The notes below the pieces were generated by a model that was not told the DNA's origin, did not search any database, and was given only the letters and a program-made list of their open reading frames with translations. A program made the position numbers and the translations under genes. From Lachnospiraceae bacterium (GTDB lineage Bacteria > Bacillota > Clostridia > Lachnospirales > Lachnospiraceae), in contig SVDY01000008.1 in the NCBI GenBank assembly GCA_015057665.1, positions 1 to 64,000 on the forward strand: DNA of 64,000 nt, written 5' to 3'. Of the stretch, positions 1 to 64,000 are shown piece after piece; the first letter of the stretch is position 1; each line of letters begins with the position of its first letter.

Positions 1-108
1 GCGAAGGCAGGAATTCAGCAGGAAATTCGTAAAAGAGAACATTACGAAAAACCAAGTGTTAGACGTAAAAAGAAATCCGAGGCTGCTCGTAAGAGAAAAT
101 TTAAATAA
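1..108 (+). CDS. rpsU: 30S ribosomal protein S21, C-terminal end (partial)
   Basis: The window opens inside this gene; 35 codons and the TAA stop remain. The visible tail is very basic ([17 protein letters not shown], then a run of Arg/Lys ending RKRKFK), which matches the C-terminus of bacterial S21, a small subunit protein contacting 16S rRNA. The start lies upstream of the window. A strong intrinsic terminator follows 30 bases later, so this is the last gene of its transcript. Identification rests on the tail alone but the match to the family is clear. Confidence 0.93.
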
Positions 109-138
109 GCGTTGTTTAATTTAAATTGTGCAAAATAG

Positions 139-166
139 AGAGAGACCAATTGGTCTCTCTTTTTTT
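139..166 (+). terminator. Intrinsic terminator after rpsU
   Basis: An 11-bp perfect inverted repeat (AGAGAGACCAA / TTGGTCTCTCT) runs straight into seven T residues. It closes the rpsU transcript. Confidence 0.9.
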
Positions 167-179
167 GTGTCAGCGACGA

Positions 180-329
180 GCCAAAGTCCGAGCTTGCTCG
201 AGACCTTGGCGACCGCTTACAATCTCGGAATGCGCCTTCTGGCGCTTCCGGTGATTTGTTCTATTGGGAAACTTTGTTTCCATAGAAAAAAATGCACCAT
301 AAAATTGTTATCTTTAGCCTGCAAGGCTA
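180..329. other. Run of four consecutive hairpins, function unknown
   Basis: This non-coding stretch contains four hairpins in a row: 180-210 (GCCAA, GTC, CGAG paired with CTCG, GAC, TTGGC); 226-250 (CGGAA-T-GCGCC with GGCGCTTCCG, TTCT loop); 259-287 (TTCTAT and GGAAAC with GTTTCC and ATAGAA); 315-329 (TAGCC/GGCTA). The first two are clearly richer in G+C than the flanks. No start codon with a ribosome binding site is seen and no convincing promoter precedes it on the plus strand. It may be a structured RNA, a long 3' trailer, or a remnant. Confidence 0.4.
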
Positions 330-330
330 C

Positions 331-359
331 TTGATTTTAATAAATAAAATAATTATAAT
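331..359 (+). promoter_or_regulatory. Sigma-A promoter for the permuted tRNA-like RNA and terD-like gene
   Basis: TTGATT at 331-336, a 17-base spacer, and a perfect TATAAT at 354-359. Transcription would begin near 366, upstream of the tRNA-like RNA, with no terminator before the 638 gene, so both could share one transcript. Confidence 0.7.
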
Positions 360-409
360 TGTAAATGTAGCTAGCAGTACTTATTTCTTTACTATTTGGA
401 GGTTATAGA

Positions 410-469
410 GTGCTGCAATATCACACACTTCGGAAGCTAGCCGGATTTATTTCAATTCGTGCTTTGTAA
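410..469 (+). CDS. Possible 19-residue leader peptide
   Basis: GTG at 410 lies 7 bases after a perfect GGAGG (398-402) and opens a 19-codon frame reading MLQYHTLRKLAGFISIRAL, ending in TAA at 467-469. The stop sits exactly one base before the anticodon-stem base G470 of the tRNA-like body. The frame also covers the 5' strand of the closing stem of that RNA (440-448), so translation would open the stem. This could be a regulatory leader or a coincidence; there is no homology to call on. Confidence 0.3.
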   Translation: MLQYHTLRKLAGFISIRAL

Positions 470-619
470 GCTGCAGGTCGCGGGTTCGAATCCCGCTTCC
501 GGTTACATGGAGCAGATTTTGCCAGTGCACGGCATGCTGCTGTAATTCGCAGAAATGCGAGTGACCGGAATAGCTCAGTCGGAAGAGCAGCAGAGAAAGA
601 ATCCGGCAATATCTCCGAG
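429..619 (+). ncRNA. Circularly permuted tRNA-like RNA, bacterial Y-RNA (YrlA)-like
   Basis: The 3' half of a tRNA comes first: anticodon-stem strand 470-474, variable loop AGGTC 475-479, T-stem GCGGG/CCCGC (480-484/492-496) around loop TTCGAAT, acceptor strand 497-503. The 5' half follows: acceptor strand 564-570 (7 perfect pairs with 497-503), TA, D-arm GCTC-AGTCGGAA-GAGC (573-588), A589, anticodon-stem strand 590-593. The acceptor helix runs on 3 more pairs (504-506/561-563) into two hairpins, 511-541 and TCGCA-GAAA-TGCGA (547-560). There is no anticodon loop; the two ends pair as GCCGGATT/AATCCGGC (440-447/600-607) plus TCGGA/TCCGA (430-434/614-618) across an internal loop. Known bacterial Y RNAs of the YrlA type carry a tRNA-mimicking module closed by an end-to-end stem; membership here is inferred from architecture. 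Confidence 0.75.
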
Positions 620-637
620 AGAAAGAGAGGAATAGCC

Positions 638-2707
638 ATGCATACATTATTTAAAAGCTATTTATTTGGAAAACATATTTTGGTGCATGATTCCGTTAAT
701 AAGAATGAAAATGCATTTGAAACATTATTTTCTTTAGCAAATCTTTTTAATATTCGTATTATAAGCGGGCAGGAGCTTGCAGAAAAAGAAATGATCGAAT
801 TGGCATCCAGAGAGATTGGTGTACATGTTCCTGCACCATTTTATAAAGGTTTTCCACAATCCGTCCGGGCATTATCAAAAGATGCCTTATTATTTGATCA
901 GTTGGTGCATTATACGGTTACCTATGGATTTGGTAATTTTTCAGAGGCGGGACATTCTTTATTAGAGGAAAACTTCGAAAGAATTGCCTTCAAAGAGAAT
1001 TGTGAAATTAAAGAATTCATTATTCTTACAGAGCAGGAGGCAGTTCAAAAGATGGGAGAACTGGTGGACGATTTATTAAAAAGTTCACGGCCAATCAATG
1101 ATGTACAGTACAATCTTGTGAAATCTTATATTGACGAATATCATTATAATATTTCCTATTGTGAGAATAAGGACACAGCAATCCGTTTGTTACTTGAGAC
1201 AAAGGATACAAAATATGCAGATTTTATTTCTATTGCTGATATTTTAAAAGTAGTAGAAAGAATTCAATATGAGTGTTATAACAGCCAGAACATAAAGAAA
1301 CTGAATCTTAAAAATCAGGATCGTAAATTTATGAAAGCTCTCATTGATGCAAAGTTTACCCGTACAGAGTACACTTTGACTCCATACTCCAATGCAATAA
1401 AAGAATGCTATGAACGCCAGGCTGTCTGGACAGGTCTGTTACATCATATTCACTACAAACCGGTAAATGAACTGTCTGAGAAATTCGTGCAGAGCATTCG
1501 AAGCGGTAAAAATATCTCTGTTTTATCCAGCTTTGAGAAAGCAATGGAACGAAAGGATGTAAAAGGCGCAGTAACAGCATTGGTAAAAGGAAAGGGTTCC
1601 GGTGCTTTATTACGTAAATTGAATTATATCCTCAGCCGTTGTAAAACAAAAGAAGATGTACAATTTATCATGTCCAATATGGAAACGAACAATCCGATTA
1701 TTCTGATCCAATTGTTGATTCAGTACGCAACCTATAAGGAGAAAGAGGCAAGAACCTTTAAATTTACCAAGTTTAACAAACTGCGTATTCATACAGAATC
1801 GCCTTATGAAGTGAATAAACGGTCTTCCCATATATCTGAAGTCATGAGAGATTATGTGAAAGAGGCCTTAATCCTTAATTTGAAAAAAATCTATAAGGGA
1901 AGATTAGGCAAGGTATATATTGATCCACAGATGAAAAAAATTGCAGTGCCTTTACAGGAGAATACTTCTATGGGTGGTTTTGGCACACTGCCAAGAGGCA
2001 CCCGTATTCCTATTCCTGTAGAATCCGGAAAAAAAGTGCGGGCTTTTACCTATTGGGAAAAGGTGAATGACATCGACTTAAGTGCTTTTGGTATATCAAA
2101 GACCGGTCATCAGGTGGAATTTTCATGGAGAAGTATGTGGAACAGACAGTCTGATGCTGTTACCTATTCCGGTGATCAGACTAGCGGTTATCATGGCGGA
2201 TCCGAATTTTTTGATATTAATCTGGATAAATTCAAAGAACATTATCCGGATATCGAATATATTGTTTTCTGTAATAATGTATTTTCCCGTGTACCATTTG
2301 CCAAATGCGTCTGCCGTGCCGGTTACATGGTTCGGGATATGGAAGACAGCGGCCAGGTATGGGAGCCAAAAACAGTACAATCTTCTTTTACGATTGACGG
2401 AGACAGTACATTCGCCTATTTATTCGCCATTGATTTAAAGGAAACCGATTTTATCTGGATCAATACAATTCGTGAGAGCGGCGTTGCAGTAGCAGGAACA
2501 ACATCTATGCAGTTTTTGATGGATTATTTTGAAGCAGCCAACGTATTTAGTGTGGCAGATTTATTCTCTATGCAGGCATCAGAAATTGTTGAAAACCCTG
2601 AAGAAGCAGATGTTGTTGTAGCCGATAAAGTAGTTCCTGTAAAAGAAGGAGCAGAATTGATTCGAAGCTTTGATTTTGAAAGAATTCTGGCTTATATGAA
2701 TGTCTAA
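638..2707 (+). CDS. Large TerD-domain protein next to tRNA-like RNA
   Basis: A 689-residue protein. Residues 1-440 look all-helical; part of this (about 320-390, with ALLRKL then PIILIQLLIQYATYK and a basic stretch) loosely recalls the helical-repeat TROVE domain of Ro60 proteins, but I cannot establish homology by eye. Residues about 450-640 resemble the TerD fold of stress and tellurite-response proteins: LPRGTRIP, DIDLSAF, YSGDQTSGYHGGSEFFDINL and the strand YIVFCNNVF. No Ro-type von Willebrand A domain is seen. The ATG follows AGAGAGG by 7 bases. It begins 19 bases after the tRNA-like RNA with no terminator between, suggesting an RNA-protein pair. TerD domains usually bind calcium and act in stress response; a specific role here is inference. 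Confidence 0.7.
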   Translation: MHTLFKSYLFGKHILVHDSVNKNENAFETLFSLANLFNIRIISGQELAEKEMIELASREIGVHVPAPFYKGFPQSVRALSKDALLFDQLVHYTVTYGFGNFSEAGHSLLEENFERIAFKENCEIKEFIILTEQEAVQKMGELVDDLLKSSRPINDVQYNLVKSYIDEYHYNISYCENKDTAIRLLLETKDTKYADFISIADILKVVERIQYECYNSQNIKKLNLKNQDRKFMKALIDAKFTRTEYTLTPYSNAIKECYERQAVWTGLLHHIHYKPVNELSEKFVQSIRSGKNISVLSSFEKAMERKDVKGAVTALVKGKGSGALLRKLNYILSRCKTKEDVQFIMSNMETNNPIILIQLLIQYATYKEKEARTFKFTKFNKLRIHTESPYEVNKRSSHISEVMRDYVKEALILNLKKIYKGRLGKVYIDPQMKKIAVPLQENTSMGGFGTLPRGTRIPIPVESGKKVRAFTYWEKVNDIDLSAFGISKTGHQVEFSWRSMWNRQSDAVTYSGDQTSGYHGGSEFFDINLDKFKEHYPDIEYIVFCNNVFSRVPFAKCVCRAGYMVRDMEDSGQVWEPKTVQSSFTIDGDSTFAYLFAIDLKETDFIWINTIRESGVAVAGTTSMQFLMDYFEAANVFSVADLFSMQASEIVENPEEADVVVADKVVPVKEGAELIRSFDFERILAYMNV

Positions 2708-2740
2708 ATATATAGGTGACTAAGAACAACAAAACTATAA

Positions 2741-2812
2741 GGCTCTAAATTATGTGTGAAGTATCAGATATGAATAAGGATACTTGATTTGCATGATTTA
2801 GAGTCTTTTTTA
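2741..2812 (+). terminator. Intrinsic terminator after terD-like gene
   Basis: A two-tier hairpin: outer arms GGCTCTAAATTATG and CATGATTTAGAGTC, inner arms AAGTATC/GATACTT, followed by a T run. Confidence 0.8.
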
Positions 2813-2887
2813 TTCTATACATCTTTATTCTGATAAAAGACTTTATTTTTATAGAATAAAAATCACTCTAAAAGATTGTATATTTTG

Positions 2888-2915
2888 TTGTAAAAAATGT
2901 AAAATCGTGTATAAT
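2888..2915 (+). promoter_or_regulatory. Sigma-A promoter of esterase gene
   Basis: TTGTAA (2888-2893), 16-base spacer, perfect TATAAT (2910-2915), 33 bases before the start codon. Confidence 0.6.
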
Positions 2916-2948
2916 ATTTGGTAGTATTTACAAAAGGGGAGACTGACA

Positions 2949-3728
2949 ATGATTCTAAAACGCGATTTTATTTACACACCAAAAGGCAAGAACAGACCGC
3001 TTCACATCTATCTTCCGGATGATTATGAACAGAGTACAGAGCGTTATCCTGTTGTGTATTTCTTTGATGGCCATAATTTATTTTTTGATGAAGATGCAAC
3101 CTATGGGAAATCCTGGGGGCTGAAAGAGTTTTTAGACAGCTGGAGCAAGAATATCATTATCGTGGGTGTTCAGTGCAGCTTGGAAGGAGAAGAACGCTTG
3201 AGCGAGTATCTTCCTTATCCAGCTGAAAGCGGTCGTTTTACTGAGTTTGAACCTCTAGGTGATGCAACTCTTAAGTGGATTCTGGAAGAGATCAAACCTG
3301 TCATTGACCGTGATTTCAGAACATGGCCTTTTAGAGAGTGTACCGGAATCGCAGGTTCCAGTATGGGCGGTATTATGGCATTATATGGGGCAGTTCATTA
3401 TAATCAGTGGATTTCCAAAGCAGCCTGTGTCTCTACAGCCATGGGATTTTGTATGTCCCATGTCATGAAGGATATGACAGAGCAGTACATGGATCCGGAT
3501 ACTAGGATTTATCTTTCCTGGGGCACAAAGGAAGCCTGGGGTCTTCAGGACACAGATCATGAAGATACTACAAGCATGAGCTATTGGAACAACAAAGCAG
3601 TTGCTGATAAAGTATTGGAGAGCCATTCAAGAGTAAAGATGGAATGCCAGGTGGGCGGTCATCACTGTGAAGCGGACTGGGAGAAACTAATTCCAAGCTT
3701 CATGAATTTTTTATGGCTTGAGGATTAA
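2949..3728 (+). CDS. Alpha/beta-hydrolase esterase (YieL/IroE-like)
   Basis: A 259-residue cytoplasmic protein of the esterase D / IroE group (COG2819 type). It begins with a beta-rich segment RPLHIYLPDDYE and VVYFFDGHNLF, has the nucleophile elbow GSSMGG (Ser138), and ends with a GGHHCEADW segment holding the likely catalytic His. No signal peptide is present, so it acts inside the cell; the natural ester is unknown. A GGGGAG box precedes the ATG. It has its own promoter and stands alone between the terD-like gene and dhaK. Confidence 0.8.
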   Translation: MILKRDFIYTPKGKNRPLHIYLPDDYEQSTERYPVVYFFDGHNLFFDEDATYGKSWGLKEFLDSWSKNIIIVGVQCSLEGEERLSEYLPYPAESGRFTEFEPLGDATLKWILEEIKPVIDRDFRTWPFRECTGIAGSSMGGIMALYGAVHYNQWISKAACVSTAMGFCMSHVMKDMTEQYMDPDTRIYLSWGTKEAWGLQDTDHEDTTSMSYWNNKAVADKVLESHSRVKMECQVGGHHCEADWEKLIPSFMNFLWLED

Positions 3729-3779
3729 AATATAATATAAGATTTTGTAACTTTTATGTAAATCTTTTTAGGAAATGAA

Positions 3780-3808
3780 TTGACCGTTTGTATAAAAAGT
3801 GGTAATAT
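3780..3808 (+). promoter_or_regulatory. Promoter of dhaK
   Basis: TTGACC (3780-3785), 17-base spacer, TAATAT (3803-3808). Just downstream an inverted repeat TTGTTC (3822-3827) / GAACAA (3842-3847) lies in the leader and may be an operator. Which regulator would bind cannot be told. Confidence 0.55.
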
Positions 3809-3906
3809 AAATCTAGATTTGTTGTTCTAATTGTATAAATGGAACAATAAGAGTCGGAATATATTTTATATAATTAATCAATTTTTCATGTAGGAGGACG
3901 AACGAA

Positions 3907-4899
3907 ATGAAAAAAATTATCAATGCAGTGGAATTAGTTGAAGATCAGATGATCGCAGGTATGTGCAAAGCTTTCCCTCAGTATGTAACAAAACTTGACT
4001 GTGGTAACGTAGTAGTTAGAACAGACAAAAAAGAAGGCAAAGTTGCATTAATCTCCGGTGGCGGAAGCGGACATGAACCAGCTCATGGCGGATTCGTTGG
4101 AACAGGTATGCTTGATGCAGCTGTAGCAGGTGCTGTATTTACATCTCCTACACCAGACCAGATTTATGAAGGTATCAAAGCTATCGCTACAGATAAAGGT
4201 GTTCTTATGGTAGTTAAGAACTATACTGGCGACGTTATGAACTTCGAGATGGCAGCTGACATGGCAAGAGACATGGACGGCATCAAAGTTGCTCAGGTTG
4301 TTACAAATGATGACGTAGCAGTTCAGGATTCCTTATATACAGTAGGACGTCGTGGTGTTGCTGGTACAGTATTCGTACATAAGATCGCTGGTGCTTTAGC
4401 AGAAACAGGCGCAGAACTTGAAGAAGTTCAGGCAGTTGCTCAGAAAGTTTGCGATAACGTTAGAACAATGGGTATGGCTATCAAACCTTGTATCGTTCCT
4501 GCAGCTGGAACACCTGGTTTCGAATTAGCAGACGACGAAATGGAAATCGGTATCGGTATCCATGGCGAACCTGGTATCTACAGAGAAGCTTTAAAACCAG
4601 CTGATGAAATCGTTGACGTTCTTATGGAAAAAATCCTTGCTGATATCGATTTCGCAGGAAGCGAAGTTGCTGTTATGATCAACGGATGCGGTGCTACACC
4701 TCTTATGGAACTCTTCATCGTAAACAACAGAGTTGCTGATATCTTAGCAGACAAAGGCATCAAAGTTTACAAAACATTCGTAGGCGAATATATGACATCT
4801 ATCGAAATGGAAGGTTTCTCCATCTCCTTATTAAAACTTGATGATCAGATGAAAGCTCTCCTTGATGCTCCAGCAGATACTCCTGCATTCAAAGCTTAA
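3907..4899 (+). CDS. dhaK: Dihydroxyacetone kinase subunit DhaK
   Basis: The 330-residue substrate-binding subunit of the PTS-dependent dihydroxyacetone kinase, which makes dihydroxyacetone phosphate with phosphate passed from PEP through EI, HPr and DhaM to DhaL-bound ADP. The glycine-rich [12 protein letters not shown] (51-62) and the His that forms a hemiaminal with dihydroxyacetone (GIHGEPG, His219) are both present. AGGAGG precedes the ATG. Codon choice is strongly biased, as in highly expressed genes. Followed by dhaL and dhaM, though a terminator-like hairpin and a second promoter separate it from dhaL. Confidence 0.95.
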
Positions 4900-4922
4900 G
4901 ACAGGCTTAGCATAAAGAATTC

Positions 4923-4956
4923 ATGACGAAGCAGCTTAAGCTGCTTCGTCATTTTT
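4923..4956 (+). terminator. Perfect 15-bp palindromic terminator between dhaK and dhaL
   Basis: A 30-base perfect palindrome (ATGACGAAGCAGCTT and its complement) followed by TTTTT. It would stop or reduce transcription from dhaK into dhaL. Confidence 0.8.
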
Positions 4957-4966
4957 CGTAAAAATA

Positions 4967-4995
4967 TAGACAGCTGTATTTGGTAGTGATATTAT
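4967..4995 (+). promoter_or_regulatory. Promoter of dhaL-dhaM
   Basis: TAGACA (4967-4972), 17-base spacer, TATTAT (4990-4995). Placed just after the dhaK terminator, it gives dhaLM its own start. Confidence 0.6.
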
Positions 4996-5058
4996 TTTTA
5001 TAACATCTGTTTTATAAAGACAGAGAATCTGACCGAATGAAAGAAAGGATAATCTACA

Positions 5059-5682
5059 ATGGTAAACAACGTAAAATTATTAGAGATGATCAAAGTCATC
5101 GCTGCTAAAATCGAAGAAGAAAAACTTTTCTTAACAGAGCTTGATAATGTAATCGCTGATGGCGACCACGGAATCAACATGGCAAGAGGTTTCGGTAAAG
5201 TATTAGAAAAATTCCCACAGATGGAAGGCAAAGACTGTGGAACAATTTTAAAAACAGTTGGTATGACATTAGTATCCACAGTAGGCGGAGCTGCAGGTCC
5301 TCTTTACGGAACAGCTTATATGCAGGCTGGCGCAGCAGTTGCAGGCAAAGAAGAACTTGGCATGGAAGATATGTTCCTTATGTTAGAAAAAGCAATTGCC
5401 GGTATTATGATGCGTGGTAAATCCACAACTGGTGAAAAGACAATGCTTGACTCTATCTGTCCTGCATTAGAAGCGATGAAAGCTGAATATGCTGCTTCCG
5501 GTGATGCAAAGAAAGCTTTAGCAGCAGGCGTAAAAGCAGCAGAAGAAGGTATCGAATATACTAAGACAATTGCTGCAACAAAAGGCCGCGCAAGCTACAT
5601 TGGTGAAAGAAGTATCGGACATCAGGATCCAGGTGCTACTTCCTTCACAATGATGTTAACAATCATCAGCGATATGGCATAG
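5059..5682 (+). CDS. dhaL: Dihydroxyacetone kinase ADP-binding subunit DhaL
   Basis: The 207-residue nucleotide subunit of the PTS-type dihydroxyacetone kinase. It holds ADP and two magnesium ions and passes phosphate from DhaM to dihydroxyacetone on DhaK. The metal site DGDHG (35-38 region, after ALA-type turn), the GGAAGPLYGTA nucleotide loop, GEKTMLD and the C-terminal GRASYIGERSIGHQDPGA motif are all present. AAAGGA precedes the ATG. dhaM follows 10 bases after the stop, so the two are co-transcribed. Confidence 0.95.
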   Translation: MVNNVKLLEMIKVIAAKIEEEKLFLTELDNVIADGDHGINMARGFGKVLEKFPQMEGKDCGTILKTVGMTLVSTVGGAAGPLYGTAYMQAGAAVAGKEELGMEDMFLMLEKAIAGIMMRGKSTTGEKTMLDSICPALEAMKAEYAASGDAKKALAAGVKAAEEGIEYTKTIAATKGRASYIGERSIGHQDPGATSFTMMLTIISDMA

Positions 5683-5692
5683 GAGGATTCCC

Positions 5693-6082
5693 ATGGTAGG
5701 TATTGTTATCGTATCTCACAGCGAGAAACTTGCTCAGAGTGTAATTGAACTTTCCGCACTTATGGCTCCTGAGACTCCAATGGCAGCTGCCGGCGGAATG
5801 GAAGATGGCGGATTTGGTACAAGCTATGAAAAAATTACCAATGCCATCGATTCTGTATATTCCGAAGACGGTGTTATCGTTTTAATGGATTTGGGAAGTG
5901 CAGTTATGACAACAGAGATGGTAATCGAAGATATGGCTATGATGGATAAGACAAACATTAAGATGGTTGACTGTCCAATCGTAGAAGGCGCGATCTCTGC
6001 ATCTGTTGTTGCAGCAGGCGGCGCTCCAATTGAAGACGTTATCGAAAGTGCTAAGATGGCATCTACAATGAATAAATTTTAA
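5693..6082 (+). CDS. dhaM: PTS phosphotransfer subunit DhaM (EIIA-mannose fold)
   Basis: A 129-residue single-domain DhaM. It relays phosphate from HPr to DhaL-bound ADP. The phospho-accepting His is His9 in IVIVSHSEKLA. The protein has only the EIIA domain, not the EIIA-HPr-EI fusion seen in E. coli DhaM; the short form is the norm in Firmicutes. The start overlaps the ribosome site AGGAGG placed immediately after dhaL. A strong terminator closes the operon. Confidence 0.93.
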   Translation: MVGIVIVSHSEKLAQSVIELSALMAPETPMAAAGGMEDGGFGTSYEKITNAIDSVYSEDGVIVLMDLGSAVMTTEMVIEDMAMMDKTNIKMVDCPIVEGAISASVVAAGGAPIEDVIESAKMASTMNKF

Positions 6083-6102
6083 TAGTTTATGATTAGAGCA
6101 AG

Positions 6103-6132
6103 AAAAGACCGGCGTTGCCGGTCTTTTCTTTT
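6103..6132 (+). terminator. Intrinsic terminator of dhaLM
   Basis: AAAAGACCGGC / GCCGGTCTTTT around a GTT loop, followed by more T residues. Confidence 0.9.
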
Positions 6133-6157
6133 CGTATATTGAATTTTGCAAAAACTG

Positions 6158-6647
6158 TAAGTTTTGACACGATTTAGTTCTAGAATCGTTATATCTATGT
6201 AATTGATTTTCATACCAGCTTAGTTCGGCAAGAAATACTAGAACTCGACATCAGCCCGGTTGAAAAGGATATTATTCTTGTACGTTTTCGTAAAATCGAA
6301 AACTCGCTTTATATATTCATAAATGGATTTTTGTATTGTGCTCAGACACTCGATTTTACTAGCCCGTGCTGCTGTCTTCGTTAAGTATTTCTAAGCCTTC
6401 TGCGAATTGTCCGAAAACCAATTACATGGATGATAACGATATTTAGATCTGAAATATAATAATCGTATTTTTTTATAGCTTGAGATCGATTCACTACCGT
6501 TTTTGGGGTTTTATGGAAACATTTAAAAGACAATATCCTTTTCAAACGTCCTTTTCTCAAGTTTTAGAACATCTTAACGACGGAGCCGGAAGAAAATTCA
6601 AAAAATGGTAGTGAGTCGATTCTGAAACTGAAACGGGTCAAAACTTA
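6158..6647. mobile_element. 490-bp inverted-repeat element with TA ends (MITE-like or structured RNA)
   Basis: The ends are 31-base inverted repeats (6158-6188 and 6617-6647) matching at 26 of 31 positions; both outer ends read TA plus AGTTTTGAC, as expected for a TA-targeting (IS630/mariner-type) insertion. Inside, a nested ladder of paired segments is visible: 6199-6205/6419-6425, 6224-6231/6407-6415, 6231-6239/6384-6392, 6247-6255/6368-6376, 6290-6299/6350-6359, and a separate 20-bp stem 6485-6504/6601-6620. No transposase or credible ORF lies within. It sits cleanly between the dhaM terminator and the tig promoter. Either a non-autonomous insertion or a large folded RNA. Confidence 0.55.
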
Positions 6648-6675
6648 TAATAAATGAAAAATATGAAATTTTTCC

Positions 6676-6704
6676 TAGACACTTTTTCTCCTACGTGGTA
6701 TACT
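6676..6704 (+). promoter_or_regulatory. Promoter of tig
   Basis: TAGACA (6676-6681), 17-base spacer, TATACT (6699-6704). This position makes any tig start upstream of about 6711 impossible and supports the ATG at 6783. Confidence 0.7.
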
Positions 6705-6782
6705 AGAAAAAGTTTAGTGTGGAATCATATGGGATTCCCCTTACAGGAGAAAACACTAGAAATACAAGGAGGAATTGTAACA

Positions 6783-8066
6783 ATGAGTTTACAGGTTGAA
6801 AAGTTAGAGCATAATATGGCGAAACTTACTATAGAAGTAGATGCCGACAAATTTGTAGCTGCTATGAAGACAGCTTACAACAAAGAAAAAGGTAAAATGA
6901 ACATTCCAGGATTCCGTAAAGGCAAAGTGCCTATGGCTTATCTTGAAAAAATGTACGGACCAGAGATGTTTTATGAAGATGCTGCAAACACAGTAATCAA
7001 CAACGAATATCCTGTAGAAGTAATGGCTTCCGGGTTAGAAGTTGTATCTCAGCCGGAAATCGACGTAGTTCAGATTGAAAAAGGCAAAAACTTCATTTTC
7101 ACAGCAACAGTTGCATTAAAACCAGAAGTAACTTTAGGCCAGTATAAAGGTCTTGAAGTTGAAAAAATCAACGTGGAAGTTACAGATGAAGAAGTAGCAG
7201 CAGAACTTGTGAAAGAACAGGAAAAGAACGCAAGAGAAATCAACATCGAAGACAGAGCAGTAGTTGACGGTGATATCGTTAACATCGATTATGCTGGTAC
7301 ACAGGATGGCGTTGCATTTGATGGCGGTACAGCAGAAGGACAGACATTAGTAATCGGCTCCCACAGCTTCATTGAAGGTTTCGAAGAACAGATCATCGGA
7401 CACAATGTTGGTGATGAATTTGATATTAACGTAACATTCCCAGAACAGTATCATGCTCCTGAATTAGCTGGAAAACCTGCTGTATTTGCAATCAAACTTA
7501 ATGCAATCAAGGCAAAAGAACTTCCAGTTATCGACGATGATTTTGCTCAGGATGTTTCTGAATTCGATACACTTGATGAAATGAAAGCTGACATCAAAGC
7601 TAAGTTATTAGAAAAAGCTGAAAAAGCAGCTCAGACAGACAAAGAAAACGCTGTAATGGATAAAGTGATCGAAAACGCAGAGATGGATATTCCACAGGCA
7701 ATGATTGATTCTGAAGCAGAATACATGTTAAATGACTATGCTCAGAGATTACAGTACCAGGGTCTTTCCTTAGAACAGTATTTCCAGTTCACAGGCATGA
7801 CACAGGAAAAGATGATTGAAGAACTTCTTCCACAGGCTAAGAAAGCAATTCAGACAAGACTTGTATTAGAAGAAATCGTTAAAGCTGAAAATCTTGAAGC
7901 AACAGAAGAAGATTTAGAAGCTGAATTCGTAAAATTTGCTGAAATGTACCAGATGGAAGTTGAAAAAGTAAAATCTATCATGGCACCACAGATGGCATCC
8001 ATGAAGAATGACATCACTGTTCAGAAAGCAATCACTCTTGTAACAGAAGAAGCAAAAGAAATCTAA
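6783..8066 (+). CDS. tig: Trigger factor, ribosome-bound chaperone / prolyl isomerase
   Basis: A 427-residue protein of normal family length. It binds ribosomal protein L23 at the exit tunnel and shields nascent chains. The ribosome-binding signature GFRKGKVP lies in the N-terminal domain (about 43-50), an FKBP-type isomerase domain follows (about 160-245, VDGDIVNIDYAG and the FIEGFEEQIIGH segment), and the C-terminus is helical. The reading frame extends upstream to 6654, but AGGAGG at 6768-6773 and the promoter at 6676-6704 fix the start at 6783. A terminator separates it from clpP. Confidence 0.95.
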   Translation: MSLQVEKLEHNMAKLTIEVDADKFVAAMKTAYNKEKGKMNIPGFRKGKVPMAYLEKMYGPEMFYEDAANTVINNEYPVEVMASGLEVVSQPEIDVVQIEKGKNFIFTATVALKPEVTLGQYKGLEVEKINVEVTDEEVAAELVKEQEKNAREINIEDRAVVDGDIVNIDYAGTQDGVAFDGGTAEGQTLVIGSHSFIEGFEEQIIGHNVGDEFDINVTFPEQYHAPELAGKPAVFAIKLNAIKAKELPVIDDDFAQDVSEFDTLDEMKADIKAKLLEKAEKAAQTDKENAVMDKVIENAEMDIPQAMIDSEAEYMLNDYAQRLQYQGLSLEQYFQFTGMTQEKMIEELLPQAKKAIQTRLVLEEIVKAENLEATEEDLEAEFVKFAEMYQMEVEKVKSIMAPQMASMKNDITVQKAITLVTEEAKEI

Positions 8067-8081
8067 TTAAGATATTTTAAG

Positions 8082-8112
8082 AAAAATCCCATATTACCTA
8101 TGGGATTTTTCG
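8082..8112 (+). terminator. Intrinsic terminator between tig and clpP
   Basis: AAAAATCCCAT / ATGGGATTTTT with an ATTACCT-type loop. Partial read-through into clpP is possible because no obvious clpP promoter is seen. Confidence 0.8.
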
Positions 8113-8149
8113 TGTATTGAACAAAGTATAAAAAATAAGGAGGTAACCC

Positions 8150-8734
8150 ATGAGTTTAGTACCTTATGTCGTAGAACAAACGAGCCGTGGAGAAAGATCT
8201 TATGATATTTACTCCAGACTTTTAAAAGACCGTATCATTTTCCTTGATGGGGAAGTAAATGATGCAAGCGCGAGTATTATTGTTGCACAGCTTTTATTCT
8301 TAGAAGCAGAAGATCCGGGCAAAGATATCAATCTTTACATCAACAGTCCGGGAGGCTCTGTAACAGCGGGCATGGCTATTTATGATACTATGCAGTACAT
8401 CAAATGTGACGTTTCTACAATCTGTATCGGTATGGCAGCAAGTATGGGCGCATTTCTGCTTGCAGGCGGAGCAAAGGGCAAACGTATGATTCTTCCAAAT
8501 GCAGAAGTAATGATTCATCAGCCATCCGGCGGAGCAAGAGGCCAGGCAACAGAAATCAAGATCGTAGCAGAGAACATTCTCCGTACACGTACTAAGTTAA
8601 ACAAAATCATGGCGGAAAATACAGGAAAGCCTTTAGAAGTAATTGAAGTAGATACAGAGAGAGACAATTATATGACAGCAGAGGAAGCTGTTGCATACGG
8701 TCTTGTAGACCAGGTAATTGAAAAAAGAAATTAA
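8150..8734 (+). CDS. clpP: ATP-dependent Clp protease proteolytic subunit
   Basis: A 194-residue serine peptidase that forms the double-heptamer chamber used by ClpX and other Clp ATPases. The triad is complete: Ser98 in GMAASMGAF, His123 in MIHQPSGG, Asp172. The oxyanion segment SPGGSV is present. AAGGAGG precedes the ATG. clpX follows 22 bases after the stop with no terminator, so they form one transcript. A second ClpX-like ATPase at 22788 may also use this ClpP. Confidence 0.97.
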
Positions 8735-8756
8735 TTTTTAGTAAAGAGGTGACTAA

Positions 8757-10040
8757 GTGGCAACTCGTACAGAAAATAAAACAATGAGATGTTCTTTCTG
8801 CGGCCGTACTCAGGAACAGGTAAGAAAGTTATTTACCGGTCCGAAAGCATGCATCTGTGACGAATGTGTCGGTGTATGTGTGGAGATGTTAGAAGAAGAT
8901 TATGTTGAATTTCATGAGGAAGACGGCATTCATCTTTTAAAACCTATGGAGATTAAGGCATTTCTGGATGAGCATGTAATCGGACAGGATGATGCGAAGA
9001 AAGTTCTGGCTGTATCTGTATACAATCATTACAAACGTATTATGAGCGGTATGGATTCTGATGTGGAGATTCAGAAATCCAACATTATTATGCTGGGACC
9101 AACAGGTTCCGGTAAAACACTGCTCGCGCAGACTCTTGCCAAACTTCTCAATGTTCCATTTGCAATTGCAGATGCAACAGCCCTGACAGAAGCCGGATAT
9201 GTTGGTGAAGACGTAGAGAATATTCTTCTTAAAATTATCCAGGCAGCAGATTATGATATTGAACGTGCAGAGCACGGAATTATTTACATTGATGAGATTG
9301 ACAAAATTACCAGAAAATCTGAAAATACATCAATCACTCGAGATGTATCCGGGGAAGGTGTTCAGCAGGCTCTTCTGAAAATCCTGGAAGGAACAGTGGC
9401 TTCTGTTCCACCTCAGGGAGGAAGAAAACATCCTCATCAGGAATTCATTCAGATTGATACAACCAATATCTTATTTATCTGCGGCGGTGCATTTGATGGG
9501 TTAGAGAAAATTATTGAAAGCCGAATCGGCAAAAAATCCATCGGTTTTAATGCAGACATTGAAGAACAGCGTAAAAAGAATTTAAGCGAATTATTAAAGC
9601 AGGCACTTCCACAGGATTTCGTTAAATTCGGTTTAATTCCTGAATTTATCGGCCGTGTTCCAGTGGTGGTATCTTTAGATCAGTTAGATGAAGAAGCACT
9701 TGTACGTATCCTTACAGAACCTAAGAATGCAATTGTAAAACAGTACAAGAAATTATTTGAACTGGACGGCGTAGAAGCTGAGATTGAGGAAGATGCATTG
9801 GTTGCAATTGCCAAAAAAGCAATTGCAAGAAACACAGGTGCCCGTGGTCTTCGTTCTATTATGGAAAAAGTTATGATGGATATGATGTATATCATTCCGT
9901 CAGATGATACTATCGTTGGATGCCGCATTACAAAAGAGGCGGTAGAAGGAACAGAAGAACCGATCCTTACATATGGGGAGAAAAATCTTTCGTCCAAAAA
10001 GAAAAAACGAACAAGAAAACAGGAAGACGATATTGCATAG
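8757..10040 (+). CDS. clpX: ClpX, unfoldase subunit of ClpXP
   Basis: A 427-residue AAA+ unfoldase. It has an N-terminal C4 zinc-binding domain (Cys12, 15, 34, 37), Walker A GPTGSGKT (114-121), pore loop GYVG (147-150), Walker B YIDE, the RKH loop (223-225) that recognises ssrA-type tags, and the IGF loop (262-264) that docks on ClpP. The start is a GTG at 8757, placed 5 bases after AGAGGTG; the next in-frame ATG would cut into the zinc domain. lon follows at once. Confidence 0.97.
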
Positions 10041-10051
10041 GAGGAAGTAAG

Positions 10052-12367
10052 ATGAGTATAAAAGTTATGCCTATGCTTCCTTTGCGCGGAAAAATCGTTT
10101 TTCCACATACAGCAATTTATTTTGACGTTTCCCGTAAAAAATCTATCCTGGCATTAGAAGAAGCCATGAACAATGATCAGCTGATTTTTCTGCCAGGTCA
10201 GATTGACGCCAATATTGAAGATCCTATCCCGGAAGATATCTATGATGTAGGAACCGTAGCCCGCTTAAAACAGCTGGTAAAATTACCACAGGGCCTTGTC
10301 CGTGTTCTGGCAGAAGGTATCTGCAGAAGTAAAATTATTGAAGTTTGTGAAACAGATCCACATTTTCGAGTAGAATTACTGGAAGAAGATCTTCAGGAAA
10401 ATGTATTAGAAGAAAAAGAACAAGATGCATATATGCAGTCTCTCATTGAAGCTGTGGAAATGTATGCGGCAGAAAGTCCTAAATTCAATGAAAATTTCAT
10501 TTTTCAGCTCAGAGCTATGACAGACTTGGATGTTCTGATCGATGAGATTTCCAATACTTTAGCCTTCCATGTGACTGACAAACAGGCAGTACTGGAGGAG
10601 TTCCATGTAACACGCAGAGTGGAGAAACTTCTTGTTATCTTAAATCAGGAGATTGAAATCCTGAAAATCAGAAAAGAAGTACAGGGAAAAGTCAAGGAAA
10701 GTGTTGATAAGGGACAGCGTGATTATTATCTCCGAGAACAGATGAAAGTCATCCGTGAAGAGCTTGGGGAAGAAAATATTGCTGATGATGCCAGCGAATA
10801 TAAGGAAAAAACAAAGAATTTAAAGGCATCTAAGGAAGTAAAGGAAAAACTATATAAAGAGATTAAACGTTTTCAGGCTATGCCTGCTGCCTCCAGTGAG
10901 AGCAGCATGATGAGGGGCTATATTGAGACGATTCTTGAGATGCCATGGAATAAGGCATCCAAGGACAACAAAGATATCAAAAAGGCATTTCAGATTCTGG
11001 AAGAAGACCATTACGGCCTTCATAAAGTAAAAGAACGCATTATTGAGTTTCTTGCTGTGAGAACTCTTACAAAAAAAGGAGATGCACCGATCATCTGTCT
11101 TGTGGGGCCTCCGGGAACCGGGAAAACTTCTATTGCCCGTTCCATTGCCCGTGCCATGAACAAAAAATACGTAAGAATCTCCCTTGGCGGAGTGAGAGAT
11201 GAAGCAGAGATTCGAGGACATAGAAGGACTTATCTTGGTTCTATGCCGGGACGCATTGCAGAAGGGATTAAACAGGCCGGAGTAAAGAATCCGCTTATGC
11301 TTCTTGATGAGATTGATAAAGTCAGCAGTGATTATAAGGGAGACACAGCCTCTGCCTTATTAGAAGTTCTGGATGGAGAACAGAATGTGAATTTCCGTGA
11401 TCATTTCCTGGAACTCCCTCTTGATTTAAGTGATGTCTTCTTTGTAGCTACAGCCAATGATCTTGATACCATTGCCAAACCTCTTCTTGACCGTATGGAG
11501 ATTATTGAAGTAAGCAGTTATACAGAGAATGAAAAGTATCACATCGCAACAGATTATCTTGTATCCAAACAGATGGAGAAAAACGGATTAAAACCGGAAC
11601 AGCTTATCATTGAAGATGAAGTAATCTATGAAATTATCCGTTCATACACAAGAGAGGCTGGAGTGCGAAGTCTGGAACGTAAGATTGGCCAGGTTGCAAG
11701 ACGAACTGCAAGAAAAATTTTGGAAACAGGCATTGAATCAGTTACGGTTACAAAAGAGAATTTGAAAGAATTTCTTGATAATCCGATTTTTTCACAGGAA
11801 GAGAATCAGTTAAAACCGGAGATCGGTATTGTGACAGGTCTTGCATGGACTCCTGTTGGGGGAGATACCCTTTCTATCGAAGTGAATATTATGCCTGGAA
11901 AAGGAAACTTTGAACTGACAGGCCGCCTTGGAGATGTAATGAAAGAATCTGCAAGAGCAGGAATCAGTTATATTCGTTCTGTCAGCAGCCAGTTTGAAAT
12001 TACAAAAGAATTTTTTGAGCAGAATGATATCCATATTCATATTCCGGAAGGAGCGGTGCCTAAAGATGGTCCGTCTGCCGGAATCACGATGGCTACAGCT
12101 ATGCTGTCAGCAATTACAAAGACTGCTGTCAGAGGAGATGTTGCCATGACAGGAGAGATTACACTTCGAGGAAGAGTACTTCCAATTGGAGGGCTCAAAG
12201 AAAAAATTCTTGCTGCCAAGGTGAAAGGAATCAAGGAAATCCTTGTGCCAATTCAGAACGAAAAAGATGTGAAGGAATTAGAACCAGAGATTACAAATGG
12301 TGTGACAATTACTTTCGTAAGTCATATGAATGAAGTAATTGAAAAAGCATTTGTAAAAGAACTATAG
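10052..12367 (+). CDS. lon: ATP-dependent protease Lon
   Basis: A 771-residue Lon (LonA type): N-terminal substrate domain ([12 protein letters not shown]), central AAA+ module with Walker A GPPGTGKT near 352, and C-terminal peptidase domain with catalytic Ser675 in [13 protein letters not shown] and the partner Lys about 43 residues on. It degrades damaged and short-lived regulatory proteins in the cytosol. The frame is open upstream into clpX, but the GAGGAAG box right after the clpX stop sets the ATG at 10052. It is followed by engB in the same direction. Confidence 0.96.
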
Positions 12368-12383
12368 TATCAGGGAGGAACAT

Positions 12384-13100
12384 ATGCATATTATAAAGAA
12401 TGTAAATTTAGAAATTGTATGTGGTATTACAAGTAAGCTTCCGGATACGAAACTTCCAGAAGTTGCATTTGCCGGCAAATCAAATGTTGGAAAGTCATCT
12501 TTGATCAATGGGCTTATGAACCGTAAGGCATACGCAAGAACATCTGCCCAGCCTGGAAAAACTCAGACGATCAATTATTATAATATCAATGACGAATTGT
12601 ATTTTGTTGACCTGCCTGGCTACGGATATGCGAAAGTATCCAAAGATGTCAGTGTGAAATGGGGCAAGATGATTGAAGATTATCTTCATCAGTCCAGACA
12701 GCTTCGTCTTGTATTTCTGTTAATTGATATCCGTCATGATCCGTCTGAGAATGACCGTATCATGTACAACTGGATTGTAGATCATGGTTTTAATCCGGTG
12801 ATTATTGCAACTAAAGTGGATAAATTGAAACGAAGCCAGATTCAGAAACATGTAAAGATGATCCGTACAGGACTGGAAGTAGTAGAAGGCACACCGATCA
12901 TTCCTTATTCTGCCATTACCAAACAGGGCAGGGATGAAATCTGGGAGCTCATGGAAGAATTTGTTCTCATGGAAGATGTTCTCATGGAAGATGTTCTTAT
13001 GGAAGATGTTCTTATGGAAGATGTTCTCATGGAAGAATCTGTTCCTGGTTCAGAGCCGGAAGATTCTGAAAAAGAAAGCATGGAGAATACAGAAGTATAA
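12384..13100 (+). CDS. engB: Ribosome biogenesis GTPase EngB/YsxC with repeated acidic tail
   Basis: A 238-residue GTPase needed for late 50S subunit assembly. GTP-binding motifs: GKSNVGKS (G1), the Thr of TSAQPGKT (G2), DLPGYGYA (G3), TKVDKL (G4) and SAI (G5). The usual family length is near 200; the extra residues are a C-terminal tail made of VLMED repeated five times, then a Glu/Ser-rich end. The tail is encoded by a 15-base tandem repeat. GGAGG precedes the ATG, and a terminator shared with the convergent gene follows. Confidence 0.94.
   Translation: MHIIKNVNLEIVCGITSKLPDTKLPEVAFAGKSNVGKSSLINGLMNRKAYARTSAQPGKTQTINYYNINDELYFVDLPGYGYAKVSKDVSVKWGKMIEDYLHQSRQLRLVFLLIDIRHDPSENDRIMYNWIVDHGFNPVIIATKVDKLKRSQIQKHVKMIRTGLEVVEGTPIIPYSAITKQGRDEIWELMEEFVLMEDVLMEDVLMEDVLMEDVLMEESVPGSEPEDSEKESMENTEV
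12963..13037 (+). repeat. 15-bp coding minisatellite in engB (5 copies)
   Basis: Five head-to-tail copies of GTTCTCATGGAAGAT, with a C/T change in the third and fourth and AA at the last end. Each encodes VLMED. The unit is a multiple of three, so copy changes would keep the frame. Confidence 0.9.
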
Positions 13101-13125
13101 CAGAAAAGTAGAATAGCATGATAAA

Positions 13126-13154
13126 AAAGAGACCGTATTATCGGTCTCTTTCTT
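13126..13154. terminator. Bidirectional terminator between engB and DUF4364 gene
   Basis: AAAGAGACCG / CGGTCTCTTT around TATTAT, with T-rich flanks on both strands. Confidence 0.85.
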
Positions 13155-13168
13155 CGTATAAAATAAGT

Positions 13169-13702
13169 TTATTCTTCCTGTGGTGCTGATAATAAAAGTT
13201 TTTGAATCAGATAGTTATAAACTTCCTCAGAATCTTTCTGCCAGTGATCGCAGATGTAGATTGCCTGTTCTTTTGTTACTACGTTTAATTTGAGTTCCAA
13301 AAGCGTAGACTTTTTTTCTTTAATCTGACAATGAACCATATATTCTTTGTCAATAGGATAGTAATCAGCCTGGAGATCGATTTCTTTGCGAAGCTGGTAT
13401 TTCTTAGTAGCAAAAAATGTCATAATATCATCTTTGATTGGGGAAGGAAGTTTGGAACCAAACATGGAGATGGTTTCCCTTCCGGCTTCTGTAATGATAT
13501 ATCGGGTACTGTTTCTTACATTTTCAGAAAGAATTAATTCAGAAGACTGCAGGTCATAGATTGTCTGCTGTAAAGTAAAATAATCGGTATATCCTTTCTC
13601 TAATATGAACTCGGAAATCTGGGAATTGGTTAGTGGGAAATCCAGATTGTCAAGCATATAGAGGAGGATCAGTTTATATAATGTAAAAGAATCTGCTGCC
13701 AT
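13169..13702 (-). CDS. DUF4364 family protein
   Basis: A 177-residue protein that fits the DUF4364 family of Clostridia. The N-terminal 75 residues (LYKLILLYMLDNLDFPLTN, ISEFILEKGYTDYFTLQQ, LILSEN...RYIITEAG) have the layout of a winged-helix DNA-binding domain; the C-terminal half is of mixed alpha/beta character. It may be a transcription regulator, but no target is known. It starts 3 bases after the stop of the radical SAM gene in the same direction, so they are co-transcribed. Confidence 0.8.
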   Translation of the reverse strand: MAADSFTLYKLILLYMLDNLDFPLTNSQISEFILEKGYTDYFTLQQTIYDLQSSELILSENVRNSTRYIITEAGRETISMFGSKLPSPIKDDIMTFFATKKYQLRKEIDLQADYYPIDKEYMVHCQIKEKKSTLLELKLNVVTKEQAIYICDHWQKDSEEVYNYLIQKLLLSAPQEE

Positions 13703-13705
13703 ATG

Positions 13706-14614
13706 TTATCCTTCCTTTCTTCCCTGCCAGGTGTTTCGTTCTTTTAATCTTTTTTGAATACCGTTTAAAACGGCTCTTTTATTCAGACTCCAAAGCGGAG
13801 CAATGAGCAATTCCTTTGGACCGTCGCCTGTCATGCGATGAACAACAATATCTTTTCTTAAATATTCCAGACAGTCAATGACAAGATCAATATATTGTTC
13901 CTGTTGAAAAACAGGAAATCCTGTTTCCTTATAATAATCCGCTAAATCTGTACCTTTTAAAATATGAAGCATGGATAGTTTAATTCCATCGATAGGAATG
14001 GAATTAAGGTAACGGATAGTCTGAAGCATCATTTCCGTTGTCTCACCGGGAAGACCTAAGATGACATGGACAACCACATTGAGTCCGGCTTCTTTGGCCC
14101 GGCAGACAGCATCTTCAAAAACAGGAAGGGTGTAACCTCTTCGTATAAAAGATGCAGTTTTTTCATGACAGGTCTGTAAGCCTAATTCAAGGTAGACCGG
14201 CTTTTTGAGATTGATTTCTCTTAGCAGGTTCATGGTTTCTGCCGGAAGGCAGTCAGGTCTGGTGCCGATGGCCAGTCCGACAATATCATCCGGGTGGATA
14301 GCTTCGTGGTATATCCGATCAAGATAGGAAAGAGGACCATAGGTGTTGGTAAATGCCTGAAAATAAGCAATATATTTCTTTCCTGTGTTTTTCCCGGAAA
14401 ATATGTTTTTAGCCCAATGAATCTGCTCTGTTACAGAAAGAGTTCTGTCCGCTGCGAAATCGCCGGAGCCTCCTGTGCTGCAGAAAATACAGCCGCCGGT
14501 TCCGATGGTGCCATCCCGGTTTGGACAGGTAAAACCTCCATCTAAAGAAAGCTTATATATTTTCTCACCAAAAACCTGACGATAATGAGTATTGAGTGTA
14601 TAAATTCTTTCCAT
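13706..14614 (-). CDS. TIGR01212-family radical SAM protein (YtqA-like)
   Basis: A 302-residue radical SAM enzyme. The iron-sulfur cluster is bound by Cys30, Cys42 and Cys45 (CPNRDGTIGTGGCIFC), a spacing typical of the TIGR01212/YhcC-YtqA group rather than the usual CX3CX2C. The barrel body has GLQT and HVILGLPGET segments. The reaction is not established from sequence alone; a role in RNA or small-molecule modification is possible. It lies between malic enzyme (upstream) and DUF4364 (downstream) on the minus strand, with spacings of 7 and 3 bases. Confidence 0.85.
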   Translation of the reverse strand: MERIYTLNTHYRQVFGEKIYKLSLDGGFTCPNRDGTIGTGGCIFCSTGGSGDFAADRTLSVTEQIHWAKNIFSGKNTGKKYIAYFQAFTNTYGPLSYLDRIYHEAIHPDDIVGLAIGTRPDCLPAETMNLLREINLKKPVYLELGLQTCHEKTASFIRRGYTLPVFEDAVCRAKEAGLNVVVHVILGLPGETTEMMLQTIRYLNSIPIDGIKLSMLHILKGTDLADYYKETGFPVFQQEQYIDLVIDCLEYLRKDIVVHRMTGDGPKELLIAPLWSLNKRAVLNGIQKRLKERNTWQGRKEG

Positions 14615-14621
14615 AAAATGT

Positions 14622-15773
14622 TTATCTGATATGGGCCTTTACAGCTTCACTTACTACAATGGCAAGACGTTCGTCAAAAGCCTGAGGCATAATATTTTCA
14701 TCATGAAGTTCTTCCGGTGATACAAGGCTCGCGATTGCGATAGCAGCTGCTACCTTCATCTCCTCTGTAATCTGAGATGCTCTGCCTTCTAATGCACCCT
14801 TGAAAATACCCGGGAAGGCCATAACGTTGTTGACCTGGTTTGGAAAATCAGAACGGCCTGTTCCTACAATACGGGCACCGGCTTCTTTTGCCAGATCCGG
14901 CATAATCTCAGGAACCGGATTTGCCATTGTAAAAAGAATAGAATCTGCGGCCATAGAAGATACCATCTCTTTTGACACAATTCCAGGTGCAGAAACACCG
15001 ACAAATATATCTGCTTCTTTCATAGCATCAGCAAGAGTTCCCTTTTCATTCTGAAGATTTGTAAAATTCATCATTTCTTTCTGCATCCAGTTAAGAGAAG
15101 GATCATCTTTATGAAGAATGCCCTGTATGTCACAAAGAATAATCTTGGTAAAGCCATAGTTTAAGAGCATCTTTGTAATTGCAATTCCGGCGGAACCGGC
15201 ACCATTAACAACAACGCGGCAGGATTCCTTTTCTTTTTTCACGATCTTTAAGGCATTGATAATACCTGCTAGAACTACAATGGCAGTTCCGTGCTGGTCA
15301 TCGTGAAAGACCGGAATCGTAAGAAGGTCATTCAAACGGCGTTCGATTTCAAAACAGCGTGGGGCTGAAATATCCTCCAGATTAATACCGCCAAAAGCAG
15401 GTGCAATGCGTACACAGGTCTCAATGATTTCTTCGGTATCCTGCGTGTCCAGGCAGATTGGAAATGCATTCACACCTGCAAACTCTTTGAATAATACTGC
15501 TTTTCCTTCCATAACAGGCATGGCTGCATGTGGTCCGATATTGCCAAGACCTAATACAGCGCTGCCGTCGGATATAACAGCAACAGTGTTGGATTTTATA
15601 GTATATTTATATACTGCTTCCTGATCTTTTGCGATTTCCTTACAAGGTTCAGCTACGCCTGGTGTATAGGCAAGTGCTAAATCTTCTCTGGAAGCAACAC
15701 GGCATTTGGAGGTTGTTTCGATTTTTCCATTCCATTGTTCGTGGAGAAGTAAAGCTTTTTCATTTGTTGTCAT
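14622..15773 (-). CDS. NAD(P)-dependent malic enzyme
   Basis: A 383-residue short-form malic enzyme that oxidatively decarboxylates malate to pyruvate. N-terminal YTPGVAEP, the substrate loop GSAVLGLGNIGP, metal site FHDDQHGTA and the Rossmann motif NGAGSAG are all visible. Six codons precede the chosen start in frame, but the ATG at 15773 sits 7 bases after AAGGAG, and the upstream ATG would overlap that site, so 15773 is taken. It leads a three-gene minus-strand run with its own promoter. Confidence 0.93.
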   Translation of the reverse strand: MTTNEKALLLHEQWNGKIETTSKCRVASREDLALAYTPGVAEPCKEIAKDQEAVYKYTIKSNTVAVISDGSAVLGLGNIGPHAAMPVMEGKAVLFKEFAGVNAFPICLDTQDTEEIIETCVRIAPAFGGINLEDISAPRCFEIERRLNDLLTIPVFHDDQHGTAIVVLAGIINALKIVKKEKESCRVVVNGAGSAGIAITKMLLNYGFTKIILCDIQGILHKDDPSLNWMQKEMMNFTNLQNEKGTLADAMKEADIFVGVSAPGIVSKEMVSSMAADSILFTMANPVPEIMPDLAKEAGARIVGTGRSDFPNQVNNVMAFPGIFKGALEGRASQITEEMKVAAAIAIASLVSPEELHDENIMPQAFDERLAIVVSEAVKAHIR

Positions 15774-15812
15774 ATCTTTTCTCCTTTTCATTCATAGTTT
15801 ACACATATATGT

Positions 15813-15841
15813 ATGATACCATTTTTTTGACTTTGATGCAA
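15813..15841 (-). promoter_or_regulatory. Promoter of malic enzyme gene
   Basis: On the minus strand: TTGCAT, 17-base spacer, TATCAT. It is divergent from, and close to, the rho promoter. Confidence 0.6.
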
Positions 15842-15856
15842 ACTCTAATAAAACAG

Positions 15857-15885
15857 TTTACAGAAGAATGAAACTTTATTATAAT
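15857..15885 (+). promoter_or_regulatory. Promoter of rho
   Basis: TTTACA (15857-15862), 17-base spacer, TATAAT (15880-15885). Confidence 0.65.
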
Positions 15886-15936
15886 TGGAAAAGTGAATGA
15901 AATGAACGAGTTATATAGACAGGAAGGAGAAATAGA

Positions 15937-17298
15937 ATGGATTATAACGCCCAGTCTTTAGCAGACTTAAGATTGCTTGCTAAAGAAAAAGGTCTAAAGG
16001 GTATCAGTACCTACAAAAAAAGCGAATTGATTGAACATCTTTTAAAATTAGAAAACTCTTCACCATCCAATGACACTTTCAAGTCAGAATCCCCACTTAT
16101 TCAAAAAGAAGAAAAAGAGAATATAGAACAGACAAAATCCTTTATACAGACCATGGATCCCAACGATATTTCATCTTTAGACAGTGGTGAAATTGCACAG
16201 GGAATTTTAGAAGTGATCCCCGATGGATTCGGATTTATCCGTTGTGCCAATTATCTTCCAGGTGAAAATGATATCTATGTTTCACCGGCCCAGATTAGAA
16301 GATTTAATTTGAAAACCGGTGATATTTTAAATGGTAAGATTCGAATTAAAACAGAGAAAGAGAAATTTCGTGCATTATTATATGTTAATTCTGTGAATGG
16401 ATGTCATCCTTACGAAGCCCAGAGACGATTGAACTTTGAAGATATGACTCCGATTTTTCCAAATGAGAGAATTCATCTGGAACACGCCAATTCTTCTATT
16501 CCGATGAGAATGGTAGATCTTCTTTCTCCTATTGGAAAGGGACAGCGCGGCATGATCGTATCTCCTCCAAAAACAGGAAAGACAACTTTATTAAAAGAGA
16601 TTGCATCAAGTATCAGTAAAAGCTATCCGGATATGAATCTTATTGTTTTGCTTATTGATGAAAGACCGGAAGAAGTAACGGATATCAAAGAATCCATTGA
16701 AGGACCAAATGTGGAAGTCATCTATTCCACTTTTGATGAATTGCCGGAACATCATAAACGAGTATCAGAGATGGTGCTGGAAAGAGCAAAACGCCTTGTG
16801 GAACATAAGAAAGATGTTGTGATTTTATTAGACAGCATTACCCGTCTTGCAAGAGCCTATAACCTTACGGTGCAGCCAAGCGGAAGAACTCTTACGGGAG
16901 GTCTTGACCCGGCAGCACTTCATATGCCGAAGAAATTCTTTGGTGCAGCCAGAAATATGAGAGAGGGAGGAAGCCTTACCATTCTGGCTACAGCATTAGT
17001 GGAAACTGGAAGCAGAATGGACGACGTAGTATTTGAAGAATTTAAAGGAACAGGCAACATGGAATTGGTCCTTGACCGTAAACTGTCTGAACGAAGGATT
17101 TTTCCAGCTGTTGACATTCAGAAATCAGGTACAAGAAGAGAGGATCTTCTGTTGTCAAAAGAAGAGCTGGATGTTTCTTATACAATTCATAAAGAATTAT
17201 CCGGACCAAAATCAGATGAAAATCTGGAAAAAGTCATTGGTTATTTCTTAAAAACAAAAAATAACGCAGAATTTGTAAAGCTGATCCGCAACCATTAA
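15937..17298 (+). CDS. rho: Transcription termination factor Rho
   Basis: A 453-residue hexameric RNA helicase. It has the N-terminal SAP-like helix ([15 protein letters not shown]), an OB-fold RNA site with GFGFIR and [12 protein letters not shown], Walker A PPKTGKT near 208-214, Walker [11 protein letters not shown], and the Q-loop region. AAGGAG precedes the ATG. A short Glu/Ser/Asn insertion between the first helix and the OB-fold (about 38-80) is shorter than in Actinobacteria. It is followed by rpmE, which has its own promoter. Confidence 0.96.
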
Positions 17299-17346
17299 AC
17301 AGACTTTTTAATGTAAAAATCATTTGTAAAAAGATAAAAAAACTGC

Positions 17347-17375
17347 TTGCAATTAAAAAAGGACTGTGCTACAAT
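17347..17375 (+). promoter_or_regulatory. Promoter of rpmE
   Basis: TTGCAA (17347-17352), 17-base spacer, TACAAT (17370-17375). Confidence 0.65.
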
Positions 17376-17460
17376 ACAAAAGATGTTTGAAAAAAGAAAC
17401 ACAAGATTGATTTCATCCCGAAATCAATATAAAAAATATATGGTGAAGAGGTGAAATGTA

Positions 17461-17661
17461 ATGCGCGAAGGTATCCATCCAAAATATTATCAGGCAAAAG
17501 TAGTATGCAACTGCGGTAATGAATTTGTAACAGGTTCTACAAAAGGTGACATCCACGTAGAAATTTGTTCTAAATGTCATTCTTTCTACACAGGACAGCA
17601 GAAAGCAGCTCAGGCTCGTGGACGTATTGATAAATTCAATCGTAAATACGGAGTTAAATAA
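17461..17661 (+). CDS. rpmE: 50S ribosomal protein L31, zinc-binding form
   Basis: A 66-residue L31 that bridges the two ribosomal subunits. It has the four zinc ligands Cys16, Cys18, Cys36 and Cys39, making it the zinc-containing (C+) form. The start follows AAGAGGTG. Strong terminator directly after, so it is monocistronic from the promoter at 17347. Confidence 0.97.
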
Positions 17662-17682
17662 TTTAAGAGAACGACATGAATG

Positions 17683-17715
17683 GGTTGAGGTTTTAAAATC
17701 TCAACCTATTTTTTT
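17683..17715 (+). terminator. Intrinsic terminator after rpmE
   Basis: GGTTGAG / CTCAACC stem with an A/T-rich paired top, then TATTTTTTT. Confidence 0.85.
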
Positions 17716-17738
17716 ACCCGACAGAAAGGAGCGGTGAC

Positions 17739-18686
17739 ATGAAAAAAGCATATGTTGGCGGTCAGGCCGTCATTGAAGGTGTCATGATGAAACATAATGA
17801 TGACTATGCGATCGCTGTGAGAAAACCTGACCATACCATTGAGGTTAAGATAGACAAGTATGAAGCTTTCGCAGAAAAACATACATTTGCAAAATGGCCG
17901 ATTATCCGTGGAATTGTTAATTTTGTAGAATCCATGGTGATCGGTATGAAAACACTTACCTATTCTGCATCTTTTTATGAGGAAGAAGAAAGCAGCGATG
18001 ATTCTTCCGCAGTTTTGAACTGGATTGATAAAGTGTCCGGGGGCAAAAGCGAAGATGTGATTATGGGATTTACGGTCTGCCTCTCTATTTTGATGGCAAT
18101 CGGAATTTTTATGGTGCTTCCATATTTTTTGACTGATTTTTTAAGAAATTTTATTCAGTCTCATTTTATTGTGACAGTACTGGAAGGGATTGTACGTATC
18201 TGTATTTTTCTCGGATATATCCTTCTGATTTCCAGAATGGAAGACATTCAAAGAGTGTTTATGTATCACGGTGCAGAACATAAGACAATCAACTGCATGG
18301 AACATGGTGAAGAGCTGACACCAGAGAATGTAATGAAATATTCCCGTCTGCACAAGCGATGCGGCACCAGCTTTTTACTTATTGTTATGGTTGTTAGTAT
18401 TATTTTCTTTATGTTTATTCGTATTGAGCATATGTGGATGCGTCTCCTCGTCCGTCTTTTACTGGTTCCTGTTATTGCTGGAGTTTCCTATGAATTTATC
18501 CGTCTTGCTGGCAGAAGTAATTCTGGTCTGGTCTGTGCTCTCAGTAAACCGGGTATGCTTCTTCAGAAATTTACAACAAGAGAACCGGACGAAGAGATGA
18601 TTGAAGTGGCAATCAAAGCGGTAGAAGGTGTATTTGACTGGGAATCTTATGTAAATGCAGTAAAAGCAGGTGAACTGGAGGATTAG
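17739..18686 (+). CDS. DUF1385 family membrane protein (YqhQ-like)
   Basis: A 315-residue integral membrane protein of the DUF1385/YqhQ family. The family signature KAYVGGQAVIEGVMMK opens the protein. Hydrophobic segments are visible at about 105-130, 145-170, 210-235 and 235-255, with a conserved YHGAEHK motif before the third. Function is not established; in Firmicutes it is usually found by rpmE, prmC and prfA, as here. Its stop lies one base before the prmC start. Confidence 0.88.
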   Translation: MKKAYVGGQAVIEGVMMKHNDDYAIAVRKPDHTIEVKIDKYEAFAEKHTFAKWPIIRGIVNFVESMVIGMKTLTYSASFYEEEESSDDSSAVLNWIDKVSGGKSEDVIMGFTVCLSILMAIGIFMVLPYFLTDFLRNFIQSHFIVTVLEGIVRICIFLGYILLISRMEDIQRVFMYHGAEHKTINCMEHGEELTPENVMKYSRLHKRCGTSFLLIVMVVSIIFFMFIRIEHMWMRLLVRLLLVPVIAGVSYEFIRLAGRSNSGLVCALSKPGMLLQKFTTREPDEEMIEVAIKAVEGVFDWESYVNAVKAGELED

Positions 18687-18687
18687 G

Positions 18688-19587
18688 ATGAGCCGGAAAG
18701 CAAATGACCTATATAAAGCTTATGACCTATACAAGGAAGGTTCTGCATTATTAAAAAAAGCCGGAATCACCGACTGGGAATATGACTGTCGTGTTCTGCT
18801 GGAATGGACCTGTGGTGTTTCAAGGATGGATCTTCTTTTAGAACCGGACAAAGAAATACCGGAAGAACAGAAGAATCGTTTTCTTTCCTATCTTAATAAA
18901 AGGGCATTGCATGAACCGCTTCAATATTTAATAGGTGAGTGGGAATTCATGGGTATGCCGTTTAAGGTCAATCCATCTGTACTTATTCCAAGACAGGATA
19001 CAGAGGTTCTCATTGAATGGATTCTGGAAAGAGAAGGAAAGCATTGTGTGGAAACAGACGAGAAACAGGAGTTAAAACTTCTGGACGTTTGTACCGGATC
19101 AGGATGTATCGCGATCAGTCTTGATTCTATGTTACCTGCACGCAGTGGGAAAAGGGTGAATACAGAGGCTTTGGATATTTCAAAAGATGCCTTACAGACT
19201 GCAATGGACAATAATATTCTGAATCAGACCCATGTTAACTTTATAGAAAGCAATATGTTCGAAAAGATTGACCGAACATATGATATTATGGTTTCTAATC
19301 CGCCTTATATTCCAACAGAGGTTGTGGAGGGATTAATGGCAGAGGTTGTACAGTTTGAACCAAGAATTGCCCTTGATGGAATGGAAGACGGTCTGTTCTT
19401 TTATCGTATCCTTGCAAAAGACGGAAGAAAACATTTGAGCAAAGGCGGAAGACTGTATCTGGAAATCGGACATGATCAAGGCAGAACTGTCCCTGAAATC
19501 TTACAGAAAGAGGGTTTTTCAGAAATCGAAGTAAAGAAAGATTTTGCAGGAAATGACCGTTGTGTAAGAGCAGTTTTTCCCGGATAA
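18688..19587 (+). CDS. prmC: Peptide chain release factor glutamine methyltransferase
   Basis: A 299-residue SAM-dependent methyltransferase that methylates the Gln of the GGQ motif in release factors, including the RF1 encoded next to it. The catalytic NPPY is in VSNPPYIP, and the SAM loop is LLDVCTGSGCIAI. The start at 18688 follows GGAGG inside the DUF1385 tail; an upstream in-frame ATG at 18670 lacks a site. The variable insert between the SAM loop and NPPY (MLPARSGKRVNTEAL) is ordinary. Confidence 0.93.
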   Translation: MSRKANDLYKAYDLYKEGSALLKKAGITDWEYDCRVLLEWTCGVSRMDLLLEPDKEIPEEQKNRFLSYLNKRALHEPLQYLIGEWEFMGMPFKVNPSVLIPRQDTEVLIEWILEREGKHCVETDEKQELKLLDVCTGSGCIAISLDSMLPARSGKRVNTEALDISKDALQTAMDNNILNQTHVNFIESNMFEKIDRTYDIMVSNPPYIPTEVVEGLMAEVVQFEPRIALDGMEDGLFFYRILAKDGRKHLSKGGRLYLEIGHDQGRTVPEILQKEGFSEIEVKKDFAGNDRCVRAVFPG

Positions 19588-19599
19588 GAACGATTTTCG

Positions 19600-19628
19600 T
19601 TGACAGAAAGCAATTCATACTGCATTAT
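19600..19628 (+). promoter_or_regulatory. Possible promoter of prfA
   Basis: Perfect TTGACA (19600-19605), 17-base spacer, CATTAT (19623-19628). Confidence 0.5.
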
Positions 19629-19683
19629 ATAACAGTGGAGATTAATATCGATGCGATAATAACAGAGATGATGGAGGTATCCC

Positions 19684-20757
19684 ATGTTTGATAAATTAGA
19701 AGATTTAGTGGAACGTCTGCAGGCCGTTTTGGAAGAATTAAACGATCCTTCCGTTGTAAATGACCAGCAGAAATTCAAAAGTTTAATGAAAGAGCAGAAT
19801 GACCTGACTCCAATTGTTGAAAAATATAAAGAATATAAAGATACAAAACAGACAATCGAAGAAAGCTTAGAGATGCTGGAAGAAGAGTCTGATGAAGAGA
19901 TGAGAGAACTTGCCAAAGAAGAACTTGCAGAGGCAAGAAAGAACTTAACAGAATTAGAAGAACAGTTAAAAATTCTTCTTTTACCAAAAGACCCTAACGA
20001 TGACAAAAACATTGTCCTTGAAATCCGTGCCGGCGCAGGCGGCGATGAAGCTGCTTTATTTGCAGCTGAGCTTCTTCGTATGTACAGAAGTTATGCAGAA
20101 AGCAATCGTTGGAAAGTAGAATTAATGAGTGTGAATGAGAACGGTATCGGTGGTTTTAAGGAAGCTGTATATATGATCAATGGTAAGGGTGCATACTCCC
20201 GTTTAAAATACGAAAGCGGCGTACACCGTGTGCAGCGTATCCCTGCTACAGAATCCGGCGGACGTATTCATACATCCACTGTTACAGTAGCTATTATGCC
20301 GGAGGCAGAAGAGGTAGATGTTCAGCTTGATATGAACGACTGCCGTTTCGACGTATTCCGTGCATCCGGTAACGGCGGCCAGTGCGTTAATACAACAGAC
20401 TCTGCAGTTCGTCTTACTCATATTCCTACAGGTATTGTTATTTCCTGCCAGGATGAGAAATCCCAGTTAAAGAATAAGGATAAAGCAATTAAAGTATTAA
20501 GATCCAGATTATATGAATTAGAGCTTCAGAAAGCACATGATGCGGAAGCAGAAGCAAGAAAGAGCCAGATTGGTACCGGAGACCGTTCTGAAAAGATCCG
20601 TACTTATAACTTCCCACAGGGACGTGTGACAGATCATAGAATCAAACTGACTCTTCATCGCCTTGAGAACATCTTAAATGGTGACCTTACAGAGATCATC
20701 GACAGTTTAACAGCAGCAGACCAGGCTGCAAAGCTTGCAAAGATGAGTGATAACTAA
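19684..20757 (+). CDS. prfA: Peptide chain release factor 1
   Basis: A 357-residue class I release factor for UAA and UAG. The stop-codon reading PAT motif is in [15 protein letters not shown] and the GGQ hydrolysis loop in [10 protein letters not shown] (near residue 231). GGAGG precedes the ATG. It follows prmC, whose product modifies its GGQ Gln. No programmed frameshift site is present, as expected for RF1 and unlike RF2. Confidence 0.97.
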
Positions 20758-20786
20758 TCAGGTTACCCAAAGGGGGAGACAGCGAA

Positions 20787-21842
20787 GTGAAAGCATATTT
20801 AAAAAACATTAGACAGGTAGTACCTTATACACCGGGAGAACAGCCAAAACAGCCCGGAATCATAAAACTGAACACCAATGAGAATCCCTATCCGCCTTCT
20901 CCGAAAGTTATGGAGAAGCTTTGTCAGATTGACAGGCTCCGCATGTATCCGGACCCTGCTGTAACAGAACTTGTAGAAGCAATCGCTGATTACAAAGGTT
21001 TATCAAAAGATCAGGTGTTTGTGGGTGTAGGTTCTGATGACGTACTTGCTATGTGTTTTATGACTTTTTTTAACAGCGGACTTCCGATTCTTTTCCCTGA
21101 TATTACTTATTCTTTTTATGATGTGTGGGCGGAATTGTTCCGGGTGCCTTTTCAAACTGTACCATTGGATCAGGATTTTAAGATTGTTCCGGAGGATTAT
21201 AAGAGGCCTAATGGTGGAATCATTATTGCCAATCCTAATGCGCCAACAGGAATTTTTATGCCTCTTGATGAAGTGGAATCCATTATTGCAGCCAATCAGG
21301 AGGTGATCGTCATCGTAGATGAAGCATATGTTGATTTTGGCGGCACATCAGCCCAGTGTCTTCTAGCGCGGTACGACAATCTTATTGTTGTACAGACATT
21401 TTCCAAATCAAGATCCATGGCCGGAATGCGTATCGGCTATGCAATGGGCAGCAGCGTGTTAATCAAAGCACTCAATGATGTGAAATATTCTTTTAATTCC
21501 TATACCATGAATCAGCCGTCCATTGTCCTTGGCAAAGCCTCTATAGAGGACGATTCCTATTTTAAAAATACATGTGAGTCAATTAAGAAGACAAGAGAAT
21601 GGGTGAAAAAAGAATTGAGAGAATTGGGTTTTCGTTTTCCGGATTCTAAAACTAATTTTATTTTTGCAGCTCATGAATCTGTTCCTGCAGAGGACATTTT
21701 CCTTGCTGCCAAAAAAGAAAATATATTCATCCGTTATTTTAAGAAACCAAGAATAGATAATTATCTTCGCATCACCATCGGTACAGATGAAGAAATGAAA
21801 AAATTCATACAGTTTTTGAAAAACTATTTAGATGAAAGATGA
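20787..21842 (+). CDS. Histidinol-phosphate aminotransferase-like PLP enzyme
   Basis: A 351-residue fold-type I aminotransferase, closest in appearance to HisC, which converts imidazole acetol phosphate and glutamate to histidinol phosphate. LNTNENPYPPSP at the N-terminus, PNAPTG, DEAYVDF and the PLP-lysine segment TFSKSRSMAGMRIGY (Lys near 207) fit HisC. No other his gene is nearby, so it could serve another amino acid such as tyrosine or phenylalanine. The start is a GTG after GGGGGAG. It ends at a strong terminator. Confidence 0.85.
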   Translation: MKAYLKNIRQVVPYTPGEQPKQPGIIKLNTNENPYPPSPKVMEKLCQIDRLRMYPDPAVTELVEAIADYKGLSKDQVFVGVGSDDVLAMCFMTFFNSGLPILFPDITYSFYDVWAELFRVPFQTVPLDQDFKIVPEDYKRPNGGIIIANPNAPTGIFMPLDEVESIIAANQEVIVIVDEAYVDFGGTSAQCLLARYDNLIVVQTFSKSRSMAGMRIGYAMGSSVLIKALNDVKYSFNSYTMNQPSIVLGKASIEDDSYFKNTCESIKKTREWVKKELRELGFRFPDSKTNFIFAAHESVPAEDIFLAAKKENIFIRYFKKPRIDNYLRITIGTDEEMKKFIQFLKNYLDER

Positions 21843-21859
21843 TTTAAAGTAAAAACCAG

Positions 21860-21898
21860 GCAAGACAGAAGGAATCAGTATTCTGTCTTGCTTTTTTT
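21860..21898 (+). terminator. Intrinsic terminator after aminotransferase gene
   Basis: GCAAGACAGAA / TTCTGTCTTGC perfect 11-bp stem and seven T residues. Confidence 0.9.
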
Positions 21899-21971
21899 AT
21901 ATAAATCAAGTAGAATAATAATGTATGACTATTGAATTTATTCTGATTATATATAGAAAGGAATTTACCTT

Positions 21972-22724
21972 ATGAAACGATTAGTTGCATGCTTATTATC
22001 TATGACATTGGCAGCAGGAATGATTACTGGCTGTACCGTAAATGATAAACCGGCAGATAATACATCACAGAATTCTTCTACTGAAGAAACACAGAAATAT
22101 GAAACAGTTGAGATTCATAAACCGGCAGAATTCAGTCAGACAGGTCTTCCGGAAGAAGGGGAAACAATTGCTGTGATTCACATAAAAGACTTAGGGGATA
22201 TCAGTATGAAGTTTTTCTATGAAGATTCTCCTCTTGCTGTTGAGAATTTTGTGACTCTGGCAGCGAATGGCTATTATAATGGTGTAACATTCCATAGAGT
22301 AATTGAAGATTTTATGGCTCAGGGAGGAGATCCGACAGGAACCGGTTCCGGCGGTGAAAGTATGTGGGGTGAAGAATTTAAGAATGAATATTCCGATCGT
22401 CTGGCCCATATTAACGGGGCAGTGGCTATGGCTAGAACAAACCAGTTAGATACCAATGGAAGTCAGTTTTTTATTAACAACAATAATGAGATTACATGGT
22501 CTGACGCTTATTTAGAGGCATACGAGGTTCCAAAAGAATGGTGGGATGCCTATAAAGAGGGAGGCGGAAACCCACATTTACAGGATTTATATACGGTTTT
22601 CGGTCAGGTTTATGATGGGCAGGATGTTCTGGATGCTGTGTGCGGCCAGGAGACAGATGAGAACAATAAGCCGGTTCAGGATGTAATCATTGAATCTATC
22701 GAGATTACTCGTTATTCAAAATAA
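21972..22724 (+). CDS. Cyclophilin-type peptidyl-prolyl isomerase, lipoprotein
   Basis: A 250-residue secreted lipoprotein. The signal peptide MKRLVACLLSMTLAAGMITG ends at lipobox Cys21; a Thr/Glu-rich linker follows, then a cyclophilin domain (about 60-247) with FHRVIEDFMAQGGDPTGTGSGG, SQFFI and the closing FGQVYDG. It would assist folding of exported proteins on the outer face of the membrane. An insertion between NNEITWSDAYLEAYEVPKEWWDAYKEGG is longer than in cytosolic forms but common in Clostridia. Confidence 0.92.
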   Translation: MKRLVACLLSMTLAAGMITGCTVNDKPADNTSQNSSTEETQKYETVEIHKPAEFSQTGLPEEGETIAVIHIKDLGDISMKFFYEDSPLAVENFVTLAANGYYNGVTFHRVIEDFMAQGGDPTGTGSGGESMWGEEFKNEYSDRLAHINGAVAMARTNQLDTNGSQFFINNNNEITWSDAYLEAYEVPKEWWDAYKEGGGNPHLQDLYTVFGQVYDGQDVLDAVCGQETDENNKPVQDVIIESIEITRYSK

Positions 22725-22735
22725 GATTAGATGAT

Positions 22736-22762
22736 AAAAAGGGCATTCTATGTCCTTTTTTT
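22736..22762 (+). terminator. Intrinsic terminator after cyclophilin gene
   Basis: AAAAAGGGCAT / ATGTCCTTTTT with a TCT loop, T run continuing. Confidence 0.75.
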
Positions 22763-22787
22763 GTATAAGACATTAAAGGAGACAACA

Positions 22788-24212
22788 ATGGATTTTAAAG
22801 ATAAAAAAGAAGATAATACTACAGAAAATCTTGTGGTTTCTGATTTGGATCAGGAGAAAGAAGACAATAGAATTCAGAACTTTTGTTATATGTGCCGCCG
22901 TACGGAAAAACAGGCGGGCAAATTAATGAGGCTTTCCGGAGATATTTATATCTGTCAGGACTGTCTTCAGAAAACATTTGATACAATGGGAAGCGGAAAT
23001 TTCAAGATTTTTGATATGGGTACACTGGATAATGGTAATTTTGATTTTTCCAATTTGTTTGGCAATCCAAAGTTGAACGCCAAAAAGGTAAAAGAAAAGA
23101 AAAAGGAAAAGAAACCAAAAGAAGAGGAATTGACTTTAAAAACCCTTCCTGCACCACATAAGATCAAGGCGAGCCTGGATGAATATGTAATTGGACAGGA
23201 TCATGCAAAGAAAGTAATTTCGGTTGCTGTATATAATCATTATAAACGTGTTATAACAGATTCCATGGACGATATTGAGATTGATAAATCCAATATGCTT
23301 ATGATTGGACCAACCGGTTCCGGTAAGACTTATCTTGTGAAAACATTGGCAAGGCTGCTGAATGTTCCCTTGGCTATTACAGATGCAACTGCATTGACAG
23401 AAGCCGGCTATATTGGTGATGATGTGGAAAGTGTTCTTTCCAAGCTTTTGGCAGCCGCAGATAATGACGTGGAAAAAGCGGAACGGGGTATTGTTTTCAT
23501 TGATGAAATTGACAAGATTGCTAAAAAGAAAAACACAAACAGCAGAGATGTGAGCGGAGAATCTGTACAGCAGGCTATGCTTAAGCTCTTGGAAGGAAGT
23601 GAAGTGGAAGTACCTGTTGGGGCATCCAGCAAGAATGCCATGGTGCCGACCACCACAATTAACACAAGAAACATTCTGTTTATTTGCGGCGGTGCTTTCC
23701 CTGATCTGGAAGAGATTATTAAAAAGAGACTCACCAAACATTCATCTATCGGATTCCAGGCGGATTTAAAAGACAAGTTTGATAAGGATCCGAACCTTTT
23801 ACAAAAGGTAACTATTGAAGATTTAAGAGAGTTTGGTATGATTCCGGAGTTTATCGGACGTCTTCCTGTCATTTATTCTTTAAATGCGCTGACAGAAGAC
23901 ATGCTGGTAAAAATTTTAAAAGAACCAAAGAATGCCATTATCAAACAATATCAGAAGCTTCTGGCTTTAGACGAAGTTGAATTACTGTTTGATGAAACAG
24001 CTCTGGAAGCCATTGCAAAAAGAGCTATGGAGAAGAATACAGGTGCCCGAGCTTTAAGATCCATTATCGAGGAGATCATGCTGGACATTATGTATGAGAT
24101 ACCAAAAGATGAAAACATCGGCCGTGTGACGATTACGGAAGATTATATCCTTAATAAAGGTCTGCCTATTATTGAAATGCGCGGAACAAATTATTATTTA
24201 CCGGAAAAATAA
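22788..24212 (+). CDS. Second ClpX-like AAA+ ATPase (RKH loop lost)
   Basis: A 474-residue paralogue of the ClpX at 8757. It keeps a C4 zinc site (Cys33, 36, 56, 59), Walker A GPTGSGKT (174-181), pore loop GYIG (207-210), Walker B FIDE (237-240) and the ClpP-docking IGF (321-323). Where ClpX has the tag-recognition RKH it reads VGASSKNAMVPT instead. An extra Lys/Glu-rich linker (about 95-120) joins the zinc and AAA+ parts. Expected role: alternative unfoldase delivering a different substrate set to ClpP. The frame extends upstream to 22731, but AAAGGAG sets the ATG at 22788 and a terminator lies between. Confidence 0.88.
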   Translation: MDFKDKKEDNTTENLVVSDLDQEKEDNRIQNFCYMCRRTEKQAGKLMRLSGDIYICQDCLQKTFDTMGSGNFKIFDMGTLDNGNFDFSNLFGNPKLNAKKVKEKKKEKKPKEEELTLKTLPAPHKIKASLDEYVIGQDHAKKVISVAVYNHYKRVITDSMDDIEIDKSNMLMIGPTGSGKTYLVKTLARLLNVPLAITDATALTEAGYIGDDVESVLSKLLAAADNDVEKAERGIVFIDEIDKIAKKKNTNSRDVSGESVQQAMLKLLEGSEVEVPVGASSKNAMVPTTTINTRNILFICGGAFPDLEEIIKKRLTKHSSIGFQADLKDKFDKDPNLLQKVTIEDLREFGMIPEFIGRLPVIYSLNALTEDMLVKILKEPKNAIIKQYQKLLALDEVELLFDETALEAIAKRAMEKNTGARALRSIIEEIMLDIMYEIPKDENIGRVTITEDYILNKGLPIIEMRGTNYYLPEK

Positions 24213-24232
24213 AATGGAGGTCAGGAAAGAAT

Positions 24233-26209
24233 ATGAACAATAACAATATGGAATTAAAGTATTTAAAAAGTTTAGCTGTTACTTATCCAACTGCTGCAGC
24301 AGCATCCACAGAGATCATTAATCTTCATGCCATTATGAATCTCCCAAAGGGAACGGAACATTTCATTACTGACGTACACGGTGAATATGAACAGGTACTG
24401 CATACTCTTCGCACCGGTTCCGGCGCGATCAAAGAAAAGATTGACGATGTTTTTGGCAATACATTAAGAAACATCGACAAAAAACGCCTTGCAGCACTGA
24501 TTTATTATCCTGATAATAAAATGAAAGACGTATTAGAAGCTTATGCAGATGATCCGGTTAACCTGGAGGATTGGTATCGTATTACTTTGAATCGTTTGAT
24601 CATGCTGGCAAAGGAATGTGCACAGAAGTATACACGTTCCAAGCTTAGAAAATGTCTTCCAACAGAATATGCTTACATATTAGAAGAACTTTTGAGTGAG
24701 AATAACCGTGTTCAGGCAAAGCAGGCTTATTACAATGATATTTTTGATACAATTATCCGTATCGGCCGTGCACAGTCTTTTATTGTAGCTCTATGCGACC
24801 TGATTCAGCGTCTTGTTGTTGATCATCTTCATATTATTGGAGATATTTTTGACAGAGGACCAGGTGCCCATATTATACTTGATCATCTCATGGAACACCA
24901 CAATGTTGATATTCAATGGGGAAATCACGATGTTGTATGGATGGGAGCTGCCTCCGGTCATGATGCATGTATTGCCAATGTAATCCGTCTTTCTGCCAGA
25001 TACAATAACCTTGCCACATTGGAAGAGGGTTACGGAATCAATCTGATTCCACTGGCGCGTTTTGCAATGGATACTTATGGGGATGATCCATGTGAACGCT
25101 TTGACGTCCATGCAAAGCCGGATGAACAGGAAAAAGACGAACTGAAACTGAATATGATGATGCATAAGGCCATTGCTGTTATTCAGTTCAAACTGGAAGG
25201 CCAGTTGATCAAGAGACGTCCTGAATTTAATATGGACAAGAGAAATCTTCTTCACAAAATTAATTATGAAACGGGAATTATTACCATTGATGGCAAAGAA
25301 TACACTTTAAGAGATTCTAATTTCCCAACGATTGATCCGGCAGATCCATATGCTTTAAGCGAGGAAGAAGCAGTCCTAATGAAACGTCTTCAGAAAGCTT
25401 TCATGAAATGTGAGAAACTGCAGAAACATATCCGTTTTATTTTCTCCCATGGCAGCCTGTATCTTTGCTATAACAATAACCTTTTGTTCCACGGATGCGT
25501 GCCTTTAAATGAAGACGGAAGTTTCCGAGAGGTTAAGATTGGTGATAAAACATATTACGGCAAAGAACTCTATGACGTTTTAGAATTTTATGCCCGCAAA
25601 GGATATCACAGTGGAGATGACAAAGAACTGAGCCAGTACGGCAAAGACATTATGTGGTATATCTGGACCAATGAGAATTCTCCTGTTTACGGCAAAGATA
25701 AGATGGCTACTTTTGAACGCTACTTTATTGATGATAAACAGCTTCAAAAGGAGAAAAAAGACAATTATTATCAGCTGATTGAGAATGAGGAAGTAGTAGA
25801 CCGTATTCTTGAAGAGTTTGACATGGATACAAAGACTGCTCATATTATTAACGGCCACATGCCTGTAGAACTGAAAAAAGGAGAAAGTCCAATCAGATGT
25901 AAGGGCCGTGTACTGATTATTGACGGAGGTTTTTCCAAGGCATATCAGAGCAAGACCGGAATTGCAGGTTATACGCTGATCTATAATTCCCGTGGTCTTC
26001 GTCTTGTATCCCATGAAGCATTTACTAACATGGAAGATATTATTAAACGTGGAGTAGATATTCATTCTTCCACAGCCATGGTCGTAAATAATGCCAACCG
26101 TATTCTCGTAGGAGATACAGATATGGGTAAAATCATCAAAGACAAAATTGCTGATCTGGAATTACTCTTAAAAGCATATTACTCCGGCCGTATCAAAGAA
26201 CAAAGATAA
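24233..26209 (+). CDS. fbp: Fructose-1,6-bisphosphatase class III
   Basis: A 658-residue class III FBPase, the gluconeogenic phosphatase of many Firmicutes, of a metallophosphatase fold. Visible metal-site segments are ITDVHGEYEQ, GDIFDRGPGAHIILD, QWGNHDVVWMGA and INGHMPVE. The start follows TGGAGG by 12 bases; ATG at 24248 is a possible alternative. It is 21 bases after the ClpX-like gene, so the two are likely co-transcribed. Confidence 0.95.
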   Translation: MNNNNMELKYLKSLAVTYPTAAAASTEIINLHAIMNLPKGTEHFITDVHGEYEQVLHTLRTGSGAIKEKIDDVFGNTLRNIDKKRLAALIYYPDNKMKDVLEAYADDPVNLEDWYRITLNRLIMLAKECAQKYTRSKLRKCLPTEYAYILEELLSENNRVQAKQAYYNDIFDTIIRIGRAQSFIVALCDLIQRLVVDHLHIIGDIFDRGPGAHIILDHLMEHHNVDIQWGNHDVVWMGAASGHDACIANVIRLSARYNNLATLEEGYGINLIPLARFAMDTYGDDPCERFDVHAKPDEQEKDELKLNMMMHKAIAVIQFKLEGQLIKRRPEFNMDKRNLLHKINYETGIITIDGKEYTLRDSNFPTIDPADPYALSEEEAVLMKRLQKAFMKCEKLQKHIRFIFSHGSLYLCYNNNLLFHGCVPLNEDGSFREVKIGDKTYYGKELYDVLEFYARKGYHSGDDKELSQYGKDIMWYIWTNENSPVYGKDKMATFERYFIDDKQLQKEKKDNYYQLIENEEVVDRILEEFDMDTKTAHIINGHMPVELKKGESPIRCKGRVLIIDGGFSKAYQSKTGIAGYTLIYNSRGLRLVSHEAFTNMEDIIKRGVDIHSSTAMVVNNANRILVGDTDMGKIIKDKIADLELLLKAYYSGRIKEQR

Positions 26210-26286
26210 GTAAGAATCTATCAAATAATAAATAAATCTTTCTTTTATGGAGATACTACTATCAACATAAAAGAAGGAGATTTATT

Positions 26287-26709
26287 ATGAACAAGAAAAT
26301 CTTAAAACCATTTATCTGTACTACTATTTTTGTTTTTGTATGTTTTTGTTTTACTGCTTGTGGTAATCAGGATGATAATTATAATCCGGATGAAACAGAG
26401 AATAACATGAACAACACTACGACTGAGAATATTTCTTCTCAGGGGGATGCCGGTTCAGAAGAAGATATGAACAATTCCCATGGTCAGGGCATGGAAAATG
26501 CAGGAGACGATATGGGACAGGGTATTGAAAATATTGGTGAAAGTATTATGGATGGCGCTGAGGATCTGTTAGATGGCGGCAATACCGCATCTGACCAGGA
26601 AAATCAGAACAATGGATCAAAAAACGATACAACCAACAGCAATACACAAAATAATAATAACGTTGATTCTGCAAATCAAAACAATACAAAACAACAAATC
26701 AACAATTAA
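26287..26709 (+). CDS. Asn/Glu-rich low-complexity lipoprotein
   Basis: A 140-residue exported lipoprotein of unknown function. The signal peptide ends at lipobox FTAC (Cys25). The mature part is almost wholly low complexity: Asn, Asp, Glu, Gln and Gly with a short amphipathic piece MGQGIENIGESIMDGAEDLLDGG near 76-98 (shown here only in outline), then an Asn/Gln/Thr tail. It is unlikely to fold and may be a wall spacer. GAAGGAG precedes the ATG. A clear terminator follows. Confidence 0.75.
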   Translation: MNKKILKPFICTTIFVFVCFCFTACGNQDDNYNPDETENNMNNTTTENISSQGDAGSEEDMNNSHGQGMENAGDDMGQGIENIGESIMDGAEDLLDGGNTASDQENQNNGSKNDTTNSNTQNNNNVDSANQNNTKQQINN

Positions 26710-26713
26710 TGAA

Positions 26714-26762
26714 AAAAGATGCTGCATTAAATAATAAAATATTTAGTGCAGCATCTTTTATT
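26714..26762 (+). terminator. Intrinsic terminator after lipoprotein gene
   Basis: Thirteen-base perfect arms AAAAGATGCTGCA and TGCAGCATCTTTT, with inner TAAAT/ATTTA pairing. Confidence 0.85.
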
Positions 26763-26809
26763 TCAACTAGTTCTTATTAAAAATAGATGGTAAAAAATGT
26801 AAATAGTAC

Positions 26810-26838
26810 TTGCAATTAACTACCATATATTGTAAACT
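26810..26838 (+). promoter_or_regulatory. Possible promoter of DUF5688 gene
   Basis: TTGCAA (26810-26815), 17-base spacer, TAAACT (26833-26838). Confidence 0.4.
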
Positions 26839-26871
26839 GAAGAAAAATAAAGAAATGAAAGGAGAGACAGA

Positions 26872-27759
26872 ATGAATTACGAAGAATTTAAACAATGTCT
26901 GTCGGCTATTTTAAAGGAGAAATATGCGAAAGAGGAATACGAGGTCAACATCCGAAAGATTGTAAAGAACAATGGTCTTTGTCTTGACGGATTATGTATT
27001 TTCCACAAGGAGGAACCGGTTTCCCCAACCATATATCTTGACAGTTACTATCAGCAATACACAAGAGGAGCACTTCTTGCAGATATAATTGATGATATAG
27101 AGAAAGAATATGCAAGAGGAATGAGACTGAAACCGGTTCTTCCGAATGTGGAAGCATATTATGAGACAGTCAGATCCCAGATTATTATGAGACTGGTAAA
27201 CTACGATAAGAATAAAGAAATATTAGAGGAATGTCCTTATATACCGTTTCATGATCTGGCAATTACATTCAGATGGCTTGCTCACCAGGATTCTATCGGT
27301 ATCTCCACTGCTTTGATCAGTAATAAGGAGCTGGAAGTATGGGGTATATCATTGGAACAGCTATATGAAGATGCAGTTAGGAATACAGAACAGCTATTTC
27401 CCGCAGAGATTAACCGGTTAAGAGATGTAATGGCAGCAAAAGGAATAATCTCAGAAGATACGGATTTTGACCTGTATTTAGTGACAAATGAACAGGGAAT
27501 CAATGGAGCTACTTGCATTTTGTATAATGGCCTGTTAAAAGAATTTGCCAGAGTACATAAGAGCAGTTTTTATCTTTTACCAAGCAGCATACATGAGATG
27601 ATGATTTGCTTTGCAGATGAGAATATATCAGAAGATATGCTTTTATCACTGGTGAGAAAAGCGAATCATGTTGTTGTGACCATGGGAGAGGTTCTCTCTG
27701 ATAATATTTATTATTATGACTATATCTGTGAAGAATTATCTATGATTGAAAATTATTAA
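26872..27759 (+). CDS. DUF5688 family protein
   Basis: A 295-residue soluble protein that fits DUF5688, a family common in Lachnospiraceae and of unknown function. Typical features are PTIYLDSYY, a central PYIPFHDLAITFRW, DLYLVTNEQGINGA and the end FYLLPSSIHEMMI. No catalytic motif is evident. AAGGAGAG precedes the ATG. It stands alone between a terminator and the promoter of the next gene. Confidence 0.72.
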   Translation: MNYEEFKQCLSAILKEKYAKEEYEVNIRKIVKNNGLCLDGLCIFHKEEPVSPTIYLDSYYQQYTRGALLADIIDDIEKEYARGMRLKPVLPNVEAYYETVRSQIIMRLVNYDKNKEILEECPYIPFHDLAITFRWLAHQDSIGISTALISNKELEVWGISLEQLYEDAVRNTEQLFPAEINRLRDVMAAKGIISEDTDFDLYLVTNEQGINGATCILYNGLLKEFARVHKSSFYLLPSSIHEMMICFADENISEDMLLSLVRKANHVVVTMGEVLSDNIYYYDYICEELSMIENY

Positions 27760-27795
27760 TTATTTCTTACTTTTTCTATTTTATATCTGCTATTC

Positions 27796-27824
27796 TTGTC
27801 AAGTAGTCTGATTCATCGTATAAT
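27796..27824 (+). promoter_or_regulatory. Promoter of AI-2E family transporter gene
   Basis: TTGTCA (27796-27801), 17-base spacer, TATAAT (27819-27824). Confidence 0.7.
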
Positions 27825-27853
27825 TATGTCAGTTCTAGTTAGGAGATGAAAAG

Positions 27854-28975
27854 ATGAAACGATATGAAGTTATGCTGGAATTGCTATTGGAATGTTTGAT
27901 TCTTGTATTCCAGATTCTTTTATGTATCTATATTTTACCCAAAACACTTGGATATTTATGGCCTTTTGTCATAGGATGGATCATTGCCTTGATTGCAGGT
28001 CCTTTGACCAGTTCTTTACAAAAGAGATTAAAACTAAATCAGCATTATCTTTCTATTTTTATACTTGTAGTGTTTATTGCGTTGATTAGCGGAATCCTGT
28101 ATTTTATGATTGTTACAGTGGCAAGAGAAGCAGTTTCATTTATGGCGGATCTTCCTGCTATGTATGGACAGTTTCTTGACAGTACAAAACATATATCAGA
28201 ATATCTTGTGTCAGTGAATTTATTCCCGGATGCACTTCAATGGAATATGGATCAGATTATGGAGTCTTTAAAATCAGTACTGCTGACGGCGGTTAATAGA
28301 ATCGGTTCAACAGGCGCTTCTCATATGGGAGTGATTGCTACAAATGTTGTTAATTTTCTCATAGGAATTATAGTCAGTATTTTGTCCGCTTATTTCTTTA
28401 TTGTCTATAAGGATAAGATGTTCCAGACATATAGAAAGAAGTGTTCCAAAGAGTTACAAAGCCGTTTGGATGATATTTTTTATCATATTAAAAATGCACT
28501 TGGCGGTTATGTGATTGCTCAGCTTAAACTGATGGGTATTATATTTGTGATTCTATCCATCGGTTTATTCCTTTCCGGCAATCCTTATGCACTGTTTGTA
28601 GCATTTATGATTGCAATTGTAGATATTATTCCTTTTCTTGGTACTGGTTTTGTATTGGTGCCATGGGCAATTTTTGATTTTATAGCGGGAAATTATTCGC
28701 TTATGATTCTTAGACTGGTTTTATATGTAGTCTGTCTTTTGTCGAGACAATTATTGCAGCCTAAGATAATCGGAGACAGTGTTGGCCTGAATCCTTTTGT
28801 GACACTTTTACTTATTTATGTAGGATTTAAAGCTGCTGGAATTATAGGATTTCTTCTTGCTATGGTTCTTGGGATTATTGTATTAAACTTTTACAAACTT
28901 GGACTCTTTGATGGTAAGATAAATCGATTTAAAAACCTGATAGCTAAATTTCAAAAAGCTAATGATATAATGTAG
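27854..28975 (+). CDS. AI-2E family transporter (UPF0118 permease)
   Basis: A 373-residue polytopic membrane protein with about seven or eight hydrophobic segments (for example about 12-45, 60-90, 155-185, 225-265, 270-300, 310-345). The family pattern is present: long soluble segment after the third segment, then IAIVDIIPFLGTG and a closing RQLLQPKIIGDSVGLNP. Members export or import small molecules, some being cation antiporters; substrate is unknown here. GGAG precedes the ATG. The terminator that follows is shared with the convergent DUF4250 gene. Confidence 0.85.
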   Translation: MKRYEVMLELLLECLILVFQILLCIYILPKTLGYLWPFVIGWIIALIAGPLTSSLQKRLKLNQHYLSIFILVVFIALISGILYFMIVTVAREAVSFMADLPAMYGQFLDSTKHISEYLVSVNLFPDALQWNMDQIMESLKSVLLTAVNRIGSTGASHMGVIATNVVNFLIGIIVSILSAYFFIVYKDKMFQTYRKKCSKELQSRLDDIFYHIKNALGGYVIAQLKLMGIIFVILSIGLFLSGNPYALFVAFMIAIVDIIPFLGTGFVLVPWAIFDFIAGNYSLMILRLVLYVVCLLSRQLLQPKIIGDSVGLNPFVTLLLIYVGFKAAGIIGFLLAMVLGIIVLNFYKLGLFDGKINRFKNLIAKFQKANDIM

Positions 28976-29031
28976 GGAAATCTTTTAAATATCGAGAATA
29001 TTTTTAGAGCAGGGAACATTTTTATCAATGA

Positions 29032-29072
29032 AAAAGAACCAGTACCGTGTTTAACGGAACTGGTTCTTTTCT
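29032..29072. terminator. Bidirectional terminator
   Basis: AAAAGAACCAGT / ACTGGTTCTTTT with an inner CCGT/ACGG pair. It also forms the last codons and stop of the minus-strand DUF4250 gene. Confidence 0.85.
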
Positions 29073-29236
29073 TTGTCGTAGTGGAAATCCATCACAGCCA
29101 GCTTAGCAAGTATTTCATCCTGGTTCAGATTCAAATCTTCACATAATGCGTCGAAACTGCTGTAATAATCTCTTAATTTTGTGTTCAGATAACTGTATAA
29201 CATTACCGGATCATTTGGAATATTCATTTGACTCAT
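29051..29236 (-). CDS. DUF4250 domain-containing small protein
   Basis: A 61-residue protein: MSQMNIPNDPVMLYSYLNTKL opening, then a helical segment LCEDLNLNQDEILAKLAVM, which fits the DUF4250 family. Function is unknown; the helix pair could be a small helix-turn-helix. The reading frame starts at 29263, but GGAGGTG lies inside it and sets the ATG at 29236. Its 3' end overlaps the shared terminator. Confidence 0.75.
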   Translation of the reverse strand: MSQMNIPNDPVMLYSYLNTKLRDYYSSFDALCEDLNLNQDEILAKLAVMDFHYDKEKNQFR

Positions 29237-29275
29237 TGTAACACCTCCATCCCCATTCATCATATCATATGAGAG

Positions 29276-29304
29276 TTGTTTTTTGAAGCAGGAATAGATA
29301 TAAT
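29276..29304 (+). promoter_or_regulatory. Promoter of histidine phosphatase gene
   Basis: TTGTTT (29276-29281), 17-base spacer, TATAAT (29299-29304). Confidence 0.55.
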
Positions 29305-29348
29305 AGAATCATCGTTTGTATGATAAAGCAGGAAAGGCAGGATATGTA

Positions 29349-29936
29349 ATGGAACTATATCTGGTTCGTCACGGGGAGACAGAATGGAACAGGGAAGGCC
29401 GTTATTATGGTCATAAGGATATTGGTCTTTCCGAAGCGGGTCTTTTGCAGGCGAAAGAACTGGGAGAATATATGAAAAAGATTTCTTTTGATAAAGTCAT
29501 CAGTTCACCGCTGTGCCGTGCCTGTGACACAGCAAAAGAACTTACGGCACAGCAGATTCAGACAGATGAGAGATTAAAGGAACAGAATTTTGGATTATTT
29601 GAAGGGAAGACATATGTGGAATTAATGGATGAATATCCAATGGAATTAAAAGCTTGGAATGAAAATCATGAACAATATTGTCTTCCGGAAGGGGAAAGCT
29701 TTCTTGATGTACGAGCCAGAGTAGAGGCATTTGTTAAAGATTTGGAAAAGGACAGTGGTAAGATACTGATTGTTGCTCATAAAGGCACCTTTGGACATAT
29801 GCTTGCGGCGTTGATGAATCTTCCACCTTCCGGTTACTGGAATTTTGTATTTGAACAGGGGACTTATTCTAAGATTGATCTTCAGGATGGGTTTGCTATT
29901 CTTCGATCAATAAACCGTCTTCCTGAAAAAGAATAG
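29349..29936 (+). CDS. Histidine phosphatase family protein (phosphoglycerate mutase-like)
   Basis: A 195-residue phosphatase of the histidine acid phosphatase/dPGM fold. The phospho-accepting His is in YLVRHGETEWN near residue 8; a second His is in IVAHKGTFGHM. Small size fits a broad phosphatase such as CobC/GpmB rather than glycolytic mutase. The frame begins upstream at 29316, but AAAGGCAGG before 29349 marks the start. rarA follows 13 bases after the stop. Confidence 0.88.
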   Translation: MELYLVRHGETEWNREGRYYGHKDIGLSEAGLLQAKELGEYMKKISFDKVISSPLCRACDTAKELTAQQIQTDERLKEQNFGLFEGKTYVELMDEYPMELKAWNENHEQYCLPEGESFLDVRARVEAFVKDLEKDSGKILIVAHKGTFGHMLAALMNLPPSGYWNFVFEQGTYSKIDLQDGFAILRSINRLPEKE

Positions 29937-29949
29937 ATGAGGAACAAAC

Positions 29950-31272
29950 ATGGATTTATTTGATTATATGAGAGAACAAGAGAAGGAGCAGGAAGCACCC
30001 CTTGCAGGAAGAATGCGGCCGACTACCATAGATGATGTAGTAGGGCAGAAGCATATTCTGGGGAAAGATAAGATGCTGTATCGTGCTATTTCTGCTGACA
30101 GATTAAGTTCTCTGATTTTATATGGGCCTCCCGGCTGCGGAAAAACTACACTTGCAAAAGTCATTGCCAATACAACAAAATCACTTTTTGTTCAGATGAA
30201 TGCCACCACATCCGGGAAAAAAGAGATGGAGGCGGCAGTAAAAGAGGCGAAGAACAATCAGGGAATGTATGGGAAAAAAACAATACTTTTTATTGATGAG
30301 ATTCATCGTTTTAATAAGGGGCAGCAGGACTTTCTGCTTCCTTTTGTGGAGGATGGCACTGTTACGCTGATTGGAGCCACAACAGAGAATCCTTATTTTG
30401 AAGTGAATGGTGCTTTGATTTCAAGATCTAATATTTTTGAATTAAAACCATTAGAAAAAGAGGATATTAAAACACTTCTTAAGAAGGCAATTTCCGATGA
30501 AACAAAGGGAATGGGAAGTTACGGTGCTGTTATAGATGAGGATGCCTGTGATTTCCTTGCAGATATGGCAGAAGGAGATGCAAGATGTGCCTTAAATGCC
30601 TTAGAATTGGGCGTACTTACAACGGAGCCGGATTCTAAGGGTGTGATTCGGATTACTCTTTCTGTTGCAGAGGAATGCATTCAGAGAAGAGCTATTTATT
30701 ATGATAAAAACGGTGACAATCATTACGATACCATATCTGCTTTTATTAAAAGTATGAGAGGTTCTGATCCGGATGCAGCTGTCTATTATCTTGCCAAGAT
30801 GCTTCATTCGGGAGAAAGCGTTACCTTTATTGCAAGAAGAATTATGATCTGTGCAGCAGAGGATGTGGGAAATGCAGATCCAAGAGCTCTGGAAGTGGCA
30901 GTTTCTGCTTCTCTTGCGGTGGAACGTCTTGGCATGCCGGAAGCCAGAATTCCCCTTGCACAGGCAGTTATCTACGTGGCTTGTGCACCAAAGAGTAATT
31001 CATCTATCTGTGCCATCGATGAGGCAATGAATCTGGTCAGAAAACAAAAGACCGGCTCCGTACCTAACCATTTAAGAGATGCCCATTATGGAGGTGCAGC
31101 CAAATTGGGACATGGGAAAGGCTATTTATATGCCCATGACTATCCAAATCACTATGTGAAACAACAGTATCTGCCGGATGAACTTGCAGGTCATAAGTTC
31201 TATGAACCAAGCGGCAACGGTTATGAGAAAAAAATGGAAGAATATATGAGATGGCTGAAAGGAGAACAATAA
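29950..31272 (+). CDS. rarA: Replication-associated recombination protein A (MgsA/WRNIP1 family)
   Basis: A 440-residue AAA+ ATPase that acts at stalled replication forks. Motifs: Walker A GPPGCGKT near 60, Walker B FIDEIHRFNKGQQD, sensor 1 GATTENP, arginine finger segment SRSN, then the C-terminal tetramer domain with YYLAKMLHSGE and APKSN. It shares a transcript with the phosphatase and the small membrane protein that follows by one base. Confidence 0.94.
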   Translation: MDLFDYMREQEKEQEAPLAGRMRPTTIDDVVGQKHILGKDKMLYRAISADRLSSLILYGPPGCGKTTLAKVIANTTKSLFVQMNATTSGKKEMEAAVKEAKNNQGMYGKKTILFIDEIHRFNKGQQDFLLPFVEDGTVTLIGATTENPYFEVNGALISRSNIFELKPLEKEDIKTLLKKAISDETKGMGSYGAVIDEDACDFLADMAEGDARCALNALELGVLTTEPDSKGVIRITLSVAEECIQRRAIYYDKNGDNHYDTISAFIKSMRGSDPDAAVYYLAKMLHSGESVTFIARRIMICAAEDVGNADPRALEVAVSASLAVERLGMPEARIPLAQAVIYVACAPKSNSSICAIDEAMNLVRKQKTGSVPNHLRDAHYGGAAKLGHGKGYLYAHDYPNHYVKQQYLPDELAGHKFYEPSGNGYEKKMEEYMRWLKGEQ

Positions 31273-31273
31273 A

Positions 31274-31480
31274 ATGAAAGAGAATAATAGGATGAAGAGG
31301 ATGCTGGCTGTACTGACTCTGGCTGTGCTTGCAGTCTGTCTAATGCTTACCCTGATTTTTGCTTTCACAGGAAGTAAATATTTTATGGTAATGCTGATGC
31401 TTACCTTATTGATGCCTATTTTACTTTGGATTTGTATGTTCTTTTATAAACAGAGTAAAGACAGGTCAAAGGACTCTTGA
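31274..31480 (+). CDS. Small two-helix membrane protein, unknown
   Basis: A 68-residue protein with two hydrophobic segments (about 10-31 and 36-56) joined by a short turn, and basic ends (N-terminus KENNRMKRM, C-terminus KQSKDRSKDS). No family is recognised. AAAGGAGA lies inside the rarA tail and the ATG is one base after the rarA stop, so it is translated from the same mRNA. Confidence 0.65.
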   Translation: MKENNRMKRMLAVLTLAVLAVCLMLTLIFAFTGSKYFMVMLMLTLLMPILLWICMFFYKQSKDRSKDS

Positions 31481-31505
31481 TTTATAACCACTTTTTCGTT
31501 ATAAT
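31477..31505 (+). promoter_or_regulatory. Promoter of SEC-C protein gene
   Basis: TTGATT (31477-31482, overlapping the stop codon of the previous gene), 17-base spacer, TATAAT (31500-31505). Confidence 0.65.
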
Positions 31506-31539
31506 AATATCAACCTATGGCTTAAAATGAGAAAATACT

Positions 31540-31582
31540 AAGGAAGGTATAGGAAAAGTAAGTATACAAAAAGGAAGGTATA
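31540..31582 (+). repeat. Duplicated Shine-Dalgarno segment
   Basis: AAGGAAGGTATA occurs twice, at 31540-31551 and 31571-31582. Only the second is correctly spaced from the ATG at 31587. Confidence 0.8.
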
Positions 31583-31586
31583 AAAT

Positions 31587-32087
31587 ATGGCACTTTTACA
31601 GGAATGGCGTGATTACGCATACAGTCATGACGATAGAACACAGGGCGGACAGCAGTTTTGGATTGCTTATTTCGCAATTGAAAAAGGGATCTATGAGAAG
31701 CTTCTTGAGAATGAGACAGAAGTAGTATCCGGTACGGTTGAAGAATTAGCTGCTAAATTTGAAACAGAAGTTCTCTATATGGCTGGTTTCCTCGATGGAA
31801 TTAACGACAGCTTAAAAACACCAAATCCAATTGAAGAGATGGAGAAGGATACTGTTGTTACACTTGATATTGATCTTGAAAAACTCTACTATAACATGGT
31901 TGCTGCAAGAGCAGAATGGTTATATGAATTACCACAGTGGGATCATATTTTAACAGCAGAGAGAAGAAAAGAACTCTATAAAGAACAGAAGTCTTCTACA
32001 ACAGTTGTAAAACCTCCTAAGGTAGGAAGAAATGATCCATGTCCATGTGGAAGCGGTAAAAAATACAAAAAATGCTGCGGCAGATAA
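31587..32087 (+). CDS. SEC-C metal-binding domain protein
   Basis: A 166-residue protein with a helical body (about 1-130) and a C-terminal SEC-C zinc motif [18 protein letters not shown], like the tail of SecA that binds zinc and contacts SecB or ribosomes. The body does not look like SecA. Likely cytosolic; role unknown, perhaps ribosome or nascent chain contact. Own promoter; the terminator-like hairpin after it separates it from the next gene. Confidence 0.82.
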
Positions 32088-32098
32088 ATGAAATGGAG

Positions 32099-32134
32099 GG
32101 GCAGGCGTAAGTAATATTTGCGCATGCCCTTTTT
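32099..32134 (+). terminator. Probable intrinsic terminator after SEC-C gene
   Basis: GGGCA / TGCCC outer arms with an inner GCG/CGC pairing, then TTTTT. Confidence 0.65.
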
Positions 32135-32177
32135 CGCACAAAAGCAGCTGTGCTCAGATGAAAAGGAGAGATTCCAT

Positions 32178-33248
32178 ATGGAGAATATGTCGAAAACTTA
32201 TATACGTCCTCTTGATTTGGATATGGCTTCTGTCATCAGTCAGAACAGCCGGGAAAGCCTTTATGCTTTTTTAAAAAGAATGGATCTTGAAGTGGATAGC
32301 CACTGGGAAAAAGAAGTACTTGCTATGTTTCTGAAAGATACTCTTTTGGATAACCCGGAATATCTTCTTCATGTTTTAGGAAAAGATACACTTCGCTTTC
32401 TGATTTATTTATGGGAATATAATCACAGTGAGATTATATTAGAACAAACAGACTGGTCTATGATCGGCCAGCTTAAGTTCCTTGGTTTTCTTGATTTTAA
32501 TTTTGTAGAACAGGAATCAGATCGGTTTCATATTATTTATATAATGGAAGAGGCCAAAGCTCTTTTTTATTTTTATTTGAAAAGCAAAACAGCAAAGACG
32601 ATGATGGAGCGCTTTGATATCTGGGAGAAACTGATTCGGGGAATGATGACTCATTATGGCATTATTAGTTTTGGACGTTTGTATTATCTTTTTTGCCGCC
32701 TGATCAGATCCCCTATTGATGACCAGGAATTGCATCGTTTTTTATCATCAAGAATTAATCTTCATCATTTTGGATGCTTTGCCATCGAAAAGATGTCAAA
32801 TATCGAATATTACCAGAGTTATGAAATATCCGACGCAGAGCAGGTCGTGGATAAAAGACAGGAAATAAAAGAAATAGACTATTTTTGTCCTTCCTATGAG
32901 GAGGCCTTATCTATTGCCGAGAACAACGGAATAGGAAACTGGGATGGAATTAGTATCATAGCGGAGATATTTTTACAACTACTTGACATTGAATATTATA
33001 AAACTGTAATCGCAATTAAGACCTGTATTCTTATGTCACAAAACGATGAGACACTGGAGGCAGTGGAAGCTTATCTTTTCGGATCCTATCCGGAATGCCG
33101 GCCTTTTCAGGACAGAATCAAAGATGCAGTTTATTCTTTATATAACAGTGTTCCCGTCTATAGCCTGAAAGGGTATAGCCGAAAGGAATTAAGAAAATTA
33201 AATCACAAGGCTCCTGTATTTACTATAGTCAAGGGAGGAAAAAAGTAA
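32178..33248 (+). CDS. Hypothetical protein
   Basis: A 356-residue soluble protein that I do not recognise. It is predicted mostly helical, rich in Tyr, Phe, Leu and acidic residues, for example FLKDTLLDNPEYLLHVLGKD and YYLFCRLIRSPIDDQELHR; no metal, nucleotide or membrane motif is seen. The frame is open from 32118, but AAAGGAGAG sets the ATG at 32178. The C-terminal KGYSRKELRKLNHKAPVF is basic. It lies between a SEC-C protein and the VanRS-like system; distantly similar regions are often found together with SEC-C proteins, but this is inference. Confidence 0.6.
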   Translation: MENMSKTYIRPLDLDMASVISQNSRESLYAFLKRMDLEVDSHWEKEVLAMFLKDTLLDNPEYLLHVLGKDTLRFLIYLWEYNHSEIILEQTDWSMIGQLKFLGFLDFNFVEQESDRFHIIYIMEEAKALFYFYLKSKTAKTMMERFDIWEKLIRGMMTHYGIISFGRLYYLFCRLIRSPIDDQELHRFLSSRINLHHFGCFAIEKMSNIEYYQSYEISDAEQVVDKRQEIKEIDYFCPSYEEALSIAENNGIGNWDGISIIAEIFLQLLDIEYYKTVIAIKTCILMSQNDETLEAVEAYLFGSYPECRPFQDRIKDAVYSLYNSVPVYSLKGYSRKELRKLNHKAPVFTIVKGGKK

Positions 33249-33256
33249 TCGAATAA

Positions 33257-33312
33257 AAATGATTGAATAGAAATGATCAAATAGAAATGATCAAATAGAA
33301 ATGATCAAATAG
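33257..33312 (+). repeat. 14-bp tandem repeat before the VanR-like gene
   Basis: Three perfect copies of AAATGATCAAATAG (33271-33312) preceded by one degenerate copy (33257-33270). The array ends directly at AAAGGAGG, the ribosome site of the response regulator. Confidence 0.9.
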
Positions 33313-33328
33313 AAAGGAGGTAATCAGA

Positions 33329-34027
33329 ATGAATGCCAATATTCTTATTGTCGACGATGAAAAAGAAATCGCCGATGTTGTAGAACTATATTTGAAAAAT
33401 GATGATTATCAGTTTTTTACTTTTTATAATGGAAAAGATGCACTTGCATGCATTGAAACAGAAAAAATTGATCTCGCAATTTTAGATATTATGATGCCGG
33501 ATATTTCCGGTTTGGAGTTGTTAAAAGAAATCCGTAAAAAATACACATTTCCTGTGATTATGCTGACAGCCAAAACAGGTACCATGGATAAAATTAATGG
33601 ATTGACCATGGGAGCGGATGATTATATTGAGAAACCATTCCAGCCATTGGAACTGATGGCCAGAGTAAAGGCGCAGCTTCGCAGAGCGAACAAATACAAC
33701 GACGGAACAAGGGAGACTGAGTCCGAGTCCATTGAAATCAGCGGATTGATATTAAAAAAAGATGAACAGCAGTGTATTTATAATGAACAGGAAGTTGTTC
33801 TTACACCAAAGCAGTTTTCCATTCTCTGGCTCTTGGCTTCGAATCAGGGCAAGACGATCAGTTCAGAACGTCTTTTTGAAGAAGTGTGGAAAGCCAAATA
33901 TTTTAAAAATGACAATAATACAGTGATGGTCCATATCCGTAACATCAGGGAGACGCTTCTTGCTGTGACCGGAAGAAGGGATTTGATCAAAACTGTTTGG
34001 GGACGGGGATATAGAATCGATGGTTAA
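33329..34027 (+). CDS. VanR-like OmpR-family response regulator
   Basis: A 232-residue regulator: receiver domain with phospho-accepting Asp53 (LAILDIMMPDISG), the Lys of IEKPF, then a winged-helix DNA-binding domain (about 135-232) ending KTVWGRGYRI. The receiver closely follows VanR in wording (ILIVDDEKEIADVVELYLKN, LTMGADDYIEKPFQPLELMARVKAQLRR). The kinase gene overlaps by 8 bases. No van ligase, dehydrogenase or dipeptidase gene is in the window, so its targets are unknown; wall stress is a fair guess. Confidence 0.88.
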   Translation: MNANILIVDDEKEIADVVELYLKNDDYQFFTFYNGKDALACIETEKIDLAILDIMMPDISGLELLKEIRKKYTFPVIMLTAKTGTMDKINGLTMGADDYIEKPFQPLELMARVKAQLRRANKYNDGTRETESESIEISGLILKKDEQQCIYNEQEVVLTPKQFSILWLLASNQGKTISSERLFEEVWKAKYFKNDNNTVMVHIRNIRETLLAVTGRRDLIKTVWGRGYRIDG

Positions 34028-35165
34028 GTATCGCAGATTAAAAATGAAATTAATGCTGCAGACCATTATAATTGGATTTTCTATTGCAGCAGTAGGATTT
34101 TTCCTGCTCGAGTTTTGTATTGACGGAGTCTGGCAGGCACCATTCGCAGATGCCTTTGTGGGACTTTGTGAGAACATCGGAATGAATGTGGAAAGTGCTA
34201 TTGCACTTTATAATACTATTTTCAGGGATAATAAAGTCATGTTAGTGGGAATATTCTTTATTATCCTGTTGATCATTGCCTTTAATCTAACCATGTCCAC
34301 TTATACGAATTATTTATTACAGGTGGAGTCAGGCATCGAGAATATTCTTATTGATTCAGATGACTTTATTGAACTTGATCCGGTGCTTCTTCCTATGGAG
34401 TTGAAACTTAATTCTATCAAAGCTACTATTAAAGAGGAACAGTTAAAAAGCAGCAGGAATGAGCAAAGAAAGAATGACCTTGTTGTATATCTGGCTCATG
34501 ATTTAAAGACTCCGCTCACTTCAGTCATTGCCTATTTGTCTATCCTTGCAGAAGATCCGGAACTGCCCGTTGCACAGCGAGCCAAATATGCCAATATTTC
34601 TCTGGAAAAGGCAATCCGTCTTGGAGAATTAATCGAGGAATTTTTTGAGATTACCAGGTACAATCTTTCTAATATTGTACTGGAAAAAGGTGAGATTTCC
34701 CTTGACATGATGATCGAACAGATCGTAGATGAATTTTATCTTCTGTTTGAGCAAAAAGGTATTGAATGTCAGTTAGACATAGAAGATGATATTTATCTCT
34801 ATGGAGATTCTGATAAACTGGCCCGCGTCTTAGATAATATTATTCGAAATGCAGTCAGTTACAGTTATGAGAAAACTCCCATTTCTATTAGAGCAAAAAG
34901 ATTATCCGCAGAGATGGTGGAAATCCGTTTCCGTAATCAGGGAAAAGAGATTGCTCCCCACAAATTAGAACATATTTTTGAAAAATTTTACAGGCTGGAT
35001 GATGCAAGATCATCACAGACAGGCGGTTCCGGTTTGGGACTGGCTATTGCAAAAGAAATTGTAGAACTTCATCAGGGCAGCATAGAAGCGGAAAGCAATG
35101 CTCAATATACAGAATTTATTGTAATTCTGCCGTGTATGGATCAAAATGAGAGGAATAGCAAATGA
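34020..35165 (+). CDS. VanS-like sensor histidine kinase
   Basis: A 381-residue membrane kinase: two transmembrane segments (about 10-31 and 73-91) around a short outside loop of about 40 residues, linker, H-box with His160 (YLAHDLKTPLTS), then N, G1 and G2 boxes (NIIRNAVSYS, FRNQGKEI, GGSGLGLAIAKEIV). The H-box through ATPase region closely resembles VanS. Co-translated with the regulator (8-base overlap) and with the pyrophosphatase (ATGA overlap). Ligand unknown. Confidence 0.88.
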   Translation: MVKYRRLKMKLMLQTIIIGFSIAAVGFFLLEFCIDGVWQAPFADAFVGLCENIGMNVESAIALYNTIFRDNKVMLVGIFFIILLIIAFNLTMSTYTNYLLQVESGIENILIDSDDFIELDPVLLPMELKLNSIKATIKEEQLKSSRNEQRKNDLVVYLAHDLKTPLTSVIAYLSILAEDPELPVAQRAKYANISLEKAIRLGELIEEFFEITRYNLSNIVLEKGEISLDMMIEQIVDEFYLLFEQKGIECQLDIEDDIYLYGDSDKLARVLDNIIRNAVSYSYEKTPISIRAKRLSAEMVEIRFRNQGKEIAPHKLEHIFEKFYRLDDARSSQTGGSGLGLAIAKEIVELHQGSIEAESNAQYTEFIVILPCMDQNERNSK

Positions 35166-36826
35166 TGAATGAAAAAAAGAGGGAAGTATATGTAGTGGGA
35201 CATAGAAATCCGGATACGGATTCTATATGTTCCGCCATAGCATATGCCAATTTAAAAAATAGAATCAATGAGGACGATTCCATAGAATTTATTCCAAAAC
35301 GTGCCGGACAGATTAATGAGGAGACACATTTCGTTCTGGATTATTTTGACACAAAACATCCGGATTATGTTGTGGATGTAAAACCAAAGGTACGTGATGT
35401 TGAGATTCGCAAGAGTGAAGGTGTTCCAAGAAATCTTTCTTTAAAGAAAGCCTGGGATATTATGAGAGAGAACAAACTTGTTACGCTTCCTATCGTAGAA
35501 GAAGAGGAATTGCAGGGGGTCATAACAATTGGAGATATAGCTTATTCTGACATGGACGTGTATGATAATACAACGGTGGCAAAAGCTTGTACATCTTATA
35601 ATAATATTGTTGAAACTTTAGATGGTGAGATGGTTGTCGGCGATATCAACGGTTATTTTGACAAAGGCAATATTCTTATTGCAACAGCAAACCCGGATCT
35701 TATGGAATCTTTTATTCAGGAGAACGATATGGTGATTCTGGGAAACCGCTATGAATCTCAGCTTTGTGCTATCGAGATGGGAGCCAGCTGTATTGTTATC
35801 ACAATGAATTCTCCCGTTTCCATTACGATTAAGAAGCTTGCCAAAGAAAGAGGAGTTACCGTTATTACAAGTCCATATAATACATATGTAGTAACAAGAC
35901 TTGTGAGCCATAGTATGCCGGTCAGCCATTATATGACAGCAAAGGACCAGTTGATTACTTTTACAACGAAAGACTACGTGGATGACATTCAGAAAATTAT
36001 GGCCAAACACCGTTTCCGTGATTTTCCTATTCTGGACTCCAAAGGACACTATGTGGGCATGATTTCACGCCGTAATTTATTGGATTTAAAACGCAAACAG
36101 ATCATTTTAGTGGATCATAATGAAACAAATCAGGCTGTTGACGGTTATGACGATGCGGAGATTCTAGAGATTATTGACCATCACAGAATCGGTGATATGG
36201 AAACTTTGTCTCCGGTTTATTTTAGAAATCAGCCTGTAGGATGTACGGCAACGATTATCGCACAGATGTATAAGGAAAATCAGATTACCATTGATCCAAA
36301 AACTGCCGGACTGCTTTGTTCTGCCATTCTTTCTGATACTTTAATGTTCCGTTCACCAACATGTACTTTTGTGGATCAGATGACCGCAGAGTATCTTGCG
36401 GATCTTGCTGGAATTAACATTGAAGATTACGCCGCAAAGATGTTCGCTGCAGGCAGTAACCTTACTGAGAAGTCTCCGGAAGAAATCTTTTTCCAGGACT
36501 TCAAGAAATTTGATAATGGTGAGATTATCTTTGGGGTTGGTCAGATTAATTCCATGAATGAAGAGGAATTAAAAGCAATTAAAAACAAATTGGAAGAATA
36601 TCTGGAAAAGGCAAAGGCAGAACAAGGTGTTTCCATGATTTTCTTTATGCTCACAAATATTTTAAATCAGTCTACAGAAATGATTTTCAAAGGAAAGAAC
36701 GCAAAAGAGGCAATTGAGACAGGATTTTCAGTGAAAGCAGACAATGGTTCCGCTGTTCTTCCGGGTGTTGTATCCAGAAAAAAACAATTTATTCCCGCTA
36801 TGCTTCATGTTTTAAGTGAGATGTAA
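35162..36826 (+). CDS. Manganese-dependent inorganic pyrophosphatase with CBS and DRTGG domains
   Basis: A 554-residue family II pyrophosphatase. The DHH catalytic domain begins GHRNPDTDS and is interrupted by a regulatory insert: first CBS (about 80-120), a DRTGG domain (about 125-245), second CBS (about 255-310); the DHH motif DHHRIGD follows and a DHHA2 domain ends the protein. CBS-pyrophosphatases are controlled by adenine nucleotides, including Ap4A. The ATG overlaps the kinase stop as ATGA, so pyrophosphatase output is tied to the two-component operon. Confidence 0.93.
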   Translation: MMNEKKREVYVVGHRNPDTDSICSAIAYANLKNRINEDDSIEFIPKRAGQINEETHFVLDYFDTKHPDYVVDVKPKVRDVEIRKSEGVPRNLSLKKAWDIMRENKLVTLPIVEEEELQGVITIGDIAYSDMDVYDNTTVAKACTSYNNIVETLDGEMVVGDINGYFDKGNILIATANPDLMESFIQENDMVILGNRYESQLCAIEMGASCIVITMNSPVSITIKKLAKERGVTVITSPYNTYVVTRLVSHSMPVSHYMTAKDQLITFTTKDYVDDIQKIMAKHRFRDFPILDSKGHYVGMISRRNLLDLKRKQIILVDHNETNQAVDGYDDAEILEIIDHHRIGDMETLSPVYFRNQPVGCTATIIAQMYKENQITIDPKTAGLLCSAILSDTLMFRSPTCTFVDQMTAEYLADLAGINIEDYAAKMFAAGSNLTEKSPEEIFFQDFKKFDNGEIIFGVGQINSMNEEELKAIKNKLEEYLEKAKAEQGVSMIFFMLTNILNQSTEMIFKGKNAKEAIETGFSVKADNGSAVLPGVVSRKKQFIPAMLHVLSEM

Positions 36827-37090
36827 GTACTGTTTTTATACAATATTTATAAAAATGATTATATATTTTTAGAACAATGTATCAATCGATTTTTGTAGAT
36901 TGACAATAATATACCTATTAGGTGTCATTACAGTGCAAAAATTTATCTTTTGATAACATGACATTTCATATGGGCTGATGTATTATAGTTATAGTAATCC
37001 CCTAAGTTAAAGGTTAGTATTATGTAAATGATGTTCGCTTTGAGTTTTGCCCCTCTTTGTGAGCATCTTTTGCATTTTATGGAGATTTTT
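36827..37090. other. 264-bp AT-rich intergenic region with a small inverted repeat
   Basis: No gene is seen. It holds TTGACA at about 36900 followed by an ACCTA-T-TAGGT palindrome and TGTCA, so TGACA and TGTCA form an inverted repeat around the palindrome; this may be a promoter with an operator. A second TGACAT ... TATTAT pair near 36960-36990 is another candidate promoter. Confidence 0.35.
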
Positions 37091-39454
37091 ATGTTTGAGT
37101 TAAAAAACAATGTTATTAGAATATCAGTACGTCATTTAGTAGAGTTTCTATTTCGTAAAGGGGATATTAGAAGCGGACAGGGAGCAGTACAGAGTGAGAA
37201 AGGAATGGAAGCCGGAAGCCGCATTCACAGAAAAATCCAAAAATCCATGCCTGTTTCCTATGAGGCAGAAGTTTCGTTAAAAAAGAAGGTCAAAGGTAGA
37301 GAATATGACATTATCATTGAAGGACGGGCAGATGGTATTGACAAAAGAACAGATAGTCTTCTCATTGACGAGATTAAAGGAACATATCAGAATCTGGATA
37401 ATATGAAGGAAGCAGATCAGCTTCACAAAGCGCAGGCCATGTGTTATGCATTGATGTACCTTCAGGAAAGGATTTATCCTGAAGTGACCATCCAGATTAC
37501 ATACTGTAATCTGGATACAGAAGAGATACGGAGATTTCAGGAGGTATGGACAAAAGAAAACTTGGAACAGTGGTTTTCTGATATGCTGGATCAGTTATTT
37601 GTATTTACAGATATCATCTACGAGTCCCATAGGAATGGTATAGAGTCTGCATCACAACTGCCATTTCCTTTTGAATACCGAAAAGGACAAAAAGATATGG
37701 CAGCAACTGTGTACTATGCAGTACGGGAGAAGAGAAAATTATTTGTACAGGCACCGACGGGTGTAGGAAAGACGATGTCCACGTTGTATCCTTCAATCAA
37801 AGCCCTTGGAGAGGAGAAAGCATCCCGAATTTTTTATCTTACAGCCAAGACCATTACAAGGACTGTTGCAGAGGAAAGCATGGAGACTCTTCAGAAAAAG
37901 GGACTTAATATGCGGTTTGTGACAATTACAGCCAAAGATAAGTTATGTGTCTGTGAAAAGAGAGACTGTAATCCGGATACCTGTGAACGGGCAAAAGGTC
38001 ATTATGACAGGGTGAATCAGGCTATTTATGAACTGGTTCGTTCAGAAAAGAAAATAAAACGAGACGTAATTTTGGAATATGCAGATCGTTTTTGTGTCTG
38101 TCCCTATGAATTATGCCTGGATGTCAGTACTTTCGCTGATATCATTATATGTGATTATAATTATGCCTTTGATCCAACAGTGAAACTGAAACGATATTTT
38201 CAGGGGACAAAAGGTGATTACATTTTTCTCATAGATGAAACTCACAATCTGGTGGAGCGGGCCAGGGAGATGTATTCCGCTGTTTTAAATAAAAAAGATA
38301 TTTTAAACTGCAGAAAGATTTTAAAAGAAATAGATAAACGAACGGTTAAGAAATTGAACCATGCAAACCAGAAGATGCTGGAATTAAAAAAGGAATCAGA
38401 TGGATTTACTATATACGAAGATGTGGATTCTCTTTATCTGTTTCTTGTCAGATTGAAAACGGAGATGGACCGTTTCTGGGAAGAAGATCAGAAGTTTGAA
38501 GAACGGGAAAAGGTATTGGATTTTTATTTTCAACTGTGCCGGTTTATCTCTGTATATGAGAATCTTGACCACTGTTATAAGATATATGGAGAGATGGGCG
38601 CTGAAGATTTTTATATCAAACTATACTGTATTCAGCCATGTAATCAACTGGCAGAATCTTTATCCAAGGCGGTGTCAGCCATTTTCTTTTCCGCAACCAT
38701 TCTTCCGGTAGAATATTACAAACAGGTGCTTTGCGGGAACAAAGATGAATATGCCGTGTATATACCTACTCCTTTTGAAGAGAAAAAGAGGGCTCTCATG
38801 ATTGGAGAAGACGTGAGCAGTTTGTACCAGCGCCGGAATCATCAGGAGTATTACAAAATATATCTGCATATTATTAGTGTTATTACGGCAAGAAAAGGAA
38901 ACTATATTGTATTTTTTCCATCATATCAGTTTATGGAAGAGGTAGTAGATATTCTTTATGATGAAGGATATCCATATGATTATGATCTTTTGGTACAGGA
39001 CAGCTCTATGATGGAAAAAGATAAAGAAGCCTTTTTAAAAAGGTTTGAAGAAGGGCCTATACTTGCCTGCTGTGTTCTAGGCGGAGTCTTTTCCGAGGGC
39101 ATCGATCTGATTGGTGAAAAACTCATTGGTACTATCATGGTAGGTACCGGTCTTCCTCAGGTTTCTTCTGAGAGAAATCTGCTTAAAGATTATTATGAAG
39201 AGTCAGGAGAAGATGGATTTGCATACGCTTATCTTTATCCCGGAATGAATAAAGTGTTACAGGCGGCCGGCAGAGTCATCCGTACAACGGAAGATGAGGG
39301 AGTTATTCTTTTGCTTGACGAGCGTTTTCTAAAACCATATTATCAGAAAATGTTTCCAAGAGAATGGACCAGTTATCAAGTTGTGAATCGTTATAATAGT
39401 AAGCAGGCAATTACAGAATTTTGGGATGGAAGGAAAAAGGATGAAATACAATAA
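37091..39454 (+). CDS. PD-(D/E)XK nuclease - Rad3/DinG-type helicase fusion
   Basis: A 787-residue protein. The N-terminal part (about 1-150) has a RecB/Cas4-like nuclease pattern: GRADGI, LIDEIKG and a following QAMCYALM. The rest is a superfamily 2 Rad3/DinG helicase: motif I APTGVGKT, four Cys in a likely iron-sulfur site (CVCEKRDCNPDTC and FCVCPYELC), motif II DETH (a DEAH variant), FSATI and a C-terminal QAAGRVIRT. Likely DNA repair. The frame is open from 37028; GGAG sets the ATG at 37091. Overlaps sfsA by 14 bases. Confidence 0.88.
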   Translation: MFELKNNVIRISVRHLVEFLFRKGDIRSGQGAVQSEKGMEAGSRIHRKIQKSMPVSYEAEVSLKKKVKGREYDIIIEGRADGIDKRTDSLLIDEIKGTYQNLDNMKEADQLHKAQAMCYALMYLQERIYPEVTIQITYCNLDTEEIRRFQEVWTKENLEQWFSDMLDQLFVFTDIIYESHRNGIESASQLPFPFEYRKGQKDMAATVYYAVREKRKLFVQAPTGVGKTMSTLYPSIKALGEEKASRIFYLTAKTITRTVAEESMETLQKKGLNMRFVTITAKDKLCVCEKRDCNPDTCERAKGHYDRVNQAIYELVRSEKKIKRDVILEYADRFCVCPYELCLDVSTFADIIICDYNYAFDPTVKLKRYFQGTKGDYIFLIDETHNLVERAREMYSAVLNKKDILNCRKILKEIDKRTVKKLNHANQKMLELKKESDGFTIYEDVDSLYLFLVRLKTEMDRFWEEDQKFEEREKVLDFYFQLCRFISVYENLDHCYKIYGEMGAEDFYIKLYCIQPCNQLAESLSKAVSAIFFSATILPVEYYKQVLCGNKDEYAVYIPTPFEEKKRALMIGEDVSSLYQRRNHQEYYKIYLHIISVITARKGNYIVFFPSYQFMEEVVDILYDEGYPYDYDLLVQDSSMMEKDKEAFLKRFEEGPILACCVLGGVFSEGIDLIGEKLIGTIMVGTGLPQVSSERNLLKDYYEESGEDGFAYAYLYPGMNKVLQAAGRVIRTTEDEGVILLLDERFLKPYYQKMFPREWTSYQVVNRYNSKQAITEFWDGRKKDEIQ

Positions 39455-40121
39455 TGTGAAAGAAGCTGTATTTATAAAGCGGCCAAACCGTTTCCTTGCA
39501 CATATAGAGATAGAAGACAAGGAAGAAATCTGTCATGTAAAAAACACGGGACGCCTTGGTGAATTGCTTCTTTCAGGCGCAAAAGTATATGTAAGTCAGA
39601 CAGATAATCCAAAGAGAAAGACAAAATACTCTCTGATTGCTGTTGAAAAAGAGGGAATCCTTTATAATATTGATTCTCAGGCACCGAACCAGCTTGCCTT
39701 AGAATGGATAAAAGAAGGAAGATTTAGAAAAGATATTACCGTTGTCAAACCGGAGAAGACATACAAAAATTCCAGATTTGACCTCTATATGGAGACAGAG
39801 GATAAGAAAATTTTTATGGAAGTGAAAGGTGTGACACTGAATCAGAATGGGATTGGCATGTTTCCTGATGCTCCTACGGAACGTGGGAAAAAGCATGTTC
39901 TTGAATTGTGTGATGCTGTAGAAGAAGGGTATGAGGCATATATCCTGTTTGTGGTGAAATTTAAACCGGTTCATGGTTTTTCACCAAATACAGAGCGTCA
40001 TCCGGATTTTATAGAAAGTCTTCAATATGCCAGAGAGAAAGGGGTTCATATTATGGCTGTCTGCTGCCAGACCGCTCCGGATCATATTTGTATTGATAAG
40101 ACAATTCCTGTTTTCCTGTAA
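39441..40121 (+). CDS. sfsA: SfsA family protein (sugar fermentation stimulation protein homologue)
   Basis: A 226-residue protein with an N-terminal OB-type region (FIKRPNRFLAHIEI, CHVKNTGRLGELL) and a C-terminal nuclease-like core (FDLYMETEDKKIFMEVKGVTL) as in SfsA. The E. coli member was described as a DNA-binding regulator of maltose genes, but the fold suggests a nuclease. The start at 39441 is preceded by GGAAGG and lies inside the helicase gene, so the two are translated together. Confidence 0.88.
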   Translation: MKYNNVKEAVFIKRPNRFLAHIEIEDKEEICHVKNTGRLGELLLSGAKVYVSQTDNPKRKTKYSLIAVEKEGILYNIDSQAPNQLALEWIKEGRFRKDITVVKPEKTYKNSRFDLYMETEDKKIFMEVKGVTLNQNGIGMFPDAPTERGKKHVLELCDAVEEGYEAYILFVVKFKPVHGFSPNTERHPDFIESLQYAREKGVHIMAVCCQTAPDHICIDKTIPVFL

Positions 40122-40182
40122 GCTGTTCTCTTTTTATCAACTTTGTCATATAGTTAAGTAATCTTACTTCGAGGCACGATCT

Positions 40183-40419
40183 ATGTTCCGGGAAATTCTG
40201 ATTCATATAAACGGCACCAAATCCATCACCATTGAGAATTATAAAAATATCCTTGATTACAAAGATGATTTTATCCTGATCCAGGGAAAAGAGGAAAACC
40301 TTTGTATTACCGGGAAGTCATTTCGTATTGATTATTTTACCCATGAGAGTATGTGCATTACAGGAACAGTGGAGAAATTAGAGTTCCGAAGTGCCGGAAT
40401 GAAAAGTGACAGGAGGTAA
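40183..40419 (+). CDS. yqfC: YabP/YqfC family sporulation protein
   Basis: A 78-residue protein of the YqfC/YabP family, mostly beta strands (LIHINGTKSITIENYKNIL, NLCITGKSFRIDYFTHESMCITGTVEKLEF). In spore formers the family is made in the mother cell during engulfment. It sits 6 bases before yqfD, the same pair order as in Bacillus. The start lacks a strong ribosome site. Confidence 0.85.
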   Translation: MFREILIHINGTKSITIENYKNILDYKDDFILIQGKEENLCITGKSFRIDYFTHESMCITGTVEKLEFRSAGMKSDRR

Positions 40420-40425
40420 AAAACT

Positions 40426-41619
40426 ATGTTTTCCTTTTTTCGAATCATGGGCGGTTATTGTAAAGTAAAGATAAATGGAGCAGGAAAAGAAAGATTTTTA
40501 AATCTTTGTAAAAATAAAAAGATTCTAATCTGGAATCTTAGAAGAATAGAAGAAGGATATACATTTTATGTGAGTTATAAGGCGCATAAAATGCTCAATG
40601 ATATTGGAGAAAAATCAAATACACATATTGAGATAGAAGGGAAGTATGGTCTTCCCTTTTTTTTATATCGTCATAAAAAAAGAAAAATGTTTTATGGCGG
40701 CATGCTTTTGTTTGTTCTTGCAGTCTATATATTGTCTCTTTTTATATGGGATATTCAGATTATGGGAACAGAAAACTATACAACAGATGAAATCGAAACC
40801 TATCTGGCGGAAAAAGGAATTCATACAGGAATTTTAAAAAAGAAGATAGACTGTTCTCTTTTAGAAGAAAGAATTCGTGAGGATTTTACAGATACAGCAT
40901 GGGTGTCCTGTGACTTGGAAGGTACATTACTGACTGTCCATGTAAAAGAAAGTATTGATACAAAAGATATGACCAGAAACGAAGAGGAAACAGCAAATGA
41001 TATTATTGCATCAAGAGACGGAGTAATTGAATCAATTGTTACCAGAAGCGGCACACCTCTTGTGAAGCAGGGGATGGAAGTAAAGCAGGGTGACACTTTG
41101 ATTTCCGGCATCATTTATTATTACAACGATTATGATGAATTATTAGAAACTAATAAAATCAGTGCTGATGGAGATGTTAAGGCGAGAACATCCTATACGT
41201 ATAAAGAATCTTTTCCATTATCTTATTACGAAAAGGAATATACGGGACAAATCGCAAAAGAATATACACTCATGATTCATGGTAATGCACTTCCGGCTGT
41301 TGGAAAAAGAAATTCTTATCCGGTTGCGGATACAATAACAGAAATCTATCCTCTGAAAATAGGAAAATCTTTTTATCTTCCTCTTTCCTTACAAATTAAA
41401 AAACAAATGGAGTATGAGCCTGAACCGGTTTCATTATCCGAGCAGGAAGCCAAAGAAAAAGCAGAAGAAAAAAAACTGTATTATTTGAAAGAACTAAAGT
41501 CTCAGGGAAAAGAGATTCGTAAGGAAGAATTTCAGATTGAAATTATGGAAGGGGAATGTGTAATAAAAGGGACGGTGGAAGTAGTTGAGTCTATCGGTAA
41601 AATCAGAAACATTCCTTGA
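40426..41619 (+). CDS. yqfD: Sporulation protein YqfD
   Basis: A 397-residue membrane protein with one clear transmembrane segment (about 90-110) after a soluble N-terminal domain, then a long extracytoplasmic part that includes a short POTRA-like segment (about 112-180, IMGTENYTTDEIETYL) and a lipoyl/barrel-sandwich-like stretch (VKQGMEVKQGDTLISG). This layout matches YqfD. AGGAGG precedes the ATG. It marks the source lineage as endospore-forming or derived from one. Confidence 0.88.
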   Translation: MFSFFRIMGGYCKVKINGAGKERFLNLCKNKKILIWNLRRIEEGYTFYVSYKAHKMLNDIGEKSNTHIEIEGKYGLPFFLYRHKKRKMFYGGMLLFVLAVYILSLFIWDIQIMGTENYTTDEIETYLAEKGIHTGILKKKIDCSLLEERIREDFTDTAWVSCDLEGTLLTVHVKESIDTKDMTRNEEETANDIIASRDGVIESIVTRSGTPLVKQGMEVKQGDTLISGIIYYYNDYDELLETNKISADGDVKARTSYTYKESFPLSYYEKEYTGQIAKEYTLMIHGNALPAVGKRNSYPVADTITEIYPLKIGKSFYLPLSLQIKKQMEYEPEPVSLSEQEAKEKAEEKKLYYLKELKSQGKEIRKEEFQIEIMEGECVIKGTVEVVESIGKIRNIP

Positions 41620-41644
41620 AAAACACATTGGACTGCGATATAAT
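41616..41644 (+). promoter_or_regulatory. Promoter of phoH-ybeY
   Basis: TTGAAA (41616-41621, overlapping the yqfD stop), 17-base spacer, TATAAT (41639-41644). Confidence 0.75.
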
Positions 41645-41699
41645 CTTAGAATATCAGTTTTACTGACTTGTAACTTAAATGAAAGTGAGGATAACTCCT

Positions 41700-42710
41700 T
41701 TGAATACAGAACAGATTGTATTTGACACCATGGAACAGCAGCAGGCTGTATTTGGAACACGAGATGAAAATATTAAAATCATAGAAAAGGCATTGTCTGT
41801 CATTATTGTTTTGCGTGATTCCAGAATTGAAATCAACGGTAAAACAGAACGAAGCATTGAACTTGCAGCAGAGACGATCAATTCTCTTATTCGTCTTTAT
41901 GAAGAAGGAGAAGTGCCAAAGACAGATACCGTTTTCCGGCTTTTAGAATCAGCCAGCAGCGGAGATACAGAAGAAACCTTTAAGGCGATGGAAGACATCG
42001 TCGTAATGTGTCATAGAGGCCAGCCGGTCAAATGTAAAACAATCGGACAGCAGAATTATGTAAAAGCATTAAAAGAGAAAACGATTACACTTTGTATTGG
42101 TCCGGCCGGAACAGGTAAAACTTATCTTGCTGTAGCACAGGCAGTGGCAGAGCTGAACAGAGGTGAGATTGAGAGAATCATTATGAGCCGTCCTGCGATC
42201 GAAGCCGGAGAAGAACGTCTTGGTTTCCTTCCGGGGGATCTGGCTCAGAAGGTCGATCCATATCTTCGTCCTCTATATGATGCCTTGAATGACATTCTTG
42301 GTGCTGAGAAGGCAAAGAAACTGCAGGAAAGAGGTACCATTGAGATCGCACCATTGGCTTACATGAGAGGCCGTACTTTAAATCATGCCCGTGTTATCAT
42401 TGATGAGAGTCAGAATGCATCTCTTCCAACACTTAAGATGGCACTGACTCGTCTTGGCGAAGGTTCTAAGATGGTACTTACCGGTGATGTGACACAGATT
42501 GACCTTCCTCACAAACAGGATTCCGGTCTGGAACGTTGTGCGGAGATCCTAAAGACCGTAGATGATATAGCCATTATGCGTCTGAATAACCGCGACGTAA
42601 TCCGTCACAAATTAGTGCGTGACATTGTTGCTGCATTTGAAAAAGCAGAGAAGGCAAAACAGGCGAAACAGGAGCGCAAAAAGAAATATGACAATAACAG
42701 TGGAAAATGA
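41700..42710 (+). CDS. phoH: PhoH family ATPase
   Basis: A 336-residue protein with an N-terminal KH-like region and a superfamily 1-like ATPase core: Walker A GPAGTGKT near residue 138, Walker B VIIDESQNAS, SRPAIEAGEERLGFLPGD. Usually paired with ybeY, as here, and linked to RNA metabolism. The start is uncertain: TTG at 41700 has GTGAGG upstream; the in-frame ATG at 41679 would add seven residues but has no site. Overlaps ybeY by 23 bases. Confidence 0.9.
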   Translation: MNTEQIVFDTMEQQQAVFGTRDENIKIIEKALSVIIVLRDSRIEINGKTERSIELAAETINSLIRLYEEGEVPKTDTVFRLLESASSGDTEETFKAMEDIVVMCHRGQPVKCKTIGQQNYVKALKEKTITLCIGPAGTGKTYLAVAQAVAELNRGEIERIIMSRPAIEAGEERLGFLPGDLAQKVDPYLRPLYDALNDILGAEKAKKLQERGTIEIAPLAYMRGRTLNHARVIIDESQNASLPTLKMALTRLGEGSKMVLTGDVTQIDLPHKQDSGLERCAEILKTVDDIAIMRLNNRDVIRHKLVRDIVAAFEKAEKAKQAKQERKKKYDNNSGK

Positions 42711-43188
42711 ATATAACGGCAATATGCCTAAGAATTATAAAACCATTATCGAGAGAGTAGTGGAAGCAGCCTGTGATTATGTGGAATGCCCTTTTGAAAC
42801 CTGTGTTGATGTTCTTCTTACAGATAATGAAGTGATTCATGAGATTAATCTGGAACAAAGACAGATTGACAGACCGACAGATGTTCTTTCATTTCCAATG
42901 AATGAATATGCTGAACAGGGTAATTTTGATGACATGGAGGAGATGGGTTGCTTCAATCCGGAATCCGGAGAACTGATGCTCGGAGATATTGTAATCTCTA
43001 TCGATAAAGTATATGCCCAGGCAGAAGAATTTGGACACAGTCCGGAAAGAGAGATTGCTTTTCTTGTAGCACACAGCATGCTTCATTTATTCGGATATGA
43101 CCATATGGAGGACGGAGAACGTCTGATCATGGAAGAAAAACAAAAGGAAATCCTTAATAAAACAGGATATACAAGAGATTTTATCTAG
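42688..43188 (+). CDS. ybeY: Endoribonuclease YbeY
   Basis: A 166-residue zinc-dependent endoribonuclease needed for 16S rRNA 3' end maturation. The zinc site HSMLHLFGYDH has the three His ligands of the family. The frame extends upstream, but the ATG at 42688 lies after GGAG within phoH and gives the normal family length. Co-translated with phoH. Confidence 0.92.
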   Translation: MTITVENEYNGNMPKNYKTIIERVVEAACDYVECPFETCVDVLLTDNEVIHEINLEQRQIDRPTDVLSFPMNEYAEQGNFDDMEEMGCFNPESGELMLGDIVISIDKVYAQAEEFGHSPEREIAFLVAHSMLHLFGYDHMEDGERLIMEEKQKEILNKTGYTRDFI

Positions 43189-43239
43189 TATAAATATCGG
43201 AATCCGGCCAATACTTTCCATATAGAAAGGAGGCTGGAC

Positions 43240-43563
43240 ATGAAATTGTTAAAATATCTTTTTCTTTTTGTCTTTATCATAATAGCTGTTATGTTTTTTT
43301 GGTATTTTACAGAAGATCATAGGGATGCAAAAGGAAGTACTTTGGTACACTCAGAAGCTGATTCTTTACAGGATGCTCCTTCTTATTATATAAAGATAAA
43401 GGGAGACCGCATTATTATATATAATAAAGATCATAGTGTATATGAATACACAGATTTGGAACCGGAATTTCTTCCGGAAGATATTACATTAGAACTGGAA
43501 CGGGGAATTCATTTTCGTAACCAGGAAGAACTATATGAATTTTTAGAAACTTATTCAAGCTGA
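43240..43563 (+). CDS. Membrane-anchored small protein, unknown
   Basis: A 107-residue protein: one N-terminal hydrophobic segment (about 5-22, YLFLFVFIIIAVMFFWYF), then an outside beta-rich part (YYIKIKGDRIIIYNKDHSVYEYTDL) ending in an acidic helix. The outside part has the look of a short BofC-type or similar C-terminal domain, but I cannot assign it. AAGGAGG precedes the ATG. It follows ybeY by 51 bases. Confidence 0.65.
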   Translation: MKLLKYLFLFVFIIIAVMFFWYFTEDHRDAKGSTLVHSEADSLQDAPSYYIKIKGDRIIIYNKDHSVYEYTDLEPEFLPEDITLELERGIHFRNQEELYEFLETYSS

Positions 43564-43636
43564 TAGAACGGATGAAATTAAAGCAAAGAAAATAGGATAA
43601 GAAAACATAAGAAGATAACAGGAGAAGAAAACAGGA

Positions 43637-44905
43637 ATGAAGTACAATACAATCATTGTCGGGGCAGGAGCTGCCGGCCTTATGGCAGCCTGTGAATTGT
43701 CTTTTCATACAGATTCTGTGCTGGTGATTGACCGAATGGATGCACCCGGAAAGAAGATTCTTGCTACAGGAAACGGCAAATGTAATATGACAAACCTATA
43801 TATGGAAAGAAACTGTTTTCGAGGAACAGGAGGAGATCTGGCTTTTCAGACAAGTCGGATAATGACACCGGAAGCAGTAAGGGAATACTTCTTCCGTCTG
43901 GGTCTTCTTACCATGGAAAGAAACGGCTATGTATATCCGATTACAGAGCAGGCAAAAACAGTCCTGAAAACCCTTTTGTTTCATCTGGAAAAGAAAAACA
44001 TACCGATCCGTCTTGGAGAAAGAGTTCTCTCTGTAAAGCCGGATAAAAATAAAGGTTTTACAATTGAGACTGATAGTTCTGTATATAAGGCAGAACATGT
44101 AATTCTTGCATGCGGAGGCAAAGCTTCTCCTAATCTTGGAAGTGATGGAAGCGGTTATGATTTGTTGAAACAATTGAAGATTAAAATGAATAAACCTCTC
44201 CCGGCTCTTACGGGACTCTGTTCATCAAAGAAAATGTTCAAATCTTTATCTGGTGTGCGTACGAAAGGCTGTATCTCTTACTTTGGAAAAGACGGTCATT
44301 ACACAAAAGAGACAGGAGAAATACAGCTTGCAGCTTATGGTATTTCAGGAATTCCCGTATTTCAGATCAGCCGTTATGTCATAGAAGATCTGGAAAAGGA
44401 ACGAGAACGGATGGCCGGTAAAGAAAAAGAAAAAAACATCTCCGTGGAAGTGTTGTTTGACTTTTTCCCGGATATGACTTTTCAGGATTTAAAAGCAGCA
44501 TTTTACTGTCTGCGTAAGATAGAAGGTGCAACATGTGCAGATGTTCTCGGCGGAGTCGTCCATGAGAAATGGGTACCTGTTCTTCTTGGGGAGAGCGGTA
44601 TTTCTCCAAAAGATGCCCCGGATACGGTGCCTGAGAAAAAATGGAACAAGCTGATACAGTTTTTAAAGCAGTATCCCATTCCAATTAACGGGTATCGTGG
44701 ATTTGAATTTGCACAGGCATGTCAGGGCGGTGCCATGGAATCTGAACTTACGAAGCAGATGGAATCTGTGAAATACCCAGGACTATATGTGACAGGAGAA
44801 CTGGTGGACGTGGACGGAACCTGTGGCGGATACAATCTTCACTGGGCATTCACAAGCGGATATGTTGCAGCAAAGAATATTGTATCAAAATCTTGTGAGA
44901 AATAA
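43637..44905 (+). CDS. HI0933/YhiN-family FAD-dependent oxidoreductase
   Basis: A 422-residue flavoprotein. FAD site IIVGAGAAGLMAACELS at the N-terminus, the family segment GKKILATGNGKCNMTN, and the closing GELVDVDGTCGGYNLHWAFTSG typical of YhiN/HI0933. The substrate is not known. ACAGGAG precedes the ATG. It is followed by a second, distinct flavoprotein gene and then the proline genes. Confidence 0.9.
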   Translation: MKYNTIIVGAGAAGLMAACELSFHTDSVLVIDRMDAPGKKILATGNGKCNMTNLYMERNCFRGTGGDLAFQTSRIMTPEAVREYFFRLGLLTMERNGYVYPITEQAKTVLKTLLFHLEKKNIPIRLGERVLSVKPDKNKGFTIETDSSVYKAEHVILACGGKASPNLGSDGSGYDLLKQLKIKMNKPLPALTGLCSSKKMFKSLSGVRTKGCISYFGKDGHYTKETGEIQLAAYGISGIPVFQISRYVIEDLEKERERMAGKEKEKNISVEVLFDFFPDMTFQDLKAAFYCLRKIEGATCADVLGGVVHEKWVPVLLGESGISPKDAPDTVPEKKWNKLIQFLKQYPIPINGYRGFEFAQACQGGAMESELTKQMESVKYPGLYVTGELVDVDGTCGGYNLHWAFTSGYVAAKNIVSKSCEK

Positions 44906-44973
44906 GATAAGAGGATGACCGTTTACTATGAATGATACAGGAATGTAAGATAGAGATAACAGGAGAGAAGAGA

Positions 44974-46563
44974 ATGATTCGAATCTCACAGCTTAAACTG
45001 CCCTTTGATCATAAAGAGGAAGATTTAAGAAACGCAATTGAGAAAACATTAAAAGGACAGCAGATCCTTTCTTATAGAATTATAAAACAATCCATTGACA
45101 GCAGGGAAAAGTATTCTATGGGATATCAGTACTCTGTAGATGTGTCTATTAAGGGAAATGAAGGAAAGGCAGTGAAGTCTTTCCGCAACAAAAAGCTTTC
45201 TGTTGTGAAAGAAGAGCATTATGTTTTCCCTTGGAAGACAGATCAGGTACCGGATAAACCGCCTGTTATTGTGGGCACAGGACCTGCCGGATTATTCTGT
45301 GGCCTTTTGCTTGCAAGGGCAGGATTAAGACCTGTTTTAATCGAAAGGGGTCAATCCGTAGAGAAACGACAGGAAGACGTGGAATATTTCTGGAAGACAG
45401 GTATATTGAATCCTTCTTCCAACGTGCAGTTTGGAGAAGGCGGAGCCGGCACTTTTTCAGATGGAAAGTTAAATACATTAGTAAAAGATAAATATTTGAG
45501 AAATACAAAGGTACTGGAGGAATTTGTAGCTCATGGGGCACCGGAAGATATCCTCTGGTTATCCAAACCCCATATTGGAACAGATCTTCTCATTCATGTA
45601 GTAAAGGCAATCCGTGAGGAGATTATTGCTCTTGGCGGTCAGGTTCTTTTTGATACACAGATGACAGACCTTATCATCCGGGAAGGGAAACTGGAAGCCG
45701 TGCTGCTTCAGTCTGGACAGATTCTCCCGGCAGATCATCTTGTTGTTGCCATTGGTCACAGCGCCAGGGATACTTTCGCCATGCTTCATGAAAAGGGACT
45801 TACTATGGAGAGAAAATCATTTGCCGTAGGTGTCCGTATGGAGCATAGAAGAGAAGATATCAACGATTCTCAGTACAAAGTGGATTGGAGAACTTACGGA
45901 CTTCCGACGGCCTCTTACAAACTGACTCATCAGGCTTCAAATGGCAGAGGAATTTATTCCTTCTGTATGTGTCCCGGCGGTTTTGTAGTAAACGCCTCTT
46001 CCGAACCGGGAAGGCTTGCTATTAACGGAATGAGCAATCATGACCGTATGGCGGATAATTCCAATACAGCGCTGATTGTTACGGTAACGCCGGAGGATTA
46101 TGGTGGGGAAGGACCTCTTTCCGGTGTGGAATTCCAGAGAAAACTGGAGGAAGCAGCCTTTCATTTATGTGATGGCAAAATTCCCGTACAGAGATATGAG
46201 GATTTTAAAGAAAACAGACCTTCTGACCATTTTGGTATGATCAAACCTTCCATGAAAGGGGCATTTGATTTTGCCAATGTGAGAGAGTGCCTTCCTGATT
46301 ATGTTACAGAGAGTTTGTTAGAAGGCATTGAAGCGTTCGGAGATAAGATAAAAGGTTATAATCATCCGGACAGCCTATTAAGCGGAATTGAATCCAGAAC
46401 TTCTTCTCCTGTGAGAATTGTGAGAGATGAGCATCTGGAAAGCAATATAAAAGGCATTTTCCCTTGCGGAGAAGGAGCCGGATATGCAGGGGGAATTACC
46501 TCTGCTGCCATGGACGGCATTCGGATTGCAGAGGAGATTGCAAAACGACTGATTGGAGAATAG
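44974..46563 (+). CDS. FAD-dependent oxidoreductase (COG2509 type)
   Basis: A 529-residue flavoprotein with an N-terminal 90-residue alpha/beta domain (KLPFDHKEEDLRNAIEKTL) before the FAD motif PVIVGTGPAGLFCGLLLARAG, an NVQFGEGGAGTFSDGKLNT segment and a closing CGEGAGYAGGITSAAMDG. This is the COG2509 pattern; reaction unknown. The frame opens at 44932, but AGGAGAG sets the ATG at 44974. The stop is 4 bases before the proB start. Confidence 0.88.
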   Translation: MIRISQLKLPFDHKEEDLRNAIEKTLKGQQILSYRIIKQSIDSREKYSMGYQYSVDVSIKGNEGKAVKSFRNKKLSVVKEEHYVFPWKTDQVPDKPPVIVGTGPAGLFCGLLLARAGLRPVLIERGQSVEKRQEDVEYFWKTGILNPSSNVQFGEGGAGTFSDGKLNTLVKDKYLRNTKVLEEFVAHGAPEDILWLSKPHIGTDLLIHVVKAIREEIIALGGQVLFDTQMTDLIIREGKLEAVLLQSGQILPADHLVVAIGHSARDTFAMLHEKGLTMERKSFAVGVRMEHRREDINDSQYKVDWRTYGLPTASYKLTHQASNGRGIYSFCMCPGGFVVNASSEPGRLAINGMSNHDRMADNSNTALIVTVTPEDYGGEGPLSGVEFQRKLEEAAFHLCDGKIPVQRYEDFKENRPSDHFGMIKPSMKGAFDFANVRECLPDYVTESLLEGIEAFGDKIKGYNHPDSLLSGIESRTSSPVRIVRDEHLESNIKGIFPCGEGAGYAGGITSAAMDGIRIAEEIAKRLIGE

Positions 46564-46567
46564 CATT

Positions 46568-47479
46568 ATGAGCATGACAGATATGAAAAAGACAACAGAA
46601 GAACAGAACCTGGAGGAGCGCAATGCCCGTCTTCGCGGCAGTTTTAAAGACAAAAAGAGAATCGTAGTCAAAATCGGTTCCTCTTCCGTAATTCATCCGG
46701 AGACTGGCGGAATGGACTTTGTTAAATTGGAAAAGCTTGCCCGTTATCTCACGGATTTACATAACCAGGGGAAAGATGTAATCTTAGTTTCTTCCGGTGC
46801 GGTAGGAATGGGTATGCAGACTATGGGTATTTTAAAAAGACCTTATTCCATTGCCAAGAAGCAGGCCTGTGCGGCAATCGGACAGGGACAGCTGATCGGT
46901 GTATACGAAAGATTTTTTCGTGAATATAATCAGAATATTGCTCAGGTTCTTTTGAACAAAGATGTTATGATCAGCAATGAGAGACGAATCAATGCCAAGA
47001 ATACTTTTATTGAGCTTCTTGACATGGGTGTGATTCCTGTTGTAAATGAAAATGACACGGTCTCTACAGAAGGAATTGAATTTGGGGACAATGATACCTT
47101 AGCTGCTATTGTATGTGCCCTTGTAAAAGGTGATCTTCTGATCATTCTTACGGATATTGATGGTTTCTATACGGATGATCCAAAGAAAGATCCACAGGCG
47201 AAGATTATTCCTATGGTAGAAGCCATTGACGAGGGAATCGAAGGGATGGCAAAGGGCGTGACCTCCCGTTTTGGTACAGGAGGAATGGCTGCAAAGGTTG
47301 CAGCAGCAAATATCTGTAATGACTCAGGAGCTGATATGCTTATCGTATCAGGTGAGAAAGCAGAGATTATCCATAAAGTAATGGAGGGAGAAAATTACGG
47401 TACTGTTTTTAAAGCACACAAGCGTTCCGACTTTGATCTTATTGCATACTTGACAAACAAATCTTATATTGAAAAATAA
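46568..47479 (+). CDS. proB: Glutamate 5-kinase
   Basis: A 303-residue enzyme that phosphorylates glutamate, first step of proline synthesis. VVKIGSSSV, VSSGAVGMGM, NENDTVS and the ILTDIDGFYTDDPK segment are all present. It lacks the C-terminal PUA domain found in E. coli ProB, so it is the short form. An N-terminal extension of about 30 polar residues precedes the kinase core. TTGGAG upstream supports ATG 46568. ynzC and proA follow. Confidence 0.93.
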   Translation: MSMTDMKKTTEEQNLEERNARLRGSFKDKKRIVVKIGSSSVIHPETGGMDFVKLEKLARYLTDLHNQGKDVILVSSGAVGMGMQTMGILKRPYSIAKKQACAAIGQGQLIGVYERFFREYNQNIAQVLLNKDVMISNERRINAKNTFIELLDMGVIPVVNENDTVSTEGIEFGDNDTLAAIVCALVKGDLLIILTDIDGFYTDDPKKDPQAKIIPMVEAIDEGIEGMAKGVTSRFGTGGMAAKVAAANICNDSGADMLIVSGEKAEIIHKVMEGENYGTVFKAHKRSDFDLIAYLTNKSYIEK

Positions 47480-47525
47480 TTCATTCCGGTGAATGAGAGA
47501 AAGATGAACATAAAAGAGGTAAATT

Positions 47526-47744
47526 ATGAATCAGGAAAAAATTGATAGAATTAACGAATTATATCACAAATCAAAAGGAGAAGGCCTTACACCTGCTGAA
47601 AAGGAAGAACAGGCAAGCCTGCGAAAAGAATACATTGCAAATATCCGTGCCAACATGCGTGGTACATTAAATAACATCTCCATTCAGAATGAAGATGGAA
47701 CAATTACAGAATTATCAAAATTTGATAAAACAAAAAAGAACTAA
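47526..47744 (+). CDS. DUF896 / YnzC family protein
   Basis: A 72-residue protein: INELYHKSKGEGLTPAEKEEQ and LRKEYIANIRANMRG form the two-helix core of the DUF896 family, whose Bacillus member YnzC is small and helical. Function is unknown; family members have been linked with the SOS response. AAAGAGG precedes the ATG. Located between proB and proA. Confidence 0.88.
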   Translation: MNQEKIDRINELYHKSKGEGLTPAEKEEQASLRKEYIANIRANMRGTLNNISIQNEDGTITELSKFDKTKKN

Positions 47745-47812
47745 TAAAAATTCAAGAAAAAGACTAGTATGATCCGTGAATGGAACTACATCATGCAAAG
47801 GAGTGTGACACA

Positions 47813-49078
47813 ATGTTAGAACAACTGGGAAAAAACGCAAAGAAGGCTTCTGTACAGCTTGCGAAAGCCTCTGTATCAGAGAAGAATCATGCCTTAATGG
47901 AAGTGGCAAAAGCACTGGTTACATATCAGACTGATATTTTAAAAGCCAATGAGATTGACCTTGAAAATGGAAAGAATGCAGGAATGAAAGCCTCCCTACT
48001 TGACCGTCTTGCATTAAATGAGGCAAGAATTGAAGGTATGGCAGAGGGAATCCGTCAAGTGGCTGCACTGGAAGATCCTGTTGGAGAAGTCCTTTCCATG
48101 AAGAAAACATTAAACGGCATGCTTATAGGACAAAAGCGGGTTCCCCTTGGTGTAGTAGGGATTATTTATGAATCCCGTCCAAATGTAACTGCTGATGCTT
48201 TTTCCCTTTGCTTTAAAACAGGGAATGCCGTTATCTTAAGAGGCGGAAGCGATGCAATCCATTCTAATATTGCCATTACTAATGTAATCCGCAAGGCACT
48301 TTCTGATTGTGGAATGCCGGAGGATGCCATCGGACTTGTGACAGATACCAGACGTGAGACCGCTACAAAGATGATGAAACTGAATCAATATATTGATGTT
48401 CTTATCCCTCGAGGCGGTGCAGGCCTTATTAAGAATGTTGTGGAGAATGCAACCATTCCATCCATTGAGACGGGCACAGGAAACTGCCATGTCTATGTGG
48501 ATGCAGGTGCAGATGTGGATATGGCTGTAAAGATCATTTTAAATGCCAAGACACAGAGACTTGGAACCTGCAACACATGCGAATCTTTAGTCATTCATAA
48601 AGACATTGCAAAAGAAGTCATTCCTTCGATTGTAAATGCCCTTTTTGAAAAAGGAATTGAAATCCGCTGTGATGAAGACAGCGCGGCGATTATGATGGCT
48701 CATGATGAACAGACAGCTTCCAAACTTGTTCCGGCAACAGAAGAAGACTGGGGAACAGAATATCTGGATGCAATTATTTCTATGAAGATTGTAAAGGATA
48801 TTGAGGACGCCATTGCCCATATCAACCATTACAATACAGGTCATTCCGAAGCAATTGTAACAAATGACTATAGAAATTCCCAGAAATTCTTAGATGAAAT
48901 AGATGCTGCAGCAGTTTACGTAAATGCATCTACCAGATTTACAGATGGTTTTGAATTTGGGTTTGGAGCGGAGATTGGAATCAGTACTCAGAAACTTCAT
49001 GCCAGAGGACCTATGGGACTCCTTGCACTTACAACAACGAAATTTATCATTTATGGCAACGGCCATGTGAGAGGTTAA
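47813..49078 (+). CDS. proA: Gamma-glutamyl phosphate reductase
   Basis: A 421-residue NADPH-dependent reductase, second step of proline synthesis. The family segment [23 protein letters not shown], the catalytic Cys region [11 protein letters not shown] and the C-terminal GRGP-like HARGPMGL are visible. The frame starts at 47780, but AAAGGAG sets the ATG at 47813. It follows proB with only ynzC between. Confidence 0.94.
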
Positions 49079-49088
49079 AAGACTTTCT

Positions 49089-49718
49089 ATGGAGAATCGT
49101 ATTAAGGAAGTAAAAAAAATAACAAATAATCCCTTTCTCAATTACTATGAGATGACGGTAGTCAATAAAAACGGGAAAGAACATCCCTATTATATGGCAA
49201 CCCGTATGAAAGATGATAGATTAAAATGTCTGACAGGACAGAATCCGGCAGACGGTGTATTGATCTGCGGTATTCATCAGGGAGATGACGGTGTAGACAG
49301 GATTGTTTTGGTAAGACAGCTCCGATATCCGGTAAACGCATATGTTTATGAATTACCTGCAGGGCTTGTGGACGAGGGAGAGACACCGGCTATGGCTGCA
49401 GTCCGGGAATATCTGGAAGAGACAGGACTTCATTTTATACCGTTAAACCTTGATCCTGCACTTATGAATCCCTATTATTCTTCTGTAGGAATGACAGATG
49501 AATCTGTGGCAACTGCCTATGGATATGCATCAGGAAGGATTGCCTCTGATGGTCTGGAAGAGAATGAGGATTTGACTGTTGTTCTTGCGGATCGCAAGGA
49601 AGCAGTAAGAATTTTAAAAGAAGAACAGGTTTGTTCTAAGTGTGCTTATCTGCTCCTTCATTTTATTAACAGTGAAAATGGATGTCCTTTCCGCTTTTTA
49701 GAACCATTTTTACTGTAA
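49089..49718 (+). CDS. NUDIX hydrolase (ADP-ribose pyrophosphatase-like)
   Basis: A 209-residue NUDIX hydrolase. The Nudix box is GLVDEGETPAMAAVREYLEETGL, preceded by VLVRQLRYPVNAYVYELPAG as in ADP-ribose pyrophosphatases. Compared with NudF it has a longer C-terminal helix with two Cys. The ribosome site (GAGAGG inside the proA tail) is 13 bases from the ATG, so expression depends on proA translation. Confidence 0.85.
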   Translation: MENRIKEVKKITNNPFLNYYEMTVVNKNGKEHPYYMATRMKDDRLKCLTGQNPADGVLICGIHQGDDGVDRIVLVRQLRYPVNAYVYELPAGLVDEGETPAMAAVREYLEETGLHFIPLNLDPALMNPYYSSVGMTDESVATAYGYASGRIASDGLEENEDLTVVLADRKEAVRILKEEQVCSKCAYLLLHFINSENGCPFRFLEPFLL

Positions 49719-49746
49719 AAAAGTTGAAATTTTCGATAATTTATAC

Positions 49747-49775
49747 TTGTAATGTGTGTTGATTGGTGTTATACT
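49747..49775 (+). promoter_or_regulatory. Promoter of the rimP-nusA-infB operon
   Basis: TTGTAA (49747-49752), 17-base spacer, TATACT (49770-49775). Transcription starts near 49782, giving a leader of about 105 bases that contains the hairpin at 49812-49835. Confidence 0.7.
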
Positions 49776-49811
49776 AATCAAGATGATTAATACAATACTT
49801 AGAATTTTTAC

Positions 49812-49843
49812 TAGAGTGGACTTCGGTCCACTCTATTGTTTTG
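49812..49843 (+). terminator. Leader hairpin / attenuator before rimP
   Basis: A perfect 10-bp stem TAGAGTGGAC / GTCCACTCTA with a TTCG tetraloop, followed by TTGTTTTG. It lies inside the leader after the promoter, so it would act as an attenuator on the operon. Confidence 0.65.
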
Positions 49844-49887
49844 TCAAAAGAAAAGACATAATTTGAAACAAAAAAGGCGGTGAAAAT

Positions 49888-50349
49888 ATGAAGAGATCAG
49901 ATATTGCAGTTTATGTAGAAGAACTTGTGATGCCGATTATTGAAGAAGGAAACTTTGAACTGGTTGATGTAGAATATGTCAAAGAAGGCGCTAACTGGTA
50001 TTTAAGAGTTTATGCGGATAAAGAAGGCGGAATCAACATTGATGACTGTGTAACAATCAGTCGTGCTCTTGAAGCAAAGCTTGACGAGAAAGATGTAATT
50101 GAAGATGCTTATATCCTTGAGGTTAGTTCTCCTGGACTTGGCCGTCAGTTAAAAAAAGACAGAGATTATAAGAGAAGTCTCGGAGAAGAGATTGAATTCA
50201 AACTCTATAAGGCAAGAAACAAACAAAAAGAATTCGAAGGCATTTTAAAAGACTTCGATGAACATACATTTACAATCACATTGGATGGTGAAGATGTGGT
50301 ATTTGACAGAAAAGATGTTGCTATGATGCGTCTGGCAGTACATTTTTAA
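49888..50349 (+). CDS. rimP: Ribosome maturation factor RimP
   Basis: A 153-residue factor for 30S assembly, with the two-domain layout of the family: NFELVDVEYVKEGANWYLRVY and DDCVTISRALEAKLDE, then YILEVSSPGLGR and an Sm-like C-terminal domain. GGCGGTG precedes the ATG. First gene of the operon with nusA and infB. Confidence 0.94.
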   Translation: MKRSDIAVYVEELVMPIIEEGNFELVDVEYVKEGANWYLRVYADKEGGINIDDCVTISRALEAKLDEKDVIEDAYILEVSSPGLGRQLKKDRDYKRSLGEEIEFKLYKARNKQKEFEGILKDFDEHTFTITLDGEDVVFDRKDVAMMRLAVHF

Positions 50350-50413
50350 ACAAAGAGATAACTCTGTCATTAAAAAAACAGGGTTTCATGAATCAGATTA
50401 GGAGGATAGAACA

Positions 50414-51517
50414 ATGAGTGAACTTATCGATGCATTAAATCAGTTAGAAGAAGAAAAAAATATTGATAAAGAAGTCATTATGGAAGCAATTGAAGCATCT
50501 TTAGTAGGTGCATGCAAACGTGACTTTGGTAAAGCTGACAATGTAACAGTAAACATGGACAGAACAACAGGTGCAATCAGCGTACTTGCTGCAAAAGAAG
50601 TTGTAGAAGAAGTATTAGATCCTGCTCTTGAGATCAGCCTTGCTGACGCAAAGATGCGTGACATCCACTACGAAATCGGTGATATCGTAAACGTAGAGAT
50701 CACACCTAAGAATTTTGGACGTATTGCAGCTCAGCATGCTAGAAGTGTCATCGTACAAAAAATCAAAGAAGAAGAAAGAAAAGTTCTCTTTGAACATTTC
50801 CATGCAAAAGAAAAAGATATAGTAACAGGTATCGTTCAGCGTTATATTGATGACAACATCTGTGTAAGCCTGGATGACAAAACAGATGCATTACTTACAA
50901 GAAATGAACAGGTTCCTGGGGAAGTATTCCGTCCAACAGAAAGAATTAAACTCTATATTGTAGAAGTAAAGGATGCAAATCCTGGACCACGTATTTTCAT
51001 TTCCAGATCTCATCCTGAACTTGTAAAACGTCTTTTCGAAAAAGAAGTATACGAAGTACAGGAAGGTATTGTAGAAATCAAGAGTATTGCCCGTGAAGCA
51101 GGCTCCAGAACAAAGATTGCTGTATGGTCCAACAATCCTGACGTAGATCCTGTTGGTGCGTGTGTAGGTTTAAACGGTGCACGTGTAAATGCAATTGTAA
51201 ATGATTTAAGAGGTGAAAAGATCGACATTATTACATGGAATGAAGATCCTGAAATCTTGATCGAGAATGCATTAAGCCCATCCAAAGTAATTTCCGTATC
51301 CGTAAATGAAGAAGAAAAAAGCGCTCGTGTTATTGTTCCTGATTACCAGCTTTCTCTTGCAATCGGTAAAGAAGGCCAGAATGCACGTCTTGCTGCTAGA
51401 CTGACAGGATATAAGATTGATATCAAGAGTGAAACTCAGGCAAGAGAAGCAGCTATGAGAGAGATGGAGTACGAAAAAGAATATTTTGATGATTACGAAG
51501 ATGAGGATATGGAATAA
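50414..51517 (+). CDS. nusA: Transcription termination/antitermination factor NusA
   Basis: A 367-residue RNA polymerase-binding factor: N-terminal RNAP domain (1-125), S1 domain (about 133-200, [10 protein letters not shown]), KH1 and KH2 (about 200-345; [11 protein letters not shown] and [18 protein letters not shown]), and an acidic tail. It lacks the C-terminal repeats of proteobacterial NusA, as usual in Firmicutes. AGGAGG precedes the ATG; its stop overlaps the ylxR start. Confidence 0.95.
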
Positions 51518-51789
51518 TGAAAAAAGTCCCAGTCAGACAGTGTGTCGGATGCAGGGAAATGATTCCTAAGAAAGAACTTCTTCGTGTCATCCGTACACCG
51601 GAAGAGGAAGTCGTTTTAGATTCTACCGGAAAACAGAACGGCCGCGGTGCATATCTTTGCAGATCCGCTGAGTGCTTTGCCAAGGCGCGCAAGTCAAAAG
51701 GGCTGGAGCGTTCTTTGAAGGTTGCCATTCCGGATGAAGTATACGATAAACTGGAAAAGGAGATGAATCACCTTGAAGCCAGATCATAA
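51517..51789 (+). CDS. ylxR: YlxR / RNase P modulator family protein (DUF448)
   Basis: A 90-residue RNA-binding protein with VPVRQCVGCREMIPKKELLRVI, GRGAYLCRSAECFAKARKSKGLERSLK: the full YlxR pattern. Members bind RNA; the Bacillus homologue was reported to modulate RNase P. The start overlaps the nusA stop by one base; the 3' end overlaps the next gene by 17 bases. Confidence 0.92.
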   Translation: MKKVPVRQCVGCREMIPKKELLRVIRTPEEEVVLDSTGKQNGRGAYLCRSAECFAKARKSKGLERSLKVAIPDEVYDKLEKEMNHLEARS

Positions 51790-52099
51790 GATATATTCCA
51801 TGCTTGGTCTTGCCACAAAAGCCGGTAAGATCGTCAGTGGAGAATTTATGACAGAAAAAGCAGTAAAATCTGGAACTGCTTATCTTGTCATTGTATCGGA
51901 AGAAGCTTCCGATAATACAAAAAAGATGTTTACGAACATGTGTCGTTTTTATAAGGTTCCCCTTCATATTTTCGGAACCAAAGAAGATCTTGGTGCTTCC
52001 ATGGGTAAAGAATTCCGCGCTTCTGCGGCACTTATCGACCCGGGATTTGCCAAGGCCATTCAGAAGAAACTAGTTAATATCAGCAATATGGAGGTATAA
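51773..52099 (+). CDS. ylxQ: L7Ae/L30e-family ribosomal-type protein YlxQ
   Basis: A 108-residue member of the L7Ae/L30e/S12e family that binds kink-turn RNA. IYSMLGLATKAGKIVSGEFMTEKAVKSG and LVIVSEEASDNTKK are typical. The start is a TTG at 51773, preceded by AAAGGAG inside ylxR. Sits between ylxR and infB as in Bacillus. Confidence 0.9.
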   Translation: MKPDHKIYSMLGLATKAGKIVSGEFMTEKAVKSGTAYLVIVSEEASDNTKKMFTNMCRFYKVPLHIFGTKEDLGASMGKEFRASAALIDPGFAKAIQKKLVNISNMEV

Positions 52100-52102
52100 T
52101 GG

Positions 52103-54991
52103 ATGGGTAAAAAAAGAGTTCATGAAATTGCCAAAGAATTAAATAGAGACAGCAAAGATATCATTGCAACATTAAAACAGCATGGAGTTGAAGTAAAAAG
52201 CCATATGAGCACAATCTCCGATGAGGATGAAGCTGTGATCAGAAAAGCATTTGCTCCAAAAGCAGAAAAGAAACCGGAAGCTCCTGCTGTAAAGAAGGAA
52301 GCACCTGTTAAGAAAGATGCTTCTGCTAATCCGGAAGGAAAGCGTGAAGGCGGCAGCCGTTTCGAAAACCGTGACAATAGAAACGGTGGAAACAAAGAAG
52401 GCGGCAACCGTTATGAGAACCGCGACGGTGGAAGACGTGACGGCGCTAATCGTTTCGAAAACCGTGACAATAGAAACGGTGGAAGCAGAGAAGGCGGCAA
52501 TCGTTATGAAAACCGTGACGGACAGAAACGTGACGGCGGTAACCGTTTCGAAAACCGTGACAACAGAAACGGCGGAAACAGAGAAAGCGGCAATCGTTAT
52601 GAGAACCGTGATGGACAGAAACGTGACGGCGGCAACGGCTCCTACAACCGTGACAACAGAAACGGCGGAAACAGAGACGGCGGCAACCGTTATGAGAACC
52701 GCGACGGTGGAAGACGTGACGGCGGCAACGGCTCCTACAACCGTGACAACAGAAACGGTGGAAACAGAGACGGCGGCAACCGTTATGAGAACCGTGACGG
52801 TGGAAGACGTGACGGCGGCAATGGTTCCTACAACCGTGATAACAGAAACGGTGGAAACAGAGACGGACAGAACCGTTTCGAAAACCGCGATAACAGAAAC
52901 CGTGATAACAAAGGCTCTGCTGAAGGCCAGACACGTTTTGAAAACAAAGACCGTTATTCTGCTCCAAAGGTAGAAAAACCGGAACGTTTTGAAAAACAGA
53001 GCAAACAGGAACGTACTGAAAAATTCGAAAGAAAACAGCAGGACAGCAACAATAGAAGAAGAGACGATTTTGATACTATGGATGGTAGAGGCAAAGGATC
53101 TAACAAAAATAAAAACCAGAATCAGTCAGAGAATTTTGGTGGTAAAAACAAGAAAAACAACCAGAATAATAAGAACCAGAAGAATAAGAAACCTGTGGAA
53201 GCAGCTCCTGCTCCAAAGGCAGAACCAGTGGAAGATACAATCAAGACAATTCAGCTTCCAGCTACTCTTTCTTTAAAAGAATTAGCAGATGCTATGAAGA
53301 TTGCTCCAGCTATGATTATTAAGAAATTATTCTTAGCAGGCAAGATCTATACATTAAACTCTGAACTTACATTTGATGAAGCTTCCGAAATTGCTTTAGA
53401 ATACAACTTCATCTGTGAAGAAGAAGTACAGATTGACATTTTAGAAGAACTTATGAAGGATATTGAAGATCCGGAAGACAGCTTAGAAGAAAGATATCCG
53501 GTAGTCTGCGTAATGGGTCACGTTGACCATGGTAAAACATCCTTACTTGATGCGATCCGTAAAACACGTGTAACAGCAGGCGAAGCTGGCGGTATTACAC
53601 AGCATATTGGTGCTTATATGGTAAATGTTGACGGACAGAAGATCACATTCCTTGACACACCAGGTCATGAAGCTTTCACATCCATGCGTATGCGTGGCGC
53701 TCAGGCAACAGATATTGCTATCTTAGTAGTAGCTGCAGATGACGGTGTAATGCCACAGACAGTAGAAGCAATCAACCATGCAAAAGCTGCCGGTGTTGAA
53801 GTGATTGTAGCCATCAACAAAATCGATAAAGAAAGTGCCAACCCAGACCGTGTAAAACAGGAATTAACAGAATACGGTCTTATCGCAGAAGACTGGGGCG
53901 GAAGCACAGTATGTGTTCCTGTATCGGCTCATACAAAAGAAGGTATTGATACTCTTCTTGAGATGGTTATCCTTACAGCAGAAATGATGGAATTAAAAGC
54001 CAACCCTAACAGAAAAGCCCGTGGTATCGTTATCGAAGCCCAGCTTGACAAAGGCCGTGGTCCTGTTGCAACTGTACTTGTACAGAAAGGTACCTTAAAA
54101 GTCGGTGATTCTATCGTAGCAGGTAATGCATATGGTAAAGTTCGTGCCATGGTAGATGACAAGGGAAGAAATGTAAAAGTAGCCGGTCCATCTACTCCTG
54201 TTGAGATTCTTGGTCTTAACGAAGTACCATTTGCAGGTGAGATTGCAATCTCCACAGCAACAGATAAAGAAGCTCGTATGATCGCTGAAACATTCAACGC
54301 TCAGGGCCGTGAAAAAATGCTTGCTGATACAAAACAGAAAATGTCTCTGGATGATCTCTTTGATCAGATTCAGGCAGGTAATGTAAAAGAATTAAACATC
54401 ATTGTAAAAGCGGACGTAATGGGATCTGTAGAAGCTGTAAAACAGTCTCTTGTAAAACTTTCCAACGAAGAAGTTGCAGTTAAGATCATCCACGGCGGCG
54501 TAGGTGCCATCAACGAATCTGACGTTATCCTGGCATCTGCATCCAACGCAATTATCATTGGCTTTAACGTTAGACCGGATAATACAGCAAAGTCTACTGC
54601 AGAGACAGAAAAAGTAGACATCAGACTTTACCGTGTTATCTACAATGCCATCGAAGATATTCAGGCAGCCATGAAAGGTATGCTGGATCCTGTATTTGAA
54701 GAAAAAATTCAGGGTCATGCTGATGTTCGTCAGACATATCGTGCATCCGGTGTAGGTACAATTGCCGGTTCTTATGTAACAGACGGTATGATTACAAGAA
54801 GCTCCCAGGTTCGTATCGTTCGTGACGGTATCGTAGTATACGAAGGACATCTTGCATCTTTAAAACGTTTCAAAGATGACGTAAAAGAAGTAAAAACAGG
54901 TTTCGAATGTGGTATCGTATTCGAAAAATTCAACGATGTCAAAGAAGGCGACCAGATCGAAGCTTTCATTATGCAGGAAATCCCTCGTTAA
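52103..54991 (+). CDS. infB: Translation initiation factor IF-2 with long Asn/Arg/Gly repeat region
   Basis: A 962-residue IF-2. The N-terminal helical domain ([23 protein letters not shown]) is followed by a long disordered region (about 52-370) made of [15 protein letters not shown] repeats, rich in Asn, Arg, Gly and Asp, then a Lys/Asn-rich stretch. A second IF2-N domain (about 385-440) precedes the GTPase with GHVDHGKT near 470, [12 protein letters not shown]. The C-terminal domains that bind fMet-tRNA end the protein. The repeat region is about 300 residues, encoded by 93-base units. GGAGG sits before the ATG. Confidence 0.95.
52406..52870 (+). repeat. 93-bp coding minisatellite in infB (5 copies)
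   Basis: Five tandem units of 93 bases encode 31 residues each, starting NRYENRDG and ending GGNRDGG or a variant. Copies four and five are nearly identical in DNA; the first three are more diverged. A partial unit precedes (about 52350) and another follows from 52871. Confidence 0.9.
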
Positions 54992-55050
54992 TTATAAGCA
55001 GATGTTATATCTGCTGCCACCAGTAGATGGCAGAAATGAAAGGAATTTAT

Positions 55051-55419
55051 ATGCGTAAACACAGTATTAAAAATACAAGAATCAATATGGAAGTTCAAAA
55101 AGAACTCGCCCGTATCATCAGGGAAGAAATCAAAGACCCTCGTATTCATCCGGTTACTTCTGTAGTAGCCTGTGAAGTGGCCCCTGATTTAAAAACATGT
55201 AAGGCCTACATCAGTGTTCTCGGCACAGAAGAACAGGCAGAGAACACAAGAAAAGGCCTTGTCAATGCTTCCGGATATATCAGAAGAGAACTTGCAAGAA
55301 GTGTAAACTTACGCAACACTCCTGAGATTACATTCATCATGGATCAGTCCATTGAATATGGTGTAAACATGTCCAAAAAGATTAATGAACTCGTTTATTC
55401 TGAGGATGAGGAAGCATAA
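55051..55419 (+). CDS. rbfA: Ribosome-binding factor A
   Basis: A 122-residue KH-fold cold-shock and 30S maturation factor: IKNTRINMEVQKELARIIREEIKDPRI and the ARSVNLRNTPEITFIMDQSIEYG tail are diagnostic. The frame opens at 55027, but AAAGGA lies just before ATG 55051. It comes 59 bases after infB. Confidence 0.94.
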   Translation: MRKHSIKNTRINMEVQKELARIIREEIKDPRIHPVTSVVACEVAPDLKTCKAYISVLGTEEQAENTRKGLVNASGYIRRELARSVNLRNTPEITFIMDQSIEYGVNMSKKINELVYSEDEEA

Positions 55420-55423
55420 TATT

Positions 55424-56413
55424 ATGAGTAATGCACTTATAAAAGCCATTGAAGGAGCAGCACGAATCGGCATATCCGGACACAAACGTCCGGATGGCGA
55501 TTGTGTGGGCTCCTGCCTTGGTTTATACAATTATATTAAAGATGTTTATCCTGAAAAGGAAGTTACCATCTATATGGAATCCATAAAACATGAATTCTGT
55601 TTCTTACGTTATGCAGACCAGATCAATCATAGTTTCACAGACCAGAAAGGTCATGACCTATACGTGGTTCTTGACTGTGGTGACGAAGAACGTTTGGGAG
55701 ATTATGCCATCTATTTAAAGAAGGCAAAGCATATCTTCTGCGTAGATCACCATATCAGCAACAAAGGCTTCGGTGATGAATATGTAGTAGAACCAGAAGC
55801 CAGTTCTACCTGCGAAGTCCTTTTTGACATGTTTGATTATGATAAGATTAGCAGGGAATGTGCGGAAGCCCTCTATATGGGCATTGTCCATGATACAGGC
55901 GTATTTAAACATACCAATACGTCCAGAAAGACCATGCACATTGCGGGGGATCTGATTGCCAAGGGACTCAATACTTCCCATATTATTGATGATACTTTTT
56001 ACCGTAAGACCTATGCCCAGAACCAGATTCTGGGACGTGCTTTAATGGAAAGTGTTCTATTAATGGATGGTAAAGTTATTTACTCCGTTGTAACAAAAGA
56101 GATGCTCAAATTCTATGGTCTTACAGGAGCAGATCTTGATGGCATTATTGATAATCTTCGCATGACAGAAGGAGTAGAATGTGCTATTCTTATGTATGAG
56201 ATTGGAATTGATAAGTACAAAATCAGTATGAGATCCAATGATTTCGTTAATGTAAGTGAGGTGGCATCCGGGTTTGGCGGAGGCGGACATATCCGTGCGG
56301 CCGGTTGTACTTTAACAGGTCTTTCTCAGAAAGTTCTTGATAAACTCCTGATTCCAATCAGGGAACAGCTTGTTGCTGCAGGATGTATTGAGAATGAAAC
56401 GAATGTCATGTAG
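55424..56413 (+). CDS. nrnA: DHH-family oligoribonuclease / pAp phosphatase
   Basis: A 329-residue NrnA-type enzyme that degrades short oligoribonucleotides and 3'-phosphoadenosine 5'-phosphate. ISGHKRPDGDCVGS, VVLDCGDEERLG, FCVDHHISN (the DHH) and a DHHA1 domain with GFGGGGHIRAAG are all present. The ATG at 55424 follows GAGGAAG in the rbfA tail. Its place between rbfA and truB is conserved in Firmicutes. Confidence 0.93.
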   Translation: MSNALIKAIEGAARIGISGHKRPDGDCVGSCLGLYNYIKDVYPEKEVTIYMESIKHEFCFLRYADQINHSFTDQKGHDLYVVLDCGDEERLGDYAIYLKKAKHIFCVDHHISNKGFGDEYVVEPEASSTCEVLFDMFDYDKISRECAEALYMGIVHDTGVFKHTNTSRKTMHIAGDLIAKGLNTSHIIDDTFYRKTYAQNQILGRALMESVLLMDGKVIYSVVTKEMLKFYGLTGADLDGIIDNLRMTEGVECAILMYEIGIDKYKISMRSNDFVNVSEVASGFGGGGHIRAAGCTLTGLSQKVLDKLLIPIREQLVAAGCIENETNVM

Positions 56414-56479
56414 ACAGGATGTGTACCTTGCTAAAACAGGTGAAAGCATACTTGAAATAGAATAGGATAGATCTTATAA

Positions 56480-57388
56480 ATGAAAGACGGAATTATTAAT
56501 ATTTATAAAGAAGCCGATTATACATCTCACGATGTGATTGCAAGAATGAGAGGCATTCTAAAAACACGTAAACTTGGCCATACAGGGACTTTAGATCCCA
56601 ATGCGGTAGGAGTTCTGCCTGTGTGCATTGGAAGGGCTACAAAGGCCTGTGACATGCTTACAGACAGAAGTAAGGTGTATGAAGCAATTCTAAGACTTGG
56701 GGTTACAACGGATACAGAAGATATGTCAGGGGAGGTTCTTTCTGAAAATCCTGTAGATGTAACAGAAGAACAGGTAATAGAAGCAGTTCATCATTTCCGG
56801 GGAGATTATGAGCAGGTTCCTCCTATGTACTCTGCCATCTGGGTGGAAGGAAGAAGACTTTATGAACTTGCCAGAGAAGGTAAGGTCATTGAACGAAAAC
56901 CACGCCCTGTGACAATCTATGAACTGGATATTTTAAAGATTGAGCTGCCACTAGTTCATATTAGAATTTCCTGCAGCAAGGGAACCTATATTCGAAGCCT
57001 TTGCAGAGATATTGGGGACAGGCTTGGATGCGGCGGCTGTATGGAACATCTGACTCGTGTCCGGGTCGGTGAGTTTCTAATAGAGAATGCCATTACCTTG
57101 TCCCAATTAGAAGAACTGATGGAAGAAGACAGAGTAGACGAGTTTATTAAACCTACAGATCATTTGTTTTTAGAATATCCAAAGGTAAAGGTAAGCAATA
57201 AATCAGAACACGCTTTACTTACCAATGGGAATCCCCTGGCAGCCAGAAGACTTAGAATCGATGACAAACATCGTGTAGACGGCCAATGGCTCAGGCTTTA
57301 TGATTTAGACGATAATTTTATCGCCTTATATATATACGATACAGAAAAAAGAAGAGTGAAACCTTTAAAGATGTTTTGGAATAATTAA
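56480..57388 (+). CDS. truB: tRNA pseudouridine(55) synthase
   Basis: A 302-residue TruB, which makes pseudouridine 55 in the T-loop of tRNAs. The catalytic Asp is in LGHTGTLDPNAVGVLPV; a PUA-like C-terminal domain is short. Worth noting because T-loop mimics such as the RNA at 429-619 are potential substrates. ribF follows 59 bases later. Confidence 0.94.
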   Translation: MKDGIINIYKEADYTSHDVIARMRGILKTRKLGHTGTLDPNAVGVLPVCIGRATKACDMLTDRSKVYEAILRLGVTTDTEDMSGEVLSENPVDVTEEQVIEAVHHFRGDYEQVPPMYSAIWVEGRRLYELAREGKVIERKPRPVTIYELDILKIELPLVHIRISCSKGTYIRSLCRDIGDRLGCGGCMEHLTRVRVGEFLIENAITLSQLEELMEEDRVDEFIKPTDHLFLEYPKVKVSNKSEHALLTNGNPLAARRLRIDDKHRVDGQWLRLYDLDDNFIALYIYDTEKRRVKPLKMFWNN

Positions 57389-57447
57389 CATAAGAGATAG
57401 AACAAAGCATTTTAAGTGAAATCTTCAGAAACAACGAGGCAGTAAAA

Positions 57448-58389
57448 ATGGAATACATTGCAAATACAACGGATTTTCAACTTCATAATACGGCAGTGGC
57501 TCTTGGCAAATTTGAGGGTCTTCACAGAGGCCACAATTTGCTCTTGCTAGAGTTATACAAATACCATGATCAGGGATTAAAAAGCGTTATGCTGACCTTT
57601 GATCTGCCTCCGAAAGCAGTTATCAAGAATGAATATGACTGTGTCATTTATACAAAAGAAGAGAGAAAAAGAATTCTGGAACAGACACCGCTCCATTATC
57701 TTGTGGAATATCCTTTTACACCGGAATTCTCTAAATTATCTCCCGAAGAATTCATAAGAGACATTCTTGTTGGCAAATTTGGTGCAAAAAGAGTGGTTGT
57801 GGGAGAGGATTTCCATTTTGGCCACAAACGTTCCGGCAATGTGGAAATCTTAAAGGAATTATCCGTCAAATACGGCTATGAACTTACTGTGATTCCAAAA
57901 CTTCAGGATTTTGGGGAGGATGTAAGCAGTTCCCGTATCAGAAAATGTTTATCCACAGGAAATATGGAAGAGGCGAACCGCTTACTTGGCCTGCCTCCAT
58001 TTACGATATATGGAGAGGTTGTTCATGGACAAAAGATCGGCACATCCGTACTTAACATACCGACAGCCAATCTAATTCTCCCGGCGAATAAATATCTGCC
58101 GCCAAATGGTGTATATGTGTCAAGAATCCTATACAAGGACCGAATCCTATATGGAATCAGCAACATAGGTGTGAAACCTACGGTAGATGATCATTTCAAA
58201 AAAGGATTGGAGACTTTTATCTTTGACTTTAACGAGAATCTCTATGGTTCTTATCTGGAAGTACAGCTTTTATATCACGTTCGTCCGGAACAAAAATTTG
58301 CTTCTCTTGAAGACTTAAAAAAGCAGATGAATGAAGATGCAGAATATGGACGCCGATATGTTGCCAATATGAAAGAGAACACATTTTAA
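57448..58389 (+). CDS. ribF: Bifunctional riboflavin kinase / FAD synthetase
   Basis: A 313-residue enzyme with an N-terminal FMN adenylyltransferase domain (ALGKFEGLHRGHNLLL, a variant of the usual GNFDGVHRGH) and a C-terminal riboflavin kinase domain (HGQKIGTSVLNIPTANL). No FMN riboswitch is upstream, as usual for the ribF placed after truB. A strong terminator ends the operon. Confidence 0.93.
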   Translation: MEYIANTTDFQLHNTAVALGKFEGLHRGHNLLLLELYKYHDQGLKSVMLTFDLPPKAVIKNEYDCVIYTKEERKRILEQTPLHYLVEYPFTPEFSKLSPEEFIRDILVGKFGAKRVVVGEDFHFGHKRSGNVEILKELSVKYGYELTVIPKLQDFGEDVSSSRIRKCLSTGNMEEANRLLGLPPFTIYGEVVHGQKIGTSVLNIPTANLILPANKYLPPNGVYVSRILYKDRILYGISNIGVKPTVDDHFKKGLETFIFDFNENLYGSYLEVQLLYHVRPEQKFASLEDLKKQMNEDAEYGRRYVANMKENTF

Positions 58390-58441
58390 GAATGAATCCG
58401 GATGATGTTTTCTCTCATGTAGAAATTTACTAAAAACTTCT

Positions 58442-58473
58442 AAAAGTACACAAAAATATTGTGTACTTTTTTT
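58442..58473 (+). terminator. Intrinsic terminator of the rimP-ribF operon
   Basis: AAAAGTACACAA / TTGTGTACTTTT perfect 12-bp stem, loop AAATA, T run. Confidence 0.9.
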
Positions 58474-58602
58474 GTTATGTAAGGTATAATAACAGTATAA
58501 AGTAGGAAAATAACTACTTTCATGATACTGCAAATCACTGTTTTGTATACCTTTCAAAACAGTCAATATACACGAGATTTACGACATAAGGGGGTAACTA
58601 TT

Positions 58603-59223
58603 ATGAAAACAATTATCACCATCGGAAGACAGTACGGTAGCGGTGGAAGACAGGTAGGGCAGAAACTTGCGAAAGATTTGGGAATTCCATATTACGATAA
58701 GGAAATCTTAAAAGTAGCAGCTCAGGAAAGCGGCTTCTGTGAAGAATTATTTGAAAACTTTGACGAGAAACCAACTACCAGCTTCTTATATTCCTTAGTA
58801 ATGGATCCATACGCATTAGGTTATAATTCCAACAGTTTTGAATTACCTCTGAATCATAAAGTATTCCTTGCTGCATTTGATGCGATCAAGTCTATCGCTG
58901 ACAAGGGACCTTGCGTAATCGTAGGTAGATGTGCAGATTATGCATTGGCAGATTATGATAACGTAATCAACGTTTTCGTAAGTGCAGACCCTGATTATAA
59001 GATCCAGCGCACAATGAAGTTACTTGATGTAGACGAAGCGAAAGCGAAAGACATCATCGTGAAATCTGACAAACAGCGTGCAAGTTACTACAACTATTAC
59101 ACAAGTAAGAAGTGGGGCGAACTGAAGAGTTACGACCTTACTATTAACACAGCAGTAGTTGGAGAAGAAGGTGCTGTAGAGATTATTAAGAAAGCCATTG
59201 AGATGAAAGAGGCTTTCAAATAA
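58603..59223 (+). CDS. Cytidylate kinase-like family protein
   Basis: A 206-residue P-loop kinase (cytidylate kinase-like group). Walker A is GRQYGSGGRQVGQ near 8-20, a VIVGRCADYAL segment follows, and a lid with KSDKQRASYYNYYTSKKWG closes the site. It is distinct from true Cmk and common in Lachnospiraceae; the nucleotide substrate is not known. GGGGG precedes the ATG. Codon use is that of a well-expressed gene. Confidence 0.85.
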   Translation: MKTIITIGRQYGSGGRQVGQKLAKDLGIPYYDKEILKVAAQESGFCEELFENFDEKPTTSFLYSLVMDPYALGYNSNSFELPLNHKVFLAAFDAIKSIADKGPCVIVGRCADYALADYDNVINVFVSADPDYKIQRTMKLLDVDEAKAKDIIVKSDKQRASYYNYYTSKKWGELKSYDLTINTAVVGEEGAVEIIKKAIEMKEAFK

Positions 59224-59234
59224 ATAGGATTAGG

Positions 59235-59280
59235 AATCCGTTAGTTTGGTGTTTTTGATGCTTAACTAACGGATTTTTAT
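59235..59280 (+). terminator. Intrinsic terminator after cytidylate-kinase-like gene
   Basis: AATCCGTTAGTT / AACTAACGGATT perfect 12-bp arms, then TTTTAT. Confidence 0.85.
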
Positions 59281-59325
59281 ATAAAAATTTTACATTATAT
59301 TATATAAGTAGGAGCACTTATTTTC

Positions 59326-59739
59326 ATGGAATGGATTGAGTTATGGTTCTGTGCACTATTAATTACTTTCGGATTATATTACAGTACAGGTCAAAAGAAT
59401 GGATATGCACATATAGAGGAAGATGTGTACTTACCACAGTATTATTGTAAAGCTCCAAAATTATTTTATTTACTTCGTAAACAGGAGTATTTGAGGTTTT
59501 CTATTTTTTTGGAGCATATAATTATTGGCTTTTCTTTCTTATTATATAGTTTGATTATTCTTATAGCTAATATTACAGCTTCTATTTTGAATATTACTTA
59601 TTCGGACATTATACATAATTTTTTGGTGTCATTAATATTTATGATACCTGTTGTGAATATGATTTATGATGTAATATTGTGGTTATATATTTTATATCGG
59701 AAAAATAGAGATAATATAGATAAATATACTTATAAATAA
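59326..59739 (+). CDS. AT-rich hypothetical membrane protein
   Basis: A 137-residue protein with three hydrophobic segments (about 3-20, 60-90 and 98-124) and a short Tyr/Pro-rich loop between the first two. I do not recognise it. The coding sequence is much more AT-rich than its neighbours and uses rarer A/T-ending codons, which suggests recent acquisition. GTAGGAGC precedes the ATG. Confidence 0.6.
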   Translation: MEWIELWFCALLITFGLYYSTGQKNGYAHIEEDVYLPQYYCKAPKLFYLLRKQEYLRFSIFLEHIIIGFSFLLYSLIILIANITASILNITYSDIIHNFLVSLIFMIPVVNMIYDVILWLYILYRKNRDNIDKYTYK

Positions 59740-59752
59740 TAGAAAACAACTC

Positions 59753-59799
59753 AAGTCCGAAAACAGACTATATGCAATTGGTCTGCTTTCGGACTTTTT
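59753..59799. terminator. Bidirectional terminator between membrane protein and ribokinase
   Basis: AAGTCCGAAA and TTCGGACTT arms with inner CAGAC/GTCTG pairing; T runs flank the 3' side on the plus strand and A-rich sequence the other. Confidence 0.75.
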
Positions 59800-59809
59800 C
59801 CTAAATTAA

Positions 59810-60733
59810 TTATGCTCTTTCAGCTAAGAATGCATCAATTGCTTCTTTTTCAGGAAGAGAAGGCTGAGCACCAAGATGCTGAACGGAGATAGCAGCTGCA
59901 GCAGAAGCGTAACGAGCGGATGCTACGATATCGCCAGTTTCAGCGAACTGTTTTACTAATACACCTGTAAAGCAGTCACCGGCTGCAGTAGGGTCAACAG
60001 CATTTACTTTGAATGTAGGAACCATCTGAGCGAGTCCTTCGCCATAGATGTAGGAACCTTTGTCGCCCATTTTAAGAACTACATATTTACAGTTAGATCT
60101 TTCCTTTAAGATCTTAGCTGCTGCAAGACAGGATTCATCATCAGTAGGAAGAATACCAACTAATGCATCAGTTTCTGTTTCGTTAGGAGAGAGGATTGTA
60201 ATACCATCAAACTTTTCGATTGGATAATCCTGAGCTGGACCACAGTCAAGACATGTAATCATACCTTTAGCTTTTGCAAGTTCGAATGCTTTTACGTTTG
60301 TTTCTACAGGAACCTCTAACTGCATCATTAACGCATCATATTCTTTGCCTTCAAATGCGTTTTCTGCGTCAGCAGGAGTAGTAAGGTCGTTAGCACCTGT
60401 GTAAATTGCGATACGGTTCATACCATCTTCTTCAAGCATAATAACTGCCATACCTGTGTTTGCGCCTTCTGCAAGACGTACTTTAGAAGTATCTACGTTT
60501 ACATCTTTTAACATGCCAAGAAGAGCTTCTCCGTTTGCATCCTGACCCATTGTACAACATACGGATACTTCACCGCCTGCTTTTGCAGCTGCAACAGCGG
60601 AGTTTGCACCTTTACCGCCGCCTGCATTAGAATATGTTGTTCCAAGGATACTTTCACTTGGATGTGGGATTCTTGGCATCTGTAAGATCAAGTCCATCAT
60701 GATACTTCCTACCATTAAGATTTTTGCTGCCAT
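59810..60733 (-). CDS. rbsK: Ribokinase (PfkB family)
   Basis: A 307-residue sugar kinase that most resembles ribokinase. The N-terminal substrate segment NAGGGKGANSAVAAAK and the C-terminal DPTAAGDCFTGVL with catalytic Asp are present; the usual GAGD reads AAGD. Ribose is the likely substrate, another pentose or nucleoside possible. No transporter gene is adjacent. Codon use is strongly biased, as in dhaK. A sigma-A promoter and a palindromic candidate operator lie upstream. Confidence 0.87.
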   Translation of the reverse strand: MAAKILMVGSIMMDLILQMPRIPHPSESILGTTYSNAGGGKGANSAVAAAKAGGEVSVCCTMGQDANGEALLGMLKDVNVDTSKVRLAEGANTGMAVIMLEEDGMNRIAIYTGANDLTTPADAENAFEGKEYDALMMQLEVPVETNVKAFELAKAKGMITCLDCGPAQDYPIEKFDGITILSPNETETDALVGILPTDDESCLAAAKILKERSNCKYVVLKMGDKGSYIYGEGLAQMVPTFKVNAVDPTAAGDCFTGVLVKQFAETGDIVASARYASAAAAISVQHLGAQPSLPEKEAIDAFLAERA

Positions 60734-60756
60734 AAGTTATTTCCTCCTTGTTTATA

Positions 60757-60771
60757 TAGTTTACGTAACTA
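60757..60771. promoter_or_regulatory. Candidate LacI-type operator before rbsK
   Basis: TAGTTTACGTAACTA is a near-perfect palindrome centred on CG, typical of LacI-family sites, and lies between the rbsK transcription start and the ribosome site. Confidence 0.4.
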
Positions 60772-60784
60772 AATTTATAATATA

Positions 60785-60813
60785 ATTATCTTAGATTTGG
60801 GAGGGAATGTCAA
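60785..60813 (-). promoter_or_regulatory. Promoter of rbsK
   Basis: On the minus strand a perfect TTGACA, 17-base spacer and GATAAT. Confidence 0.75.
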
Positions 60814-60883
60814 GGAAAGCGGACGTTTTCTAAGGGTAAGAATTAAGGGAGTTATAAGAGAGTACTAGTTCTCCATACAACAA

Positions 60884-60915
60884 CCACGTCGTAAAATACG
60901 AGTTTTACGACGTGG
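60884..60915. other. Perfect 13-bp hairpin between rbsK and the HAD gene
   Basis: CCACGTCGTAAAA and TTTTACGACGTGG surround TACGAG. The flanks are not T-rich right at the stem on either strand (CGGGGTAGTTTTT follows on the plus strand), so a plain terminator is only one option. The HAD gene ends at 61003, so on the minus strand this lies 88 bases after its stop. Confidence 0.5.
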
Positions 60916-61002
60916 CGGGGTAGTTTTTATTATATTAGGACCACAATTATAGACAAACTGTACTCTTAATCAAATAATTACTTGCTTTATGAAATCAAAT
61001 AA

Positions 61003-61491
61003 TCATGATTGATTTAGTATATTAATAGCCATATCTGCACATTCTTTCGTTAATCCACCGTTACTCCAGTTAGTCAAACAAAGGTGTTCTTTCATTTTTT
61101 GAAATCCTGGAAACATATTGTCATCTATGATTACATATGATTTATAGTTTTTATGTTCTGCCAGCCATTGCTTAATTTCCAGAGCACGTTTTCCAGAACC
61201 AATATGTGGTGCTATGTCAAATAATTCTAAACCAAAACTATGTAGGCGCTTTTCAAAATATAATTTGACCGGATTTTCATCTCCACGTAAATAATACATT
61301 TTCCAACTTGAAGTTAAAACTATTTTTGCTCCTGTACAATCTATAATTCGTTTTAATTGATAAAGACAGGCACCATCCATATCTTCTGTAGAATGTTCAT
61401 GATTCATGACCCCATCAATATCTAAAAATATAATTTTTTCTAAAGATTTACAGTTTGTTGATTTATCAATTTTGAATAAATTTTTTAGCAT
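61003..61491 (-). CDS. HAD-fold phosphatase domain protein
   Basis: A 162-residue HAD protein. Motif I is FLDIDGV with Asp24 and Asp26, motif II Ser in VLTSSWK, and the acidic motif YVIIDDN near 115-121. It resembles the HAD domain that Pfam lists from multi-domain RNA repair proteins, here standing alone; the substrate is unknown. AT-rich. The start is 3 bases after the recombinase stop, so it depends on that transcript. Confidence 0.75.
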   Translation of the reverse strand: MLKNLFKIDKSTNCKSLEKIIFLDIDGVMNHEHSTEDMDGACLYQLKRIIDCTGAKIVLTSSWKMYYLRGDENPVKLYFEKRLHSFGLELFDIAPHIGSGKRALEIKQWLAEHKNYKSYVIIDDNMFPGFQKMKEHLCLTNWSNGGLTKECADMAINILNQS

Positions 61492-61493
61492 AT

Positions 61494-62552
61494 TTAATCT
61501 TTTTCCCGTAAACGAATACTTCTGGCTGCTTTGCGTTTATTGGCTTCTTTCATACCCGCATAATGTTTTCTTGTAGTATTTACATCTTTGTGCCCTAATG
61601 TGTCTGCGACTAAGTAAATGTCGCCTGTTTCATTGTATAAATTAGTACCAAAGGTACTTCGTAATTTATGAGGCGTAATTTTCTTCAGTGTGGTTACATT
61701 TGATGTGTACTTTTTCACCATGCGTTCTACAGATCTTGTGGTCAGGCGCATGTTTTTCAGAGAAATAAAGAAAGCATCTTCATGACCTTGTTCCGGGTTT
61801 TTATAATCACGATCATTTTCCAGATATTCTAACAATGCATCTGCGACTTCTTCACCAAAATAAACAAGATCTTCATTACCGCCTTTTCGAATGATCTTGC
61901 AGGAATAGTCGTCAAAATTGACATCATTTAAATTCAAGCCAACACATTCACTTACACGGATACCGGTACCTAATAAAAGTGTAAGGATTGCAATATCTCT
62001 ATATCGTGTTTTCTGATAAGATTCTAATTGTTTATTAGTGAGATTTTCTCCGGATTCTACCTGATCCAATAATTCGACTACTTCATTGGGTTCTAAGCGG
62101 ATAATGTTGTGTTCTTTGATCTTTGGAACATCTACCTGGCGGGCAGGATTGGTTTTTAAAAGATTTCGTTTCAAAAAGTAATCATAAAAAGTACGAATAC
62201 AGGACAGTTTTCTTGCACGGCCTTCCGGACTATTGGAATATTCCTTTCCATCTCTGGTATAGTATTGTAAAAAAGACAAATATTCTTCGATATCCATAGG
62301 TGAAAGCAGATCCATTTCTTCAACTCGGATTGTTCGGATATCCTTTTTTTCAAAATAAGGATTATTTTCCTGTAAAAATCGAAAGAAATTGGTCAGATCA
62401 TAGGCATAATTTTTTCTTGTGTTTGTACTTTTTCTGGATTCTAAAGAAAGAAAATATTCTCTGCAAAAGCCTGGGAGCTCCTTTAAGAGCTCCCTGATCT
62501 TTTCTATATTCTTTAAATCTTCTTTTTGTCTGTAACTGTTCTTCATTGCCAT
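61494..62552 (-). CDS. XerS-like tyrosine recombinase
   Basis: A 352-residue tyrosine recombinase with all active residues: Arg199 (GTGIRVSE), Lys223, His295 and Arg298 (PHKLRSTFG), His321 (LGHKDV) and Tyr331 (TRKHYAG). The N-terminal SAM-like DNA-binding domain covers about 20-145. Length and layout suit XerS, the single chromosome dimer recombinase of streptococci and some Clostridia, more than a phage integrase, and no phage gene is near. GAGG lies 8 bases before the ATG. Confidence 0.82.
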   Translation of the reverse strand: MAMKNSYRQKEDLKNIEKIRELLKELPGFCREYFLSLESRKSTNTRKNYAYDLTNFFRFLQENNPYFEKKDIRTIRVEEMDLLSPMDIEEYLSFLQYYTRDGKEYSNSPEGRARKLSCIRTFYDYFLKRNLLKTNPARQVDVPKIKEHNIIRLEPNEVVELLDQVESGENLTNKQLESYQKTRYRDIAILTLLLGTGIRVSECVGLNLNDVNFDDYSCKIIRKGGNEDLVYFGEEVADALLEYLENDRDYKNPEQGHEDAFFISLKNMRLTTRSVERMVKKYTSNVTTLKKITPHKLRSTFGTNLYNETGDIYLVADTLGHKDVNTTRKHYAGMKEANKRKAARSIRLREKD

Positions 62553-62585
62553 ATTTATGTCCTCATAACAAAAACAGATAAAATG

Positions 62586-63995
62586 TTAACGGCCTGTTGG
62601 ATAATCACAGCTGGCTTTTACGATTGCATTGTAAAGTGCTTCCCCATAAGAATCAAGATTTGCAGCCATAGACTTGGCTTCTGCAAGGTTGGAAATGAAT
62701 CCTATTTCAGTTAAAACAGCCGGGTTATTATTTTTTAATAATACAGATAAAGTAGAGTCTACTTTTACTCCTCTGTCCTTAAAGCCTGTTGCGGCCTGTA
62801 TATATGTCTGAACGATAGATGCAAGTTTATAACAGGTTAAACCTCCGGAATTGGATACATTGTGCTTAGAATTATAAAGTGTTTCTGTGCCTGTTGCAGA
62901 ACTTGCAGTGGAAGAATTAATATGTACACTTACAAAGATATCTGCCCCAAGATTATTGGCAAATGTACGACGGTCCCATACTTTGGATATACCGCTTGGC
63001 AATGTGTTGCTTAAACGTGTACAATACACTTTATAATCGTTGTCTTGTTCAAATAATCGCGCCGCTGCTTTTACAATCCCCAGAGTAAAATCTGCTTCCT
63101 TATATAAATTGCCGTAACATGCGCCTGGATCACTGCCGCCATGTCCCGGATCCAATACGATAACATTTTTAAACATATTAGTCGGTTTTCCATTCATAAT
63201 AAGGATTTTACTGCTTGTTTCTTTTATTCTCCATCCATTAATGGAACTGGTAATAAAAATAAGGCTTGTCTTTCCAGTTGAACTGCTGTAAGAATGTGAA
63301 AAACTTACGCCGGAAGGCAGAGATGGTTTATTATTGTTATAAAATGTTGTATAGTTTCCGGGAATCGTGATAACTAAACGTTTATTATGATAGTCATCTG
63401 TACAGGAAATAGTGCCTTTTGATACTGTGGAAGGCCGGGATAATGTAATGGTTTCTTTAAATGTATAGTCATTATTGTCGTCATCCATAGTATTACCGGA
63501 TTCTGAGGTATACAAAATCTTTTTACCGCTGTTGCTATATGAATAGGATAATCCCATATAGGAGGCAGTATCTTTAGCCGGAATATATACACTGTAATCA
63601 CCGCCAGACGTAAAGCTGACTGGAACAGGTGCACAAGATAAAGTGATAGATTTTCCATTAAATGTGCCTGTTTTTGAATTTAAACTTAAAATCAGAACAT
63701 CTGACGTCTTTGTGTTGGTAATTGTAATTTTTTTGCTGGATGATTGATAGGAATAGGTGATATCTGCCATCTGACTAATGAAAGCCTTAGCCGGAATATA
63801 ATTGTATCCTTCCACTACCAGAGCCGGTTCTGAAGCAAGAGATATGGATTGTCCATTATGGTATACATTTCTCTGGGTTATGAAATGTTTTTCTCCGTTA
63901 ATATAACAATAGGTTGAACTAGCACTAACCGGTAATATATTTGATACAAATAAAAGTATGAATACAGTAAAAAAAGATATGATTCTTTTGGTCAT
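62586..63995 (-). CDS. Secreted N-acetylmuramoyl-L-alanine amidase
   Basis: A 469-residue wall hydrolase: signal peptide (about 1-25, ends SASS), copper amine oxidase N-terminal-like domain (about 30-165, likely wall binding), a beta-rich AMIN-like part (about 178-270) and a zinc amidase_3 domain (about 275-465) with VLDPGHGG (His285), Glu300, SVHINSS and the late TEIGFISN Glu. Its start is 5 bases from the window edge; the signal peptide supports it. It leads an apparent minus-strand run with the recombinase and the HAD gene. Confidence 0.9.
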   Translation of the reverse strand: MTKRIISFFTVFILLFVSNILPVSASSTYCYINGEKHFITQRNVYHNGQSISLASEPALVVEGYNYIPAKAFISQMADITYSYQSSSKKITITNTKTSDVLILSLNSKTGTFNGKSITLSCAPVPVSFTSGGDYSVYIPAKDTASYMGLSYSYSNSGKKILYTSESGNTMDDDNNDYTFKETITLSRPSTVSKGTISCTDDYHNKRLVITIPGNYTTFYNNNKPSLPSGVSFSHSYSSSTGKTSLIFITSSINGWRIKETSSKILIMNGKPTNMFKNVIVLDPGHGGSDPGACYGNLYKEADFTLGIVKAAARLFEQDNDYKVYCTRLSNTLPSGISKVWDRRTFANNLGADIFVSVHINSSTASSATGTETLYNSKHNVSNSGGLTCYKLASIVQTYIQAATGFKDRGVKVDSTLSVLLKNNNPAVLTEIGFISNLAEAKSMAANLDSYGEALYNAIVKASCDYPTGR

Positions 63996-64000
63996 AGGGA

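Follow-up and report, generated by a model that had tools for sequence, protein, structure and literature searches.

Tandem Y-RNA-like modules, one with a circularly permuted tRNA domain, ahead of a gene for a predicted Ro60-like protein bearing TerD in Lachnospiraceae

Directly ahead of the gene at 638..2707 (+ strand) of the window, the 64,000-nt stretch of Lachnospiraceae contig SVDY01000008.1 analyzed here, lie two side-by-side RNA modules, in one of which the halves of a tRNA are swapped. What are these RNAs, and do they belong with the 689-aa protein that the gene encodes? We hold it probable that 362-620 comprises two tandem modules with the layout of YrlA, likely bound by the adjoining protein, a predicted Ro60-like ring with TerD. 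The Ro/Y kind of ribonucleoprotein is already known. In the literature that our search covered, which was incomplete and left subscription journals mostly outside, the TerD insertion, the module arrays before the gene and the spread through Clostridia and phages were not found, and no paper found there tied TerD to Y RNA or Ro60.

The two modules of the window

Module 1 (362..429, + strand) has no tRNA domain, and consists of AGCTA (369-373), an 8-bp stem, TATTTC (382-387) and AATATC. Model R1 scores it at 51.4 bits (E 3.3e-10 in the window), its own row standing among the 44 of training alignment A2, and finds no other match at E ≤ 1 in the genome. Together with the constant AGCUA, UACUUC and RAUAUC elements, this module goes beyond the sequence-only reading, which had claimed a permuted tRNA body held by closing stems. 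Direct reading, model R2 and the covariation of relatives all bear that body out in module 2 (428..620, + strand). R2, built from 32 relatives (alignment A4) with the window absent from the training set, retrieves the module at 89.7 bits (E 1.3e-18 in 64 kb); modules whose insert is very large, this one included, escape R1.

The 5′ side of the predicted protein-binding stem (435..453, + strand, read directly and from relatives) is made up of AGCTA (435-439), the 8-nt strand GCCGGATT (440-447) and TATTTC (448-453). On the 3′ side of the closing stems (600..619, + strand, direct reading and R2) stand AATCCGGC (600-607), which pairs with GCCGGATT as the inner stem, AATATC (608-613) and the outer strand (614-619), which pairs with 429-434. 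Both modules thus have the UAUUUC variant, where most relatives have UACUUC. Within 428-620 the tRNA runs as its 3′ part (variable region, T-arm, acceptor strand) followed by its 5′ part (acceptor strand, D-arm). On the + strand, the T-arm (480..496, loop TTCGAAT) is seen by direct reading, in the fold and by R2, as is the acceptor region (497..570; stem 497-503/564-570 with two hairpins extending it), which is also seen in relatives; the D-arm (573..588) is seen by direct reading and R2. A 4-bp remnant of the anticodon stem persists (471-474 with 590-593), and direct reading finds neither anticodon loop nor CCA, in agreement with the earlier reading. That reading had also described an acceptor helix carrying two hairpins, which holds for the window but is not common to the 32 A4 relatives, where a short loop cap replaces the hairpins. 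The fold of 420-640 is more stable than shuffled sequences (z -3.3; 2 of 200 shuffles equally good), and its minimum-energy form keeps T-arm, acceptor and closing stems, with the D-arm side partly paired otherwise.

Permuted tRNA genes occur in some algae and archaea, and the swapped halves of module 2 resemble them. We nonetheless rejected a permuted tRNA gene processed to a working tRNA as scarcely credible, the anticodon loop and CCA being absent; ARAGORN calls no tRNA in the window, the acceptor ends are joined by a loop or hairpins, and partner modules have no tRNA parts. A tmRNA was rejected as well, on the same two absences and on an Rfam tmRNA match that is partial and scores 17.7 bits.

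Ahead of module 1 lies a sigma-70-like promoter (TTGATT-17-TATAAT, 331..359, + strand; 10 of 12 consensus matches, predicted start near 366). Taken alone it is weak, since a scan gives 12 promoter-like sites as against 9.3 in shuffles; among the homologous loci described below, 40 of 65 have a -10-like hexamer 15-30 nt ahead of their first AGCTA, against a background of ∼13%. With the promoter ending at 359, transcription would begin at the first module and proceed toward the gene at 638. Between 362 and 638 the scan makes a single terminator-like call on the + strand, at 429-445 within module 2, and none between module 2 and the gene. Farther upstream, a strong terminator-like hairpin (137-162) follows the end of an ORF whose product, judged by eye, is like ribosomal protein S21, ∼200 nt from the start of the Y modules.

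A covarying module grammar linked to the gene in bacteria and phages

Scanning genomes with the neighboring protein yielded 75 loci, mostly of Lachnospiraceae and other gut or rumen Clostridia judging by record titles; homologues were drawn from the 120 matches listed out of 1114, and alignment A1 holds 27 of these, 46 of the 75 loci and the window. The modules share one grammar: outer stem, AGCUA, 8-bp stem, UACUUC, insert, stem, RAUAUC, outer stem. A search for this pattern with its partner strand, at least 7 of 8 inner pairs being demanded, counts 131 modules in 67 of 76 sequences (the 75 loci and the window); among them is the third module in L008, whose false partner lies within the gene and gives a negative distance. 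Inserts are short without a T-loop in 72 modules, short with one in 12, long with one in 43, and long without one in 4. Of the long T-loop inserts, 39 are permuted (D-arm after T-arm), 3 have normal order and 1 neither; by eye, the normal-order inserts (L039:598-730, L046:2795-2927, and L073:286-418) have an anticodon arm, and the module stem takes the place of the acceptor end. One module is present at 23 loci, two at 28, three at 13, four at 2 and five at 1, mostly abutting (median gap 2.5 nt; six gaps of 190-293 nt). The last module ends a median of 32 nt from the gene start, taken as the start of the protein match, and at most 60 nt from it at 45 of 67 loci, the negative-distance artefact included.

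There are 142 copies of the motif AGCTA-N7-TTACTT within the kilobase before these genes, and 4 elsewhere (1.2 Mb from 84 loci, 75 genome and 9 viral). That homologues of the 638..2707 protein would carry the RNA upstream, a check that the earlier reading had put forward, is what we find: R1 or R2 matches at E ≤ 0.01 lie upstream of the gene at 67 of 75 genome loci and 9 of 9 viral loci, counts in which L102/L103 and L109/L110 are probable duplicates by appearance. The eight genome loci with no such match upstream are L031 and L074, where the sequence ends near the gene, L045 and L047, where a variant module is visible by eye, and L032, L033, L037, and L038. At Rfam gathering thresholds, 17 homologous loci yield tRNA and one c-di-GMP riboswitch only, the modules matching no family; two Rfam tRNA-model matches overlie tandem modules (L005 and one in L046).

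Covariation was measured in two alignments. For plain modules, A2 keeps 44 of the 131 (insert ≤26 nt, no T-loop; 43 distinct rows), with 88.8% of cells paired compared to 62.3% when shuffled; the inner stem, a selected feature, is 99.1% paired and the outer stem 78.5%. The A2 covariation score is 0.79 (0.28 shuffled), 14 pairs have two-sided changes, a number equaled by 72 of 500 shuffles, and sliding the partner by 1 to 3 columns lowers pairing to 31-48%. For permuted modules, A4 keeps 32 of the 43 long inserts, omitting non-permuted, odd and near-duplicate ones and the window. Here 98.4% of cells are paired compared to 79.8% shuffled (slides 34-49%), and two-sided changes affect 25 of 30 pairs, which none of 500 shuffles reaches; modules were selected partly by the inner stem, but by none of the other four helices. 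In A4, helix 1 (the closing stem with its internal loop) and helix 2 (the inner stem) are paired at 94.8% and 98.4% and covary (helix 2 being the selected one), and both are also present in the window.

The position of the modules invites a reading in which they are a cis-acting leader only, a set of repeated sites bound by the protein or another factor to regulate the protein's own translation, no Y RNA acting in trans. The -10-like sites directly before the first module, the short median distance to the gene, the lack in the window of a + strand terminator-like call after module 2, and the 72 of 131 modules that are short and have no T-loop would all suit it. Yet a simple operator needs no conserved, covarying permuted tRNA domain, and with the further points given below we judge this reading quite unlikely.

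Likeness to YrlA and to Ro60

YrlA is characterized by Ro-type protein binding, modification by DusA and TruB, and contact with PNPase. Its basal stem tethers Rsr and its tRNA-like domain, with D, T, and acceptor arms, binds PNPase, according to PMC8394870. Like YrlA with Rsr/Ro60 (RYPER; Salmonella, Deinococcus), the modules combine a closing stem, a permuted T/acceptor/D domain and an adjoining Ro-type gene, and like the YrlA-like Y RNAs examined here they have an inner stem followed by UACUUC. They differ in internal loops (AGCUA/RAUAUC) that depart from the YrlA consensus, in standing as one to five mostly abutting modules before the protein gene, many without a tRNA domain, and in a protein that carries TerD and has no Pfam TROVE match.

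Rfam YrlA (RF02553) matches permuted modules at 8 of 8 loci, chosen for holding such modules, with 33.6-48.2 bits (E 1e-7 to 0.0017), and gives 31-56 bits at 9 of 12 conventional TROVE loci from Clostridia and phages; none of the modules or conventional-TROVE Y RNAs scored reaches the gathering score of 69 bits. The window scores 18.7 bits (E 0.17), perhaps because of its long acceptor insert, and its own genome has no match at E ≤ 0.001. We therefore file the modules as Y-RNA-like only, not as RF02553. The covariance search with YrlA that the sequence-only reading had advised fell short of the cut-off, and that with the model built from relatives succeeded. Conversely, R2 recovers the RNAs at these same 9 of 12 TROVE loci, with up to 67 bits.

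Judged from their sequences, the RNAs beside conventional TROVE genes share the plan of outer stem, internal loop and inner stem, then UACUUC. The motif is present in 14 of 17 Y-RNA matches at such genes (stems are listed for 16), and in 10 of 12 conventional-locus RNAs found by Rfam YrlA, so it is not merely an effect of R2. An 8-9 bp stem just before TACTTC is found in 11 of the 14 matches that have the motif, compared to 1.7 on average and at most 6 in 200 shuffles. This common architecture counts against a leader acting in cis alone; joined to the comparable though sub-threshold YrlA scores, the covariation, and the modules at 67 of 75 loci, it supports the YrlA-type reading first proposed from sequence. 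In L130 (883-1339), from a Xanthomonas phage, a conventional TROVE gene is preceded by five TTACTTC copies. Three of the copies fall inside Y-RNA matches, which suggests that ordinary Ro60 proteins of phages may likewise be served by tandem Y RNAs; one Y-RNA match overlaps an annotated tRNA.

The AlphaFold model of the protein (pLDDT 88.9, pTM 0.88) has a predicted Ro60/TROVE-like helical ring at residues ∼120-445 and a TerD domain at ∼457-627, before a C-terminal segment. The TerD fold is present in the predicted structure, which was aligned with TerD and Ro60 using VIA-align, the ring part also being run alone; the segment past TerD still falls within the alignment to Ro60. Foldseek alone gives no significant match for the predicted protein, a direct PDB sequence match to Ro60 was not found, Pfam TROVE (PF05731) does not match the protein, and Pfam TerD gives no row for it at E ≤ 1. 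Profile comparison with TROVE scores 28.3 for the full protein and 27.7 for its helical part, where 149 column-shuffled profiles give maxima of 23.3 and 20.3 and reversed profiles 18.7 and 20.4; raw hhalign probabilities being weak, the signal is interpretable because of the shuffled-profile control only. The protein alignments leave out L071, L107 (reading frame broken), L105, and L108, and one profile leaves out L108 and L109 (stops).

Likeness to Ro60/TROVE lies in a collinear profile alignment that includes ALLRKLNYI with AMMRNLRNI, and perhaps in the predicted ring; unlikeness lies in the TerD insertion. The vWA MIDAS motif DxSxS, present in 20 of 20 TROVE rows, is absent throughout the window protein, whose GKVYIDPQM aligns to the DxSxS-bearing strand at a low-confidence end of the alignment. 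The model NF041916 (MXAN_6230/SCO0854 RING/TerD) matches residues 296-612 with 101.8 bits (E 3.1e-29), short of its cut-off of 600 bits, and its N-terminal part has no match in the window protein; within our incomplete coverage, no paper found names MXAN_6230 or SCO0854. With a helical part that appears similar to the Ro60 ring and a TROVE profile score above all 149 shuffles, the protein resembles a divergent Ro60 to which TerD has been added, which runs counter to the earlier proposal that TerD replaces the Ro architecture. The modeled structure and the remote profile similarity indicate a divergent Ro60-like ring with inserted TerD, remotely related to the MXAN_6230/SCO0854 family. Compared to the TerD tellurite/stress family, TerD is here a domain inserted in a Ro-like protein. 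It is a possible binder of nucleotide derivatives according to PMC7159879, and the title of PDB 2kxt gives Ca2+ binding by one TerD member.

Distribution and a possible second Ro/Y branch

In the 299 genomes of the window's family, the R1 RNA occurs in at least 6, a lower bound from 17 candidates scored per genome, and the gene occurs in the same 6; two further genomes have the gene as 28-30% identical paralogs, both with an R2 match just downstream. Across the window's own genome and 60 relatives the protein is patchy (2 of 61). In G319 an orphan Y module with its own TATAAT (C19:11857-11915, equal to L111 ∼2093-2138 in minus-strand count) sits between two long ORFs, glucosidase-like and carboxylesterase-like by eye. 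In G118 (C278:2924-6507, L114) modules are present and the protein gene is in pieces, ∼2.6 kb separating the first two pieces.

At 4 of 13 distant loci R2 matches (E < 0.001) within 500 nt of the gene, downstream of it in L112, L113, and L120, and apart upstream in L121. R2 finds nothing at L119 and L122-L127, a weak match only at L128 and a partial one >2 kb off at L129; R1, applied beside distant relatives and conventional TROVE loci, gives an own-kind match at L071, a close locus, and a weak one at L120 (E 0.019). Where R2 has no match, either the RNAs have diverged or some members use none. The downstream and detached RNAs, and the G319 orphan 87 kb from its cassette, are a further argument against a purely cis-acting leader.

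Genes for RNA repair or tRNA functions (RtcB, RtcR, RNA ligase, tRNA genes) are found close to some of the distant relatives. RtcB adjoins the G267 paralog; rtcR lies ∼1.3 kb from the Variovorax gene, divergent and with three small genes between; an RNA ligase is ∼3 kb from the Vibrio vulnificus relative; the relative in Rhodococcus phage Weasels2 has RtcB ∼3 kb away and tRNAs, and that in Ruegeria phage RpAliso has tRNA nucleotidyltransferase and tRNAs nearby. The other annotated distant loci have no such neighbor, except for a ribonuclease gene (Streptomyces) and a PemK-type gene (LpeD). By reading, the annotated ORFs of the window to 8 kb include no RNA-repair genes, and its genome encodes RtcB and PNPase elsewhere. 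At L112:625-4261, in a genome of the window's family, RtcB is immediately followed by an MXAN_6230/SCO0854-type gene, and a permuted tRNA-like RNA comes shortly after that gene.

Nine IMG/VR contigs carry the protein, all with modules upstream; in phage and plasmid collections there are distant relatives only (10 and 23 records), and none covers 80% of the query. tRNA genes accompany 7 of the 9 viral loci, with up to 16 in 12 kb. Such cassettes would suit decoys, the tRNA-like modules diverting tRNA-cleaving or -modifying enzymes, for instance in phage infection, with the protein as scaffold; the anticodon arm seen by eye in the 3 of 43 long T-loop inserts of normal order would fit as well, and PMC7790460 raises the possibility that YrlA is a competitive inhibitor of anticodon nuclease. 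We consider this reading unlikely: 39 of the 43 long inserts are permuted and have no anticodon loop for anticodon nucleases to cut, 72 of 131 modules are short with no T-loop, and 75 loci are from bacterial assemblies as against 9 viral, some of the former, e.g. L062 with 13 tRNA genes, perhaps being phage.

Most likely, then, the locus makes a ribonucleoprotein of Ro/Y type, with Y modules that double as leader of the mRNA for the protein; binding, expression and function we infer as follows. In each module the ring would hold the 8-bp stem that AGCUA, UACUUC, and RAUAUC flank, as Ro60 holds the stem of Y RNA. The tRNA domain would dock a tRNA-binding partner, e.g. PNPase as in YrlA, or mimic a tRNA partner, and partly shield the ring. 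TerD may sense a stress signal, upon which the ring would be released to handle damaged RNA or tRNA, and free protein may bind its own mRNA leader and limit its own synthesis, a step suggested by modules that stand where a leader would be. We extend this tentatively, as a possibility somewhat short of probable, to a second, TerD-bearing Ro/Y branch in bacteria and phages, in which proteins of MXAN_6230/SCO0854 type would be rings that use Y RNA, the Clostridia arrays scaffold and feedback leader at once, and TerD the stress trigger; a family-wide rule is disfavored by the distant loci, of which only 4 of 13 have the RNA next to the gene.

The proposed particle would give an unstudied protein family a testable role and tie the puzzling TerD fold to RNA surveillance. 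It would extend Ro/Y particles to gut Clostridia, a class in which Pfam TROVE finds conventional Ro60 in 4 of 245 genomes, and to phages. With a module grammar this simple, the code by which proteins bind Y RNAs can be tested directly, and Y modules placed before the protein's own gene suggest self-regulation. If the modules are gripped by the neighboring ring, they would represent an overlooked second branch of a known RNA-surveillance particle.
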